Part shown: positions 1 through 64,000 of the stretch, piece after piece | How the letters are laid out: each line of letters starts with the position of its first letter | Numbering within the stretch: the first letter of the stretch is position 1 | NCBI GenBank assembly: GCA_947561395.2 | Contig: OX387185.1 | Coordinates: 23,627,866-23,691,865 of the forward strand | Direction of reading: 5' to 3' | Length of the DNA stretch: 64,000 nucleotides | Source: Buxus sempervirens | Taxonomy: Eukaryota > Streptophyta > Magnoliopsida > Buxales > Buxaceae | Notes under the pieces: generated by a model | The model's input: only the letters and a program-made list of their open reading frames with translations | Database searches by the model: none | What the model was told of the DNA's origin: nothing | Position numbers and translations under genes: made by a program

Positions 1-1575
1 GAAATCAAAAATTACAAAAGGGGCCATTTTGCCCGATGAGATCTTCATTTCTGCTCATTCTTCTTCATGTCTCGCCACTTCTTTTTTCTGCAGAGCGCCT
101 TCTGGTTGGCTTTCCTCTTCTGATGAGGTAAAGGCCTCCTAGCTTGGAGTGACTACCACTGGGGATCAGCCGAGAACCTCCACCTCATTGCTTTTTCTCA
201 GTCAAGCCTTGTTTTTGGCATGTGCAAGGGTTCCATTGGGAAGGATGCTCTGCTAGGGATGGGTGGCACCTCTTATGCCGTCATTTCTCACTTCTGCTTG
301 GGTGCGAGCTCATCCTGCTTGTCTGAGCTCTCGTTGAACATGAGGAAATTCCACCAAGGATTGGTGTAAGCTTGTTTTGTCTTCTTTCTGCTCTCTTTCA
401 CAAAGCTGACCTCTTCAGACTGGGCGAGGCTTGGGAAGATTATCAAATATCGCTTTCTTATGGCTAGGAAGGACTCCACTGGGGATTTAGAGGGCATCGC
501 ACTTCGTTTGTTGAAGGAACCCCACTGGGGATTTGGGAGAGGATGTCTGTTATCTCGCCTTTGCTGTACTTGTGAAGGTGGGAAAGGAACAGAATGTTAG
601 TCGTGGACTAGCTGGGGAATGCAAAACATTATTTTTATTCTCTTCTTGTTTTGGGCCTTTTGCCCACGACAGCTAGAAGCAGCTTCTGCCAAGGTTGAGA
701 GATCATCAAGTTTGGTTAGTAGCACAAATGTGGAGCTCAAAAATAGTTAAGCAGAACAATTATAGAGAAAACAGGTGTGTCAGTGTGTGCCTGTGTTTGC
801 AATATCAAAAGTAATTTCCAAGGTCAGACGGGACTTGGAGTGCTTGGTATTTTCAGTAGCATTATCATCACAGGCCACTGTGAAGTGTTCTTGCTTGGGC
901 ACAACCTATCGGTCTGGAACCCTCAGATCTGTTCATTTTTCTCAGCTTACTGTTTGCCACTGTCACTGCTCTTTCTGTACCTTGTTCTGCTTAATCCAGA
1001 TGTGACCAGTTTTTTTTGTGACTGACCACACAACGCCCTTTTTTCGGGTTTTCGCTATGTCCAGCTTTTTTGGGAAATTCTGAATTCTGTCATCGCTGAT
1101 GAATGCAGACTTAACTGTTTGCCCTGATCATTCCTTTTGGGATCCGAGAGGTCTTAGGGATAGGACGAAACGTAGGCTTGGTCTTGGTTACGAAAGAAAG
1201 GATAAATGTCTCAAAAAAGCTTAGTTATCTAGGTTCGCAAAGTGTGCTACTTTTATTTTTGGTGTGACTTACATCCTGGCTTATTTTTATCTCTATTTTT
1301 TGTTGGGTAAACATTTCCCCATTTTCTCTGTTTCTTTATTTTTCTTTCTTTTTCTATTGCATTTTCTTTTCTTTTTGAGGTTTTTCTGGGCAATAATGCC
1401 CTGTTTCTTTTTTTGCTTTGCCAGGAATGCCCTATTTGATGTGTAGAATACTTGCAATAGGTTGAAAGAATTTTAAGGCTTAACATTATCTAACTAGGGG
1501 AGAATTTAAGGTGCTTGAAAGGATTCATGGTCTAAAGGAGAGTCAAGGATGGCCTTTCTTCATTTCCCAATCAGA
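1..1575 (-). other. 3' untranslated region of element B
   Basis: No coding remnant is visible between the integrase end and the left edge. The stretch resembles the 3' untranslated region of element A: bases 1-40 match around 37803-37840, and the segment near 1140-1200 (with GGACGAAACGT) matches 38555-38620. In A the corresponding point lies about 550 bases from the 3' LTR, which gives the predicted position of B's missing LTR to the left of the window. The short reading frames here look like chance frames in a T-rich stretch. Confidence 0.65.
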
Positions 1576-1581
1576 ATGATC

Positions 1582-2871
1582 CTAGGCATAGTACAGCTTG
1601 ACTGCATGTACATTTATCGGCTCAGGAAAAATTGCCCCGTCCATCTCCTGTAGGATAAGTTCTCCTCTGGACAGAACCTTGTGGACTACAAATGGCCCTT
1701 CGTAGTTTGGCTTGAATTTCCCTCTGCTGTCCTCTTGATGGGGAAAGATTCTTGTTATAGGCTCGCCCCACTCTCTGTTGGTAGAGTTGGCTATGACACA
1801 AAGCCTTGATTCTTTTCTCATCCAACAATTGTAATTGGTTAAATCTGGATTCTTCCCATTCCACATCACTGATCTCAGCTTCCTTGAGAATTCTGAGTGA
1901 CGGAATCTGTACTTCCACGGGGAGGATTGCTTCCATTCCGTATACCAGGGAGAAAGGGGTTGCCCTGGTCAATGTTCTGATTGATGTCCGGTAGGCGTGC
2001 AGTGCATAAGGCAACTTCTTGTGCCAGTCTCTATAGGTGACCACCATTTTCTCGAGTATCTTCTTCAGATTTTTGTTGGTGGCTTCTACTGCTCCATTCA
2101 TCTTGGGTCGGTACGCTGTAGAGTTCAGATGTCTGATCTTCAGATCTTTACACATATTTTCCATGTCCTTATTATTTAGATTCTTTGCATTGTCCGTGAT
2201 GATTGCTTCCGGCATGCCATAACGACAAACTATATTGTTTCTGATGAACTTGAGCGCATGAGATTTCTTCACATCTACGAAGGACATGGCCTCCACCCAT
2301 TTGGTAAAATAATCAATCGTAACCAAATGAATCGATGCCCATTTGAAGCCTATGGATGTACCTGGCCTATCATGTCAATCCCCCAGATGGCGAATGGCCA
2401 AAGTGAGGCCATGGAATACAGTGTATTTGGTGGTGCATGGATGTTGTTTGCATAAATCTGGCATAACTAGCATTTCCTGACATGGGTGTAGCAGTCCGCT
2501 TCCATGGTCGTCCAGTAATAGCCCATCCTTAAAATCTTCCTCGCTAGCATATGCCCATTCATGAGTGCGCAGCACAATCCTCCATGGACTTCCTCAATCA
2601 GCTTCTTCGCCTCATCTTCTCTGACACATAGCAGTAGAGAGTCATTGTATGGCTTCTTGTATAGTCTACCTCCACTGTGGAAGTACTGCCCTACCAACCT
2701 TTGAATAGTCCGCTTCTCTAAAGCTGAAGCACCCTCTGGCAGGATCCTGTCTTTTAGATATCTCAATGTCTGCGTACCATGGTTCCTCTTTGGGTGCGCT
2801 TTTCTCAATACTGAAGCAGTAGACAGGGTAGCGCCGAATTTATATCTCCAATGGTTGCACCCAGGTGTCAT
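1582..2871 (-). pseudogene. Integrase region of element B (Tat-type)
   Basis: Integrase inserts the DNA copy into the genome. Three parts are visible in order on the minus strand. About 2467-2871 holds the zinc-binding HHCC-type segment (GHMLARKILRMGYYW, ending HVRKC). About 1900-2326 holds the catalytic core, with the DDE residues recognisable in TIDYFTKW, ITDNAKN and GAVEATNK. About 1582-1750 holds the C-terminal part (GKFKPNYEGPF, PEPINVHAVKLYYA) typical of Tat integrases; no chromodomain is seen. The region lies directly downstream of the archaeal-type RNase H, as expected. It is a fossil with a few breaks. Confidence 0.85.
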
Positions 2872-2993
2872 TAGTGATGGTGGCCATTGATGCTAGTGTT
2901 GCTAGCGCATCCGCAAATTGATTCCTATCTCGGGGCATGTAATCAAATGTCACGCTTTCGAATTGTTCTTCTAATTCTTTGACTAGTTCTTGT
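2840..2993 (-). pseudogene. Archaeal-type RNase H of element B, C-terminal piece
   Basis: The minus strand encodes ELEEQFESVTFDYMPRD followed by NQFADALATLASM, the end of the second (archaeal-type) RNase H that Tat-lineage elements carry between reverse transcriptase and integrase. The piece stops where solo LTR L1-a begins. The other part of the domain is at 17068-17412. The second RNase H is diagnostic for Tat/Ogre elements and helps to assign B. Confidence 0.75.
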
Positions 2994-4029
2994 TGTGCGC
3001 ACCTGATTTCGGTCGCACGACGAGGCGCATGCAAAATGATGCGTGCCTCGGGATTGTTTGGAGTCGCCACTGCCTGATGGGGTGCAGGCAGACACCTGGG
3101 TGCCTAAGTTTTTCTATTATGGCTTGGTCTGCGGCTTGAGATTCTAAGTAAGGTCTCGGTTGTGGTCGGGGGAAGTCCGTAGACACCCCAGTCCACCCCG
3201 TCAAGTGACGGGTCCCATGGTTTCCCTAGTTTGAGTCAACTCGGTCTCTCACCCACCCGATTCCTAACCCAGCATTCAATTCAGTTAAGTCTGGCGGGAC
3301 CGCCAAAGCGGTGTGGGTCCCTTTACTTGATTTTATCTTTTCTTTATTTAGGGTGATCTGAGTTTGATTAGGTAGGCCCCGTTGGAAGGCCTACGGATCC
3401 CTTGGTGGGCCTCAGTCTAAACCTAAGAGGCCCTTTGGGTTTTGGCTCAATGAATTGATTTTATTTGAATTTCAAGTTTGATTAAATTTGATTTATATGC
3501 AAAAGTGGCTCGGGATTGCTTTGTGGGCCCCTGAGCAGGCCACACAGTTGGTTGCCAAGTGATTTTGATTATCTTTATTAACTGTGCCAAAATGGGTCAG
3601 GCCTTGGGCTTGGGGCCCCTTTACCTGGGCTTGGGCTTGAAAGCCCAAGACTTCTTGAGTTAGGGTTTGAAAACCCTAAGTTGTTTTGGTTTAGTGGGCT
3701 TTAGCGGGCCCGATCGTTCCTACCCGCAGTCTCGGCCAAACCACAACTTAACTAAGCATGCATACACTAAGATTGGGCTTTGGTGGGCCTCCAATGGGTT
3801 TGGCCTACTCGATTCTTTTAATTATTTTTTAGGCACAATCAAATGGTTCGGGTTGGGTGGGCCCCGTTGGAAGGCCCACTAGAAATCAAATTGAACCAAG
3901 TCGGTCCATGGCCCATCTTGGGTCTTCGGTTAACCCGGAAACCCTTCTGGTTCATCCGGTTTGATCAAATAAAGCAAAAAATAGCATAAGATCATAAAAT
4001 GGCAAAATCGGCAATCTGGCAGTGTAGCC

Positions 4030-4140
4030 GGCCTGAGATGCCGGTTACACATGAGGACCAATGTATCCGGCATCTCTAGCCGGCTATGAACAGGGCCTTG
4101 TTGATCCGACCGAGTTGTCGGATCAACACACAGGATTGGT
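4030..4140 (-). repeat. Leader palindromes of L1-a
   Basis: Three adjacent inverted repeats: arms GTAGCCGG / CCGGTTAC, TATCCGGC / GCCGGCTA, and a perfect 10-bp pair with arm TTGATCCGAC around a six-base loop. All contain the core TCCGRC or CCGGC also used in the array upstream of this LTR's TATA box. They lie about 1.0-1.1 kb downstream of the TATA box, in what would be the transcribed leader. Confidence 0.7.
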
Positions 4141-5168
4141 TTTTTGGGATTTACAAAGGGGATTAAGCTTCTAGGTTTCTTGGGGTGCTCTGGGATTGTG
4201 GTAGGGACCTGAGTGTCCATGTTTGGGTCTTCGACTTTCACATATTAATGAACTAACCATGCAAATGTAACTCAAGTAACACAACCTAGCATGCATGTAA
4301 GCCATGACCAACACATGCTTTCTTTACAGATTTTTGCACATGGACAAAGTGTGTGACTGGGTGAGCATGCTTAGTGTGCATGTGTGTGTCAAGAGAGAGA
4401 GAGAGCACGCCTGCTATTTACAAGGGGCTAGAGGGTACTAACGTGAGGACGACAATGAACCCTCATCACCCATGAACATGCATGCATAGTCTAACCTAAA
4501 GATGCCACCAACCACTAACATTACCTTCATGCTCTAACAACGCACCAGGTCATTTAATAAAATGCTTTAAAGAAGGGAAAGAGGGGGCTTACATGGGGGT
4601 ACAAAAGAGTCAAGATTAAAGGGAACAAGCTCCCCAGTCAAATAAGATAAATCAATGATCAAGTGATGCTTTAGAGACCATGGAAACAACCATGGAGGGG
4701 GAACTCTCCCTCCCTTGGAGTTGTATGAATGGCTCCCCCTCCAAAGTGAAAAGGGAAATCGTGAAAAAGAGATGGTAGCATGCTAGGAAAGGGAAGGACT
4801 ACATGCTGAAAATGGAAATCATCACAACATGCTTGGAATATGCCAAACCCAAGTTATATTGTGTAGAAACTCACGGGGAACATTATCTTGTGCTTTACAA
4901 ACCCCGGTATGCTGTAGTTGAGGCTCCTTGAAGCAAAAAGAATGGCTAGAGCACCTTCCTTCAGCAGCAGCAGCAATAACCTTCCCTCCCTTCAAGGTTC
5001 AAGTGAAGAAGAAGGAGATGGAGAAGAGTAGGGAGGTGTTGAGGTGGTGTCTTGGATGATATGGGGGCAAGGAGAGGTGGAGGAGAGGGGATTTGGACCA
5101 GTGGGGGTGGAGAAGAAAGGGGGAAAACAGAAAAGCCAACCCAACCCCAGAAATGGGGCTGCTGTTGC

Positions 5169-5296
5169 CTTTTTATAGAAACATTTTTGTATCCGACATT
5201 TAATGTCGGATACACTACACTTCCTTTGTATCCGGCATATTATGTCGGATACACTGCACTTCCTTTGTATCTGGCATATTATGTCGGATACAAGAC
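5169..5296 (-). promoter_or_regulatory. L1-a promoter: TATA box and upstream palindrome array
   Basis: The minus strand has CTATAAAAAG at 5169-5178. Immediately upstream (higher coordinates) are three tandem palindromes spaced about 43 bp. The first has perfect 11-bp arms (GTATCCGACAT) around TTA; the next two have arms of the form TATCCGGCAT. Element C cuts the array at 5296, and two more copies of the word follow on its far side at 16414-16487. Confidence 0.75.
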
Positions 5297-7113
5297 TGTA
5301 GACACCCCAAATTGCACTAAAATGAGAAAATAATTGAAAATATTAATTGGGATTTGAAACAGGCCAAAAATGCATGAAAATCAATAATTCAAGCCTTGAC
5401 CGTATTGTATCTACGGGCTAAGCGCGCTCGAATTTTATATACGGGCACGCAGCGCCCGTAATACATATACAGACACCTTTGGACCGTAAATCATTTACGG
5501 GCACATTAGACTCGTGCGAGTTTTATCCTTCTCTCGATTTCAGAGCCTTATCTTTAGTCCAATATCCCTTTAAATGAGCGAATTATATATTTTATTCGTG
5601 CGAAATATCTTTGTGGATAAAGGATGGGCATGATCTTGTGTTTAACTCAAACTGAAACTCTATCTTGCCAAACCTTGGACCAACCATACCCCTATGTTTG
5701 CCTATAAATAGAGGGCCTTTCCTCAAGCAAAAGGCCACGAAATTTTGAAGTCCAAGGAGCTCCAAGAGAAGAAGAGGAACCCCTGCTGCCTTGCTTGCTC
5801 AATCCAGGTAAGTCCCTTTTCCCTTTTATTTTCTGTCTTCAATTCTAGATGTAAAAGGATCATCTCTATTGCTGTAGAATAAGGCCATCTTTTGTATCTA
5901 GTATTCCTAAACTTGTCTCCAAGTACCTCAAGAGTCTCTCTAGCCGTAAAACGTGAAGAGAGAGCTAGGGGAAAAGAGAACAGGTGAATCCCTAGAATAG
6001 AACCCCATATATGTTTTTCTCCTTTTTTCTAGAATAAAGCCTCTGATTGTGTTTGTATCACCAAACCTATCTCCAAGTACCTCAAGAATCCTCTCTAGCC
6101 GTAAAACGTGAAGAGAGAGCTAGGGGAAAAGAGAACAGGTGGATCCGTAGGGTAGACCCCCATGTGTTCAAATCTGTGAGATGTGGCTGCTTTAAATATC
6201 TTGATCATGTTTTAATGCTTTTTATGATAAATCTGAATGAATAACATGAATCCATGATGTTTATAGCATGAGATCCCCACTTTTTTTTTATAAAATTTGG
6301 ATTTTCCACATATTTGCACCTACAGCACTGTTTTCGTGATTTTTGTGGTTTCAAGCTAAGATCTTGGATTTATCATGATCAATATGGTAGATCTGAATCC
6401 AAAAGCCTGAAAATAAATTCTAGGGTTTCATGAGATGATTTTTGAATCGTTTTTCATTATTGAGAGAAGACCCTACGGTCTAAGTTCTCCCCTTTTGGTG
6501 TTTTTCATTAACGTGGGTATTTTTGGTTTTAATTTCTTGATTTAATGTGAAATTTGGGCTATATCTATGTCCTGGAATGTTCAAGTTCAATTTTGAAATA
6601 TTTTATAAAAATCATGTTTTTCTAGATTTCTAGAATTTAGCTTGAAGCCAGATTTTTGGATTTTTCACTTTAAATTGATTTTATTGGATTTTATCTCAAT
6701 TTTATTTTTGATCATGAAACCCTAGGAATGGTATGATCATATTTGAAAGTTCTGGATCAATCAGACTATTCGTATGAAAAAACCATATATTTTTGTCTTT
6801 TTTGTGATTTTTCATGATTTTTATAGCAAGCCTTTTTTCCTTTATTTTAACATGAACAAAACCTGGCAACCACCTTGTGTGGATGAATAGGGGTGCCTAA
6901 CACCTTCCCCTGTTCATAACCTAATCCCCTTACCCATCTCTGATTGTTTTTTTAGGAGGGTTATTTTTACCCTAAAAATTGCCTTTTGTGCTTATTTAAT
7001 ATTTTGCTGTCCATTCACACCTAAATTGAATGGTGGCGACTCTTTGTTTAATTTAATCCCGCGTGATGATTGAGGAAGTCATTGGATTTTCTGATTTTTT
7101 CCCATGTCTCACA
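5297..7113 (+). repeat. 5' LTR of element C
   Basis: 1.8-kb LTR from TGTAGACACC to TCTCACA, nearly identical to 14530-16343. It has a TATA box TATAAATA at 5703-5710. Two near-repeats of the segment TCTCTAGCCGTAAAACGTGA occur downstream of it (about 5935 and 6093). A copy of the first bases of the primer site, GGTGGCGACTC, lies near the end at 7032-7042. Confidence 0.92.
5400..5710 (+). promoter_or_regulatory. Element C promoter: TATA box and upstream palindromic words
   Basis: TATAAATA lies at 5703-5710. Upstream at 5400-5530 are inverted repeats built on ACGGGC: arm TACGGGC with loop ACGCAGC (about 5440-5461), and arm CCGTAAAT around a single base (about 5485-5502), plus weaker copies. The same word returns in the leader at 8335-8470. 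The same arrangement recurs in the 3' LTR with its TATA box at 14936-14943. Confidence 0.7.
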
Positions 7114-7115
7114 AC

Positions 7116-7133
7116 TGGCGACTCTGCTGGGGA
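7116..7133 (+). promoter_or_regulatory. Primer-binding site of element C
   Basis: TGGCGACTCTGCTGGGGA starts three bases after the LTR end. This is the form of primer site found in Tat/Ogre elements and pairs with the 3' end of a tRNA; which tRNA was not checked. Element A has the same site with one base different. Confidence 0.88.
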
Positions 7134-8334
7134 GTTGAGGATTTGAGCCTTTTGGTGTTTGTTCATGTTTTTGATTTTTTTTGATTTGCTTGCTATTTTG
7201 TGTTCTTAAGCATGTTGAGTATGTTTTAAATCTGAATGATTGCTTAAGAATTCATGGGGATAGAAACATGCTTAATTTTGATTTATAAGATTGTTTCTAC
7301 AAACATGCGTAGGGGAGGTTAGTTTTGCTGAACCATGTTTATTTCTTGCTATATTTTTATGATAGCATGTTTTAATTTTCAGCATGATCTCCATGATGAT
7401 TTTTTGGTGTATAACATGATCATATGTTTGCATGCTTAGATGATTTTTTATGAGCATGTTTTAGGTGCTATAGGGACTGCTTTGTGTATTTGTTTACTTT
7501 AAATATGCTTTCATATTATGCCTTGGTTTGTTTATACATGGCTACGAAAAGAGTGGCAAGGGTTTGGGACGTTGTGAATGCACCCTATTTTTACAATGCA
7601 CTGTGCACATTTATTTTTTTTACACAGCCTACCCTTAACCTATAGGAAGTTGAACCCGAATGTGTGTAGCTTGGCGCAACGAGGTCGATACTTCGGAAAG
7701 CGAAAGTGAAAACATTCACCTTAGAACTTTGAGCTAATGATGTGATGATAACGTGGATCTGGGATTCTGGTCATCACTAGACTTGAGTGCTAAGTTGCCA
7801 TTAAGCCAAAACCCAAAACCCCTACGCTTGAAGGTGGAGTTACACATTTTTGGCTAAAGTACACAATTACGTGGGGATATGGGTTTGTACGATTGTGGGA
7901 AGGCCGTGTGCATGGCTTACAAACCAGGGCATAATGCGGATGCCATATTGAAGGTAAACAAGGTAACAAGGTAATCCTATTTTTCTACATTGTATTCATG
8001 TCATAGGGGTGTCAGGGTGCCCATTGGTTTAGGCACAAAATTGGTCCCAAATATGCATGTTCTTAAGCATGGTGTAGCCCATTGGAAGAGTCTCTAACTC
8101 TGTTTAGAATCAATCCTACCCAATGTTTGTACAAGAGGCAACAAAAGGGTACCAAAGTATGAGTATGGTGTCAATTTGGAGGGTACGTGTGCCCTCCTAA
8201 GCATGCGTTTTGCAAATAGGTCAAGGTCCACTTTGGGACAGTTTACAAGCTCTGCAATGGGTGAACCGTATGTTTGGATGAATAATTAAAGTGATCAAAC
8301 CATGTAAAAACTTGAAAAATATAACAAAGTTCCG
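7134..8334 (+). other. 5' leader of element C, first part
   Basis: AT-rich transcribed leader between the primer site and the hairpin arrays. I see no coding region. Repeated AAGCATG- and TGATTTTT-type words are present but no long repeat. Confidence 0.6.
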
Positions 8335-8470
8335 TAAAACCGCATTTAGTACACGGGCTGGGCTTGCCCGTATTAGTTATACGGGCTAGGCTCGCCCGTG
8401 ATTTCCATACGGTCACAGCTTGCTCGTACTTTGAATACGTGCAGGGCTGGACCGTACTGTGTATGCAGTT
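8335..8470 (+). repeat. Leader hairpin array of element C (ACGGGC word)
   Basis: Four inverted repeats in tandem. Two are perfect, with arms ACGGGC / GCCCGT around seven-base loops TGGGCTT and TAGGCTC. The next two are degenerate (ACGGTC with GCTCGT; TACG with CGTA) and keep the same spacing. The word matches the array upstream of the TATA box in the same element, about 2.7 kb away. Confidence 0.75.
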
Positions 8471-8637
8471 TTTGCGGGGTATTCAACTTTAATCAATTTT
8501 TCCCACTAAAATCTTCCTTTAACCTTTAAATAATGATAAAGGGAAATGAGTTTGAATAAAATGCTTCAAAAAAAAAAAACAACAACAACAAAAAAAAAAA
8601 ACAAAATAATTGAATAAAAAAAATGTGAGAGAAAGGC

Positions 8638-9340
8638 TCCTTGGGCTTCTGAAAGCCTTTGAATTTCAGACTTTTTCAAAACTCCTTGGGCCTCTGAAAG
8701 CCTTTGAATTTCAGACTTTTTTTTTCAGAAAACTCCTTCAGCCTCTGAAAGCCTTTGAATTTCAGACTTTTCCCCAAAACTCCTTGGGCCTCTGAAAGCC
8801 TTTGAATTTCAGACTTTTTCTCAAAAACTCCTTGGGCCTCTGAAAGCCTCTGAATTTCAGACTTTTTCTTAAAAAATCTCCGGGCCTATGAAAGCCTTTG
8901 AATTTCAGACTTTTTCTCAAAAATGTCCCTAGGCCTTTGAAAGCCTTTGAATTTCAGATCTTTGGGCCTCTGAAAGCCTTTGAATTTCAGATCTTTTTCC
9001 TTGGGCCGTCTAAAAGCCTCTGAATTTTAGACAATCATTTCTTTTAGGCCGTCTAAAAGCCTCTGAATTTTAGACAAATCATTTCTTTGGGCCGTCTAAA
9101 AGCCTCTGAATTTTAGACAATCATTTCTTTGGGCCATCTAAAAGCCTCTGAATTTTAGACAAATCATTTTTTTGGGCCGTCTAAAAGCCTCTGAATTTTA
9201 GACATTTCTCATTCTTTGCGGGACCTGTTGGAAGCCTTAGAATATTCCAACAACTCTTTGGTTGTTCTTTTTCATACCAATCATTTCATACATTCTGGGA
9301 TATGTTGAAAGCCCTAGAATATTCCAACAACTCAAAAAAA
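8638..9340 (+). repeat. Pre-gag tandem hairpin array of element C
   Basis: Tandem units of about 42-60 bp. The first block (to about 9000) repeats a hairpin with arm TCTGAAA and loop GCCTTTGAA. The second block (about 9005-9205) has arm GTCTAAAA and loop GCCTCTGAA. The third (9225-9335) has arm TGTTGGAA and loop GCCTTAGAATA. The loop is nearly constant while both arms change together. The array ends in poly-A and purine-rich sequence just before gag. Tat-lineage elements are known to carry tandem repeats next to gag and in their untranslated regions. Confidence 0.85.
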
Positions 9341-9535
9341 AAAAAAAAAAAAAGAAAAAAAGAAGAAGAAGCAAATAAAGAGAAAAAAATCCAAACTCTG
9401 TTCACCTAACCTGCATATAGGCCTTCATAGGTATGTGAATGAGAATAAATTGGTATTGATATTTCTTTTTTTATTTTTCCAGGTATCAAGATATTTGCGT
9501 CCATAGCTCCTGTGACCAGATCAAAAGCTCGCACC

Positions 9536-11200
9536 ATGAATCCCACTGAGAATGAAGCCGATGGTCCTAGTCAAGACATTGCCCTGCTGCAAGAGCAAGT
9601 GGCAGGACTAGCCCGAATGCTAGAGAACATACTATCAGTGCAAGCCCAACAAGTTCAAGCCCAGAACCAAGCATCCACTTCCAACCAAGCACCTCCACCT
9701 CCAATCAATATCCCACCTCCGGTTCAACCTATTCCTAAACCCATTTCTGAACCTACCCCTGAACCTATACTGATCAGGGAGGAGAAGGTTGAGTCTGAGA
9801 AAGAGAATGAAAAAGAAAAGATGAGGGATGAAATAGAAAGAAAATTCATGCACAGGCTGAAGATGATCCAGGAGGAAATGAGGGAAGTGAAAGGGATACG
9901 TAACTTTGGGGGCACCAATTTTGAAGATCTGTGCCTATACCCCGATGTATGTCTACCGGCCAAGTTTAAATGCCCAGATTTTGATAAATATGATGGCACT
10001 GGCTGCCCCATGAGCCACTTGAAGTTGTACTGCGGGGCCCTATGCCAGTTTGGCCGGGATGACGGCATACTAATTCAACTCTTCCAGAGGAGTTTAACTG
10101 GAGCTGCTTTGAGGTGGTTTGCCACTTTGGATCATGGGAAAATAAGAAGGTGGAAGGATTTAGCAGATTCCTTTTTGGCACAATACAGGTTCAACTCTGT
10201 GATTATACCAGATAGGTATGACATGATGAGGATGACAAAGAGAAATGATGAGACCAGAAGGCAATATGCCAAAAGATGGAGGGAAGCTGCCTCTCAGGTC
10301 AGGCCACCTATGCTGGAGCCAGAAATGATTTCAACTTTCATCATGACATTGGGGCAACCATTTTACAGTCACTTGGTGGGTCAAACTACCACCAACTTTG
10401 CTACCCTAGTGCAAGTGGCAGACAGAATTGAAGATGGGATCAAGTCTGGGAAAATAGCTGATTACTCTGCAGTGTTGAACCAGGAAGCTTCCACCACTTT
10501 CTCTACACTGAAAAAGGAGAATGGTAATGAAAGAATAAAGAATGAAGAAAGGAGAGAAGCAGAAGTAAATATGGTACAACTTCCCAGGGAACCCTTTCAA
10601 ATCAATGTCCATCCACCTTCTGTCAAGCCAACCCATCAAGTTCATTTGCCGCCTATCCAAATTAATGTCCCTTCTGCACAGCCTGTGAAGGAGGAAACAG
10701 AAGTAAGGAAGAGAAGGGAATTTTCTAAACTGCCTATGAGACCATCTGAGCTTTTGCCTACTTTAATTCAAAAGGGTTATGTCACTTTGAGGTTGCCAAA
10801 TCCTCATTCAAGCAAGGGGAAGAATTATGATTCATCTGCAATCTGTGATTATCATATGGGCACTCCAGGGCATACCACAGATCGTTGCGTGGCCCTAAAG
10901 CATGCAATCAAGGATTTGTTGGATAATAACTCCTTAACATTCAATTCAGTCACTCCCATCCCACCTACCGATAACAGTGGGGCAGGCAGCTCAAATGTAA
11001 TAGGGGCAATTTTCTCTGGAGAAAGAAGATTTGACCCTTCTCAGCGTATCACTCCTATTGGTCCAACAGTCAGGGTTTATCTTGAAAGAAATGCTCCTGG
11101 TTATGAGCAGGAAGGCTTGCCTTACTCAGCAAGAGAAAGAAATTATCTGAAAAAGGGAGAGAAGTCAACTTTTGCCTTTGAGAATAGGGGCAGTTTTTGA
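9536..11200 (+). CDS. gag: Gag polyprotein of element C
   Basis: Uninterrupted frame of 555 residues from ATG 9536 to TGA. The frame is open upstream of this ATG and follows a pyrimidine tract ending TTTTTCCAG at about 9474-9482, so a spliced start is possible. Residues 10-45 form a likely coiled coil, 55-95 are Pro- and Gln-rich, and 90-130 are a charged helix. The retrotransposon Gag core follows (YDGTGCPMSHL, LTGAALRWFATL, RRQYAKRWREAASQVRPPML, LGQPFY). Near residue 440 is a degenerate zinc-knuckle-like motif, CDYHMGTPGHTTDRC. Gag forms the particle around the element RNA. It is the only protein of this element and appears intact, consistent with recent movement as a non-autonomous partner. 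Confidence 0.92.
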   Translation: MNPTENEADGPSQDIALLQEQVAGLARMLENILSVQAQQVQAQNQASTSNQAPPPPINIPPPVQPIPKPISEPTPEPILIREEKVESEKENEKEKMRDEIERKFMHRLKMIQEEMREVKGIRNFGGTNFEDLCLYPDVCLPAKFKCPDFDKYDGTGCPMSHLKLYCGALCQFGRDDGILIQLFQRSLTGAALRWFATLDHGKIRRWKDLADSFLAQYRFNSVIIPDRYDMMRMTKRNDETRRQYAKRWREAASQVRPPMLEPEMISTFIMTLGQPFYSHLVGQTTTNFATLVQVADRIEDGIKSGKIADYSAVLNQEASTTFSTLKKENGNERIKNEERREAEVNMVQLPREPFQINVHPPSVKPTHQVHLPPIQINVPSAQPVKEETEVRKRREFSKLPMRPSELLPTLIQKGYVTLRLPNPHSSKGKNYDSSAICDYHMGTPGHTTDRCVALKHAIKDLLDNNSLTFNSVTPIPPTDNSGAGSSNVIGAIFSGERRFDPSQRITPIGPTVRVYLERNAPGYEQEGLPYSARERNYLKKGEKSTFAFENRGSF

Positions 11201-14200
11201 ACTCCCACGTTCTCTAAAAAGAAACCTGCATAAGAAGAATGCACATTTCCTGAGGATCCTAAGGAGCCTTGTTCTCAGGAAGTGATTTCAATAAAGGCTC
11301 TTAAAAAAAAAAAAAGATTTTCCCTTTAACATTTTTCTAGAAAAAAAAAAGTTTTCAGCAAGGTCTTTTTACTTATGAATCATATCTCTTATTGAATTTC
11401 ATTGAGTTGAATATGACTTCGACATTGGACTCAATTTTGAGACCAAAATTGAAGAAAAAGACATTTTATAAGAAAATTCAAATCTTTTTAAGTGTCATGA
11501 GAAGAATATTCTGCAAAATTATGAAGTGACCAATTTTATGGCCTTTGGAACCAAATATGACCCACAGTCTTCAACAGAAAAGATAGAAGAAGATTTGAAG
11601 TTCCTTCATTCGAATACAGAATGAATCACACCACTTGCTGATTAGTTCAAAGAGGTTGATAACATTGTTTGAAGAAATTTTGGAGCTTTGCACTTGAAAA
11701 TATGAGTGAAGATTTGACCTTTTCATTGGAAATCGAATTGGGCATCATTTGATGGAAAGAATCCAAATTCAAAAGATTGATCAAAAGGTGAAGAACTTGT
11801 TCATAACAGAGGTTCTATTTGAAGATGCTTTTATCTTGATAGAAGGTGATTAAGAAAAAAAAAAGAAGAAAAAATCCTGAGCCAGTCATGTAGTGCAACT
11901 CTACCAAGTCTGAAAATTCAAATTTTTCTTAAAATGATAAGAGGCCTTTCATTCTTATATCCCCAAAAGTTTCTAAAGCCCTAGTTAAACCCTTTGAGCT
12001 TGATACATTTTTCCAAGTAACCTAAACTGAGAATTGTAACCCCACACTGAGGCAAATTTATTAAGGCATAAAAAAAAAGGGAATGAAGGGACAATTATTG
12101 AAGTTCAAAAGGGATTTTGAATATGTTTTCAGAAAATGGGGCAAAGAAATGAAAAAAAAAGAAGAAAAAAAAAGAAAAAAAAAGGAAGAAAAAAAGATAA
12201 TCAAATGCTATTTGGAGAATGTCTTCAAAATTGTGAAGAAAAGAATGGAAAAAAGAAGTTCAATACTGGAGAATAAGTTTCAAATGAAGAAATCAAAGTG
12301 AGGGAAGAACTTCATTACTGGAGCAATTTTGTATTCATTCTAAAGGAAGAAATGCCTTAAAAATTACAATTTCAGTTAACCCATTTGATCATAGGGTATT
12401 TGAGCCTTTTATTCCTTTTCTTTCTAAACAAACACCAAGCCTTCATTTCGTCCCATTCATAAGTCCTCTTTGATTAAGAAATTTTGAATTAAGACAGTTC
12501 TGACTAAATAGTTGCTGGTGATGAAGGATTAAGAAAAAAAAATGAAGGAAATGTAGTGAAAACCCGGAAGGGCACTACATGGCAAATAATTAGCTATCTA
12601 CAAGAAGGAAATCGTCAGAGAGGAAAGTCCAAAATTGGCATAGATCCAGATGAAGTCCTCATATTGGAGGTTATTTTGAGATACAGTCACTCTTCAAGTG
12701 ATTGAGGAAAATTCTCTTTTCAAGACTAAAGCAACATAATCAGAACTGTGATATGAATCATCTGTGAACAAGTTGATGGCCATCAAAATTGCCATTAAGA
12801 AATTATTGCTGAAGTTGAAGTCATAAATTATCATATCATGGATACAATGGAGAAACAATTGCTCTTCAATTGGATGAAGGAAAATGTCTTTCTAGACTGG
12901 GGCAAAATAGTCTGATTGAAAGAGTCGTCATATCTGGAGCATCAATTGACAAGCCGATGGTCATGGGAATGATTCTAAAGGTTCCAAAGGTTGATTTTGG
13001 TCTCTGCATTTTCTGAAATAATCTTCTCATTATTCAGCTTGATTTTAATTCTTTTGGACTATATGCTAATAAGTGATTGGATCATTTTTTCAAAAAAAAA
13101 TAAAAATATATAAAAACACAAAAAAGCAAAAAATATATATATTTTTGGCCTATGATGAGAATCTATATCTTTTCATAAAACATTGGTTTTGCAAGCATTA
13201 GAGAATTTTGAGGCCACTAGTATAAAACATATTTTCTTATATTTGCATTTGCATTCTTCCATTAGGGTTTCTTTTTGGCAAAGGTAAAAAAAAAAAAAAA
13301 AAAGAAGAAGAAAGAAAAAAAAAGAAAAAGAAAAAAAAGAAATAAAAAAGAAAAAAAGAAAAAAAGAGAAAAAGAAAAAAAGAGGATCATCTCTACTGAG
13401 GGGCGAATTCTTCTTCAAACAATCAAAACCGGGGCATGCTCAGTGTCTTTCCTTCTGGGTTGTCATTGGAATGAATTATAACATCTGGAAGAAGCAATCA
13501 AGCTTTAGTCTTCGAATTTGAAAGAAAAAAAAAGGGCTTCGAAGCAATGGCATGTTTTCTTCGTTAAACAAGGGTCCCCAATTCTTCAATCATGAAGAAG
13601 GATTTTACTGGGGCAGTAAGAAGGCATGAAAGACAGATCATGGGTTGTAAAGGCATGAGGTTAGATCAACAGATCATGATCCATCAATCAAGATGAGGGC
13701 ATTCACTTGGGCAATTAAAAAGCATGAAGACAGGTTATGGGCAGTAAGGGCACATACATTGTTATTGAGAGAGCAAGAAGATAAAGAAGCAAAAGCAAGT
13801 TGCAAAATATTCAAGCACAGGTTCGGGCATCAAATGGTACCCAGGTATATCAAATAAGAAAATCAATCAGGAAAATTCAAAAAGTGAAAAACATCAAAAT
13901 CAATTGAGTTTGCAGTAGTCAATTTTAAATCCACATTCTTTTCAAAATTTGCTTGTCTCAGATTTCTTTTCATAGCCACGAGAGCTCCAAGAAATCTGAG
14001 ATAAGGAAGAGACGCCACCCTATCAGACTTCAAGCAGGGGTTTCATTGGCTATCTTCGAATTCATGTTTTCATCATTTATTTGTTTGACCAAAGCAAGTT
14101 CAATTAATGAGATGTCTTTCAAATGTGCAATTTTGGGTTGTGTCTGTTCTTTGCTGTTCATTGTGCTACAACTGCAGGCCACCCAGAAAAATTGTCTTTT

Positions 14201-14515
14201 TCATCATTTTCTCCACACTTTTCAGGAGATCAATGTTTATATTAGTTGTAAGTTGCAAGGATTGCCACCTTACCCACTTTTGTTTAAAACTTTTGTCTCA
14301 AATCTCACTTCATAGCCACGAGTGCTCAGTGAGAGAAGAGAGGAGGATTTGCCCCTTAAGCTGAGGGACTTTTAGCAAATCTTCCGCAATGAATTCTTTT
14401 TTCCAACATCATCCTTTTAATCCTTGCAAAGTGCAATTAGTAAGACAAAGATCTCAAAAAGTGCAATTGGTGGGTCTTTTTTTCTCTCTGCTTGTAATTG
14501 ATTCCAATTACCAGC
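11201..14515 (+). other. Long non-coding 3' region of element C
   Basis: 3.3 kb of A-rich sequence where pol would be expected. I find no trace of protease, reverse transcriptase, RNase H or integrase. Lys-rich frames near 12083-12301 and 13275-13481 are products of (A)n and (AAAG)n tracts. A pair of hairpins sharing one loop is described at 13957-14334. Nothing else stands out. Confidence 0.75.
13957..14334 (+). repeat. Two hairpins with one conserved loop, element C 3' region
   Basis: At 13957-14000 perfect 12-bp arms (CTCAGATTTCTT) enclose a loop containing TCATAGCCACGAG. At 14303-14334 perfect 7-bp arms (TCTCACT) enclose a loop with the same TCATAGCCACGAG. The arms differ completely while the loop is kept. 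Confidence 0.8.
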
Positions 14516-14529
14516 AAAGAGGGGGCAGC
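14516..14529 (+). promoter_or_regulatory. Polypurine tract of element C
   Basis: AAAGAGGGGGCAGC directly precedes the 3' LTR (TGTAGACACC). The polypurine tract primes second-strand DNA synthesis. The same type of tract precedes the LTRs of A and L1-b. Confidence 0.88.
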
Positions 14530-16343
14530 TGTAGACACCCCAAATTGCACTAAAATGAGAAAATAATTGAAAATATTAATTGGGATTTGAAACAGGCCAA
14601 AAATGCATGAAAATCAATAATTCAAGCCTTGACCGTATTGTATCTACGGGCTAAGCACGCTCGAATTTTATATACGGGCACGCAGCGCCCGTAATACATA
14701 TACGGACACCTTTGGACCGTAAATCATTTACGGGCACATTAGACTCGTGCGAGTTTTATCCTTCTCTCGATTTCAGAGCCTTATCTTTAGTCCAATATCC
14801 CTTTAAATGAGCGAATTATATATTTTATTCGTGCGAAATATCTTTGTGGATAAAGGATGGGCATGATCTTGTGTTTAACTCAAACTGAAACTCTATCTTG
14901 CCAAACCTTGGACCAACCATACCCCTATGTTTGCCTATAAATAGAGGGCCTTTCCTCAAGCAAAAGGCCACGAAATTTTGAAGTCCAAGGAGCTCCAAGA
15001 GAAGAAGAGGAACCCCTGCTGCCTTGCTTGCTCAATCCAGGTAAGTCCCTTTTCCCTTTTATTTTCTGTCTTCAATTCTAGATGTAAAAGGATCATCTCT
15101 ATTGCTGTAGAATAAGGCCATCTTTAGTATCTAGTATTCCTAAACTTGTCTCCAAGTACCTCAAGAGTCTCTCTAGCCGTAAAACGTGAAGAGAGAGCTA
15201 GGGGAAAAGAGAACAGGTGGATCCCTAGAATAGAACCCCATATCTGTTTTTCTCCTTTTTTCTAGAATAAAGCCTTTGATTGTGTTTGTATCACCAAACC
15301 TATCTCCAAGTACCTCAAGAATCCTCTCTAGCCGTAAAACGTGAAGAGAGAGCTAGGGGAAAAGAGAACAGGTGGATCCGTAGGGTAGACCCCCATGTGC
15401 TCAAATCTGTGAGATATGGCTGCTTTAAATATCTTGATCATGTTTTAATGCTTTTTATGATAAATCTAAATAAATAACATGAATCCATGATGTTTATAGC
15501 ATGAGATTCCCACTTTTTTATAAAATTTGGATTTTCCACATATTTGCACCTACAGCACTGTTTTCGTGATTTTTGTGGTTTCAGGCTAAGATCTTGGATT
15601 TATCGTGATCAATATGGTAGATCTGAATCCAAAAGCCTGAAAATAAATTCTAGGGTTTCATGAGATGATTTTTGAATCGTTTTTCATTATTGAGAGAAGA
15701 CCCTACGGTCTAAGTTCTCCCCTTTTGGTGTTTTTCATCAACGTGGGTATTTTTGGTTTTAATTTCTTGATTTAATGTGAAATTTGGGCTATATCTATGT
15801 CCTGGAATGTTCAAGTTCAATTTTGAAATATTTTATAAAAATCATGTTTTTCTAGATTTCTAGAATTTAGCTTGAAGCCAGATTTTTGGATTTTTCACTT
15901 TAAATTGATTTTATTGGATTTTATCTCAATTTTATTTTTGATCATGAAACCCTAGGAATGGTATGATCATATTTGAAAGTTCTGGATCAATCAGACTATT
16001 CGTATGAAAAAACCATATATTTTTGTCTTTTTTGTGATTTTTCATGATGTTTATAGCAAGCCTTTTTTCCTTTATTTTAACATGAACAAAACCTGGCAAA
16101 CACCTTGTGTGGATGAATAGGGGTGCCTAACACCTTCCCCTGTTCATAACCTAATCCCCTTACCCATCTCTGGTTGTTTTTTTAGGAGGGTTATTTTTAC
16201 CCTAAAAATTGCCTTTTGTGCTTATTTAATATTTTGCTGTCCATTCACACCTAAATTGAATGGTGGCGACTCTTTGTTTAATTTAATCCCACGTGATGAT
16301 TGAGGAAGTCATTGGATTTTCTGATTTTTTCCCATGTCTCACA
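14530..16343 (+). repeat. 3' LTR of element C
   Basis: About 99% identical to 5297-7113 by eye (about 18 substitutions and a small length change in a T run), with TATA box at 14936-14943. It is followed by the target duplication AAGAC at 16344-16348. Confidence 0.92.
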
Positions 16344-17067
16344 AAGACATAATAATTTCGAAAATTAAATGCCGCCGCGAATTTGTCGGGGAATCGGCGC
16401 GAATCTCGCGGGCGGATCTCTTTGTATCCGATGAATAGTGTCGGATATACACAAGGGTACGTGTATCCGACATATTCGATCGGATACAAATAAAAAAATT
16501 ACAGATTTGCCCCTGGATATTCACAGATTCATCCGATACTCTCAGATATTCACAGATTTGGTCCCTACGAAATTTTGCTTGAAACCCTGGGATATTTTGC
16601 ATGTTTGGATATTTACGGATTGCCCCTTGAGATATTTTCTTGCGCCACTCGCCACGTGTGCGGCTTTTTGCCACGTGTGCAGCTTTCTGGGTTTTGCTGC
16701 TCGGATACTTCGACAGCTCATATCTCCTTCATCCGGACTCCGATTTGAGCAAACTCAGTTGTGTTAGAACTGTATCGGAGCCCTCTATCCAATGGCATGG
16801 GGGTAAGCACCTGGATCGGGGTTTAGCAGAAAGTCAACTTTCGGCTCCCCCTCAAGTTTGACCGCTCGCAGAACCTTCATCCGGACTCCGATTCCTGCAA
16901 ACTCAGTTGCGTTGGAACCGTGTCAGGATTCTCTATCCAATGAGATAAAGCAAGGTGGTCCACTATCACCTGATCAAAAAGTCAACTTTTTGTCCCCTCA
17001 GGGTTTGACTTTCTGCCAGGGTTTTCATTTTCAGTACTTCCAGGGGTGCAAAAATAAGGTGCTTACA

Positions 17068-17412
17068 GTTGGTATGGTACCAACTTCACATCTCTGGTCT
17101 TCCAGTCTCCCATCACTTGATAGATGATAAGACTTGAGTCACCGAACACCTTCAAATCTTGGATGTGCATCTCGATTGCCGCCCACAGGCCTAACACGCA
17201 TGCTTCATACTCGGCCATGTTGCTAGTGCAATCAAACAGGAGTTTCACTACTATCGGGTGATGCACACCATCAGGGGAGATTAACACTGCTCCGATCCCC
17301 TTTCCATTTACATTGACTATCCCGTCAAAGAACATTTACCACTTGGCTTCCTCCGTCTCTTATACAAATTTTGTCACATCACATCTTCGTCTGGGAAATG
17401 AGTCAGTAGTGG
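17068..17412 (-). pseudogene. Archaeal-type RNase H of element B, N-terminal piece
   Basis: The minus strand encodes MFFDGIVNVNGKGIGAVLI, MAEYEACVLGLWAAIEM and VFGDSSLIIYQVMGDW. These are the catalytic D, E and D segments of the second RNase H seen in Tat-lineage elements (RNase H removes RNA from RNA-DNA hybrids). The piece is bounded by solo LTR L1-a on one side and solo LTR E-b on the other. It is a fossil with a few breaks. Confidence 0.82.
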
Positions 17413-17417
17413 TTGGT

Positions 17418-20221
17418 TGTAACGCCCCGAACCCGGGCCTATGCAAACCAAGCACCATACCCGAATCCGAAGTGATACTGGCCCAAAGCTACTAATTACC
17501 AGAACATTTAAATTCAACTAATCGCATTAATTATCAGAATTTCATCGATATGCGTGGCTAACTATAACCATTAAACTAACTCATCAATATAAATTCATAA
17601 ATCTAGTAAATGGGTTTTCTGGCACACTTTCTCTCATATTCAATTAAATGATAAAATATCCATCAAGGTACATCTATATCAACCTCTAAAAGAAAGATCT
17701 AAACGAAATAAGAAAGATACTCAGCTCAGTAATCTGCAACTCCCCCTCGTGTCAACCCCAAGGACGCTCTCACGTGGAACAGCTGAAAAATAAGATAATG
17801 AGGTAGGGTGAGATACGAATATCTTAGTAGGTAACACATGCATGCTAGAAACAGTTTATATATAAAAATAATCATTCATGCACGATAAAATAATTGAGTA
17901 GTCACGGTCGATAAGAAGAACGAATAATCACCATACGAAACCAACATCTAATCTGTGTTTGGAATAAAGAGAGTTTATTATGTAACCTTCGTTTCAATTA
18001 GAAAGGCAATGTAATATAAATCTCATCTAAAGGATTTTCCAATTCACTACCAGTATTTTTTTCCTAAAATAATTCTATAATTAATTCATGGCTCATTTAT
18101 ATTCTATTTTAGAGTCATTCAAATCAAGTCACAGCTAAACCGTTTAATCAAACTCTTCTTATTAAAATGTAAATCATGTCATTCATAATTAATAGTGAAT
18201 CTCAATCTGATAACAACATTCTCCCATGTAGGAGGCAATCATGTAGTAATCACATCCACCCTACATGAGGTCTCTCCCAACAGGAGTCATCACATCTCAC
18301 CCCAGGTGGTCACATCTCACCTGCAGGTGGTAATCACATATATATCCCTTTTGGGATGCAATAACATCGTGATTACATCTCCCCCACAAGAGGTCACATC
18401 TCTCCCGTAGGAGGTCACATATCTCCCTTGTAGGATGCAATCCAATCAGAATCACATCTCCCCCAACAAGAGGTCTCATCTCATCCGCAGGTGGTCACAC
18501 ATCTCCCCTGTGGGACCCGCAGGTGGTCACATATCTCCCCTATGGGATGCAATCCAATCAGGATCACATCTCCCCCAACAGGAGGTCTCATCTCTCCCGC
18601 AGGAGGTATCAAATCTCATCCACAGATGGTACGAATATCTTATAGTCATCATGGCATTCAGTCCGTAGTCCGATTATATTTTGAGAAGGAAATTACCTAT
18701 ATAGAATCCTTGTAATCATTTCAAGTGAATTTGATCCTCTTTAAACCCCAAATTGTACTAAATCATAGAACAAGGTGGTTAAATATCTAATAAGAACTTT
18801 TTAGTATAATTGGCCTTAAGAGACACCTTAAGAATAATCTTAGAGAAGTGTTACAAGTGGTGGAAATCCAAATAACCTATTTTATAATGATTTGGGACTA
18901 AGAATGTCATAAAATTCTCAAAATACATTTTGGATGAGTAGAATAGTCTTAGGATTCCCAATAAGGTGACCATACCAAAAATCAATCGATTCCAGAACAA
19001 AAAGTTTCGGACCCCAAAAATATTATAAGTATGGTTAAAAACATTGACTTTTGGGTATATAATATTTCTAGACCAATCCACGAGGAATTTTCGGCTCAAA
19101 TTCTGATTATTTTCTAGTTAGGGGTAAGCAAATCTTCTAGAATTTTATTGGCTTTTAAATCACTCATCTGGGTACCAAACTCAAAACGGGATTTTTGATA
19201 AAAATCGGGAAAACTGGAAATTTGGGCATAAACTGAAAAGTTGACTTTTTATTGGTTGGGAATTGGGCCTTGGGAGTACTTTTATTGGTTCCAAATGGGG
19301 GGTAAAACCTTATTTACATGTAAAGACTTAAGTAAATGGAGTAATAAATACACAAGACATTTACTTAAATGTCTTTCAGGTAAATAAGGGTGCTGTGTAG
19401 GAGGCTCGGGTTATTTGGAAAAGGGTTGGAGCGCCTAGGATTGCTCAGGATCGCCTGGACGGTCAAAGGTCGGTGGTAGTTGAATTTAAATCGCCGAAGA
19501 TAAGTCGTCTCGCGATCTCGGGCGGTCTCAAGTTTTACACTAGTGCCTAAGAGCGCAGAGAGGTTGGCGGTCCCCCTGAAATTGGCCATACAGTGTACGA
19601 AAACTCAATTTTTCATGTTCTAATCAGTTCTAGCATACATATAACATCTCTACTATGCTAAATACATGTAAATACAACCCAAAATCATGCAACACAATCG
19701 ATTAACCTCCAGAACACAAAACGAAACAAAAAATCGGTGCTACCTATCTCTTGAACGTGCGTTCCTCTAACCAGCAATAACACCAACGCGAAGACACTTC
19801 AAAGCATGAAGAATCCAACCAGAAACTCTATCCTTTTCTTCCTCTTCTCTTCTCCTTCTTCTTTGGTCTCCCACAGACGCTCTCAGTGTGCGTTTTCTCA
19901 CTTGCAGCTAAGGGATACGAAAAAAATACGATTAGAATACCTTCCGTATTCTATTAGGTTATTTTAGCTTATATATATACCTTCTATCCCACGCAACACA
20001 CACACAACAAACTCAATGCACATCGCCCAATCAAAACACATTTGAATTAGAATATAAATCTTACTGTGATATCTCACGATTAGATGGTCCGATCTGATCT
20101 GAACTCCTGATCTCCACTAATTATAATATCACCTACAATAATAAATTATTTCCATCCATAATAATCCTCAAGAATATTAATTATTATTTTATTTTAATAT
20201 TTGGAAGATTCGGGTTTTACA
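17418..20221 (-). mobile_element. Solo LTR E-b (chromovirus-like ends)
   Basis: 2.8-kb sequence flanked by the exact duplication TTGGT (17413-17417 and 20222-20226). In minus orientation it starts TGTAAAACCCGAATCTTCC and ends GGGGCGTTACA. Its body matches E-a at both ends (for example GATATTCGTATCTCACCCTAC, whose complement is at about 17810). No internal region is present, so it is a solo LTR. The TGTAA-CCCCGAA style of the ends and the late GATATTCGTATCTCACC word recall Del/Tekay chromovirus LTRs; that family call is tentative. It lies between the RNase H and archaeal-type RNase H parts of B. Confidence 0.82.
18215..18640 (-). repeat. Tandem hairpin array in solo LTR E-b
   Basis: About sixteen units of 20-35 bp built of near-constant flanks (ATCACATCTC on one side, GGTCACAT on the other on the plus strand) around a short, changing inverted repeat. 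Arms seen include CTCC/GGAG with several loops, CACC/GGTG, ATCCC/GGGAT, TCCC/GGGA and CATC/GATG. The arms change while staying complementary. Confidence 0.75.
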
Positions 20222-21734
20222 TTGGTAGTCTGGTAGGCGATGCTCTGCCAGGTGATCTGCTACAGCTTGTCCTTTTATCGCTTTCCTAGTCGTATAGACA
20301 ATGTCATATTCGGACAAAAGGACTTGCCATCTGGCAACCCTACCAGTGGAGATCGGCTTCTTAAAGATATACTTCAGGGGATCGAGGTTTGAAATCAGCA
20401 AGACTGTGTGACTGAGCATATAGTGTCAGAGCTTCTGAGCTGCCCAGACCAAGGCGCAACACGTCTTCTCAAGCACTGTGTATCTGACTTCGAAGTTGGT
20501 AAATTTCTTGCTCAAGTAGTAGATTGCTTGTTCTTTCCTTCATTTCTCATCGTGTTGTCCTAACACACATCCTACAGCCGTCTTGGAGACTGTCAGATAC
20601 ATAATCAAAGGTCGTCCCGGGACTGGCGGGACCAATGTCGGCGGACTCATCAGATAGGCCTTGATCTTATCAAATGCTACTTGGCAGTCTTCGTTCCAGA
20701 TAACAGGGTTATCCTTCTTCAACAGCTTGAATATAGGCTCACACACAGGAGTCATCTGTGCAATGAACCGACTAATGTATTGCAGTCTGCCCAAGAACCC
20801 TCTCACTTCCTTTTCTGTCAACGGAGGAGGCATCTTCAGAATTGCCTTTGCTTTGACAGGGTCAACCTCAATCCCTCGCTTGCCCACTATGAATCCGAGC
20901 AGCTTTCTTGAAGTAACCCCAAACACACATTTGTTCGGATTGAGCCTGAGCTTGTACTCTCTGAGCCTGTCGAACATCTTTCTAAGGTTCACCAAATGAT
21001 CTTCTGCCTCCTTTGACTTTGCTATCATGTCATCCACATACACTTCCATCTTTTTGTGCATCATGTCATTGAATACCCATGGCACGCTAATAAGTAGTGC
21101 CCACATTCTTCAATCTGAACGGCATCACACGGTAGCAGTACGTGCCCTAGTGCGTGATAAAGGATGTCTTCTCGATATCCTCAGGTGCCATCCTTATCTG
21201 GTTGTAACCAGAGAAACCGTCCATGAAAGAGAACATCGAATACGTTGCTGTATTGTCCACCAGCACATCAATGTGTGGCAATGGGAAGTCATCCTTCAAA
21301 CTTGCTCTATTCAGATCCCTGTAGTCGACACACATCCTGACTTTCCCGTCTTTCTTGGGAACCCGCACAATGTTGGCTAACCACTCTGGATAGTAAGTTA
21401 CTTGCAAGAATCTGGCATCCAACTATTTGGTGACCTCTTTTTTGATCTTCACGGCCCATTCTGGCTTCATGTGCCTGAGCTTCTGTTTCATAGGTATGGC
21501 CTCAGACTTTGTCGTTAACCAATGCACAACCAAGTCCGTGTCTAACCCGGACATATCCTCGTATGACCATGCAAACATGTTAGAATAAGATTTAAGAAAA
21601 TCAATCATCTGTTTTCTCAATAATTGTGACAGCTTTTTACCAATTTGGAGTATCCTTGGTTGTGACACTTCACCCATGTCAATTGGCTCAGTTTCCTCGA
21701 TGTTGGCCTGGGGACCCTTTTCATGTCTTTCCAA
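20222..21734 (-). pseudogene. Reverse transcriptase and RNase H of element B
   Basis: Reverse transcriptase motifs in order on the minus strand: VPKKDGKVRMCVDYRDLNRA and FSFMDGFSGYNQI (about 21147-21380), then the YVDD active-site box (VYVDDMIAKS, about 21040-21060), LNPNKCVFGV and GFLGRLQYISRFI. The Gypsy RNase H follows toward lower coordinates (PLIMYLTVS, and GRVARWQVLLSEYDIVY at about 20260-20340). The enzyme copies element RNA into DNA. The order and motifs are typical of Ty3/Gypsy. It is a fossil with several breaks; solo LTR E-b adjoins its end. Confidence 0.88.
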
Positions 21735-22325
21735 TGCGAGTTGGATTTCAAGCGGGGTCTCCCATGATTCATCGTCATCCTCATGCTCGAAAGGCTCACA
21801 GGGGACGATGTCTGAATCTTCTTGCTACAATGGGCAAGTGCCCCAATCTAACTTGTCGAGTTCTTGCTCGTTTTGAGGATTGGGCACTGGCTCATGCTTT
21901 TCTTTTATTATTGCCGTTTACACTGGCTTTTCAATTTATTTTTGTTCAATTGTGGCAACCTTATTATCTATCCCGTGCCCCAGCTCTTCCAAGTGTGCGT
22001 CAGTATTGACACTAAGATTGTGATGCTCAAGTTGCTTATTTTTGTTATTTTTATTTTTAGACAAATGTAAGTAGTAGGAACCATTCAGATTTTCATTGAA
22101 AATCTTAGCAGCAGCTACAACAGAAATTTCAGAGGTGGCGGAAACCCCCTTTGAAACATTAGCCCTGCTGATGGCAAAAGGCATGGCGCTCCAGTTCTTC
22201 AGTGGTGCATTGTCTTCCTTGTTGATGATAGCCGTCACCTCCAGTTCTCTAGCTAGCACCACATTGGCGCTATCGTCAGATGAGATGCAGATGGGATCGT
22301 TTGCCGCGCCTGCTGTCAGCTTGTT
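21735..22325 (-). other. Linker between protease and reverse transcriptase of element B
   Basis: Low-complexity, degraded coding sequence between recognisable protease and reverse transcriptase parts. I recognise no domain. The plus-strand frames here are shadows. Confidence 0.5.
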
Positions 22326-23819
22326 TTAGCTTCTCTCCAACCTGGGATCGTCCTTTGATGAAACCCTCACCCATGACCCACAAAGGGTAATTCCCATCGG
22401 TACTTTGGCGTTAGGTGGTATGTAGGTGATGGTGACTTTGTTAGCCAGGTCGACTCTGGGTGGTGCAACAGCTACGGGTATTCCGGTCGGTATCCTAGGC
22501 ACAGTAGAGGAGTGAGCCGTTGGTGCCCATTTGCCGTAAGTTACATGGTACATCTCTTCAGGCACTGGCCCTAGCACTTGGGGCATGTTATGAAACATCC
22601 GGTTCAATCCGTCATGAGTTCTTGGATGCGGGATATGGGGAGGTGGAGGAGGAGACCTTGGCTTGCGGCTTGGCACTCCTAAGTTGTCTCGGCCTTCCAT
22701 CATGCAGACATACATGGCTGGGTTCTCTTCTTCTTTGGATTCTTCAACAGGAGCAGGCGACGACACTTCTATCACGACGGCAGGGTGGATTGGTATCCCT
22801 TCGAGGATGAATAGTTCGTCTGGCGGGGCAAAAGCCATGGTGACCTCGTCAGCAGATTCCAGGGCAACTAATGCTAGTAGGTCATCTGATGACCCCTCAG
22901 GTGCTAGCGGGTCTATGTCTACTGCATTCCCAATCATCTCTAGAGACGGCAGCTCCTCCCAGAGCATCTGAGCTAAGCCTTGTAGGTAGTCTTCTTCAAA
23001 GGCGGAGGAGTCAAAAAACTCATCTCCCCACCCTTGGGGGACTATGTTCTTGATGGCTTGAACTCCTTCACGCTCCATGTTAGTAAAGCGGTGGTACAAG
23101 ATCCAGTGTATGCATATGGGCCAATGGGGGTCTCTTCCTTCAGCTCCGGCTCTTTTCCTCTCAGCTCAGTTCTCAAAGAGTCGGGAGTAGTCTTCGGGTT
23201 GTGGCTTGAACCCAAGTCCAAATCTGGTGGTGTGCTTATAAGGTTGGACGGCTACCTTGATCCCTTGCTTATACTTGCCCAGTCCTTCACCGGCTCTGAG
23301 GCCCCAGTCTGCGCATTCAGCAGCGCCAAACATTTTTCTTCTTTTCCTCTTCGGGAGTCGTTGCCCCCTTTGCGATTCTGGGATGTGATTTACTTGCACC
23401 ATCTCCACGGCCTGGAAGTTGAGTGTGGTGGGCAGTTCATAATCCATGTAGGGTACTCCGACCCTTTCAAATTCCCGATGATCCTCAGCATGTACTGTTA
23501 TTAGCTCATTGCCCGATATAAATCGGACCATCCTGTGCGGTGAGGAAGGCACCACTCCTGCCTGATGCAGCCAAGGTCTCCCAATCAGCAAGTTAAAGGA
23601 GGCATTGATATCCATTAGCTCAAAATCCATGGTGAAGGGCCTGTCTGAAATTATGATTAATAAGGTGACTTCCTCCAGTAAATCTCTCCTGGCATTGTCA
23701 AAGCCTCGAACGTTATGTGCGCTTGGCTTGATCATTGAGGGGTTCAATTGCAAGCTATGGAATGTCCTTATCAGACATATATTCAGGGCCGACCCATTGT
23801 AAATCATGGCCCGCTTCAC
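22326..23819 (-). pseudogene. Protease region of element B, with G-patch-like segment
   Basis: At about 23600-23819 the minus strand shows a retropepsin-like segment (IYNGSALNICLIRT, then FNLLIGRPWLHQAGVVPS), the processing protease of Ty3/Gypsy elements. Downstream (about 23190-23300) is GLRAGEGLGKYKQGI followed by RFGLGFKP, a glycine-rich pattern like the G-patch found after protease in some retroelements. The rest (22326-23100) is acidic and Pro-rich with no domain I recognise. It is a fossil with a few breaks. Confidence 0.75.
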
Positions 23820-26341
23820 AATGAGATCGACTCACTTCACTGTTATGTAGAGTGGCTCAGTGTGGTTACAACCCTCGGGTGGCAGATCTGCTGTGGAAAA
23901 AGAGATGGCCTGTGGTGCCATGATTATCGACACGACTGCTTCTAGCTACTCAGGGTCAATGTCGGCCGGCACATGTGCGTCACCCAAAACTTTCATCAGT
24001 GCTGCCCTGTGCTTCTCTAAGTCAATTAGGAGTCCCATTATGGATATTTGGGCAAGCACCTTGTTTAACTACTGGAGGAGGTCGTATTCCGGTGTGTAAA
24101 TACTGTGGTGCAAATCTATTATTTCCTCCTCTGTGGCCTTCCCCTTTCTCTTGAAGGTCTGTGGCAATTTTGTAGCCACTTCCTTCCATTTTTTCCTTTC
24201 TTTTTCCTTCTACTTCTGCTCCCTCTTCTAGTGTGGGCGAGGGGTCTGTGTTTACGTATCGACCGGATCGGGTGATTCGATCAATTTCTGCTTCGGTGGT
24301 GGTAGCAGTGGCTTGAGGATAGAGGGGTTGGGACACATAAGGTGAGGGTACAGCATTGTAGGAAGTCGGCTCAAGATGGAGTTTAGAGAGGTTGAAAGTA
24401 GGTGGTTCAAATGAGAGGGAAAAAGGGTCTTGTGGGGGAAAGTCCATGATGTCATAAATGTTGAGGTTTGAAGGGTTGGAGTCAGAGACAGGTGTTGGGT
24501 AGAAGAATCCTTGCTCTTCTGATGGGTGGAAGTGCACTAGAGGGAAACCAGCAGGGGAGGCTTCGTCGTCTTCTCCAATGACATTCACTACTTGTTGTTC
24601 AGCTATCTCCTGGGGATACACCTTCACTACTTGCCTTGGTTGCCCAATCAGTACTGACTGGTCGAACTGTCCAGTGCCCTGATCACAGCTCACCTGATTT
24701 GCTGACTTGCTGGTGGAAGCCTTAGAGTGATCGGGGAGAGGGTTTGTGGTTACGCCAGCTGCTAGAGTCTGAGTAGGTGGTGCCGGGGGGTCGACCGTGA
24801 TGCGCTTGCTATCGATCAGGTCTTGGATATCGTGCCTTAGATCCCAGCACTGATTGGTGTGATTCCCTGGAGCACCGGAATGGTACTCGCATTGCTTTGC
24901 TGCATTGTAACTTTTGGCGTTGACCAATCGGGGGTTAGGGGGCTTGATTTGCACGTATCCCTTTTTTTCAGCAAGGTTGGCAGTAACTCTGCTGGTGCAT
25001 ATGGTAGAGGAGTAAACACCCGCCTCATTCTAGCTTCCATCTCATCTTTTGTTCTTCTCACCCCTTGAAAAGTTGCCTGCCCAGTCCCCTGGGGTGCCAT
25101 TGCCTCTGGTCCCTGAGAGAAATGATACGGTTGTGCCGGGTGCACATATTTCACTGCTTGCGGCTCTTGCCTCCTGCGCTCTTGCCCTCGATTTCTGCAA
25201 ACCTGCCCAGCTGCCAGCCTCCTTGGTACAGAACTTTGCCCAGTGCCGTCTATTTTTCTGGCTTTCACTGCGTCTTCAATCCGGTCTGCAGTCAGGATTA
25301 GGTCGTTGAACTTAGATGTGCTTTGTCCCAGCAGAAAAGTGAAGAAAGGCTGTCCCAATGAGGCAATCAACAAAGATGTCATCTCCTGTTCTAACAGTGG
25401 CGGCTGTACCAGCGTTGCCAACTCCTTCCAGCGTTTGGCATATTCTCGCACCAACTCCTGGCTCTTCTTAGCTAGCCTCTGTAATTCTACCCTGGTTTGC
25501 ACAATTTGATTGTTCAGCCTGTATTGCTAAATGAACACGGCCATCATATCGTTTCATGTCTTGATCTTGGTTTTATCCAGACTCAAAAACCAAGAGTGGG
25601 CTGCGCCAGTCAATGACTTCTGGAAAAACTGTACCATGATCCGTTCCTCCTTGGCATACTGGCACATGTCGCCTGAATAAGATCTCAAGTGGTTCAAGGG
25701 GCAACCTGTGCCATCAATTGGTGCAACTCCGGGCATTTGAACTTGGCTGGGAGCTGAATGTCGGAAAAGAATCAGAGGCTTTCCAGGGTGCCCTCTCTCT
25801 GTACTGTGCTAGGTTGGAGTTGTTTGAGTAGCTCTCTCATGGTGGCCATCTCTGCTTTGTTCTCTTCTCGCACTGCCGTCAGTTTCTCTTCAAATTGAGC
25901 CTCCTGGGTTCTATACCAGTCTTCATCATCCTGCCCCAGTTGAGAAGGTACAAATTGATCATGTGGTGGAATGTGTAAAGGTGCCGCTGGTGGTGGTGCC
26001 ACGGCAGGAGGATGCACTGGATATGGCAGTGGTGCCATTTTTGCTTGTGGTGGGAACTGCGGCTGCGGTTGGTGGGCAGCCGGCGCTGCTGGGGGAACTT
26101 GCTTCAATTCCCTTAATTCTGCCATTAATTCCTGGATGACGAAACCCAGGCTGTCAATTTTTTGTTGCATTTCATTGAATACTTGCGCATGGCTGGATTC
26201 TGCCGGATGCTGACCCAGCGGTGTCTGCTCTCCTTGTTGGTCGATATCGAGCCTTTTCCTCGATCTTAACAAGTACGTGCTTCTGGAAGCAATTTTGGTA
26301 CCTGTTAGACAATTGATAGGCATTAGTGCAATTTTACACAA
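23820..26341 (-). pseudogene. Gag region of element B
   Basis: The minus strand begins near 26341 with CLTGTKIASRSTYLLRS, then a Gln/Pro-rich stretch and a coiled coil (about 25800-26250). The Gag core follows (LTGAAHSWFLSLDKTKIKT near 25560-25620; VREYAKRWKELATLVQPP near 25420; LIASLGQPFF). A degenerate zinc-knuckle-like motif, CEYHSGAPGNHTNQC, lies near 24850-24900. The layout matches the intact gag of C. The Arg-rich start (GTKIA.RS.YL.RSRKR) also appears in A. It is a fossil with a few breaks. Confidence 0.85.
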
Positions 26342-26414
26342 ATTGGTTACGCAACTTTATCTTATTGAACTTGTTCATTTGCTTATTTTTCTTTTTTGAT
26401 ATGATTTGACTAAC

Positions 26415-26800
26415 TGATCTATTTTAGCTGCTAAGAGGCAACAAGGGAAGAGAACCTGATTTCTAAAGGCTGATCTATTTTAGATACCCACAGGCAACTG
26501 GGAAAGAGAACCCTAATGAATTCTGACGACTAATCTATTTTGGTTGTCCTAAGATGACCGGGGAAGAGAACCCTAATGACTGAATCTATTTTAGCTACCC
26601 GCAGGTAACTGGGAGAGAGAACCCTATGAGCCTGATTTATTTTAGCCACATGGAAGTGACTGGGAAAAAAAACCCGGTTTAACTGGTCTATTTTAGTCGC
26701 TTTCAAGAAATTGGGGAAGAACCCTAAAACGCTGATCTATTTTAGCCATTTGGCAAGGGAAGAGAACCTGGGGTTAAGGTCTTGGCAAGGGAAGAGAACC
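26415..26800 (-). repeat. Pre-gag hairpin array of element B
   Basis: Seven units of about 50-58 bp. On the minus (sense) strand each reads GGTTCTCTTCCC, then a hairpin, then CTAAAATAG. The hairpins differ from unit to unit. Perfect or wobble-paired arms include GCCA (loop AA), TTTC (loop TT), AGTCAC (loop TTCCAT), AGTTACC (loop TGCG) and GTTGC (loop CTCTTA). G-U pairs occur only on the minus strand, the strand of B's RNA. Confidence 0.75.
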
Positions 26801-26883
26801 TTCAATTCAGGGGGATTTTTTTGAGCTCAGTATCACAGGGTCATAGAAGGGGGGCTGAAAAACAGCACTCAGGGTTGCCTTAA

Positions 26884-27365
26884 CCAATTTCTGACTCATC
26901 CGTTGGTGGTCTTGGCGATACAAAGATTTCTACCCGGCCGTTCTTCAACCAATATCTGATTCAATCATTGGCGGCTTTGGTTTCGCTATCTGGGGTAGGC
27001 TATGCGAGGACGCTCCTCCACCAATATCCGACTCATCCGTCGACGGCTTTGGTGCCCTACAATTTCGGCTAGTAGTACCCGGACGTTCCGCAGCCAATAT
27101 CCGATTCATCCATCGGTGGCTTTGGTGTCGCTATCTAGGGTAGGCTATGCCAGGATGCTCCTCCACCAAGATCCGACTCATCCGTCGGCAGCTTTGGTGC
27201 CCTAAGCTTTCAGGTAGTAGTACTCGAACGTTCCTCAGCCAATATCCGATTCATCCATTGGTGGCTTTGGCATCGCTATCTGGGGTAGGCTATGCCAGGA
27301 TGCTCCTCCACCATTATCTGACTCATCTGTCGGCGGTTTCAGTGCCTTACAAGTTAGGCCGAATG
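26884..27365 (+). repeat. 72/73-bp tandem repeat in L1-b
   Basis: Units start at about 26884, 26949, 27021, 27094, 27166, 27239 and 27311. The spacing alternates 72 and 73, giving a dimer of about 145 bp (one unit ends GTAGTACCCGGACGTTC, the other GGTAGGCTATGCCAGG). Each unit has a hairpin with loop TCATCC and varying arms: CCGAC/GTCGG, CCGAT/ATCGG, CTGAC/GTTGG, CTGAT/ATTGG. Confidence 0.8.
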
Positions 27366-27462
27366 ATCTTGAGAAGATGCAAACGGGTGTGATCTGAGCT
27401 CAAAGTCTTGGGTGTTTTAAACACTTGCCAGGTTTCATGATCTCAATGAGAGAGATGCAATT

Positions 27463-27478
27463 AAAAAAGAGGGGCAGC
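27463..27478 (+). promoter_or_regulatory. Polypurine tract of L1-b
   Basis: AAAAAAGAGGGGCAGC lies directly before the LTR start TGTAAGCACC and matches the tracts of C (AAAGAGGGGGCAGC) and A. This marks the LTR as a 3' LTR on the plus strand. Confidence 0.75.
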
Positions 27479-28176
27479 TGTAAGCACCTCATTTTTGCGC
27501 TCCCGAAAAGCCAAAAATGCAAAACCCGGCCAGAAGGTCAAACCCTAAGGGGTGAAAGGTGGACCTTTAAATCAAATAAATTTTGGTTAACCTTGATCTA
27601 TCCCGTTGGATAAATAATCCCGACACGGTTCCAGCGCAACTGGATTTGCAGGAATCGGAGTCCGGATGAAGGTTCTGCGGGCGGTCAAACTTGAGGAAGT
27701 TGACTTTTCCTCGATTTCCGTGCCAAATACCTTGATCTATACCATTGGATAAAGGATCTCGACATGGTTCCAACGCAACTGGGTTTGCAGGAATCGGAGT
27801 CCGGATGAAGCTTCGGAGGGCAGTCAAACTTAAGGAAGGGCCAAAAGTTGACTTTTCCTTGAACCCCGTGCCAAGTGTTTAGCCCTATGTCATTAAATAG
27901 AGGGCTCCGATACGAGTTCAACGCAATTGAGTTTGCTCAAATCGGAGTTCAGATGAGTGAGATATGATCTGTCGAAGTTTCCTAGCAGCAAAAACCAGAA
28001 ACTGCACACGTGGCGCAGGAACTGCACACGTGGCAGCCAACGCAGAAAAATATCTTAGGGACTAAATCTTAAATATTAAAAAGTAGTACGGGCGATCCGT
28101 AGATATCAAAGAGGGTCAAATCGGTCGAATCGGTTGAATCGGTCAAGTCGAAGGGCAAATCCGTAATTTTTTGATT

Positions 28177-28442
28177 TGTATCCGGACGTGTATACCGGAT
28201 ACACTGCCTCTCCTTCATATCCGGACATGAAGGCCAGATATATGAAGATATTTGCGCGGAATTTAGGCCACTTGGCCGACATATCTGCAGCGGCATTTAA
28301 TTTTCGAATGATTCTGTTTGTATCCGGACTTGAAGACCGGATACAAAGGAGCCTTAGTGTATTCGGACTTCAAGTCCGGATACAAAGGAGCCTTAGTGTA
28401 TCCGGACTTGAAGTCCGGATACGTTAAGTTTGCTTATAAATA
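28177..28442 (+). promoter_or_regulatory. L1-b promoter: TATA box and upstream palindrome array
   Basis: TATAAATA lies at 28435-28442. Upstream are five inverted repeats on the word TATCCGGA, including near-perfect arms TATCCGGACTT / AAGTCCGGATA at about 28390-28425 and similar pairs at about 28319-28345 and 28355-28385, separated by the spacer AAAGGAGCCTTAGTG. The word returns at 29349-29450. Confidence 0.78.
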
Positions 28443-29348
28443 GCAAACAACAGCTCATTTCCGGGGGCTGGCTTTCTTGGCTGTTTTCCAACTTTCCTCT
28501 CCCATTTTTTCTCATCCGAAACCCTCCTCCCTTAGCTCCCTTTGGCCCTCCACCCCATCTACACACCACCTAAGCCATTCTCACCTTCCTCTTTCCTTCT
28601 TCATCCTCACCTACAACCCAACAAGAAGGAGAAGGAGAGTTGCTGTGCCAAAGAAGGAGTTTCCAGCTACATCTTGGCCTCAAGGAGGGGTCTCCACCTT
28701 GCACAAGAGATCAAGAACCCTCAGGTAAGGTTCCCTAGTACATTGTGTTCATCATATATTAAATCCGTATTTTTCTGAAAATATTTCTGTATTAGCTTCC
28801 TTCTTTGCATGGGTTCATGTTAGCATCATTTTAAGCATGTATTTGTTGTCTCTTTCATGGCATGAGAGTTACTTTCAGGAAGGAGTCTACGTAGGGTTTT
28901 TTTGTAGGAAGCATGGAAGCTTATGTTAGCATATTTTTAATCAGCCTAGTTGGTTGCTGTCCATAGGTTCAGGCTAAGTTTTTTAGAAGGAGCATGTTCC
29001 TTCCTATTTTACACTCCAATGTATCCCCATGATAATCCCCCCTTCTCTTCCCTTCCTTCAAGTTTTGTTGCATATATGCTTGCATGGATTTTCATTTGCT
29101 AGAAGCATGCTTAGTTGATATGAGTAGGTCACTGTTTGGGTGAAGTATGCAGGCATGAAAGCATGATCCCCTTCCCCAAGGCCCCTTCACCTTGCTGTAA
29201 ACCCAAGGAGAGAAGCCAAGTGTGGCTTCTCCCAAATCTGAACCTACGTGGGCCCATCCGAGGGCCCACCAGACCTTTAAAATGCCCTAAGGGGCCCCTG
29301 GGATCAATCCCGAAAGGCCAGAACCCAAAAAGGCCAATTCCAGGGTGA

Positions 29349-29450
29349 TCCGGATACTCAGACCAGATCGCCTATGGCCTCTGTATATCCGGATACACTG
29401 TCCGGATCACCAATGGCCCTTGTGTATCCGGACACACTGGCCGGATACAC
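29349..29450 (+). repeat. Leader palindromes of L1-b
   Basis: Three inverted repeats on the word TATCCGG: GATCCGGATAC, TATCCGGATACACTGTCCGG, and a pair with perfect 10-bp arms GTGTATCCGG around a nine-base loop. They are about 0.9-1.0 kb downstream of the TATA box and use the same word as the upstream array of this copy. Confidence 0.75.
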
Positions 29451-30497
29451 ACAGAAGCCCGATTTTGTGCATTATTGATCCCTAGCCAAATTTGGGGATG
29501 ATCTGAACCAAAACCAGCAGGGTTTCCGGGTGGCCCAGAAACCCAAAATGGGACTTGGACCAACCGGTCCAACCAGACACACTTGTGGGCCTTCCGACAG
29601 GGCCCACCAAGCCCAATGAACCAAATGCATGTTAATTAAACAACCTAAGTGAAATGAACCGATTGAACCAGGCGGGCCAAGCCCAATGCGGCCCACCCAT
29701 ACCTTGATGTGAATGTATGGAATGCATAAAATGCCTGGTTTGGCCGAGACCATGGGCCAGGGTCTGTCGGGCCCGCTAAAGCCCACCAAGTGAACCAAGT
29801 TAGGGTGCAAGCCCTAATTTCCAAGGAACTGGGCTTTCAAAGCCCAAAGCCGGGATCATGGGCCCCAAGCCCAATGACCGGCCCACTTTGGCTCAAATAT
29901 AAACAAGATAAGTCTAAAATACCCTTGGCCACCATGTGGGCCCACCAAAGGGGCCCACAGATCCGTCCGGCCCACCTTTGCATGAAAACAACCTAATAAT
30001 TCAAATCTAAACCTAAAGCCAAATCAATTCACTAACCAAAGCCCACAGGGCCTCCTAGGGTTAGACAGAGGCCCACTAAGGGCACACGGGCCAACTCAAG
30101 CCCATCCAGGACATCGGTCGGGCCTTCCAACGGGGCCCACCCAATCAGACTCAGAAAGCCAAAGATAAGCAAAGATAAAATCAACTAAAGGGACCCACAC
30201 CACTCAGGTGGTCCCACCAAGACCCAACAAAAATGCATGCTGGATTAGGAATCGGGTGAGAAACCAAAGAAAAGCTGACTCAAGTTAGGGAACCCACGGG
30301 ACCCGTCATCCGACGGGGCGGATTGGGGTGTCTACGGACTTCCCCAGCCCGCAACCGAGAACCAACCTTAGAATCTCGAAGCCGCAGACCCCAAAAGCCC
30401 TAAATAAACAATATTAGGCACCCAGGTGTCTGCCTGCACCCCATCAGGTGGTGGCGACTCCGAATTACCCCGTGCCGCGTTTCCCACGCGCGCACAG

Positions 30498-30766
30498 GGT
30501 GGTCGCAGCGACCTACTGCAATTAATGAAAAGAGATGGTTTGTTGGAGACCGAGTTGCCCTATTCGGGGAAATTAATTCTTCTATTTCAGATTCTTGTCT
30601 TTTTAAGTTCAAACAACATAACAGAAATTAAAGGAAATTCAAGCTTAATCAAAAAGATCCGTCGTGGCACATAGTACATCATCAGGCTTATGAAATACAA
30701 CAAAGCCAAAGTCTAGCTAGGTTGGTCATCATCATAGTGGAAGGACACGTCTTGCCTTCTCAAGGC
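30498..30766 (-). other. Element B sequence between L1-b and ORF1
   Basis: Non-coding. It holds a short perfect palindrome, GGTCGCAGCGACC (30502-30514). I see nothing else. Confidence 0.5.
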
Positions 30767-31582
30767 TCACAGAAGTTTGTCCCGCAGACGTCGGTCCTCC
30801 TCAGCGCGCTTGCGCACTAATTCCATTTCATGCTGCAAGGCCATATTGGCTTGCCTACTCTCCCGTTCCAAATCCACATAAGCTGAATGGATACGAGAGT
30901 GGGTCTCCTGCAGTTCGGCCACCCTGTCCCTGTAGGTGTTAGGGGGCGGAACTAGAATGTCACATGAAGTGACGGGTTGAAGAGTTGGGGGGCCGCTGTG
31001 GCCAAATTCTCGAGCTATCCACTGCTCGTAATCTTGAAAGTGGGATTGGGTGAAAATGTCCTCCCGGTATACGCACACCGTCTTCCATTATATCAACAGC
31101 TGCTTCCTTAATTCATTGGTGAGCGGCCCAATTATATTGCTCGCATCGTCCTTGATTGGGATTCCCTGCGGCTTACCAAACTGTCTCAGAACCCAGATCG
31201 GATAGTATGCCATAGCATGGGTAAGGCCCATTAGGGCGAGGCACTCTCTGTTTTTGAAAGCAAGGATGGGGGTGTAGGTGAAGTTGAAGGTATCCCACCA
31301 TTTGATGTCTGTTTCTCCATTCAGATGGAGAAAGTGGTCTAGCCAAGCCTCACGAGTGGGTAAGTTAGGGCGGATCTCTCTTCGGGCCATCTAGGTGACG
31401 TTGTCACGGACTAGCCCATAATGTGCATTGATAGGTTTTCAAACCATCAGGTGGTCTTGCAGCCAAATGTAGAGGAGAGGGGCGCACCCTTGAAACTTCC
31501 AGGTTCCATTTTTGGACAAAGTGAGGGAATGAAACAATTGAGCTAGGATCAGTGGCATGATTCGGTACTTCTCTATCCTAGG
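30767..31582 (-). pseudogene. ORF1 of element B (DUF7745-like plant retroelement protein)
   Basis: Upstream of gag on the minus strand. Visible segments: MPLILAQLFHSLTLSKNGTW with GCAPLLYIWLQDHL (about 31450-31560), REAWLDHFLHLNGETDIKWW (about 31300-31360), MAYYPIWVLRQFGKPQGIP (about 31150-31215), YEQWIAREFGHSG (about 30990), and a charged coiled coil at the end (LERESRQANMALQHEMELV). The pattern WL...WW...LRQFG.PQ resembles the DUF7745 / plant-mobile-domain type proteins found in plant repeats and the extra ORF1 of Ogre-type elements. I assign it from memory of the pattern. Its function is unknown. Solo LTR L1-c and element A interrupt it at 31582. It is a fossil with a few breaks. Confidence 0.65.
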
Positions 31583-32759
31583 TGTGCGCGCGTAGGGAAC
31601 GTGGCACAGGAAAATTCGGAGTCGCCACCGCCTGATGGGGTGCAGGCGGACACCTGGGTGCCTAACCTTGTCTATTAGGGCTTTTGGTCTGCGGCTTTGA
31701 GATTCTAAGTAGGGTCTCGGTTGCGGTCCGAGGAAGTCCGTAGACACCCCGGTCCACCCCGTCGGGTGACGGGTCCCTTAGGTTTGTCCTGGTTTGAGTC
31801 AGCTTACTTTGGTCTCACCCGATTCCTTAACCGATATGCAGCTTGGTTGAGTCTGGCGGGACCACCTGAGTGGTGTGGGTCCCTTTAATTGCTTTTTATC
31901 TTGATTAATTAAGTAATCTGAGTCTGGTTGGGTGGGCCCCGTTGGAAGGCCCACGGTGTCCTTGGTGGGCTTAGTCAAGCCCGTGTGCCCTTGTGGGCCT
32001 CGGTCTGTCCTAGGAGGCCCTTTAGGCTTTGGTTAAGTGCATTGATTTTACTTTAGGTTTAGATTTGAAGATTAAGTGTTTTTCATGCACAGGTGGGCCG
32101 GACTGGTTTGTGGGCCCCTTAGGTGGGCCCACATGGTGGCCAAGTAATTTTTATTGGATTTATCTTTTAATCTGCCAAAGTGAGTTGGACACTGGGCTTG
32201 GGGCCCGTAGTCCAAATTTGGGCTTGTAAGCCCAAGTTACAAGAAGTTAGGGTTTGCACCCTTCCTTGGTTCGGTTGGTGGGCTTTGGTGGGCCCGGTAG
32301 GCCCTTGCCCTTGGTCTCGGCCAAACCACGCATTTCATGCATCAATTTCACTAATTTGGTTCGGGTGGACTGCGTTAGGTTTGGCCCGCCCGGTTTAATC
32401 AGTTAATTTTACTTATCTTGATTAAGTTGCATGCATACCCTTCATTGTGTTTATTGAGCCGGGTGGGCCCCGTTGGAAGGCCCACTGGAAATCAAGTTGG
32501 ACCGGGGGTCCAAGTCCCATATTCGGTTTCCAGGTCACCCGGAAACCCTATTGGCTCATTTGGCTTGATTTAGGAATGCCACCCATGTCTAGCAAAAGTT
32601 ACAGAATATACATCACAGAAACATATCAAAATTGACATTTATCAAGGAGAGACTAGCTCATTATACTGGGTCCAAGGGGAGGGATTTATCAAGGTAAAGG
32701 GCATTTTTGGGATTTTTCAAGGTAAGGGGCATTTTTGGGATTTTTAAAAAATATAGCAA

Positions 32760-33180
32760 TTCGGCCATTTTTAGGGGTATGCGCCGACCTGTGGGCAGTA
32801 GGCGCGAGGTCAGCGCGAAGTGGGCGGACCGAAAACAGCGAAAAAGCACCCAAAATGAAGTGGGCGCACCCAAAATGAAGTGAGCGCACTCAAAATGAAT
32901 TGGGCGTGAGCTGAGCGCCCCCAAAAAAATGAAGTGGGCGCGAGCTGAGTGCACCCAAAAAAGAAGTGGGCGCGAGCTGAGCACATCCAAAATTAAGTGG
33001 GTGCCAAGTGAGCGTGAGCTGAGCGCATCCAAAATTAAGTGGGCGCCAAGTGAGCGCAAGCTGAGCGCGGGCTGAGCGCATCCAAAATTAAGTGGGCGCC
33101 AAGTGAGCGCGAGCTGAGCGCATCCAAAAATGAAGTGGGCGCCAAGTGAGCGCACCCAAAAATGAAGTGAGCGCATATAC
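32760..33180 (-). repeat. Leader array of L1-c (GAGCTGAGCGC word)
   Basis: Tandem units of about 35-45 bp containing GAGCTGAGCGC or CAAGCTGAGCGC, CCAAAATTAAGTGGGCGCC and AAGTGAGCGC. They are 0.7-1.1 kb downstream of the TATA box and share the word GCAAGCTGAGC with the hairpin upstream of that TATA box. Reading frames across it are repeat artefacts. Confidence 0.8.
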
Positions 33181-33873
33181 CCTGATTTTCTGTTTTTTTT
33201 TGCCCGAACCTGGTTTTTAAGCTTTGTACTCCATTTTTAATGGTTTTTAAGCTCTGTAAGCACTCTCTGGGGATCCTTAGAACCCAAGAAGACCTCTAAA
33301 CACAAATGGAAGTTAATCTAACCTAACAGATCCTCACCACTCATCACTCAAATCTCTCTGGAAACCTACAAATCTGAAACAAAACATTAACAGAACATAC
33401 AAAGAAGGGAACTGGGGGCTTTATCGAGGTACGTGAGATCAGAGGAGGTGATCCAGGGAACAGACTCCCACCTTCGAATCAAACAAGCAAGAACAAAAAA
33501 ATAACATGCTAAAATGGGAAACATGCTCGATTTATACATGTTAAAACAATAACAGAGAGAGCTCACCTTGGTTCCAAACCTTTGTAGAGCAAGCCGGAGG
33601 GTTCCTTGGGGCTAATGAGCAGCTGCCGAAGCCTCCTTCTTCTCGCACCAACAGCCCGACCTCCTTCGGGTTCGTCGAGGAAGGGGAAAGGCCAAGGGTG
33701 TCTGTTTTGTTTTTTTTTCTTGGGGAAGATGGTGGTCAAGACCACCTTCGAACGCCCAACGAAGAAGAAGCTGATGAAGAAGGAAGAAAATCCACTCAGG
33801 AAGAAAGCCCCTCCAAAAAAAATGCCGAACCAAAAAATGTCGAACCCCCCCCCCCCCAATGAATGCTCGCGCA

Positions 33874-33940
33874 GCTTTTATAGAAGAGAAAAAATGGAGG
33901 GTATCCGCTCAGCTTGCACTGAGCGCAAGCTGAGCGGACA
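33874..33940 (-). promoter_or_regulatory. L1-c promoter: TATA box and 14-bp hairpin
   Basis: CTATAAAAGC lies on the minus strand at 33874-33883. Just upstream, 33904-33938 is a perfect inverted repeat with 14-bp arms (TCCGCTCAGCTTGC) and seven-base loop ACTGAGC. Same position as the palindromes in L1-a and L1-b, different word. Confidence 0.78.
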
Positions 33941-35520
33941 CCGCTTGCCACGTTCGCACGAGCGACCAAATGAGTGAAAAACATTTAATGCGCCGCTCGT
34001 TTGTTTAAAAAATACAAAAATTAAGATATAGTCCCCGGGATATTTGGGTTTAATATTATTATATTCAGATATTTTCAAATATTTTCAGATTGGTCCTTGG
34101 GATCTTCTGAATGTTTGGATATTTACGGATTTGAACCCCGAGATATTTTCCTGCGCAACTCGCCACGTGTGCAGCTTTTTGCCACGTGCGCAGATTGACG
34201 GCTTTGCTGCTCGGGAATTTTGTCAGCTCATATTTTCTTCATTCGGGCTCCGATCTGGGCAAACTCAGTTGCGTTAGAATCGTATCGGAGTCCTCTATCC
34301 CATGACCTAGGGGTAGGCCTCTGGATCGGATTTTAGCAAAAAGTCAACTTTTGGCTCTGCTCAAGTTTGACCGCCCGCAGAACCCTCATCCGGACCCCGA
34401 TTCCTGCAAACTCAGTTGCGTTGGAACCGTGTCGAGATTCTCTATCCAATGACCTAGAGCAAGGTATCTGGATCGGATTTTAGCAGAAAGTCAACTTTTG
34501 GCTCTGCTCAAGTTTTACCGCCCGCAGAACCCTCATCCGAACTCCAATTCCTGCAAACTCAGTTGCGTTGGAACCGTGTCGGGATTCTCTATCCAATGAT
34601 ATAAAGCAAGGTGGCCAAATTTCTCTTGATCAAAAGGTCAACTTTTTGTCCCCTCGGGGTTTGACTTTCTGCCAGGGTTTTCATTTTCAGCAATTCCAGG
34701 GGTGCAAAAATAAGGTGCTTACACTAGGTGTGCGCACCTAATTTTGATCGCATGACGAGGCACATGTGGGATGTGCGTGCCTCGGGACATTTTGGAGTCA
34801 CCACTGCCTGAGAGGTGCAGGCAGACACAAAGGGGCCGCCTATCCGGGCCTAATTTTTCTGGTCTGCGGCTTTCTAGAGATCCTGGCTAAGTTCTCGGTT
34901 ACGTCCAGGGAAGTCCGAAGACACCCTGGCCCATGCTGTCGATTAGATGGGTCCTTCGGGTCTCCCTAGTTCGAGTCAAATTAATTCTCACCCAATTCCT
35001 AGGCCACCAAGTATCTTTTTAAGTCTGAGGGGACCGTTTTCAAGGTGTAGATCCCTCTTGTTTTATTTTTATTTTGTTATTCTCTTTTTTTTTGTGAAGT
35101 GAGTCGGGAACGGGTCCTGTTGGAAGGCCCATGGGTTGCCAGATTGGGCTTGAGCCCATGGCCTAGTAAGGTTATTGGGTAACCCTTTTTGGTTTGGGTT
35201 TAATTTGATTTAAAGATTAATTAAAGCATGCAAGTTTGGTTGGTTCAGTCTTTTAGGGCCCAATGGACTTGGATTGGGCCCAAGGACAATTAACCAAACG
35301 GCTGAGACCCATTATTAAAATGGGCCTCGGTTTGGGCCGGACTGGGTGTGGGCCCCGTTGGAAGGCTCACAAAGCCTTGGCGGGCCCAGTTGGGTCCACG
35401 GTCTCAAAATGGCCTTGGAATAGTCCAAGAAGCCCAATGGGTTCATGCATATCCAAATCGGGTTGGATCGGGTCCAACCGGGTCAAAAATTGGATTTTTT
35501 AATTAATTTTGAGATTGGAC

Positions 35521-35605
35521 TGCACTTAAAGTGCGGTTTGGGCTAAACCACATACCTAATGCGGTCAAGCTTGAACCACACTTAGTATGCGGTTTTGGCC
35601 CGATT
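35521..35605 (-). repeat. Leader palindromes of element A (ACCGCACTT word)
   Basis: Inverted repeats GCACTTAAAGTGC, ACCACATACCTAATGCGGT and ACCACACTTAGTATGCGGT. They share the word of the array upstream of the TATA box in the same LTR, about 0.9 kb away. The 5' LTR has the same at about 61338-61415. Confidence 0.72.
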
Positions 35606-36420
35606 TCCAAAAAAGCCGCTTTGGCCACTGGATCTGGTTCGTCGGCTTCTCAGGGACGTCCGTTGGCTTCTATTGGGTTTCCAAACATTCCCATGCTGCA
35701 AATGTCTTGTCCTTAGTTCATATATCCTCCTTTTTTGGTGTTCCGCAAAGGGAAAGGCCTTAACTCTTCATTGCCCGTTCAAGTCATTTGCAAGCATGCA
35801 TATGTATGGGTCTAACCAAGAAGGGAAAGAGGGAAGAGAGTTAAGGGTACATAGGATGACTGAAGGAGGACAAACCCCTCCCAAAATAAGATGATCAAGT
35901 TAGCATAGAAAGGGGTTAGTGTGAAAACATTAAAATGAATCCCTTTACTTTATGTGAACCATCCCTCCTCCCATATCTTTGCATATGGCATCTCCTTTCA
36001 TCAGGAGACTCCCATGGCATGCAAAAGGAAGCAAAAGGTGAGTAGAAAACAACAAAATACAGGAAAATATAAGCTTCAAGAAAAAAAAAGAAGGAAATTG
36101 ATAAGAACAATTTGATGTTGATATATATCAAGTACAAAGGCGAGGAAAGGCTCACATTGTTGTTACCTTTCTGTTCCGAGGTATGGTTATACTCCGGTTA
36201 ACGTGGACAGCACCTCGGCTCCTCCCTTGATTCCAAAATGGTCACTTTCTGGTTTTCAAAGGATTAGAAGGGAGAAAGAGATGAAAGAATGTCTTCAAGG
36301 GCAAAACAGGAATTAGGCAGAGGTTTGGGTGAGCAGGGAAAGGTTCAGAGAGCTGGGAAGTAGCTGGAGAGGTAGGGGCGGTTGGGTTCCAAGGCCTTCC
36401 AAATAATGGAGGCTGGGGCT

Positions 36421-36690
36421 CTATTTATAGGCAAAAAAGTTCGGAACTGCACTTGAAATGTGGTTCTGTGTGATTTGGTCAAAACCGCACTTTAAGTGTG
36501 GTTCCTCTTAAATTGCACTTGAAATGCAAAAACCGCACTTAAAGTGCAGTTGGCATTAAAAACGTGCGAATCTACGCGAATCAGACAGCTGTCACCAGCT
36601 AGCGACAGTTGGCGAGCTTCTAGAAGATCAAAACCGCATTTGAAGTGCGGTTCAGACCAAACCGCACTTTAAATGCGGTCACGCACGTTT
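36421..36690 (-). promoter_or_regulatory. Element A promoter: TATA box and palindrome array
   Basis: TATA box at 36421-36430 on the minus strand. Upstream (36444-36690) are about seven inverted repeats on ACCGCACTT / AAGTGCGGT, such as ACCGCACTTAAAGTGCAGT and AACCGCATTTGAAGTGCGGT. The copy in the 5' LTR is at 62240-62500. Confidence 0.75.
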
Positions 36691-37252
36691 TTTAAATGCT
36701 GGATTTGAAACACTTTATTAAATTTGATTTTTAATAAAGATTTTATCTGATTTTCTTATTATTATATTAAAAAATCTTAGATTCTTTTATTAAAATATTA
36801 TTAAAAGATTAAGATATTTTAATAAATATTTATGTTATTCATTTATTCTTCTTTTTGCTGTTGTTTTGCCACACAGGGAGTTTTCTTGAAAATTTAACTG
36901 CCCATAACTTTTTCATCCAATGTCCGATTTCAGCAAACTTAGTGTCGGTGGAATCAGCTCGGAACCCTCTATCCATTGGAATTAAATTAGGCAGCTGAAT
37001 TGGGGTCGAGCCAAAAGTCAACTTTCGCTCCACCAAAAGTTTAACCAGCTCATAACTTCCTTAGCCGGACTCCGATTCCAGCAAACTCAGTTGCGTTGGA
37101 GCCGAGTCGGAATTTCCTTTTCAATGGAATGAAGTATGTAGGTCAATTTGTACTAGATCAAAAAGTCAAATTTTGGCCCCCTCGGGGTTTGACTTCTTGG
37201 ATTAGAATTTCATTTTCTACACTTTTTGGGGTGCAAAAATCAGGTGCTAACA

Positions 37253-37267
37253 GTTGCCCCTCTTTGC
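37253..37267 (-). promoter_or_regulatory. Polypurine tract of element A
   Basis: On the minus strand GCAAAGAGGGGCAAC directly precedes the 3' LTR start TGTTAGCACC. Same type as in C and L1-b. Confidence 0.85.
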
Positions 37268-39895
37268 CGGAGTCACCCTGGGGACGAGCGGCAAAGAAGA
37301 AAAGAACCTTATTTTTGTACCTTGCATTTCATTCGACATGATCAATGAGCTTAAGTCCTCTTGATTTTCATAAAATGGGGTTGGAGACGCAAAGCGTTGA
37401 TCTCCAAAGCAGTGGAAATACGAAGTGGTTCCCACTAGGTTCTGAAGGTTGCTCACCCTTAATTTCTCGGGTCTCTGGAGCAAGTCCTTGTTTTTTAATT
37501 GAAATTGAGAGAGATGAAATTGGACTTAAGCTCGTTGACCTGTTTCGGCGTTGATGCAAGATGCTCAACAATGTTCATTTTCTTCATGTTTGCTCCATTA
37601 AAGCTTTTAGGTGATTTCTAGTTTTTGGCTTTCTTTTGTCTTTCTGCAGATTTAGGACTTAGAGAGTTTTTTTTTTCTTGCTTAGAGGCTAGATGAGGGT
37701 CGATGATGGTTTAGGAATGAAGGAGCGGGGAGGAGGCTCTCTTGCTGTTGTACGTCATCTGAGGGACCTCACACACCTATCCTATTCTATTTACAGAAGT
37801 GGTAAATCAAAAATTACAAAATGGGGCAAATTCACCCAGAAGTTCTTCACTTTGCTCTTCCCTTCGGGTCTTGAAGGGTTCACTGCTTTTTTCTGCCTTT
37901 GCAGGAGCCACTACTTGGATAGCTCTTTCATCAGCCCCTTTCATGATGACGTAGAGGTTTCCCAATTTAGAATAACTCCATTGAGGATTGGTGGGAGACT
38001 CTACCTTTTTCTTCTCTACAAGATCAGCCTCTTCAAATTGGGCATGATCTCGACATAATGTTTGGGGCTTTTGGAGGTACTTCTGCTGGGGAATAGACTT
38101 TGCTGGGGATTGGGGATTCTTGTTAGCTTCAAGGCGTTTCTTATCGTCATTTGGCTCCTTTGCCTTGCGCCGACCTGCAAAATTCTCCTTGAGCGGTGAG
38201 GTATATGAAATTAAGAAGATAAGTAGCAAAATGTTGCTTTTTTATTTGTTTGTTAAAGTGTTTCAAAAGAAGAGGCAGGACTAGCGATCATTGTGGATTG
38301 CCTTGCTAGCTCGAAATGTTTCGAGATGGTGTGCTTGACACGTGCTCCCATGAGATTCTTGATTTGTGCCAGCAAGGGTTTAAAAGCTGAGGGGCATTTA
38401 CAAGAGTGTCCCCCTTTCCAGGTTTTCGTTTCTCTCATCTTCCCAGTTCTGAGGGTGGTTTCAAGATTTTGCAATTATGGGTTACTTCCTAGGGTTAGTG
38501 TCTGTTCCAGCTTGAGGGTCTTTGGCCATCTTTTACACATCATGTCCCCAAAGATCAGAGAGGTCTTAAAATTGGGACGAAACGTTGGCTTGGTTTCAGG
38601 TCCGAGAAATGAAAGGTTATAAGGCTCAATCTTTTATCTTTTCATTCTCAAGCTTCACTTTGTGTCTTGCCGAAGCTTGTTCTTCCTTCTTAGATTCCTT
38701 CATCATTCATCTGCATGAATCTGATTGTCACGTCTTCTATAATCAGAAAGGACTTTCCAATGGGACGAAACAAGGGTCAAGGTTTTGGTTTATGAAAGAA
38801 AGGAGAATATAGCTCAAAGTCTTTTGTAGATGGGTCGAGTCATGTTCTACCATTTTCTTGATAGCTTGGACTTAGGCAGTGTCAATTTTTCTTTCTTTTC
38901 TTTTCTTTTTCTTTCTAAGGCCTTTTGTGACCTTCATTTCCTCTTTAACATTCTTTGCTTTTGCCTTTGGGGTCTACCTTTGTTTCTTGATTTGATTGTG
39001 CTTGCCCCAGTGTGCTTTCTGATTCCTTTTCTTTCTTTTTGCTTTTGTACACTTGTATCCTTCTTCTTTTCTTGTTCTTTGCCAAGCACCCCATTTAGAG
39101 CTTCTGACTCAGTGGGTTGGAAAGAAGAATGTTAGGCTCAAAGGGTTTGACTAAAGACATGACTTTGAAAATTTGGGATGTCCAACAAAGATGTCCTTTC
39201 ATCCTTTTACAGAAGTTGTGACAACTTGGTTGTTTCATGCAGACTCATTCGGGAATCTAGTCATCCTCCTTTTTTTTTCTTTAACTTCTTTTTCAGCTTT
39301 GCCCCAGTGTGGGGTGACTAGACACAACAAGGGTATTTGAATAATATAATCAGGCTCAAAGTGTTTAACTAGCGGTTCTTATGATTAAGGATGCACGAAG
39401 GATGGCCTTTCATCCTTTCTTAGAGACATGATTGTTCAAGTTGGCCTTGGCCCTAAGCTGGTTCAGACACTTTCTCTCTTTTCTTTTCTTCTTTTTCCTC
39501 TCTAGGGTTGTTTTTCCCAGTGCAAGGATGGATATGGGAGAAAAAACAAGGCATAGATCAAGAAAGGGTTGCCTTTGGCTCAGTCAAGGTTCTCATGGGA
39601 CAGTATACTACACCCAGCTGAAGACACCTTTGAGCTACTCGGCATCTTTCCATGATCATGGTCTTGCCAAAAGGTGTGGTCTCAAAGCAATGTCATCACT
39701 GACCAAACACTTGCACTTTTTTTTTTGTTTTTTGTTTTTTATTTATGTACATAACAGCACATACAAATGACAGAATTAAGAGGTTTAAAAAGTAAAAGAA
39801 GCTCCCTTTCAGGTCTTTGCATGATATGGAACTCCAGCTTTCTGGCGGTGACTTGTCTCTGTGACGTCAACCGCCTTCTTCGGTTCCATTCCATC
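37268..39895 (-). other. 3' untranslated region of element A
   Basis: Non-coding, related to bases 1-1500 of B. Contains repeated GGACGAAAC words (about 38575 and 38763), T-rich tracts and a palindrome AAGTTGTGACAACTT (about 39205-39219). No pol-like coding sequence. Confidence 0.6.
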
Positions 39896-41492
39896 AATCA
39901 ACGAACTCTTCTGGGTCACTTTCACCCGATGATGTGTCCTCCACGTCTTCATCCGGATCATCCTCATCTGATGAAGTGTCCTCTGGGTCCTCACCCTGGC
40001 TCTCGTATGGGTCAGGTAGATTCATAAGTTCGGGAGTGGACGGTGGCACTCCTTACACTGTAATACAAGGGAGGCCAAGCCACACATGCATCTCAGATGA
40101 GAGGGAATACTGACCCGACACAGGCGATAGTGGATCAGTAAGGGAGTATAGATTTGGCTCTGATGTGGCAGACATACAGTCAGAAGGCCATTCAACAGAC
40201 ATCTGAGGAGGGACTTCTGAACTATCCATTGATGAATTTGAGACAGGTGGCCTGCCTTGATACCAGAATCCTCTAGAACTGCCCACTCTTTCTCTGGGTG
40301 GAGGTGATGGAGAATCACTGATCCATCCGCAGTTGTTTGGGCACTATGGCCCTGTCACTTCTCCACTGTTATGAGGATCATCCTCAAGTGCGTAGATGTA
40401 GACTTCTGGGTTCCCTTCAGTCTTGGATTCCTTAACGGGAGCAAGTGGCATGTCCTCTTCACTTCCTTTCCCGATATCAACCACTGCTGGTGGTTTGGTC
40501 TACTCCTCGAGATATATCCTTACCACTTGACCTGGCTGTCCAATTAACACCGATGGGTCAAGCTGCCCTTTATCGCCATTACTGTCGTCCACCTGATTCA
40601 CTGAGTTGCTGGTGGATGCCTTGGAGTGATCCGGAAGTGGGTTGGTGGCAGTAGCTGCAGCAGGGGTCGTTGTTGGGGATCGACGGAGATGCGTTTGCTG
40701 TTGATCAAGTCTTGTACATCGTGCCTCAAATCCCAACAGCGATTGGTGTGATGCCCAGGGGCCCCCATGTGGTACTCGCAGCACTCATTAGGGTTATAGG
40801 AGTGACTGTTGGATGGCAAATGGGTCGGCTCCTTCTTCTGCAAATATCCTTTCTTCAACAGAGTTGGAAGCAGCTCTGACAATGGGTAGGGGAGGTGTGA
40901 ATATCCTGTTCCATCTTGCTTGCATTTCCTCTCTGGTCCACCTTGGCCGTCTAGCAGACTGTGCTCCCTAGCCACTGTTTTGGTTTTCTCTCCCGTCTAG
41001 TGTTGAGAAGTGGAAAGGCCTATTTTGTTGGACGTAATTAACAATCTCGTCCTCCTTCTTTCTTTCCGTACCTCTCCCACTAATAGGGCTCCTTTTTTGT
41101 TTAGAAAATCTTGCCACTTTTCCGGACTTAACTCCGTCCTATATTCTTTCAGCTACAACCACCAGATCCGCGAAACTTGCAGCAAACTGCCCTAGCGTCG
41201 AGATGAACAAGGTTACCATCTCCTTATCCAGCATAGGAGGTTGAGCCATTGCGGCCATTTCCCTCCATCTCTTGGCGTACTCACGGATAGATTCGATGCT
41301 CTTCTTAGTCATCTTTTGTTGTAATTCCATCCGAGTGGGCAAGAATTCGGTGTTAAACTTAAAATGCTCGAGGAATGTGCTTGCCAAGTCATCCCATGTC
41401 CTGATTCGGCTCCTGTCAAGACTGGCAAACCATTTCTATGCCGTCCCTGTCAATGAGCGTTGGAAGAATTGGATCATGATTCTTTCATCATG
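39896..41492 (-). pseudogene. Gag of element A, C-terminal part
   Basis: On the minus strand: SIREYAKRWREMAAMAQPP and LFISTLGQFAASFADL (about 41140-41300), the Gag core; a zinc-knuckle-like CEYHMGAPGHHTNRC (about 40740-40790); NSVNQVDDSNGDKGQLD; and at the end (about 39896-40020) an acidic tail rich in D, E and S (EDTSSDEDDPDEDVEDTSS). The upstream part of gag lies beyond solo LTR E-a. It is a fossil with a few breaks. Confidence 0.8.
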
Positions 41493-44109
41493 TGCATTGT
41501 AAAACCCCGAATTTTCCTTAAATAATAAAATAAATTAATAAATAAAATCCATGAGAGTTATAACTGATGAAAATATTTTATTAATGTAGGGGATGATATA
41601 GTTAGTGGAGATCCAGAGTTGGACGCAGATCCGACCATCCGATCATGAGATATCAAGGTATGATTAACACTTTAATTTTAAGAGCTATGATTGGGCGTGT
41701 GTATGGAGTCTTTTGTATGTGAGATACACGGGATCAAGGGATATATATATTAGTTTAATACCCTAATCACATACGATTGGTATTCTCGTTCGTATACTAT
41801 AGCCGCAAGCGACAAACCAAGCCGTGAGCGACTGACTGAGGAGGAAGAGAAGAAGAGGAAGAAGGAAGGGTGTTGGCTTGCGTTTTTCATCACCTAGGGA
41901 GTACCTCGCGTCTGTGAGTATCATTGTTTAGAGAAGAGAAGGAGAAGTAACCGTAGACAGAGGTAGGTGACACTGTTTTCGTTCATTTTTGTATTTACGT
42001 TCGTTTAATTGCCAAAGCATGTTTTTATATGATATATTGATGTGTTTAGTTTGATAGCAATGTTATATGTATGTTAGAATGATATTGGACGAGAAAAATC
42101 ACGTTTTTAAACTGTTCCTGTTCGTTTTTGGGGGACCGCCGACCTCGACTGTGCTCAGCGATCCTCGGCGCTCATCAGTGCTAGTTAAAATTTTGAGATT
42201 GCTGAAGATCGCTTGAAGACTTATCGTCGGCGACTTGTTTTGCACTACCACCAACCTTTGACCGCCGGGGCGATCCTAGGCACTCTCTGCAGAATTTGCA
42301 GATTTTTGTAATTTCGAACCTGATTCAATTCCAAACTATTTTTAGACAATTTTATTGATTAATTAACATGTTTTAAGACCAAAATAAATTATCTAATTCC
42401 CTGTTTTATGGAAAAATAAATTAGGAAGATATTTAGGACAGTAGTTGCCAAAATTTGAAAGTAATTAAGAAATCTAGTCTTTGGAAAACTTGACTACGAT
42501 TTGATTATCAGAACAACTTTAAATGACACTATAAACCAAAAAATTACATAAAGAGAATTCAGAACTTAGATATCCCAAATATTGAAGTAATTGACAGATT
42601 TAACCTTTATATGCCGCTAGGCACCAACTCTTATAGAAATATTATATTTTAGGGAATTTTGGAGTCTAGTGGGCATAGCTGGTTATGGATCCATAGTTGT
42701 AGCTAGATAGCTAAGGGATATGTCATTTGGGTTGAGTTTCTCCCTTGTGCGACGCGCTTCCTTTGGAAGTTAGTTTGTCTGGAAAGGTCCTATGTTTGGA
42801 GGGACACCCCGGTGAGCCACTGGTGATTCCCTGTACATGTGGATAAGCGACCATCTCCATGTATTGATTCTGGTGCTGCATGCTGGTGGTACATGCCAAC
42901 TCTGATGGGTACTGTGCACGCGTGGGAAAGGCGGCATGGGAAAATTCGGAGTCGCCACCACCTGATGGGGTGCAGGCGGACACCTGGGTGCCTAATCTTG
43001 TCTATTAAGGCTTTGGTTTGCGGTTTTGAGATTCTAAGTAGGGTCTCGGTTGTGGTCCGGGGAAGTCCGTAGACACCCCGGTCCACCCCGTCGGGTGACA
43101 GGTCCCTTAGGTTTATCCTGGTTTGAGTCAGCTCACTTGTTTTCTCACCCGATTCCTAATCCTTCATGTAACTCGGTTAAGTCTGGTGGGACCACCTGAG
43201 TGGTGTGGGTCCCTTTAATTGCTTTTATCTTGATTTAATTAGGTGGTCTAAGTCTGGTTGGGTGGGCCCCGTTGAAAGGCCCACGGTGTCCTTGGTGGGC
43301 TTAGTTAAGCCCATATGCCTCTGGTGGGCCTCTGTCTAGTCCTAGGAGACCCTTTGGGCTTTCGGTTAAGTGAATTGATTTTACATTAGGGTTCAGATTT
43401 GAAACTTAAGTGATTTTCATGTAAAAGGTGGGCCTGCATAGATTTTCGGGCCCCTGGGTGGGCCCCCATGATGGTTGCGGAAGTGTTTTAAATTTATCTT
43501 GTTTTAAGTTTGCCAGAAAATGGATTGGACATTGGGCTTGGGGCCCGTAGTCCTGATTTGGGCTTGAAAGCCCAAGTTACGTGAAGTTAGGGTTTTAAAC
43601 CTTACTTGGTTGGTTCATGGGCTTTGGCGGGCCCGGTAGGCCCTTGCCCTTGGTCTCGGCCAAACCACGCATTTCATACATCAATTCATCAACAAGATCG
43701 GGTGGGCCGCATTGGGTTTGGCCCACCCTGATTGATTAGTTAATTTATTTAACTTGACTAAGTCACATGCATGCATTGCATTGTGTTTGTTGGGCCCCGT
43801 TGGACGGCCCACTGGAAGTCAAATTGGACCGGGGGTCCTAACTCCCATGTTGGGTTTCCGGGTGACCCGAAAACCCTATTGGTTCATTTGGTTCGGTTTG
43901 GAAATGCCATCCACATCTAGCAACAATCATAGAAAATATACAAAACTGACAATATCCAGAAAATATACATCACAGAGATCGGCTCACTATTCTGGGTCCA
44001 AGGAATGAGTTGGGCGCGCGGAGAACAACGGGGTTGGGTGGTGCGGGGGGCTTTGGCCCCCGCGGTTCGGTAAATGGTACTGTTGGGTTTTCAAAAATAC
44101 AAGCAATTC

Positions 44110-44345
44110 GGCATTTTTTAAGAGGGTGCGCTGACCTCAGGTGCTAGGCGCGAGGTCAGCGCGAGCCGGGCGGAACCAGAAATCAACAAAAAAAGGGCAC
44201 TCGGCGCGCGCTTAGTGCAAGCCAGGCGGGAGATGGGCGCGAGCGAGGTGGGTGCAAAAAGCGCCTGGTGCGAGTGAGGCGCGCACTCAGTGAGCGCGAA
44301 AAGTGCTGAGCGCGAGCTCAGCGCCAACCCGACGAACACCCCTTT
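44110..44345 (-). repeat. Leader array of L1-d (GCGC-rich word)
   Basis: Degenerate repeat of GGCGCGAG, GCGCCTGGTGCGAG, GTGAGCGCGAAAAG and GAGCTCAGCGCC. It shares GCGCCTGG with the palindrome upstream of the TATA box of this copy (55655-55680). Same location as the L1-c array, with a different word. Confidence 0.65.
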
Positions 44346-45314
44346 GCGCGGACAACTCTCTGTTTCTTGGAAAAATCCATGACTGGATGGGTTTTTGAGC
44401 TCTGTAACACTTCCCCGTGCTTCCTCAGACTCCCAGAAGACACTTAAACACAAATTGAAGTTAAAATAGCACAACTCAAAGCATGCTAGCGAACTTCGAT
44501 AAGATTATTTCAGACTAGGGGGTGTGTGCGTATGCTTCTAGCACTCAAGATATCAAAGAAAAACCATACAAGATAAGCCAACAGCAAGAACACATGCATG
44601 CTTAGGTGGGAACAGCATACCCTATATGTGCAAGAACATGACAGGTGGAATCCTTAGCTAGCATGTATCACCTATGAATCATAGCAACATCAGAACCTAA
44701 GATCCATGCTTCAACTCAAGAAGATTCAGAGAAGGGAAAGAGAAGGGGGGTTTATATGGGGTACATTGGACATGCTCATTGTGAGAGAACATACTCCCTT
44801 TACTGGATAACTGAGAATCCCCAGGCAGCAAACTTGGAAGACAATAACAACAAGAGAGATAAAACAGCATCTTAGAAGGCATAAAAATGAGATGGATTCT
44901 CTTCCATTCTCAGAGAACTAAGCGTGGGGTCTGTCTTACCTTTAGAGACCCCCACCTTAACGGCAAGTGAAAAAGATGCATGCAAATGGTCACCAGGACG
45001 GATCCGGCTAGGGGAGAAGACAAACTTAAGAGCTCTTTAAAAAGCTCCCATTTTTATATATGTGAGACAAAAGTCGGTGAGAAACAATACCTGAGGGTTC
45101 TTAAACTCTGGTGTAAGGTGGAGGCTCTTCCTCGAGGTGACACCAGTGCTGGGGCTTTATTCCTCTTGCACCAATGGCAGCAGCAAGCCTGTAAGTGTGA
45201 AAACTCACACTCCTTATATGGAAAATGTTTGACAAATTATATCTTCTAATAATCTTCAAGATGTGCAGAATCAAAATGTAAGTTCTGTGAATTTAATAAA
45301 GAGGAAGGTGATGC

Positions 45315-45701
45315 TGTCACACCGCTACCACTTCGCTGGTAGCTCAAGGAAATGTAAGGTTTTCTAAATAAAGAACATTTCCTAAAGGCACTTGCGAGGA
45401 ACAACGCCGCTACCACTTCGCTGGCAGCGCATAAGTGAAATAGCGCTTTGAAAGTAAAGTACGCGCACTTGCGTCGTAAGGCAACGCCGACACGCCGCTG
45501 GTAGCGCAGAGCAAGATTGAAGAATCTAAATATCAGTTGTGCTCATGCCGCGTTCTCTCCCGCTAGCAGCGCGCTGGCAGTGCACCCTTAACTGGGTCAA
45601 TTTGGATTTGAGCGGGACTTGAGTTCGCTTCCAGCCGTCTACCCCGATCGCAAGGCGACACCACCAGCGCTCGATGTGATCTGAGTTTTCTTCTTTAAAT
45701 A
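45315..45701 (+). promoter_or_regulatory. Element D promoter: TATA-like box and GCTGGTAGC word array
   Basis: TTTAAATA lies at 45694-45701. Upstream are repeated inverted repeats: perfect arms GCTACCA / TGGTAGC with loop CTTCGC (about 45323-45342), CGCTACCA / TGGCAGCG with the same loop, then CCGCTGGTAGCGC, CGCTAGCAGCGC and GCTGGCAG. The same word family recurs before the internal TATA box at 52308. Confidence 0.7.
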
Positions 45702-45888
45702 GACGAGCTGTATTTTTTTTGGAATGACTTTTTCTTTTGATCAATTCGATTTGGATCTTGAGGTATTCGAGATTCAATCAATTCATCTTTAGAGAGTCGG
45801 TGATCGAGTGAGGGGGAGATCTGAGAGAGATCTCCTGGAATTGAAGTTTGAGGATTCTTCTTCATTTTAGAACTTCACATGATCGTAT

Positions 45889-46117
45889 GATCTCCTAGAT
45901 TGGTGATCGAGCTTGATGGATGCATAGGTGGATTCCTATTGCATTGGATCATCTCAGTGGACTCTGAGGTGATTGTTACGATCTGGATTGATCGTGAATT
46001 GCAGCTTGTGGATTCAAGTTGTGTTACAGTTCGTGGATTCGAGCTGTGGATCTGGATTGATCGTGAATTGCAGCTTGTGGATTCAAGTTGTGTTACAGTT
46101 CGTGGATTCGAGCTGTG
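45889..46117 (+). repeat. Hairpin array with constant TGGATT loop, element D LTR
   Basis: Downstream of the TATA box are consecutive hairpins with a six-base loop TGGATT (or TGGACT/TAGATT). Left arms with positions: GATCTCC (45889), ATGCATAGG (45920, one bulge), ATCATCTCAG (45948), TTACGATC (45976), GCAGCTTG (46001), ACAGTTCG (46026); the last two recur in the second 69-bp repeat (about 46070 and 46095). Stems of 7-10 bp are unrelated in sequence. Mismatches on this strand are mainly G-U pairs. The 3' LTR has the same array with one more repeat. Confidence 0.88.
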
Positions 46118-46347
46118 GATTGCTGTTGAGTGAGTTCAATTGTAAAGGTTAAGTGTGTTTTCCTTTGTAATTGATTTTCATTTAATAGTGGAGATTCTAA
46201 GGGTTAGTCGCCTCATATAGACTCGAGGTTTTTCCTGGATCTGGATTCAGGTTTCCTCGTATAAATTCTGTGTGTATGTTTCCGTATTGTTAAGATCATA
46301 ATTGTTGTAGATCGAGGACCTGTAGAGTAGTCTCCTACTCTTTCAAT

Positions 46348-46359
46348 TGGTATCAGAGC
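46348..46359 (+). promoter_or_regulatory. Primer-binding site of element D
   Basis: TGGTATCAGAGC, two bases after the LTR. This is the standard plant Copia site complementary to the 3' end of initiator methionine tRNA. Confidence 0.95.
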
Positions 46360-46405
46360 CTATTCACTTTGAATTGTTATACAAAGTGTGATCTAGATCT
46401 ATAGC

Positions 46406-47356
46406 ATGGACTTTGGTAAAGAAGGAGGATCTGCCTCTAGACCTCCATTATTTGAAGGTAACAATTATTCTTACTGGAAAGCAAGGATTAGAGCTTACCT
46501 GAAATCTATCGATGAGCGTGTCTGGCTCTCGGTATGTAATGGTTATCATCCACCAGAAATCACAACAGAAGGAGGTATTGTGATGCCTAAACCTCATGAT
46601 CAGTGGAGTAAAGCTGAATCTGATCTATGTGGATGGAACAACAAGGCAATGAATGCCTTATTTTGTGCTGTAAGTGTTGAGGAATTTAGGAGAATTTCCT
46701 CATGTGAAGTAGGTAAGGAAGCTTGGGACATTCTTGAGGTCACTCATGAAGGAACCTCAGCTGTCAAGCTGTCTAGACTTCAAAGACTTACAACATCTTT
46801 CGAAACTCTATACATGAAAGATGATGAGTCCTTTGATGAATTTTATGCTAGACTTTCGGATATTGTTAATTCGAGTTTTAACCTTGGAGAAAAGATCTCT
46901 ACATCCAAGGTTGTTAGAAAGATCTTGAGATCCTTGCCTGAAAAATTCAGACCAAAAGTTACTGCCATTCAAGAGGCAAAATATGTGGATACCATGAGAA
47001 TTGAAGATCTTGTAGGATCTTTACAGACTTGTGAGCTAGATCTGAATATTCCTAAAAGGAGTAAAGGAATAGCTCTAAAATCTGTAAATAATGAAGAATC
47101 AGATAATTCTGAAGTAGATCTGGATGAATTAGTTCTCTAAGCTAAAAAGTTCAAGAGAATGTTTAAAAAGAGACAATCTAATCCTTTATTATCCATGGAC
47201 AGATCTAATAGAAGATCTGATAAGAAAATTTCTAATCTAAGAAAGGAGAAGAAATTTTCTCAGAACGATGAAGTTCAATGCTATAAATGTAGAGGATTTG
47301 GACATGTTGCTTCTGATTGTCCCTCAAAGGATAAAAAGAAAAAGACAAATTATTAG
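46406..47356 (+). pseudogene. Gag of element D, first part with zinc knuckle
   Basis: Starts at ATG 46406. It has the Copia gag domain (RPPLFEGNNYSYWKARIRAY, WNNKAMNALFCAV, SFDEFYARLSDIVNS, LRSLPEKFRPKVTAIQE) and a CCHC zinc knuckle CYKCRGFGHVASDC near 47277-47320. Gag packages element RNA. The start matches SIRE-type gags. It is a fossil, lightly damaged. Confidence 0.88.
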
Positions 47357-47399
47357 GTTACTTGGGATGACAGTAATACTGATAATTCTTCACAATCAG

Positions 47400-48720
47400 A
47401 TGAGGATATTTCTGCTAATTTTACTGCTTTCAATTCCTTTTACTCATCTTCTTCTGGTAGTTCAATCTCTGACATTGTAGGAGATAATAAAGAAAGTCTA
47501 TCAGATGATGAAGAAGAATTACAAGAAGCCTACAATCAGCTATATAAGGAATTCAATAGAGCTCAGAAGAAAGTCAAGAAACTGAGTAAAAAATTGAAGA
47601 AGTCAGAAACAGAGAAAAATAAAGCTTTTGCAGAAATAGATTCAATAAACAAGAAGTTACTTGAAAGACATGTCAAAGAAAATTTTCTGGTAACTTCTTT
47701 GACTGAAAAAACTGAAAAATTAAAAGAAAAGGAAGTTCAGATTTCTGCACTTCAAGGTAAAGTTATTGAACTTGAGAAATTGTCAAATTCAATTAAATCT
47801 AATGCTTCAAATTTTTCTGCAGGAAATCATCAAATTGATGAGGAATCAACTTCAAAGGAAGTTACTGAAAGCTCAAATTCTGCTGAAAAGAGAATGATTG
47901 TAAGTAATCAAAATAAGGAATTTTCACAGAAAATTTCTGCTGGAGAAGTAAGCTCAACATGTAAATCTTCAAAATCTAAAAAATCTAAATCTGTACAGTT
48001 TAGAAATACTGTCAAATCTGGAAATTTTGATTCTTCTGAATATAGGTTCATACTTGTGTGCCATCATTGTAATAAAAGAGGTCATATAAGACCAAAGTGT
48101 CATGTTTTGCATGGTTTTCCCAAGGGATATTTTGACAGTAAGAGGAAAGTAAATCAAAATCAGTCCTTGGATTTACATAACAGATTTGATTCCTTGTTAA
48201 AATTGACTGAATCATTAAATAAGGAAGTTACAAATCTGTCAAAGAAACTTCCTTCAAAATCCCAAGTTGTTGATGAAGGTACTTCTCAGAAAACATATGA
48301 AAAACAGATTTGGGTTAGAAAAGACTTCTTAGTTGCAAATGTGGTTCATATAGCTTTGAAAGTTCATGATGTCAACATGTGGTACTTGGATAGTGGTTGT
48401 TCAAGACATATGTGTGGACATAAGTCTATGTTTAGTACCTTTGAAGAATATTTTGGTGGAAGTGTAACATTTGGTGATGGAAGTACTTCTCAAGTCAAAG
48501 GTAAAGGAACAGTAACTGGTCCTAATGGAGTTTGTCTAAAGAATGTGTTATTTGTATCTGGTTTGAAGGCAAACTTAATTAGTATTAGCCAGTTATGTGA
48601 TTCAAGATTGTTTGTCAACTTTACCAGAAAAGAATGTAAAATTTTGGATAATTCTGGTAGAACTGTTCTTATAGGTGTAAGAACAAGTGACAATTGTTAT
48701 GGAATCATTGGAAACAATGA
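47400..48720 (+). pseudogene. Gag coiled coil, second zinc motif and protease of element D
   Basis: An acidic and then Lys-rich coiled-coil stretch (about 47490-47820), then CHHCNKRGHIRPKC (about 48057-48100), a second zinc-knuckle-like motif, then the aspartic protease start MWYLDSGCSRHMCG (about 48378-48420, catalytic D in DSG). The long coiled coil and second zinc motif fit the SIRE/Maximus lineage. Lightly damaged fossil. Confidence 0.85.
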
Positions 48721-48739
48721 AAGCTCTTTAAAATCTTCT

Positions 48740-49850
48740 ATATGCAATGAAATTGATTTGTGGCATAGAAGACTTGGTCACATTAACTATAGAGATTTGT
48801 CAAAAATCTCTAAGTCTGAATTGGTTAGAGGAATTCCCAAGTTTGGGAACAATAAAAAGAAAGGAATGTGTGGTCCTTGCAATCAAGGAAAGCAAATCAA
48901 AGCCACACACAAGAAAACCAACATTGTAGGAACCTCTAGACCATTAGAACTAATTCATATGAACTTGATGGGACCTATAAAGACTGGAAGTCTTGGAGGA
49001 AAGAGGTATATCTTTGTTGCTGTAGATGACTACAGTAGATACACCTGGGTAAATTTTCTAAGAGAAAATCTGAATGTTTTGATTGCTTTAAACAATTGTG
49101 CTGTCAAATTCAAGTTGAAAAGAACTTGCAAATAGGGAGGATTGTTAGAATAAGATCTGATCATGGGACAGAATTTGAAAATTAGATGTTTTCCAAGTTT
49201 TGTGAAGAACAAGGAATTAAACATGAATTTTCTGCTCCTAAGACCCCACAACAAAATGGAGTTGTGGAAAGGAAGAATAGAGTTTTGCAAGAAATGGCTA
49301 GAACCATGATGATAGCCAAGAAAGTGTCAACAAAATTCTGGGCTGAAGCAATAAATACTGCCTGTTATATAAGTAACAGAGTATATGTCAGATCTGGGTG
49401 GAAACAAACTCCTTATGAAATTTGGAAAGGAAAACAGCCAAACTTGAAATATTTTAGAGTTTTTTGAAGTAAATGTTATATCCTAAGGGACAGAGAAAAT
49501 CTAGGAAAATTTGATTCTAGAAGTGATGAAGGAATTTTTCTAGGATATTCCTCTTCAAGTAGAGCATACAGAGTTTTTAATTTGCAAAAATCTGTTGTAA
49601 TGGAGTCTATTAATGTGTTAATAGATGATGAAGGAATTGACTGTGAATTTTTGCAGGTTGTAGATGAAGAGGATGAAATCAGGATGCTTCCTCAAGTAAT
49701 GAAGTTGTTCCTCTGACAAAAACTCTCAAAGACCACCCAACTGAGCAAATTGTTGGAAATATTTCAGATGGAGTAAGAACAAGACATCAATTACATAATG
49801 AGGTAAGATTTTCTTCTTATTTATCTCAATTTGAGCCAAAATCTTATAAA
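48740..49850 (+). pseudogene. Integrase of element D
   Basis: The pre-integrase zinc-binding segment LWHRRLGHINYRDLSKIS with CGPCNQGKQ (about 48757-48900), the catalytic core start RPLELIHMNLMGPI and VAVDDYSRYTWVNFL, then APKTPQQNGVVERKNR (about 49230-49280, catalytic E) and ARTMMIAKKV. The end grades into a poorly conserved linker before reverse transcriptase. Fossil with a few breaks. Confidence 0.87.
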
Positions 49851-49856
49851 GATGCC

Positions 49857-51359
49857 TTGTTGGATGACTCTTGGTTAAATGCTATGCATGAAGAACTAAA
49901 CCAATTTACTAGAAATAATGTATGGGAATTGGTTGAAAGACCCTCTAATCTGAATGTGATAGGAACCAAATGGATTATTAAGAACAAATCTGATGAGAAT
50001 GGGGTTGTAACCAGAAATAAAGCTAGGCTTGTTGCTCAGGGATACACCCAAGTAGAAGGAATAGATTTTGATGAAACCTTTGCTCCTGTAGCTAGGTTAG
50101 AGTCAATCAGATTGCTTTTGTCTATTGCATGCTATTTGAAGTTTAAATTGTTTCAAATGGATGTTAAGAGTGCATTCTTGAATGGATATCTGAATAAAGA
50201 GGTTTATGTAGAGCAACCTAAAGGATTTGAGGACTCAAATTATCCTAAACATGTTTATAAGCTGAACAAGGCCTTGTATGGACTCAAACAAGCTCCTAGA
50301 GCTTGGTATGAGAGACTCACCTCTTTCTTACTTGAATTTGGATTTATGAGAGGAAATGTGGATAAAACTCTCTTTATTCAAAAAGAGTCCAAGCATATTT
50401 TGATTGCTCAAATCTATGTTGATGATATAGTGTTTGGATCTACTTCTGAAACTCATGCTCATTCCTTTGGAGACTTAATGAAGAGTGAATTTGAGATGAG
50501 TATGATGGGTGAACTGAATTTTTTCTTAGGACTTCAGATTTATCAATCTCAACAAGGGATTTTTTTCTCTCAAGCAAAATATGCAAGAAATCTAGTCAAG
50601 AGATTCAGTTTAATTCATGCAAAACATGCTAGGACTCCTATGAGTACTAGCTTAAAGCTTGGAAAAGATGAATCTGGGAAGGATATAGATCCTACCTTGT
50701 ACAGAGGGATGATTGGAAGTCTTCTGTACTTAACAGCAAGTAGACCTGATATAAGTTTTAGTGTTGGAGTTTGTGCAAGATATCAGGCTAATCCTAAAGA
50801 ATCTCATCTAAATGCTGTGAAAAGGATTATAAAGTATGTAAATGGAACTGTTGATCTGGGAATTTGGTTTTCCAAAGAAACAAACTCATATCTTACTGGA
50901 TACACTGATGCTGATTGGGCTGGGTGTATGAATGATAGAAAAAGCACCTCTGGTGGTTGCTTTTATATGGGTAATAACCTCATTGCTTGGTTAAGCAAAA
51001 AGCAAAACTCAGTTTCACTGAGTATAGCTGAAGCTGAGTACATTGCTGCAGGTAGCAGTTGTACTCAACTAAGTTGGATGAAACAAATGCTATCTGATTA
51101 TGGTTTAGATCAGGATCAAATGATTCTCTTCTGTGACAATCAAAGTGCCATAAATATTTCCAAAAATCCTGTTCAACACTCAAGGACTAAACATATAGAC
51201 ATCAGGCATCACTTTATAAGAGAGTTAATTGAAGACAAAACTGTTATGATTGAATATATATCTACTGAAAAACAGTTGGCTGATATTTTCACTAAACCTT
51301 TAGATCAGAACAGATTTGAAACTCTTAGGAAATCCCTAGGAGTATGCTCTCAAAACTGA
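49857..51359 (+). pseudogene. Reverse transcriptase and RNase H of element D
   Basis: Long open Copia reverse transcriptase: [75 protein letters not shown], and the YVDD box in [10 protein letters not shown] (about 50413). RNase H follows ([39 protein letters not shown]) and ends with [15 protein letters not shown] and ADIFTKPL. Domain order and length are normal. As a block it looks undamaged, but the element around it is broken. Confidence 0.93.
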
Positions 51360-52197
51360 AAATCAGGTTTTGTTTTGAGTTAATTTAGATGTAAAATGAT
51401 TTACATGTCTGTTCAAAATGAACTTATGTGTTCTTGATACTAAAATCTTAATTCAGGAAGCTTGAGTCTATGCATATTGATAGAAATGTCTTGTAATCAA
51501 CTATCAATTTTGTCTTAAACACCTTTGTGTATTGAAGTTTATTGTGTGTTGAAGCTTGGGATCTATAGGCTATCACCTTTATGAAAAGAAAAGTTTTGGA
51601 AATGGCTGCCATAGAGATTAGAGTGAAAGCCACTGTAATTCTCAAAAAGAAAAAGATAAAGAAGGTATATTCTTGGAATGAATTGTAAACTCAGGTTTTT
51701 TAAGGGTCAATGCCTTCTACAAAAAGAAAAGAAAAAGAGATCAGAAAAGGCTACCTATCTCTGATGTGCGAAAGCCACCAAAATGAAGTTTGGGGTATGT
51801 CTATACTTTCCAAGTATGATTACACTAAAATAGCCTTCCATATGTATAAAGTGTAAAAGTCAAAAATGTATTTCACACACTACACAAGCATTGATTCATT
51901 AATATGCATGTGTGCTCAATATCTTGAAGAAAATTTATAGTATGAGAAACCATGAAGGAAATTTTGGCCATAGATATGAAATGTATCACATCTGAATTAA
52001 CCTTGATAGGTTCTTCAAGATCAGTTTTGTGATAATTACTTCTTGGATTGAATAAAAGTTGATTATCTGGATGATTTTTAGTTCAGTTAAAATCTTAGCT
52101 TTGTGTTTAGATGTATGAATTTTTCATGAAGAATAGTTCAAACTCTTTTTATAAATTTTTTCCTTGTGACTGTATTTTTTCTTGATTGTGCATGTGC
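51360..52197 (+). other. Non-coding gap after pol in element D
   Basis: 0.84 kb of AT-rich sequence between the end of RNase H and the internal promoter-like region. I see no coding remnant. Confidence 0.6.
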
Positions 52198-52314
52198 ACC
52201 TTCTACGTCGCTAGAAGCGTGCTGGTAGCCCTCTCCCTTCTTTCGTGCTTTGGCACCTGCCCTGTTAAGCATCGCTGGATGCACGTTGGCAGCGAGATCT
52301 TTTTGTCTATAAAA
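52198..52314 (+). promoter_or_regulatory. Internal promoter-like region of element D
   Basis: CTATAAAAAGGGG has a good TATA box at 52308-52314. Upstream (52198-52300) are inverted repeats of the LTR word family: arms CTTCTA around CGTCGC, GTGC around TTTG, GCATC around GCTG, and the strings GCTGGTAGC and TTGGCAGCG. It lies about 310 bp upstream of the env-position ORF and is followed by a pyrimidine-rich leader with CAGGTAAAA at about 52440, a possible splice donor. Confidence 0.6.
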
Positions 52315-52625
52315 AGGGGAAATCTGTTTCACTTTTTACCTCTGTTTTTCTTTTTGTCTTTGTCTGCGATTCACCTCGCTCCTCGCATCGTGGTAATTCG
52401 TTGCCTTCGTTCTTCCCTTCCTTCACCTTGTCCACTGTTCAGGTAAAAATTTTTTTACTGTCTTCGTCTTTCTTCTTCATTTTCTTCTTCCAGTTGCAGT
52501 GTTCTGCTCTCGTTCTTCTAAGTTAGGGTTTGATAGATTGTTCTGCTATTAGGGCTTTGTCGTGCTTTGCTTGTTTCTGTTTGTTTGTTCTCTCTCTTCT
52601 ATTTTTTTTCTCCTGTTTTTTCATC

Positions 52626-53912
52626 ATGCCTCCCAAGAAAAAGTCTAGGACTGATTCTCCTTCCACATCTTCTCCACCAGTGAGAACCTCTCCGGTTGTC
52701 TCTTCTCCACCAGTGAGACCCCCATCCCCTTCACCTTCATCTGAACCATTCATTGGAAATGGTTTGTCTGATTATAATGATTTCTTCAAGCACAGGCCAC
52801 TCCTCTTGGAAAGGGCCATTAAGCTTGACTCCTTCTCTGACACTCCGCTCTTCTCCTTGTTTTCGGACAATGGATGGAAGAAATTTGCTCTGATAAATGG
52901 TTTTGCTTATCAAGACCTGGTTCAAGAGTTCTATTCGAACCTCCACCATCTTCATCTTGCCAATCAAGGCTTCGTCAAAGCCTATGTCCGGGGAATCTTT
53001 GTCGACTTCTCGAAAGAACTTATCTCCTCTCTTCTGGAACTGCCCATTGTTGAATCTCCTTCTTTTGACTTTCTATCCTCTCACTCTGATCCTCCCATGG
53101 AGTCAATAATTTCTTCTCTTATTGTTCAGGGTGCTCCCACCTCCATCAAAAATAAGCCAAACTATCTTCCTCATGGCTCTCTCCAAGATCTTCTCAGGAT
53201 CTTGAATCTGTTCATTTGTGCTTCTCTTGTTCCCTTAGATCATCATTCTGAAATTTCTCACTCTTGAGCAAGACTCCTTCATGCTCTATGGAACAGAAAC
53301 AGTGTCTGTCTCCCTTCCATCATCTTCAATCAGATCATTCAGTCTCGGAATTTGAAATCCAAGACTTCTGCTCTTCCCTTTGGGATTTTCATCACTTACT
53401 TGTGCATTCACCAAGGGATCCTACCTGATCCTGTTGAATTGATCCTGCACCCCAAACCTCCCATTGATGCCTCCACCCTTACCAAAAGCAAAAGAGCGAA
53501 TCCCTTTCGGTTGGCTTCTTCGGAGCCTTCTTCTTCTCAATCCTCCTTGTCCAATTCTGATGCTATGGCAATCATGGACAAGTTGAATTCCATGCAAACC
53601 TCCCAGGAGGCTTTCTATTCTGAAGTAAGGGCTCAAATGCTCATGATGAGCATGTTCAAATCCGAGACCCAAGAGAAGCTGGATAAGCTCGCAAAGGATG
53701 TCGATTTTGCATGTGGCGAGGAGCAAAGGCATGTTGCTGCGCAGCAACGCATGCAAAATGAAGCTGATCATTTTCTCAGTAGCATTCGCAAAACCCAGTT
53801 GGAAATGGATCACAAGTTGTGTTGGCTGCACTCCCGGTCCCAAGATGCGTACAGGCATTATTCAAGAACTTGGGAACCAAAACCTCCTCCCAGAAAGGGG
53901 GAGTCATATTGA
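52626..53912 (+). pseudogene. Env-position ORF of element D (plant transposon protein-like)
   Basis: Begins MPPKKKSRTDSPSTSSP at ATG 52626, with a basic nuclear-localisation-like start and a Ser/Pro-rich N-terminus (to about residue 40). The segment LFSDNGWKKFALINGFAYQD, VQEFYSNLHH, AYVRGIFVDFSKE (about 52855-53020) resembles the putative plant transposon protein domain (from memory, Pfam PF20167). A coiled coil follows near the end (about 53565-53815). SIRE-type elements carry an env-like ORF here, but I see no clear signal peptide or membrane anchor inside it; the hydrophobic stretch just upstream of the ATG is in the leader. It is a fossil with one or two breaks. Confidence 0.68.
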
Positions 53913-54167
53913 TGATACTGCTGGTGGTTGATGAACTTTTTAGTTTTTTTTGGTCTGTTGTTTTTTTTGTGTTTTCTGGAAGTTGGTTTAAGGGGGAGTT
54001 TTTTTTTGGTTGAATGTATATATATCTTCTGAACAATGTATATTTTTTTTTTGAAATGAATGAATTTCTGAGTTCTCCCTTATCATTGTGTTTTGAATGC
54101 TTAAATGGAAATCAATATCTGAATTTGATATTAAGCACTGTTTTAAGCTTGTTGTCAGGCATTTGCC

Positions 54168-54178
54168 AATGGGGAGAT
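54168..54178 (+). promoter_or_regulatory. Polypurine tract of element D
   Basis: AATGGGGAGAT directly precedes the 3' LTR start TGTAAGTGTG. Confidence 0.8.
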
Positions 54179-55392
54179 TGTAAGTGTGAAAACTCACACT
54201 CCTTATATGGCAAATGTTTGACAAATTATATCTTCTAATAATCTTCAAGATGTGCAGAATCAAAATGTAAGTTCTGTGAATTTAATAAAGAGGAAGGTGA
54301 TGCTGCCACACCGCTACCACTTCGCTGGTAGCTCAAGGAAATGTAAGGTTTTCTAAATAAAGAACATTTCGTAAAGGCACTTGCGAGGAACAACGCCGCT
54401 ACCATTCCGCTGGCAGCGCATAAGTGAAATAGCGCTTTGAAAGTAAAGTACGCGCACCTGTGTTGTAAGGCGACGTCGACACGCCGCTGGTAGCGCAGAG
54501 CAAGATTGAAGAATCTAAATATCAGTTGTGCTCATGCCGCGTTCTCTCCCGCTAGCAGCGCGCCCTTAACTGGGTCAATTTGGATTTGAGCGGGACTTGA
54601 GTTCACTTCTAAACGTCTACCCCGATCGCAAGGCGACGCCACCAGCGCTCGATGCGATCTGAGTTTTCTTCTTTAAATAGACGAGCTGTATTTTTTTTGG
54701 AATGACTTTTTCTTTTGATCAATTCGATTTGGATCTTGAGGTGTTCGAGATTCAATCAATTCATCTTCAGAGAGTCAGTGATCGAGTGAGGGGGAGATCT
54801 GAGAGAGATCTCCTGGAATTGAAGTTTGAGGATTCTTCTTCATTTCAGAACTTCACATGATCGTATGATCTCCTGGATTGGTGATCGAGCTTGATGGATG
54901 CATAGGTGGATTCCTATTGCATTGGATCATCTCAGTGGACTCTGAGGTGATTGTTACGATCTGGATTGATCGTGAATTGCAGCTTGTGGATTCAAGTTGT
55001 GTTACAGTTCGTGGATTCGAGCTGTGGATCTGGATTGATCGTGAATTGTAGCTTGTGGATTCAAGTTGTGTTACAGTTCGTGGATTCGAGCTGTGGATCT
55101 GGATTGATCGTGAATTGCAGCTTGTGGATTCAAGTTGTGTTACAGTTCATGGATTCGAGCTGTGGATTGCTGTTGAGTGAGTTCAATTGTAAAGGTTAAG
55201 TGTGTTTTCCTTTGTAATTGATTTTCATTTAATAGTGGAGATTCTAAGGGTTAGTCGCCTCATATAGACTCGAGGTTTTTCCTGGATCTGGATTCAAGTT
55301 TCCTCGTATAAATTCTGTGTGTATGTTTCCGTATTGTTAAGATCATAATTGTTGTAGATCGAGGACCTGTAGAGTAGTCTCCTACTCTTTCA
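54179..55392 (+). repeat. 3' LTR of element D
   Basis: 1,214 bp, about 98% like the 5' LTR by eye. It has three copies of the 69-bp repeat (54961-55167) against two in the 5' LTR. TATA-like TTTAAATA at 54672-54679. Followed by the target duplication AAGCC. Confidence 0.93.
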
Positions 55393-55622
55393 AAGCCCTT
55401 GCTTGTTTGTGTGGGGATGAAGAAGAAGCAAGAAAAAGGGAGTATCGGATCAAGGTGGGGGGCTTGGGGAGGCCAAAGTGACTGAGACGAATGGGGAAGA
55501 AGGCTTGAGCATAGCAACTGGAGCCAACAAAAACCAAAAGCCAGCAACAGAGCCAACCAAAGAAAAGCTCCAAAAAATCCCAACCCAAAAAGAGCTAACC
55601 ATTTTGCACGAAGTATGGTGCG

Positions 55623-55700
55623 GCTTTTATAGAAGGGGAAAAAGGGTATCTACTAGGTTGGCGCCTGGCTGGCACCAAGCACATTTTGCGCTCACCTTGC
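55623..55700 (-). promoter_or_regulatory. L1-d promoter: TATA box and palindrome
   Basis: CTATAAAAGC on the minus strand at 55623-55632. Upstream an inverted repeat with arms TTGGCGCC and GGCACCAA (one mismatch) around TGGCT at about 55659-55679. Confidence 0.6.
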
Positions 55701-57431
55701 TTGCGCGAGCGGCAAAAATGATTGAAAAACCATTAATGCGGCCGCTAAATGGTCGGAAAATCTGGTTTTTTCAGATTTAGTCCCTGTATATATCTGATTT
55801 AATCCGATATTCTGGGATATTCGCAGATTTGGTCCCTAGGATATTTTGTATGTTTGGATATTTACGGATTTGATCCCCGAGATATTTTCCCGCGCAACTT
55901 GTCACGTGTGCAGCTTTTTGCCACGTGTGCAGTTTGCGAGTTTCTGCTGTTCAGAAACTTCAACAGCTTATATCTTCCCCATCCTAACTCTGATCTGGGC
56001 AAACTTAGTTGCGTTAGGACCGTATCAGAGCCCTTTATCCAATGACATAGGAGTAAGCATGTGGATCGGGGTTTAGCTGAAAGTCAACTTTCGGCTCCCC
56101 TCAAGTTTGACCGGCTTGCAAAACCTTCATCCGGACTCCGATTCTTGCAAACTCAGTTGCGTTGGACTCGTGTCGGGATTCTCTATCCAATGACATAGGG
56201 ATAAGCATCTGGATCGGGGTTTAGCAAAAAGTCAACTTTTGGCTCCCCTCAAGTTTGACTGGCTTGCAAAACCTTCATCCGGAGTCCGATTCCTGCAAAC
56301 TCAGTTGCGTTGGACTTGTGTCGGGATTCTCTATCCATTGAGATAAAGCGAGGTGGCCAATTATCACTTGATAAAAAAGTCAACTTTTTACCCCCTTAGG
56401 GTTTGACTTTCTGTCCAGGGTTTGCATTTCCGGCTTTTCTGGGAGCGGAAAAATGAGGTGTTTTACAGGTACTGTGCAATAAGTCAGTGATTACGGCTCT
56501 TGTCTAAGCTGCGCTGCATGGGACTTGAGTGTCATTAGTAGCATTGCTCCTAAGACGCAGGGTGGTATAGCGATTGGTCGAGAGTCATCTCAAAAGGTTT
56601 ATCTATCTTTGTGAGTCCTATAATGACACTGAAATCACAAACACTTGATATTATTATTGTATACGTGCTGGAGGCATGTGATTGAGATATTGATCGGATG
56701 TGACTGTTTAGTGCATCCTAGCAAAGTATGAATTATGATATTGATTCTGATATTGGATTCTTATAATAGAAGTTGTTGAAATTCATCTTTAGAACTGTTT
56801 ATCATACTGTTTTGTATTCATGAATGATACGGATGATTATACAAGCCTGCTTAGTTGAGATTGCTTAATCGTGCATGAACTGTTATTTTACTTATATTAA
56901 CTGTTTAATCATGCATGTGTTACCTACTGGGATATTCGTATCTCACCCTACTTTTATTTCATTTGTCAGCTAATACATGAGAGGGGGATCATAGTGATTT
57001 CCAGGGAGAGGTAGCTAAGTATTCACCGGAGGATTACTTTTACCCGGATATTGTCTGAGGTGGATGATTGATATAGACTTAGTTTTTTTACTAGACTATT
57101 ATTCATTTGGTTTAATGTATTAGTGAGATGAGAGAGATAGTGACCTTTTATTTTTACCAGACTTTGATATTAATGTTGATGATTAACTATATTGGTTATT
57201 GAGTATTTTAGACAACACTTCCGCACATACTTGTTCCGCACTCTGATAGTATAATAAAGTGAATGGATTATTTAATTCTATTGTCTGGTATATTATTGAT
57301 GACGTATTTGATATGGGCCAGTAACACCTTGGATTTGGTTGTTGAACTAAATTCGGGTTGTCATAGTAGCGAACTGGGTTCGGGTCGGGTGCCGGTTTTG
57401 CACTGACCCAGGTTCAAGGCGTTACATGCAT

Positions 57432-58170
57432 ACTGGCACATGTCTCCATAGTACGCTCTAAGATGCGACAATGGATCTCCACTTCCATCAAACTTTACAA
57501 AATCTGGACACTTGAACTTTGGTGGAAGCTGCAAATCAGGGAAGAAACCCAACCTATCCAGTGAGGCTTCTATTGGCACAGTACCTCGGTTCGCATTTTG
57601 CACTTGTTCCTTTAGAGTTTGTAAATCGGCCTGCATATTGGCCAATTCTTGTGCTCAGCGCAACTCTTCTTCTTCGTGCCCCATTCCCATCACTTGTTGC
57701 TGTGGAATAACAAAAGGCACAAGAATTCTCAACTGTTGCTTTTGTTGGACAGGCAATGGTTGGGGAATTGGCTGCTCTGGTGGTTGCAAATTCACCTATG
57801 GAATGGCAAATGGTGGCTGCTCTGGGATGACTGGCAATGGCTGAGGAGCCAACTGTTGTGGTGGTGGTACTGGTGGCTCTTGGGGAGGTATCGGCTGCTA
57901 TGGAGGTATTGGCAACTGCTGCTGTGGCTGCACAAGTTGTGGTGGTGTTTGCAGCCTTTCCATTTGTTGCATCAAATTCGCCATCATAGCTGTAATGTTG
58001 GCCATCTGCTGGTTAATACCAGTGATCACTGGATGGTCTTCAAGCTTTTCTTGCTCCTGAGGAGGTGGAGGTAGTGCTTGCTCAAGTCCTTCAGCAGGGT
58101 CCATCTGTAATCTTCTTCTTGAACGAGGGAGGTATGGGCTGCGATACGCAATCTTGGTACCTTGCATTAT
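57432..58170 (-). pseudogene. Gag of element A, N-terminal part
   Basis: The minus strand starts near 58167 with MQGTKIAYRSPYLPRSRRRL, then a Gln/Pro-rich stretch (about 57700-58050), a coiled coil (MANITAMMANLMQQMERLQ), and the Gag core start FPDLQLPPKFKCPDF, KFDGSGDPLSHLRAYYGDMC. The arrangement matches gag of B and C. Solo LTR E-a bounds it. Fossil with a few breaks. Confidence 0.8.
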
Positions 58171-58299
58171 ATAAAAGAAAGAAACAAGTTAGTACAGAGA
58201 ATTCACATTATTTTGAAACATAATGCATGAAACGCATGCCAATGCAAGTTATTAAATGATCTTTTTTGATTTGATTGAGATGTGGAAATTCAAAAAAGT

Positions 58300-58915
58300 T
58301 TATTTCCACGTGATAGGATTCTGGAAACGCGAAGCGTTGATTTCCATAGAGAAACTTATTGAGTTGACTTCTTGATTATTTGATTTGGGGTGTGGAGACT
58401 CGAAAGGTTGATTTTGAGAGCAGCGGAAATGCAGAGCGTTGGTTTCCATTAGAAGTTCTGGAAATGCAGAGCGTTGATTTCCAGAAGATTTGAGATTTTG
58501 GGAAACGTGGGGCGTTGATTTCCCGGAGTAGTGGAAACGCAACGCAGAGCGTTGATTTCCACTAAAAGCTCTGGAAACGCAGAGCGTTGATTTCTAGAAG
58601 ATTAGAGAATTTTGGGAAACGCGAGGCGTTGATTTCTCGGAGCAGCGGAAATGCAGAGAGTTGATTTCCACTAGAAGTTCTGGAAACACAGATCGTTGAT
58701 TTCCAGAAGATTAGAGAATTTTGGGAAACGCGGGGCGTTGATTTCTCGGAGCAACAGAAACGCAGAGCGTTGATTTCCACTAGAAGTTCTAGAAATGCAG
58801 AGTGTTGATTTCCAGAGGATTTGAGAATTTTGGGAAACGCGAGGCGTTGATTTCTCGGGGCAGTGGAAACGTAGAGCGTTGATTTCCACTAAGATTTGGG
58901 AAACTACAAGAGTTG
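58300..58915 (-). repeat. Pre-gag tandem hairpin array of element A
   Basis: About a dozen units of roughly 40-55 bp. Sense-strand hairpins have outer arms GGAAA or GGGAAA and TTTCC(C), an inner pair CGC/GCG and a three-base loop TCT or CTC (GGAAATCAACGCTCTGCG then TTTCC). Two unit types alternate, joined by AGAACTTCTAG and TTCTCTAATCTTCT. Same place relative to gag as the arrays of B and C. Confidence 0.8.
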
Positions 58916-60534
58916 ATTTCCCAATTGATTAACTTTCTTTGAGATCTCTTTTCTCTTCTTTTTTCTTTTTTTTTCTTTTCATTTAAAATTGATTGATGGC
59001 CATCAGCAAGGATCAGACTTATCCTTGATTCTCTTGATTTATTATTTTGGGCTGGGTCACAGCCCATTGATCTCACAATTTTTTTGATTAGGTTGAAATT
59101 GATTAAGGCACAGGGAATTAAAGCCATTCTTTGCCCCAAGGCAAGTTTGATGCACACTCTAAGGCAACCTGGATATTTAAAAATTTTATGGATTCCTTGT
59201 TTTTCAAGCATAGTCCTAAAAAGGTTGGTGCCCCTTGAGGCACGACTCGTAGACGTACTTGTGTACGGAAGCACATCTGAGTCCAGATCAGCCTTCTTTC
59301 AGCTGTTCTTTCGTCTGCCTTCACTTTCAGGTGTCAGACCAAAGGAATTTACAACTTGCCAGCAAGGGCAAAAAATTACATTATGTTTATAAAAATCTGA
59401 AGAGAATTCATCTTGAGGACTGTTGGGAGCCCAGAAGAAGGGTGCAAGTTTGCTTCAAGGCAGGTAAGTTGAATTCCTAGATCTAGGGTTTTGTGCCCTT
59501 ATTCTGATCTGGCCTGCTTTCGTCTGCTTGTCTAATCTGGCCGGCTTTCATCTGCTCAAAAGGCTAATTTGGACTCAGAGTGCTCTTGGTGGACTCAATG
59601 GGTCAAGGCCCATGACTCATAGGACTCAATGCATGGATCTGGGGTAGCACCCCTGATCAAGATCTGGTTGGCTTCCTAAATTAGGGCTAGGGCAGCCCAT
59701 GATCTAGGTTTCACTCGATTTAATACAAAAGAGCGGGGATAACTGCCCTTGATGGACTCTTTGGTTTTGAGACGATCTTATTCTTCAATACCCACATTCG
59801 CATTCACATCCATACTGCATTCACGAAGCTGCGGTTTATCAGAAACAATAGGTGGGAAAGGGTACCCAGCCCGAGACATTTGTCTACAAGGGTCTGAGCC
59901 AAATACTAGACCCTCGCGTACCATGGCAAGAAACCAATGGCGCTAAGGAATCCATAAACCTGAGGAGATGGGTTTAACCTGCTTTCCCCGGCAAGCCACG
60001 GGAGCGTGGGGCTAATACCATCCCAAAAATAAGTTCATCGAAACATAAGGGTGGCTTCTAGAAGGTCGAAGAAGAGCAATATTTCATTCAATTTCACAAA
60101 AGCATTCAGATCGGATCATTCACGTAGACCCCATCGTGCGTGTCACCCCACACAGTTATTATTCAAAACAGTAAAGCTTATCCATGGTTTGGTGAGTGCT
60201 CGTGTGTGTAGCTGGGCAGAGTGCTGTGTCTAATTGGGTGAGTTTTGGATATTTTGATTGGTAAAGGGTCCCCTGCTATCTGTTTATAGTGAAGTGCAGA
60301 ATTGGCATGCAATACGATGTCCGGAAGAGTCCCAGGTAAGTGGAGGGGTCACAGCGGTCCTGCTTAAATCCACAAACCTTAGGCAATTATCTCGTCATTT
60401 ATGACAGGACTCCCCAGATCACGCAATTACGTGTATTCCACATCTTACTAAGGTTAGATAGCAAGTAGTGCTTAAACCGATCTATATCCACCTAAGTTGA
60501 CTTATGCAAACCAGGGTCCGACTGGGTTGAGAGA
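58916..60534 (-). other. 5' leader of element A
   Basis: Non-coding leader between the primer site and the pre-gag array. The part 59216-59940 resembles 63262-64000 of element B (for example GTGTCAGACCA at about 59331 and 63391). No ORF1 is seen, in contrast to B. Confidence 0.65.
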
Positions 60535-60552
60535 TCCCCAGCGGAGTCGCCA
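60535..60552 (-). promoter_or_regulatory. Primer-binding site of element A
   Basis: On the minus strand TGGCGACTCCGCTGGGGA, three bases from the LTR end. Differs at one base from the site in C; Tat/Ogre type. Confidence 0.88.
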
Positions 60553-60555
60553 AGC

Positions 60556-63061
60556 TGTGTGCACCTAATTTCGATCGCACGACGAGGCGCACGTGGGATG
60601 TGCGTGCCTTGGGACATTTTGAAGTCACCACTGCCTGAGAGGTGCAGGCAGACACAAAGGGGCCGCCTATCCGGGCCTAATTTTTTTGGTCTGCGGCTTT
60701 CTAGAGATCCTGGCTAAGTTCTCGGTTACGTCCAAGGAAGTCCGAAGACACCCTGGCCCGTGCTGTCGATTAGACGGGTCCTTCGTGTCTCCCTAGTTCG
60801 AGTCAAATTAATTCTCACCCAATTCCTAGGCCAGCAAGTATCTTTTTAAGTCTGAGGGGACCTTTTTCAAGGTGTAGATCCCTCTTATTTTATTTTTATT
60901 TTGTTATTCTCTTTTTTTTGGTGAAGTGAGTCGGGAACAGGCCCCTTTGCAAGGCCCGTGGGTTGCCAGATTGGGCTTGAGCCCATGGCCCAGTAGGGTT
61001 ATTGGGTAACCCTTTTGGTTTGGGTTTAAGTTGATTTAAAGATTAATTAAAGCATGCAAGTTTGGTTGGTTTAGTTTTTTAGGGCCCAATGGACTTTGAT
61101 TTGGCCCATGGGCAATTAACCAAACGGTTTGAGACCCATTATTAAAATGGGCCTCGGTTTGGGCTGAACTGGGTGTGGGCCCCGTTAGAAGGCTCACGAA
61201 GCCTTGGCGGGCCCAGTTGGGTCCACGGTCTCAAAATGGCCTTGGAATAGTCCAAGAAGCCCAATGGATTCATGCATAGCCAAATCGGGTCCAACCGGGT
61301 CAAAAATTGGATTTTTTAATTAATTTTGATATTGGTCTACACTTAAAGTGCGGTTTGGGCTAAACTGCATACCTAATGCGGTCAAGCCTGAACCGCACTT
61401 AGTATGCGGTTTTGGCCCGATTTCCAAAAAACGCCGCTTTGGTCGCTGGATCTGGTTCGTTGGCTTCTCAGGGACGTCCGTCGACTTATGTTGGGTTTCC
61501 AAACATTCCCATGCTGCAAATGTCTTGTTCTTAGTTCATATATCCTCCTTTTTTGGTGTTCCGCAAAGGGAAAGGCCTTAACTCTTCATTGTCCATTCAA
61601 GTCATTCGCAAGCATGCATATGTATGGGTCTAACCAAGAAGGGAAAGTGGGAAGAGAGTTAAGGGTACATAGGATGACTGAAGGAGGACAAACCCCTCCC
61701 AAAATAAGATGATCAAGTTAGCATAGAAAGGAGTTAGTGCGAAAACATTAAAATGAATCCCTTTACTTTATGTGAACCGTCCCTCCTCCCATATCTTTAC
61801 GTATGGGATCTCCTTTCATCAGGAGACTCCCATGGCATGCAAAAGGAAGCAAAAGGTGAGTAGAAAACAACAAAGTACAGGAAAATATAAGCTTCAAGAT
61901 AACTAAAAATGAAATTGATAAGAACAATTTGATGTTGATATATATCAAGTACAAAGGCGAGGAAAGGCTCACCTTGCTGTTACCTTTCTGTTCCGAGGTA
62001 TGGTGATACTCCGGTTAACGTGGACAGCACCTCGGCTCCTCCCTTGATTCCAAAATGGTCACTTTCTGGTTTTCAAAGGATTAGAAGGGAGAAAGAGATG
62101 AAAAGAATGTCTTCAAGGGCAAAACGGGAATTAGGCAGAGGTTTGGGTGAGCAGGGAAAGGTTCAGAGAGCTAGGAGGTAGCTGGAGAGGCAGGGGGCGT
62201 CTGGGTTCCAAGGCCTTCCAAACAATGGAGGCTGGGGCTCTATTTATAGGGGAAAAAGTTCAAAACCGCACTTGAAGTGTGGTTCTGTGCGATTTGGTCA
62301 GAATCGCACTTTTAAGTGCGGTTCCTCTTAAATTGCACTTGAAATGCAAAAACCGCACTTAAAGTGCGATTGGCATTAAAAACGTACGAATCTACGCGAA
62401 TCGGACAGTTGTCACCAGCTAGCGACAGCTAGAAGATCAAAACCACATTTGAAGTGTGGTTCAAACTAAACCACACTTAAAATGCGGTCGCGCATGTTTT
62501 TTAAATGTTGGATTTGAAACACTTTATTAAATTTGATTTTTAATAAAGATTTTATCCGATTTTCTTATTATTATATTAAAAATATTAGATTCTTTTATTA
62601 AAATATTATTAAAAGATTAAGATATTTTTAATAAATATTTATTTTATTCATTTATTCTGCTTTTTGCTATTGTTTTGCCACACGGGCAGTTTTCTTGAAA
62701 CTTCAACTGCCCATAACTTTTTCATCCAATGTCCGATTTCTGCAAACTTAGTGTCATTGGAATCAGCTTGGAACCCTCTATCCATTGGGATTAAATTAGG
62801 TAGCTGAATTGGGGTTGAGCCAAAAGTCAACTTTCGCTCCCCCAAAAGTTTAACTGGCTTATAACTTTCTTATCCGGACTCCAATTTCAGCAAACTCAGT
62901 TGCGTTGGAGTCAAGTCAGAATTTACTTTTCAATGGAATGAAGTATGGTAGTCAATTTTCACTAAATCAAAAATTCAAATTTTGGCCCCCTCAGGGTTTG
63001 ACTTTTTAGATTAGAATTTCATTTTCTGCACTTTTTGGGGTGCAAAAACTAGGTGCTAACA
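60556..63061 (-). repeat. 5' LTR of element A
   Basis: 2.5-kb partner of 34729-37252, with TATA box at 62240-62249 (minus), promoter palindromes at about 62260-62500 and leader palindromes at about 61338-61415. It ends at 63061 and is followed by CTATG, close to CTAGG at the other end of A. Confidence 0.9.
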
Positions 63062-63102
63062 CTATGGAATCGAACTCTCTTAGATGAGGATGAAGATGCC
63101 AT
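63062..63102 (-). pseudogene. Candidate start of element B ORF1
   Basis: Right after the end of element A the minus strand has an ATG at 63102 followed by MASSSSSKRVRFH, a Ser-rich start with a basic patch. It lies in the part of B where ORF1 would begin, just downstream of the leader. It is too short to prove anything; it could be a chance frame. Confidence 0.35.
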
Positions 63103-64000
63103 GCCAACTATCCGACCAAAATTCCAAATCAATTTAGGGGTCCACACCAGACTTTTAATTAGTTCTAAAGAATGCATAATTTCAAGCAAAGGGATGAACC
63201 ATTACCCACTTTCACAAAATAAAGCAAAAAAAAAACTAAAACAATGTAGAGTTCAAATTCAGGCACACATGGCGTGTGGTCCTAAGGGTTGGCGCCAGTT
63301 GAAGCGCGACTCCTAGACATACTTGTGTAAGGGAGCACGTCCAAATCCTGATCAGTCTTTTGTCTTTCATCTGTTCTTTCATCTGCTTTTGGTGTCAGAC
63401 CACAGAAAAAATTACAACTCGCCATCGAGGGCGAAAAATCACAAGTTATTTTAAAAAAGCTTCAAAGGGTTCATCTTTAGAGCTATCGGGAGCCCAAAAG
63501 AAGGGTACAAATTGCTTCCAAAGCGGGTAGGTTAAAAATTCCTCGATCTAGGGTTTAGTGACCCTGTTCTGATCTGGCATGCTCTCATTTGTTTGTCTGA
63601 TCTGGCTGGCTTTCATCTGTTCTAAAAGACCAATCCAGGCTTAAAGTGCTCCCAGCGGACTTTAATTGGTCAGGGCTCACAGCTTACAGGACTCAATGTA
63701 TGGATCTGGGGTGGTTCCCCTGATTAAAAGTTAGGTTATTTTCCTAAACTAGGGCTGAGGTAGCCCAGAATCTAAGGTTTACTCAATTTGATGCAAAAAG
63801 CGAGGGTTGCTACCCTTGATGGACTCTTGGGTTTTAGATTGATTTTACTCCTCCTGTAGTCATCATTCACATCACATCGCAATCATAAAACACGGTTTGT
63901 TCAGAAGCGTTAGGTGCGGAAGGATACCCAGCCCGAGACATACGCCTACAAGGGTCTGGACCAGCACTAGATCCTCGTGTACCACGACAAGAAACCTGTG
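63103..64000 (-). other. 5' leader of element B, running off the window
   Basis: Non-coding and similar to A's leader at 59216-59940. In A this part lies about 600 bases from the primer site and LTR, so B's 5' LTR should start near 600 bases past the right edge. Confidence 0.6.

Follow-up and report, generated by a model that had tools for sequence, protein, structure and literature searches.

A retrotransposon in the 64,000-nucleotide stretch of Buxus sempervirens DNA analysed here (the window) carries in its LTR a row of short hairpins whose loops are nearly identical and whose arms differ from hairpin to hairpin. The locus raises the question of whether these hairpins are real RNA structures kept by selection and, if so, what might recognize them. 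The array is located inside the LTR, downstream of a TATA-like box (45694) and upstream of both the primer site and gag (Table 1). The loop is UGGAYU, with UAGAUU once, at nine positions of the 5' LTR. The initial annotation had claimed at least six TGGATT-type hairpins; the six that it named are present in a Copia LTR at 45889-46049, and the count is corrected to nine for the 5' LTR and to twelve for the 3' LTR. The two LTRs differ because a tandem 69-bp unit is present in two copies in the former and three in the latter. Owing to this duplication, three of the nine 5' hairpins are repeats, one of them with a stem of only 4 bp. Stems otherwise measure 7-11 bp, and from H2 onward the hairpins are separated by gaps of 0-2 nt. 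Each stem was said to be matched by its own complement, which is mostly correct, except that the GATCTCC stem contains a T.T mismatch and that ATGCATAGG pairs only with a one-base bulge. The arms differ, as had been described, but GCAGCTTG and ACAGTTCG are related 25-mers rather than unrelated sequences; when their right arms were exchanged, 46 of 48 cells stayed paired (arms identified by hand from the comparison rows). At one of the twelve loop positions of the 3' LTR, 55150, the closing position is unpaired.

The host is a Sirevirus-type Copia element. Pfam matches follow the Copia gene order (Retrotran_gag_2, gag_pre-integrs, RVT_2), and among the five ORF pieces none gave a match to the rve domain itself. 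The junction CA-ATTGG-TATCAGAGC is identical to the Sirevirus consensus as given in the available part of PMC2829016. The Sirevirus polypurine tract (PPT) is AGGGGGAG, with the attachment site AT/TG before the 3' LTR; the PPT-like ATGGGGAG of our element differs from AGGGGGAG by one base and is followed by AT and TG. The palindromes upstream of the promoter have the core CGCT-AGCG, whereas the core of the Sirevirus repeats (RMs) is CGG-CCG. Palindromes of the same or a close form are also found in the 3' LTR at 54407, 54484 and 54549, upstream of its TATA-like box. From the position of the 5' TATA-like box, transcription would start near 45720, downstream of the box, and the R boundaries are likewise predicted. 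The two LTRs are about 97.1% identical upstream of the array and 98.7% identical downstream. Among the best 120 Gag matches listed, the closest relatives with a named organism were from Vitis, Olea and Fraxinus (54-63% identity). Downstream of pol, an ORF at 52530-53264 matches Transposase_32 in Pfam (putative plant transposon protein, PF20167) and sits where Sireviruses may carry an envelope-like gene. Elsewhere in the window, direct long repeats at 34726-37229 and 60553-63038, 25.8 kb apart, are perhaps the LTRs of another element around the Copia element, and a 109-bp tandem repeat occupies 58541-58908.

Table 1. Features of the Copia element and its hairpin arrays (positions in the window)
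Feature	Position	Strand	Details
Sirevirus-type Copia element	45190..55392	+	target duplication AAGCC on both sides
5' LTR	45190-46345	+	1,156 bp
Three Sirevirus-RM-like palindromes	45419, 45495, 45560 (45419..45571)	+	CCGCT(G/A)G(T/C)AGCG or close; upstream of promoter
TATA-like box	45694..45701	+	TTTAAATA; mid-LTR, LTR position 505 of 1156
Hairpin H1	45889..45908	+	loop 45896-45901, TAGATT (TGGATT in 3' LTR); 7 positions, one T.T mismatch
Hairpin H2	45920..45944	+	loop 45929-45934, TGGATT; 9 bp, one-base bulge
Hairpin H3	45947..45974	+	loop 45958-45963, TGGACT; 11 bp
Hairpin H4	45976..45997	+	loop 45984-45989, TGGATT; 8 bp
Hairpin H5	46000..46023	+	loop 46009-46014, TGGATT; 9 bp
Hairpin H6	46024..46049	+	loop 46034-46039, TGGATT; 10 bp
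69-bp unit, second copy	46049..46118	+	H7, loop start 46053, 4 bp; H8, loop start 46078, 9 bp; H9, loop start 46103, 10 bp
LTR end CA, spacer ATTGG, primer binding site	46344..46359	+	TATCAGAGC, tRNA-Met type
gag, 5' part (Retrotran_gag_2)	46406..47140	+	Pfam
3' LTR	54179-55392	+	1,214 bp; same Copia element
Array of 3' LTR	54867..55165	+	three copies of 69-bp unit, twelve loop positions

Chance formation of the hairpins was evaluated with 2,000 dinucleotide shuffles of 45600-46348 and a stem threshold of 7 bp. The shuffles contained a mean of 0.0045 such hexaloop hairpins and at most 1, compared with 6 observed, so that the hairpin count was not reproduced by shuffled sequence. Across the window, 13 of 113 plus-strand loop sites had a stem of at least 7 bp, all 13 inside the two LTR arrays, and none of the 75 minus-strand loop sites did. 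The minimum free energy (MFE) of 45880-46135 was -98.7 kcal/mol (z -5.9), a value reached by 0 of 200 shuffles. Folding both LTRs had been proposed in the initial annotation. The unconstrained MFE structure of the 5' array shows all nine hexaloops, and in the 3' LTR the array is present, but in the MFE structure parts of one tandem unit pair with parts of another and not locally. Local folds were then computed in 200-nt windows with 40 shuffles each, with window starts 600 to 200 bases before the primer site. The lowest sense z ranged from -4.3 to -6.5 in six family copies, and the lowest among 31 LTRs without the array was -4.2 (L047); antisense values went down to -7.6 in the family and -4.9 in the other LTRs. 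In another LTR, L041, both strands fold very strongly (z about -9) 500-800 bp before the primer site, which suggests an inverted repeat.

The LTR sample consisted of 92 LTRs, namely 90 of 246 primer sites and both LTRs of the window. The array was found in 61 of the 92, which constitute the family, and was absent from 30 LTRs of other families; these 30 are Sireviruses by junction motif alone, and some are copies of one family. The remaining one, L018, comes from a family copy in which the LTR gives way to foreign DNA beyond 83 bp. As far as seen among the LTRs sampled, the array thus belongs to a single family. In the 61 family LTRs, the number of hairpins with unbroken stems of at least 6 bp had a median of 7 and a range of 2-11, and the number of 69-bp units differs among copies as well as between the two LTRs of the window element. 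TGGATT triplets spaced 17-23 bases were counted 2,473 + 2,551 times against 100 + 106 for the reversed pattern, with overlapping hits counted repeatedly. No match up to E 5 was obtained when 4227 Rfam RNA models were compared with 45190-46500, and no relatives based on reverse transcriptase were confirmed in viral contigs. TGGATT triplets occur at no fewer than 120 loci in viral contigs, where stems of at least 6 bp were present at 10 of 528 array sites among the loci listed. The only two viral loci listed with at least two such hairpins, L103 and L114, are 12-bp simple repeats and were rejected as unrelated. Hairpins of other kinds were also seen in the sampled LTRs: more than 83 bp before the primer site, L018 has hairpins rich in GGGCCCA-like and AACCCTAAC-like words, and L026 and L027, from another family, have three hairpins with near-identical stems and the loop TTTCT about 500 to 380 bp before the primer site.

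We compared the pairing among copies of the family. Loci with at least five TGGATT were taken as family members. For the block set, an H1-like site was needed, as was an H6 loop with no more than one mismatch. The count was passed by 82 loci; after removal of L030 and L079, 74 distinct rows were obtained. Twenty loci (L219-L238) were hand-picked from the listed TGGATT-triplet hits for subfamily diversity. These selection criteria inflate loop conservation somewhat, but not stem pairing. In the 74 distinct copies, 96.1% of 3,774 stem cells (51 stem pairs of six hairpins) were paired, and sliding the partners by 1-3 columns reduced this to 31-47%. Copies that had lost the pairing while keeping TGGATT, an outcome that the initial annotation had considered adverse, were therefore not what we found, as family copies stay paired. 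Unpaired cells occurred at H1 column 8/19 in 42 rows and at H4 column 91/112 in 30. Most of the pairing is shared by descent, since 95.7% of cells were still paired when the 3' letters were shuffled among copies. Cells changed on both sides numbered 16 (in 5 pairs) compared with 6.1 in the shuffles, and 0 of 500 shuffles were as high; the number of pairs varying on both sides was 5, which 28 of 500 shuffles reached. Covariation among copies was modest, with an RNAalifold covariation term of only -1.26 kcal/mol. Unconstrained RNAalifold recovered five of the six hairpins whole or in part and paired the H2 region differently. When the six hairpins of one LTR were compared with each other, 79 of 120 pair comparisons differed on both sides with both still paired, and among the 720 ways of dealing the right arms, the true assignment alone reached 47 of 48 paired cells.

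The fate of stem changes was informative as well. On a tree built from the upstream flanks of the copies, internal branches carried 26 stem changes that began from a standard pair, 21 of which again yielded one, and tips carried 96, of which 47 did (Fisher p 0.004). The flank spectrum gives an expectation for pair-keeping of about 27%, taken from raw cell counts uncorrected for base content or ancestry. The share of pair-keeping variants also followed their frequency, being 14 of 19 for variants in at least 4 copies, 6 of 13 for those in 2-3 copies and 9 of 31 for those in single copies (Fisher p 0.003 for at least 4 copies versus single copies). Because the copies share ancestry, copy counts differ from event counts. 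Such a contrast between internal branches and tips is expected where replicating elements pass a filter and copies, once inserted, are free to decay. The left arm of H5, AGCCTGTGGATT (CCTG), was found at 62 sites in the 676.5-Mb assembly, 58 with the matched right arm CAGG and 4 with the unmatched CAAG, in a count that covers CCTG with either of these two arms only. The matched state of H5 spread and the unmatched state hardly did. Several of the 58 sites are about 9 kb apart, like the paired LTRs of a single element, so the 58 sites are not 58 events and many may represent one lineage. Taken together, these comparisons of genomic copies show that RNA pairing, beyond the sequence alone, is maintained by selection in the replicating lineage of the family.

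The loops were more uniform than the stems. Of 444 loops in 74 rows, 358 were UGGAUU, 62 UGGACU, 12 UGGGCU and 12 others. TGGATT was kept in 158 of 160 H5 units, 154 of 158 H6 units and 61 of 62 H2 loops, while H3 loops were TGGACT in 44 of 62 and TGGGCT in 14 of 62, and TGGATA occurred in 22 of 150 H4-type units. Loop changes on internal branches (8 events) affected positions 4 and 5 only, whereas those at tips (18 events) affected positions 1, 2 and 3 too. Diversity in the 74 rows increased from loops (0.039) to stems (0.076) to linkers (0.186), an order that is reversed in H3, where the loop (0.080) exceeded the stem (0.032). In a comparison with the flanks, stems (0.058) were no less diverse than the 3' flank (0.055), and the 5' flank was at 0.103.

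As for the strand, the six best sites form stems of 8-11 bp in the sense reading and 3-6 bp in the antisense reading; the antisense stems are short because the wobbles are mostly G.U of the sense strand. In 74 rows, 492 wobble cells were G.U and 41 were A.C on the sense strand, and pair columns with a wobble type in at least 3 rows numbered 17 for G.U and 6 for A.C. The spectrum of both flanks pooled (C>T 192, G>A 184, T>C 222, A>G 84) would not yield the G.U excess, but the G/T-rich sense strand may itself raise G.U. Whole folds gave no clear sense preference (z -5.0 antisense versus -5.9 sense), and the lowest 200-nt z was antisense in 3 of 6 family copies. We therefore assigned the sense strand on the basis of the wobbles and the leader position. 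The compensating changes and the imbalance between G.U and A.C support the suggestion in the initial annotation that these are real RNA structures with a near-constant loop.

What might such an array do? The loop is near-constant, the stems can be exchanged, spacing is close to zero and copy number varies; from these traits we infer a multivalent binding array. Within the genomic RNA it would be part of the 5' leader and act as a multivalent docking platform for a protein, in which the stems would be interchangeable scaffolds, the loop with its exposed GGA the recognition site, and avidity would be set by hairpin copy number. Judging from the sequence, we give a protein-docking array an even chance. 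The likeliest candidate partner, proposed tentatively, would be the element's own Gag, whose zinc knuckle would read the loops so that genomic RNA is selected or condensed. A parallel with MS2 and CsrB leads to the equally tentative idea that the array, homogeneous and expandable, is a family RNA bar-code read by the family's own Gag; if true, the bar-code would set the RNA of one family apart from other Sirevirus RNAs sharing the nucleus. The absence of the array from the 30 LTRs of other families makes it unlikely to be a signal for Sirevirus Gag in general. Sirevirus Gag has been described with a CCHC knuckle in the part of PMC2829016 considered here. A candidate for such a knuckle, CHHCNKRGHIRPKC, was spotted by eye in an ORF of the window; with a Pfam threshold of E 0.001, none of the ORF pieces gave a zinc-knuckle match. 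According to passages of PMC7599994, retroviral zinc knuckles bind exposed guanosines such as those of the GGAG loop of Psi; replacing this loop in HIV-1, however, did not much affect packaging, which counts against Gag as the reader. A caution for the docking model also comes from STNV-1, whose proposed packaging arrays had no discernible role in vivo, as reported in an excerpt of PMC6475782.

A host RNA-binding protein acting in translation, export or stability, the next candidate after Gag, or a control of ribosome passage by scanning, shunting or internal entry, could also account for the array, and we regard this as unlikely but worth serious attention. The leader speaks for it, and its shortage of ATG also suits the docking array as part of a scanned sense leader. 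Between H3 and the array end, ATG was found 0 times compared with 6.4 expected by shuffles (0 versus 3.9 with the repeat counted once), and between the array end and gag once compared with 5.7 expected; in U3 it was found 8 times compared with 7.9 expected, and in the last 380 nt of the 30 other LTRs 171 times compared with 184. In the window, the ATG-poor sense stretch is 45946-46405, and 34 of 61 family copies are free of ATG from H3 to the last H6. Upstream ORFs (uORFs) start before or inside H1-H2 at 45879, 45887, 45916 and 45920 (3, 3, 3 and 15 codons). Four short uORFs near H1-H2 followed by almost no ATG until gag are a sign of scanning, and this pattern suggests that upstream starts have been selected against in the scanned leader of the array family. 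The shortness of every hairpin speaks for it too. In caulimovirus shunts, however, a uORF ends against one long stem, and there is no single long stem here for a uORF to end against; moreover, a mere ribosome obstacle would need no constant loop. Transcription could be the target instead, with the loops of a TAR-like nascent-RNA element recruiting a factor for transcription or elongation; we consider this very improbable. A conserved hexaloop is likewise found in retroviral TAR, and the array lies inside the LTR about 200-400 bases past the TATA-like box; but it does not begin at the inferred +1, and we know of no transactivator in the element. Two known RNA motifs were rejected. The Smaug motif is a CNGG loop, and the base preceding UGG here is C or G; the m6A motif includes GGACU, which is fitted by the UGGACU loops only (62 of 444).

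The initial annotation had offered a bound protein or an RNA-RNA contact, and the former appears to fit the sequence. In the latter, loops would pair with a receptor or hairpins would open into intermolecular duplexes for dimers, and it is improbable in our view. Paired with itself, UGGAUU would form tandem G.A with G.U on either side; the main loop variants (TGGATT, TGGACT and TAGATT) keep G/U, G/C or A/U at positions 2 and 5; and by raw count the element contains the wobble complement AATCTA 11 times. Against this, AATCCA, the exact complement, has a single occurrence (53356) in the 10 kb of the element, UGGAUU is not self-complementary and allows no Watson-Crick kissing between loops, and the TGGGCT variant (12 of 444) breaks the tandem G.A, so that a contact within the element is little supported. 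Other loop complements were AGTCCA, found once, and GATCCA, found nowhere in the element. Similarly improbable is a mutational by-product without function, produced by tandem duplication and hairpin-templated correction during reverse transcription. The variable number of 69-bp units would suit such an origin. However, template-switch correction would yield perfect Watson-Crick arms without G.U, and the constant loop, the rise in diversity from loop to stem to linker and the difference between internal branches and tips would be left unexplained; the rarity of hairpins at viral TGGATT triplets also argues against it. Very improbable, too, are DNA-level palindromes serving as transcription-factor sites or as hotspots of methylation and siRNA, like Sirevirus RMs. 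Sirevirus LTRs are known for palindromic repeats in the portion of PMC2829016 covered, Sirevirus palindromes of maize attract small RNAs (PMC10760457, in part), and the antisense strand of the array folds too. But the known repeats have constant arms and lie upstream of TATA, whereas the array has variable arms, a nearly constant centre and a downstream position, and the excess of sense G.U wobbles over A.C would be meaningless for DNA. In addition, stems of 7-11 bp are short as Dicer substrates.

The array offers a candidate, open to direct test, for how the genomic RNA of one element is distinguished from others. The genomic copies of the family record the selection on RNA pairing and also provide a natural series of array lengths. 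A stem with UGGAYU forms a short aptamer-like module that could serve as bait for a binding protein. Little literature was found on cis-acting RNA of plant LTR retrotransposons, BARE being one case. For this plant Copia element, the consulted part of PMC3735527 mentions conserved dimerization and packaging signals without sequence or shape, and no hairpin array. In Ty1, a yeast Copia relative, the leader RNA has Gag contacts near the primer site, which is a shared trait, but Ty1 uses a 5' pseudoknot and a hairpin array is not mentioned in the sections covered (PMC4974528). No such array was found in the literature searched, which excluded most subscription papers.

Three other known systems resemble the array in part. 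It shares with Sirevirus RMs the genus, the LTR, multiple copies and dyad symmetry; RMs, however, are DNA elements with constant symmetric arms and a CGG-CCG core upstream of TATA, whereas the array lies downstream and has variable arms, a near-constant centre and RNA-like pairing, and so falls outside the definition of an RM (PMC2829016, in the part available). In that paper, "hairpin" appears 0 times, "stem" once (a stem loop at the PPT) and "secondary structure" 3 times. Like retroviral Psi, the array consists of leader hairpins between promoter and gag, but Psi has a few distinct hairpins, as outlined in PMC7599994, and the Copia array is homogeneous. In bacteria, GGA in hairpin loops is the site of CsrA/RsmE (PMC4005645, partial text). 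The ANGGAX consensus of CsrB/RsmZ, with GGA at loop positions 3-5, does not describe the UGGAYU loop, which begins with U and has GGA at 2-4, and RsmZ, a small RNA in its own right, has four stem-loops, loops of 5-8 nt and a bacterial protein partner. The likeness to CsrB/RsmZ, as far as the same text describes them, lies in several stem-loops that present GGA in short loops, hexaloops included, for multivalent binding.
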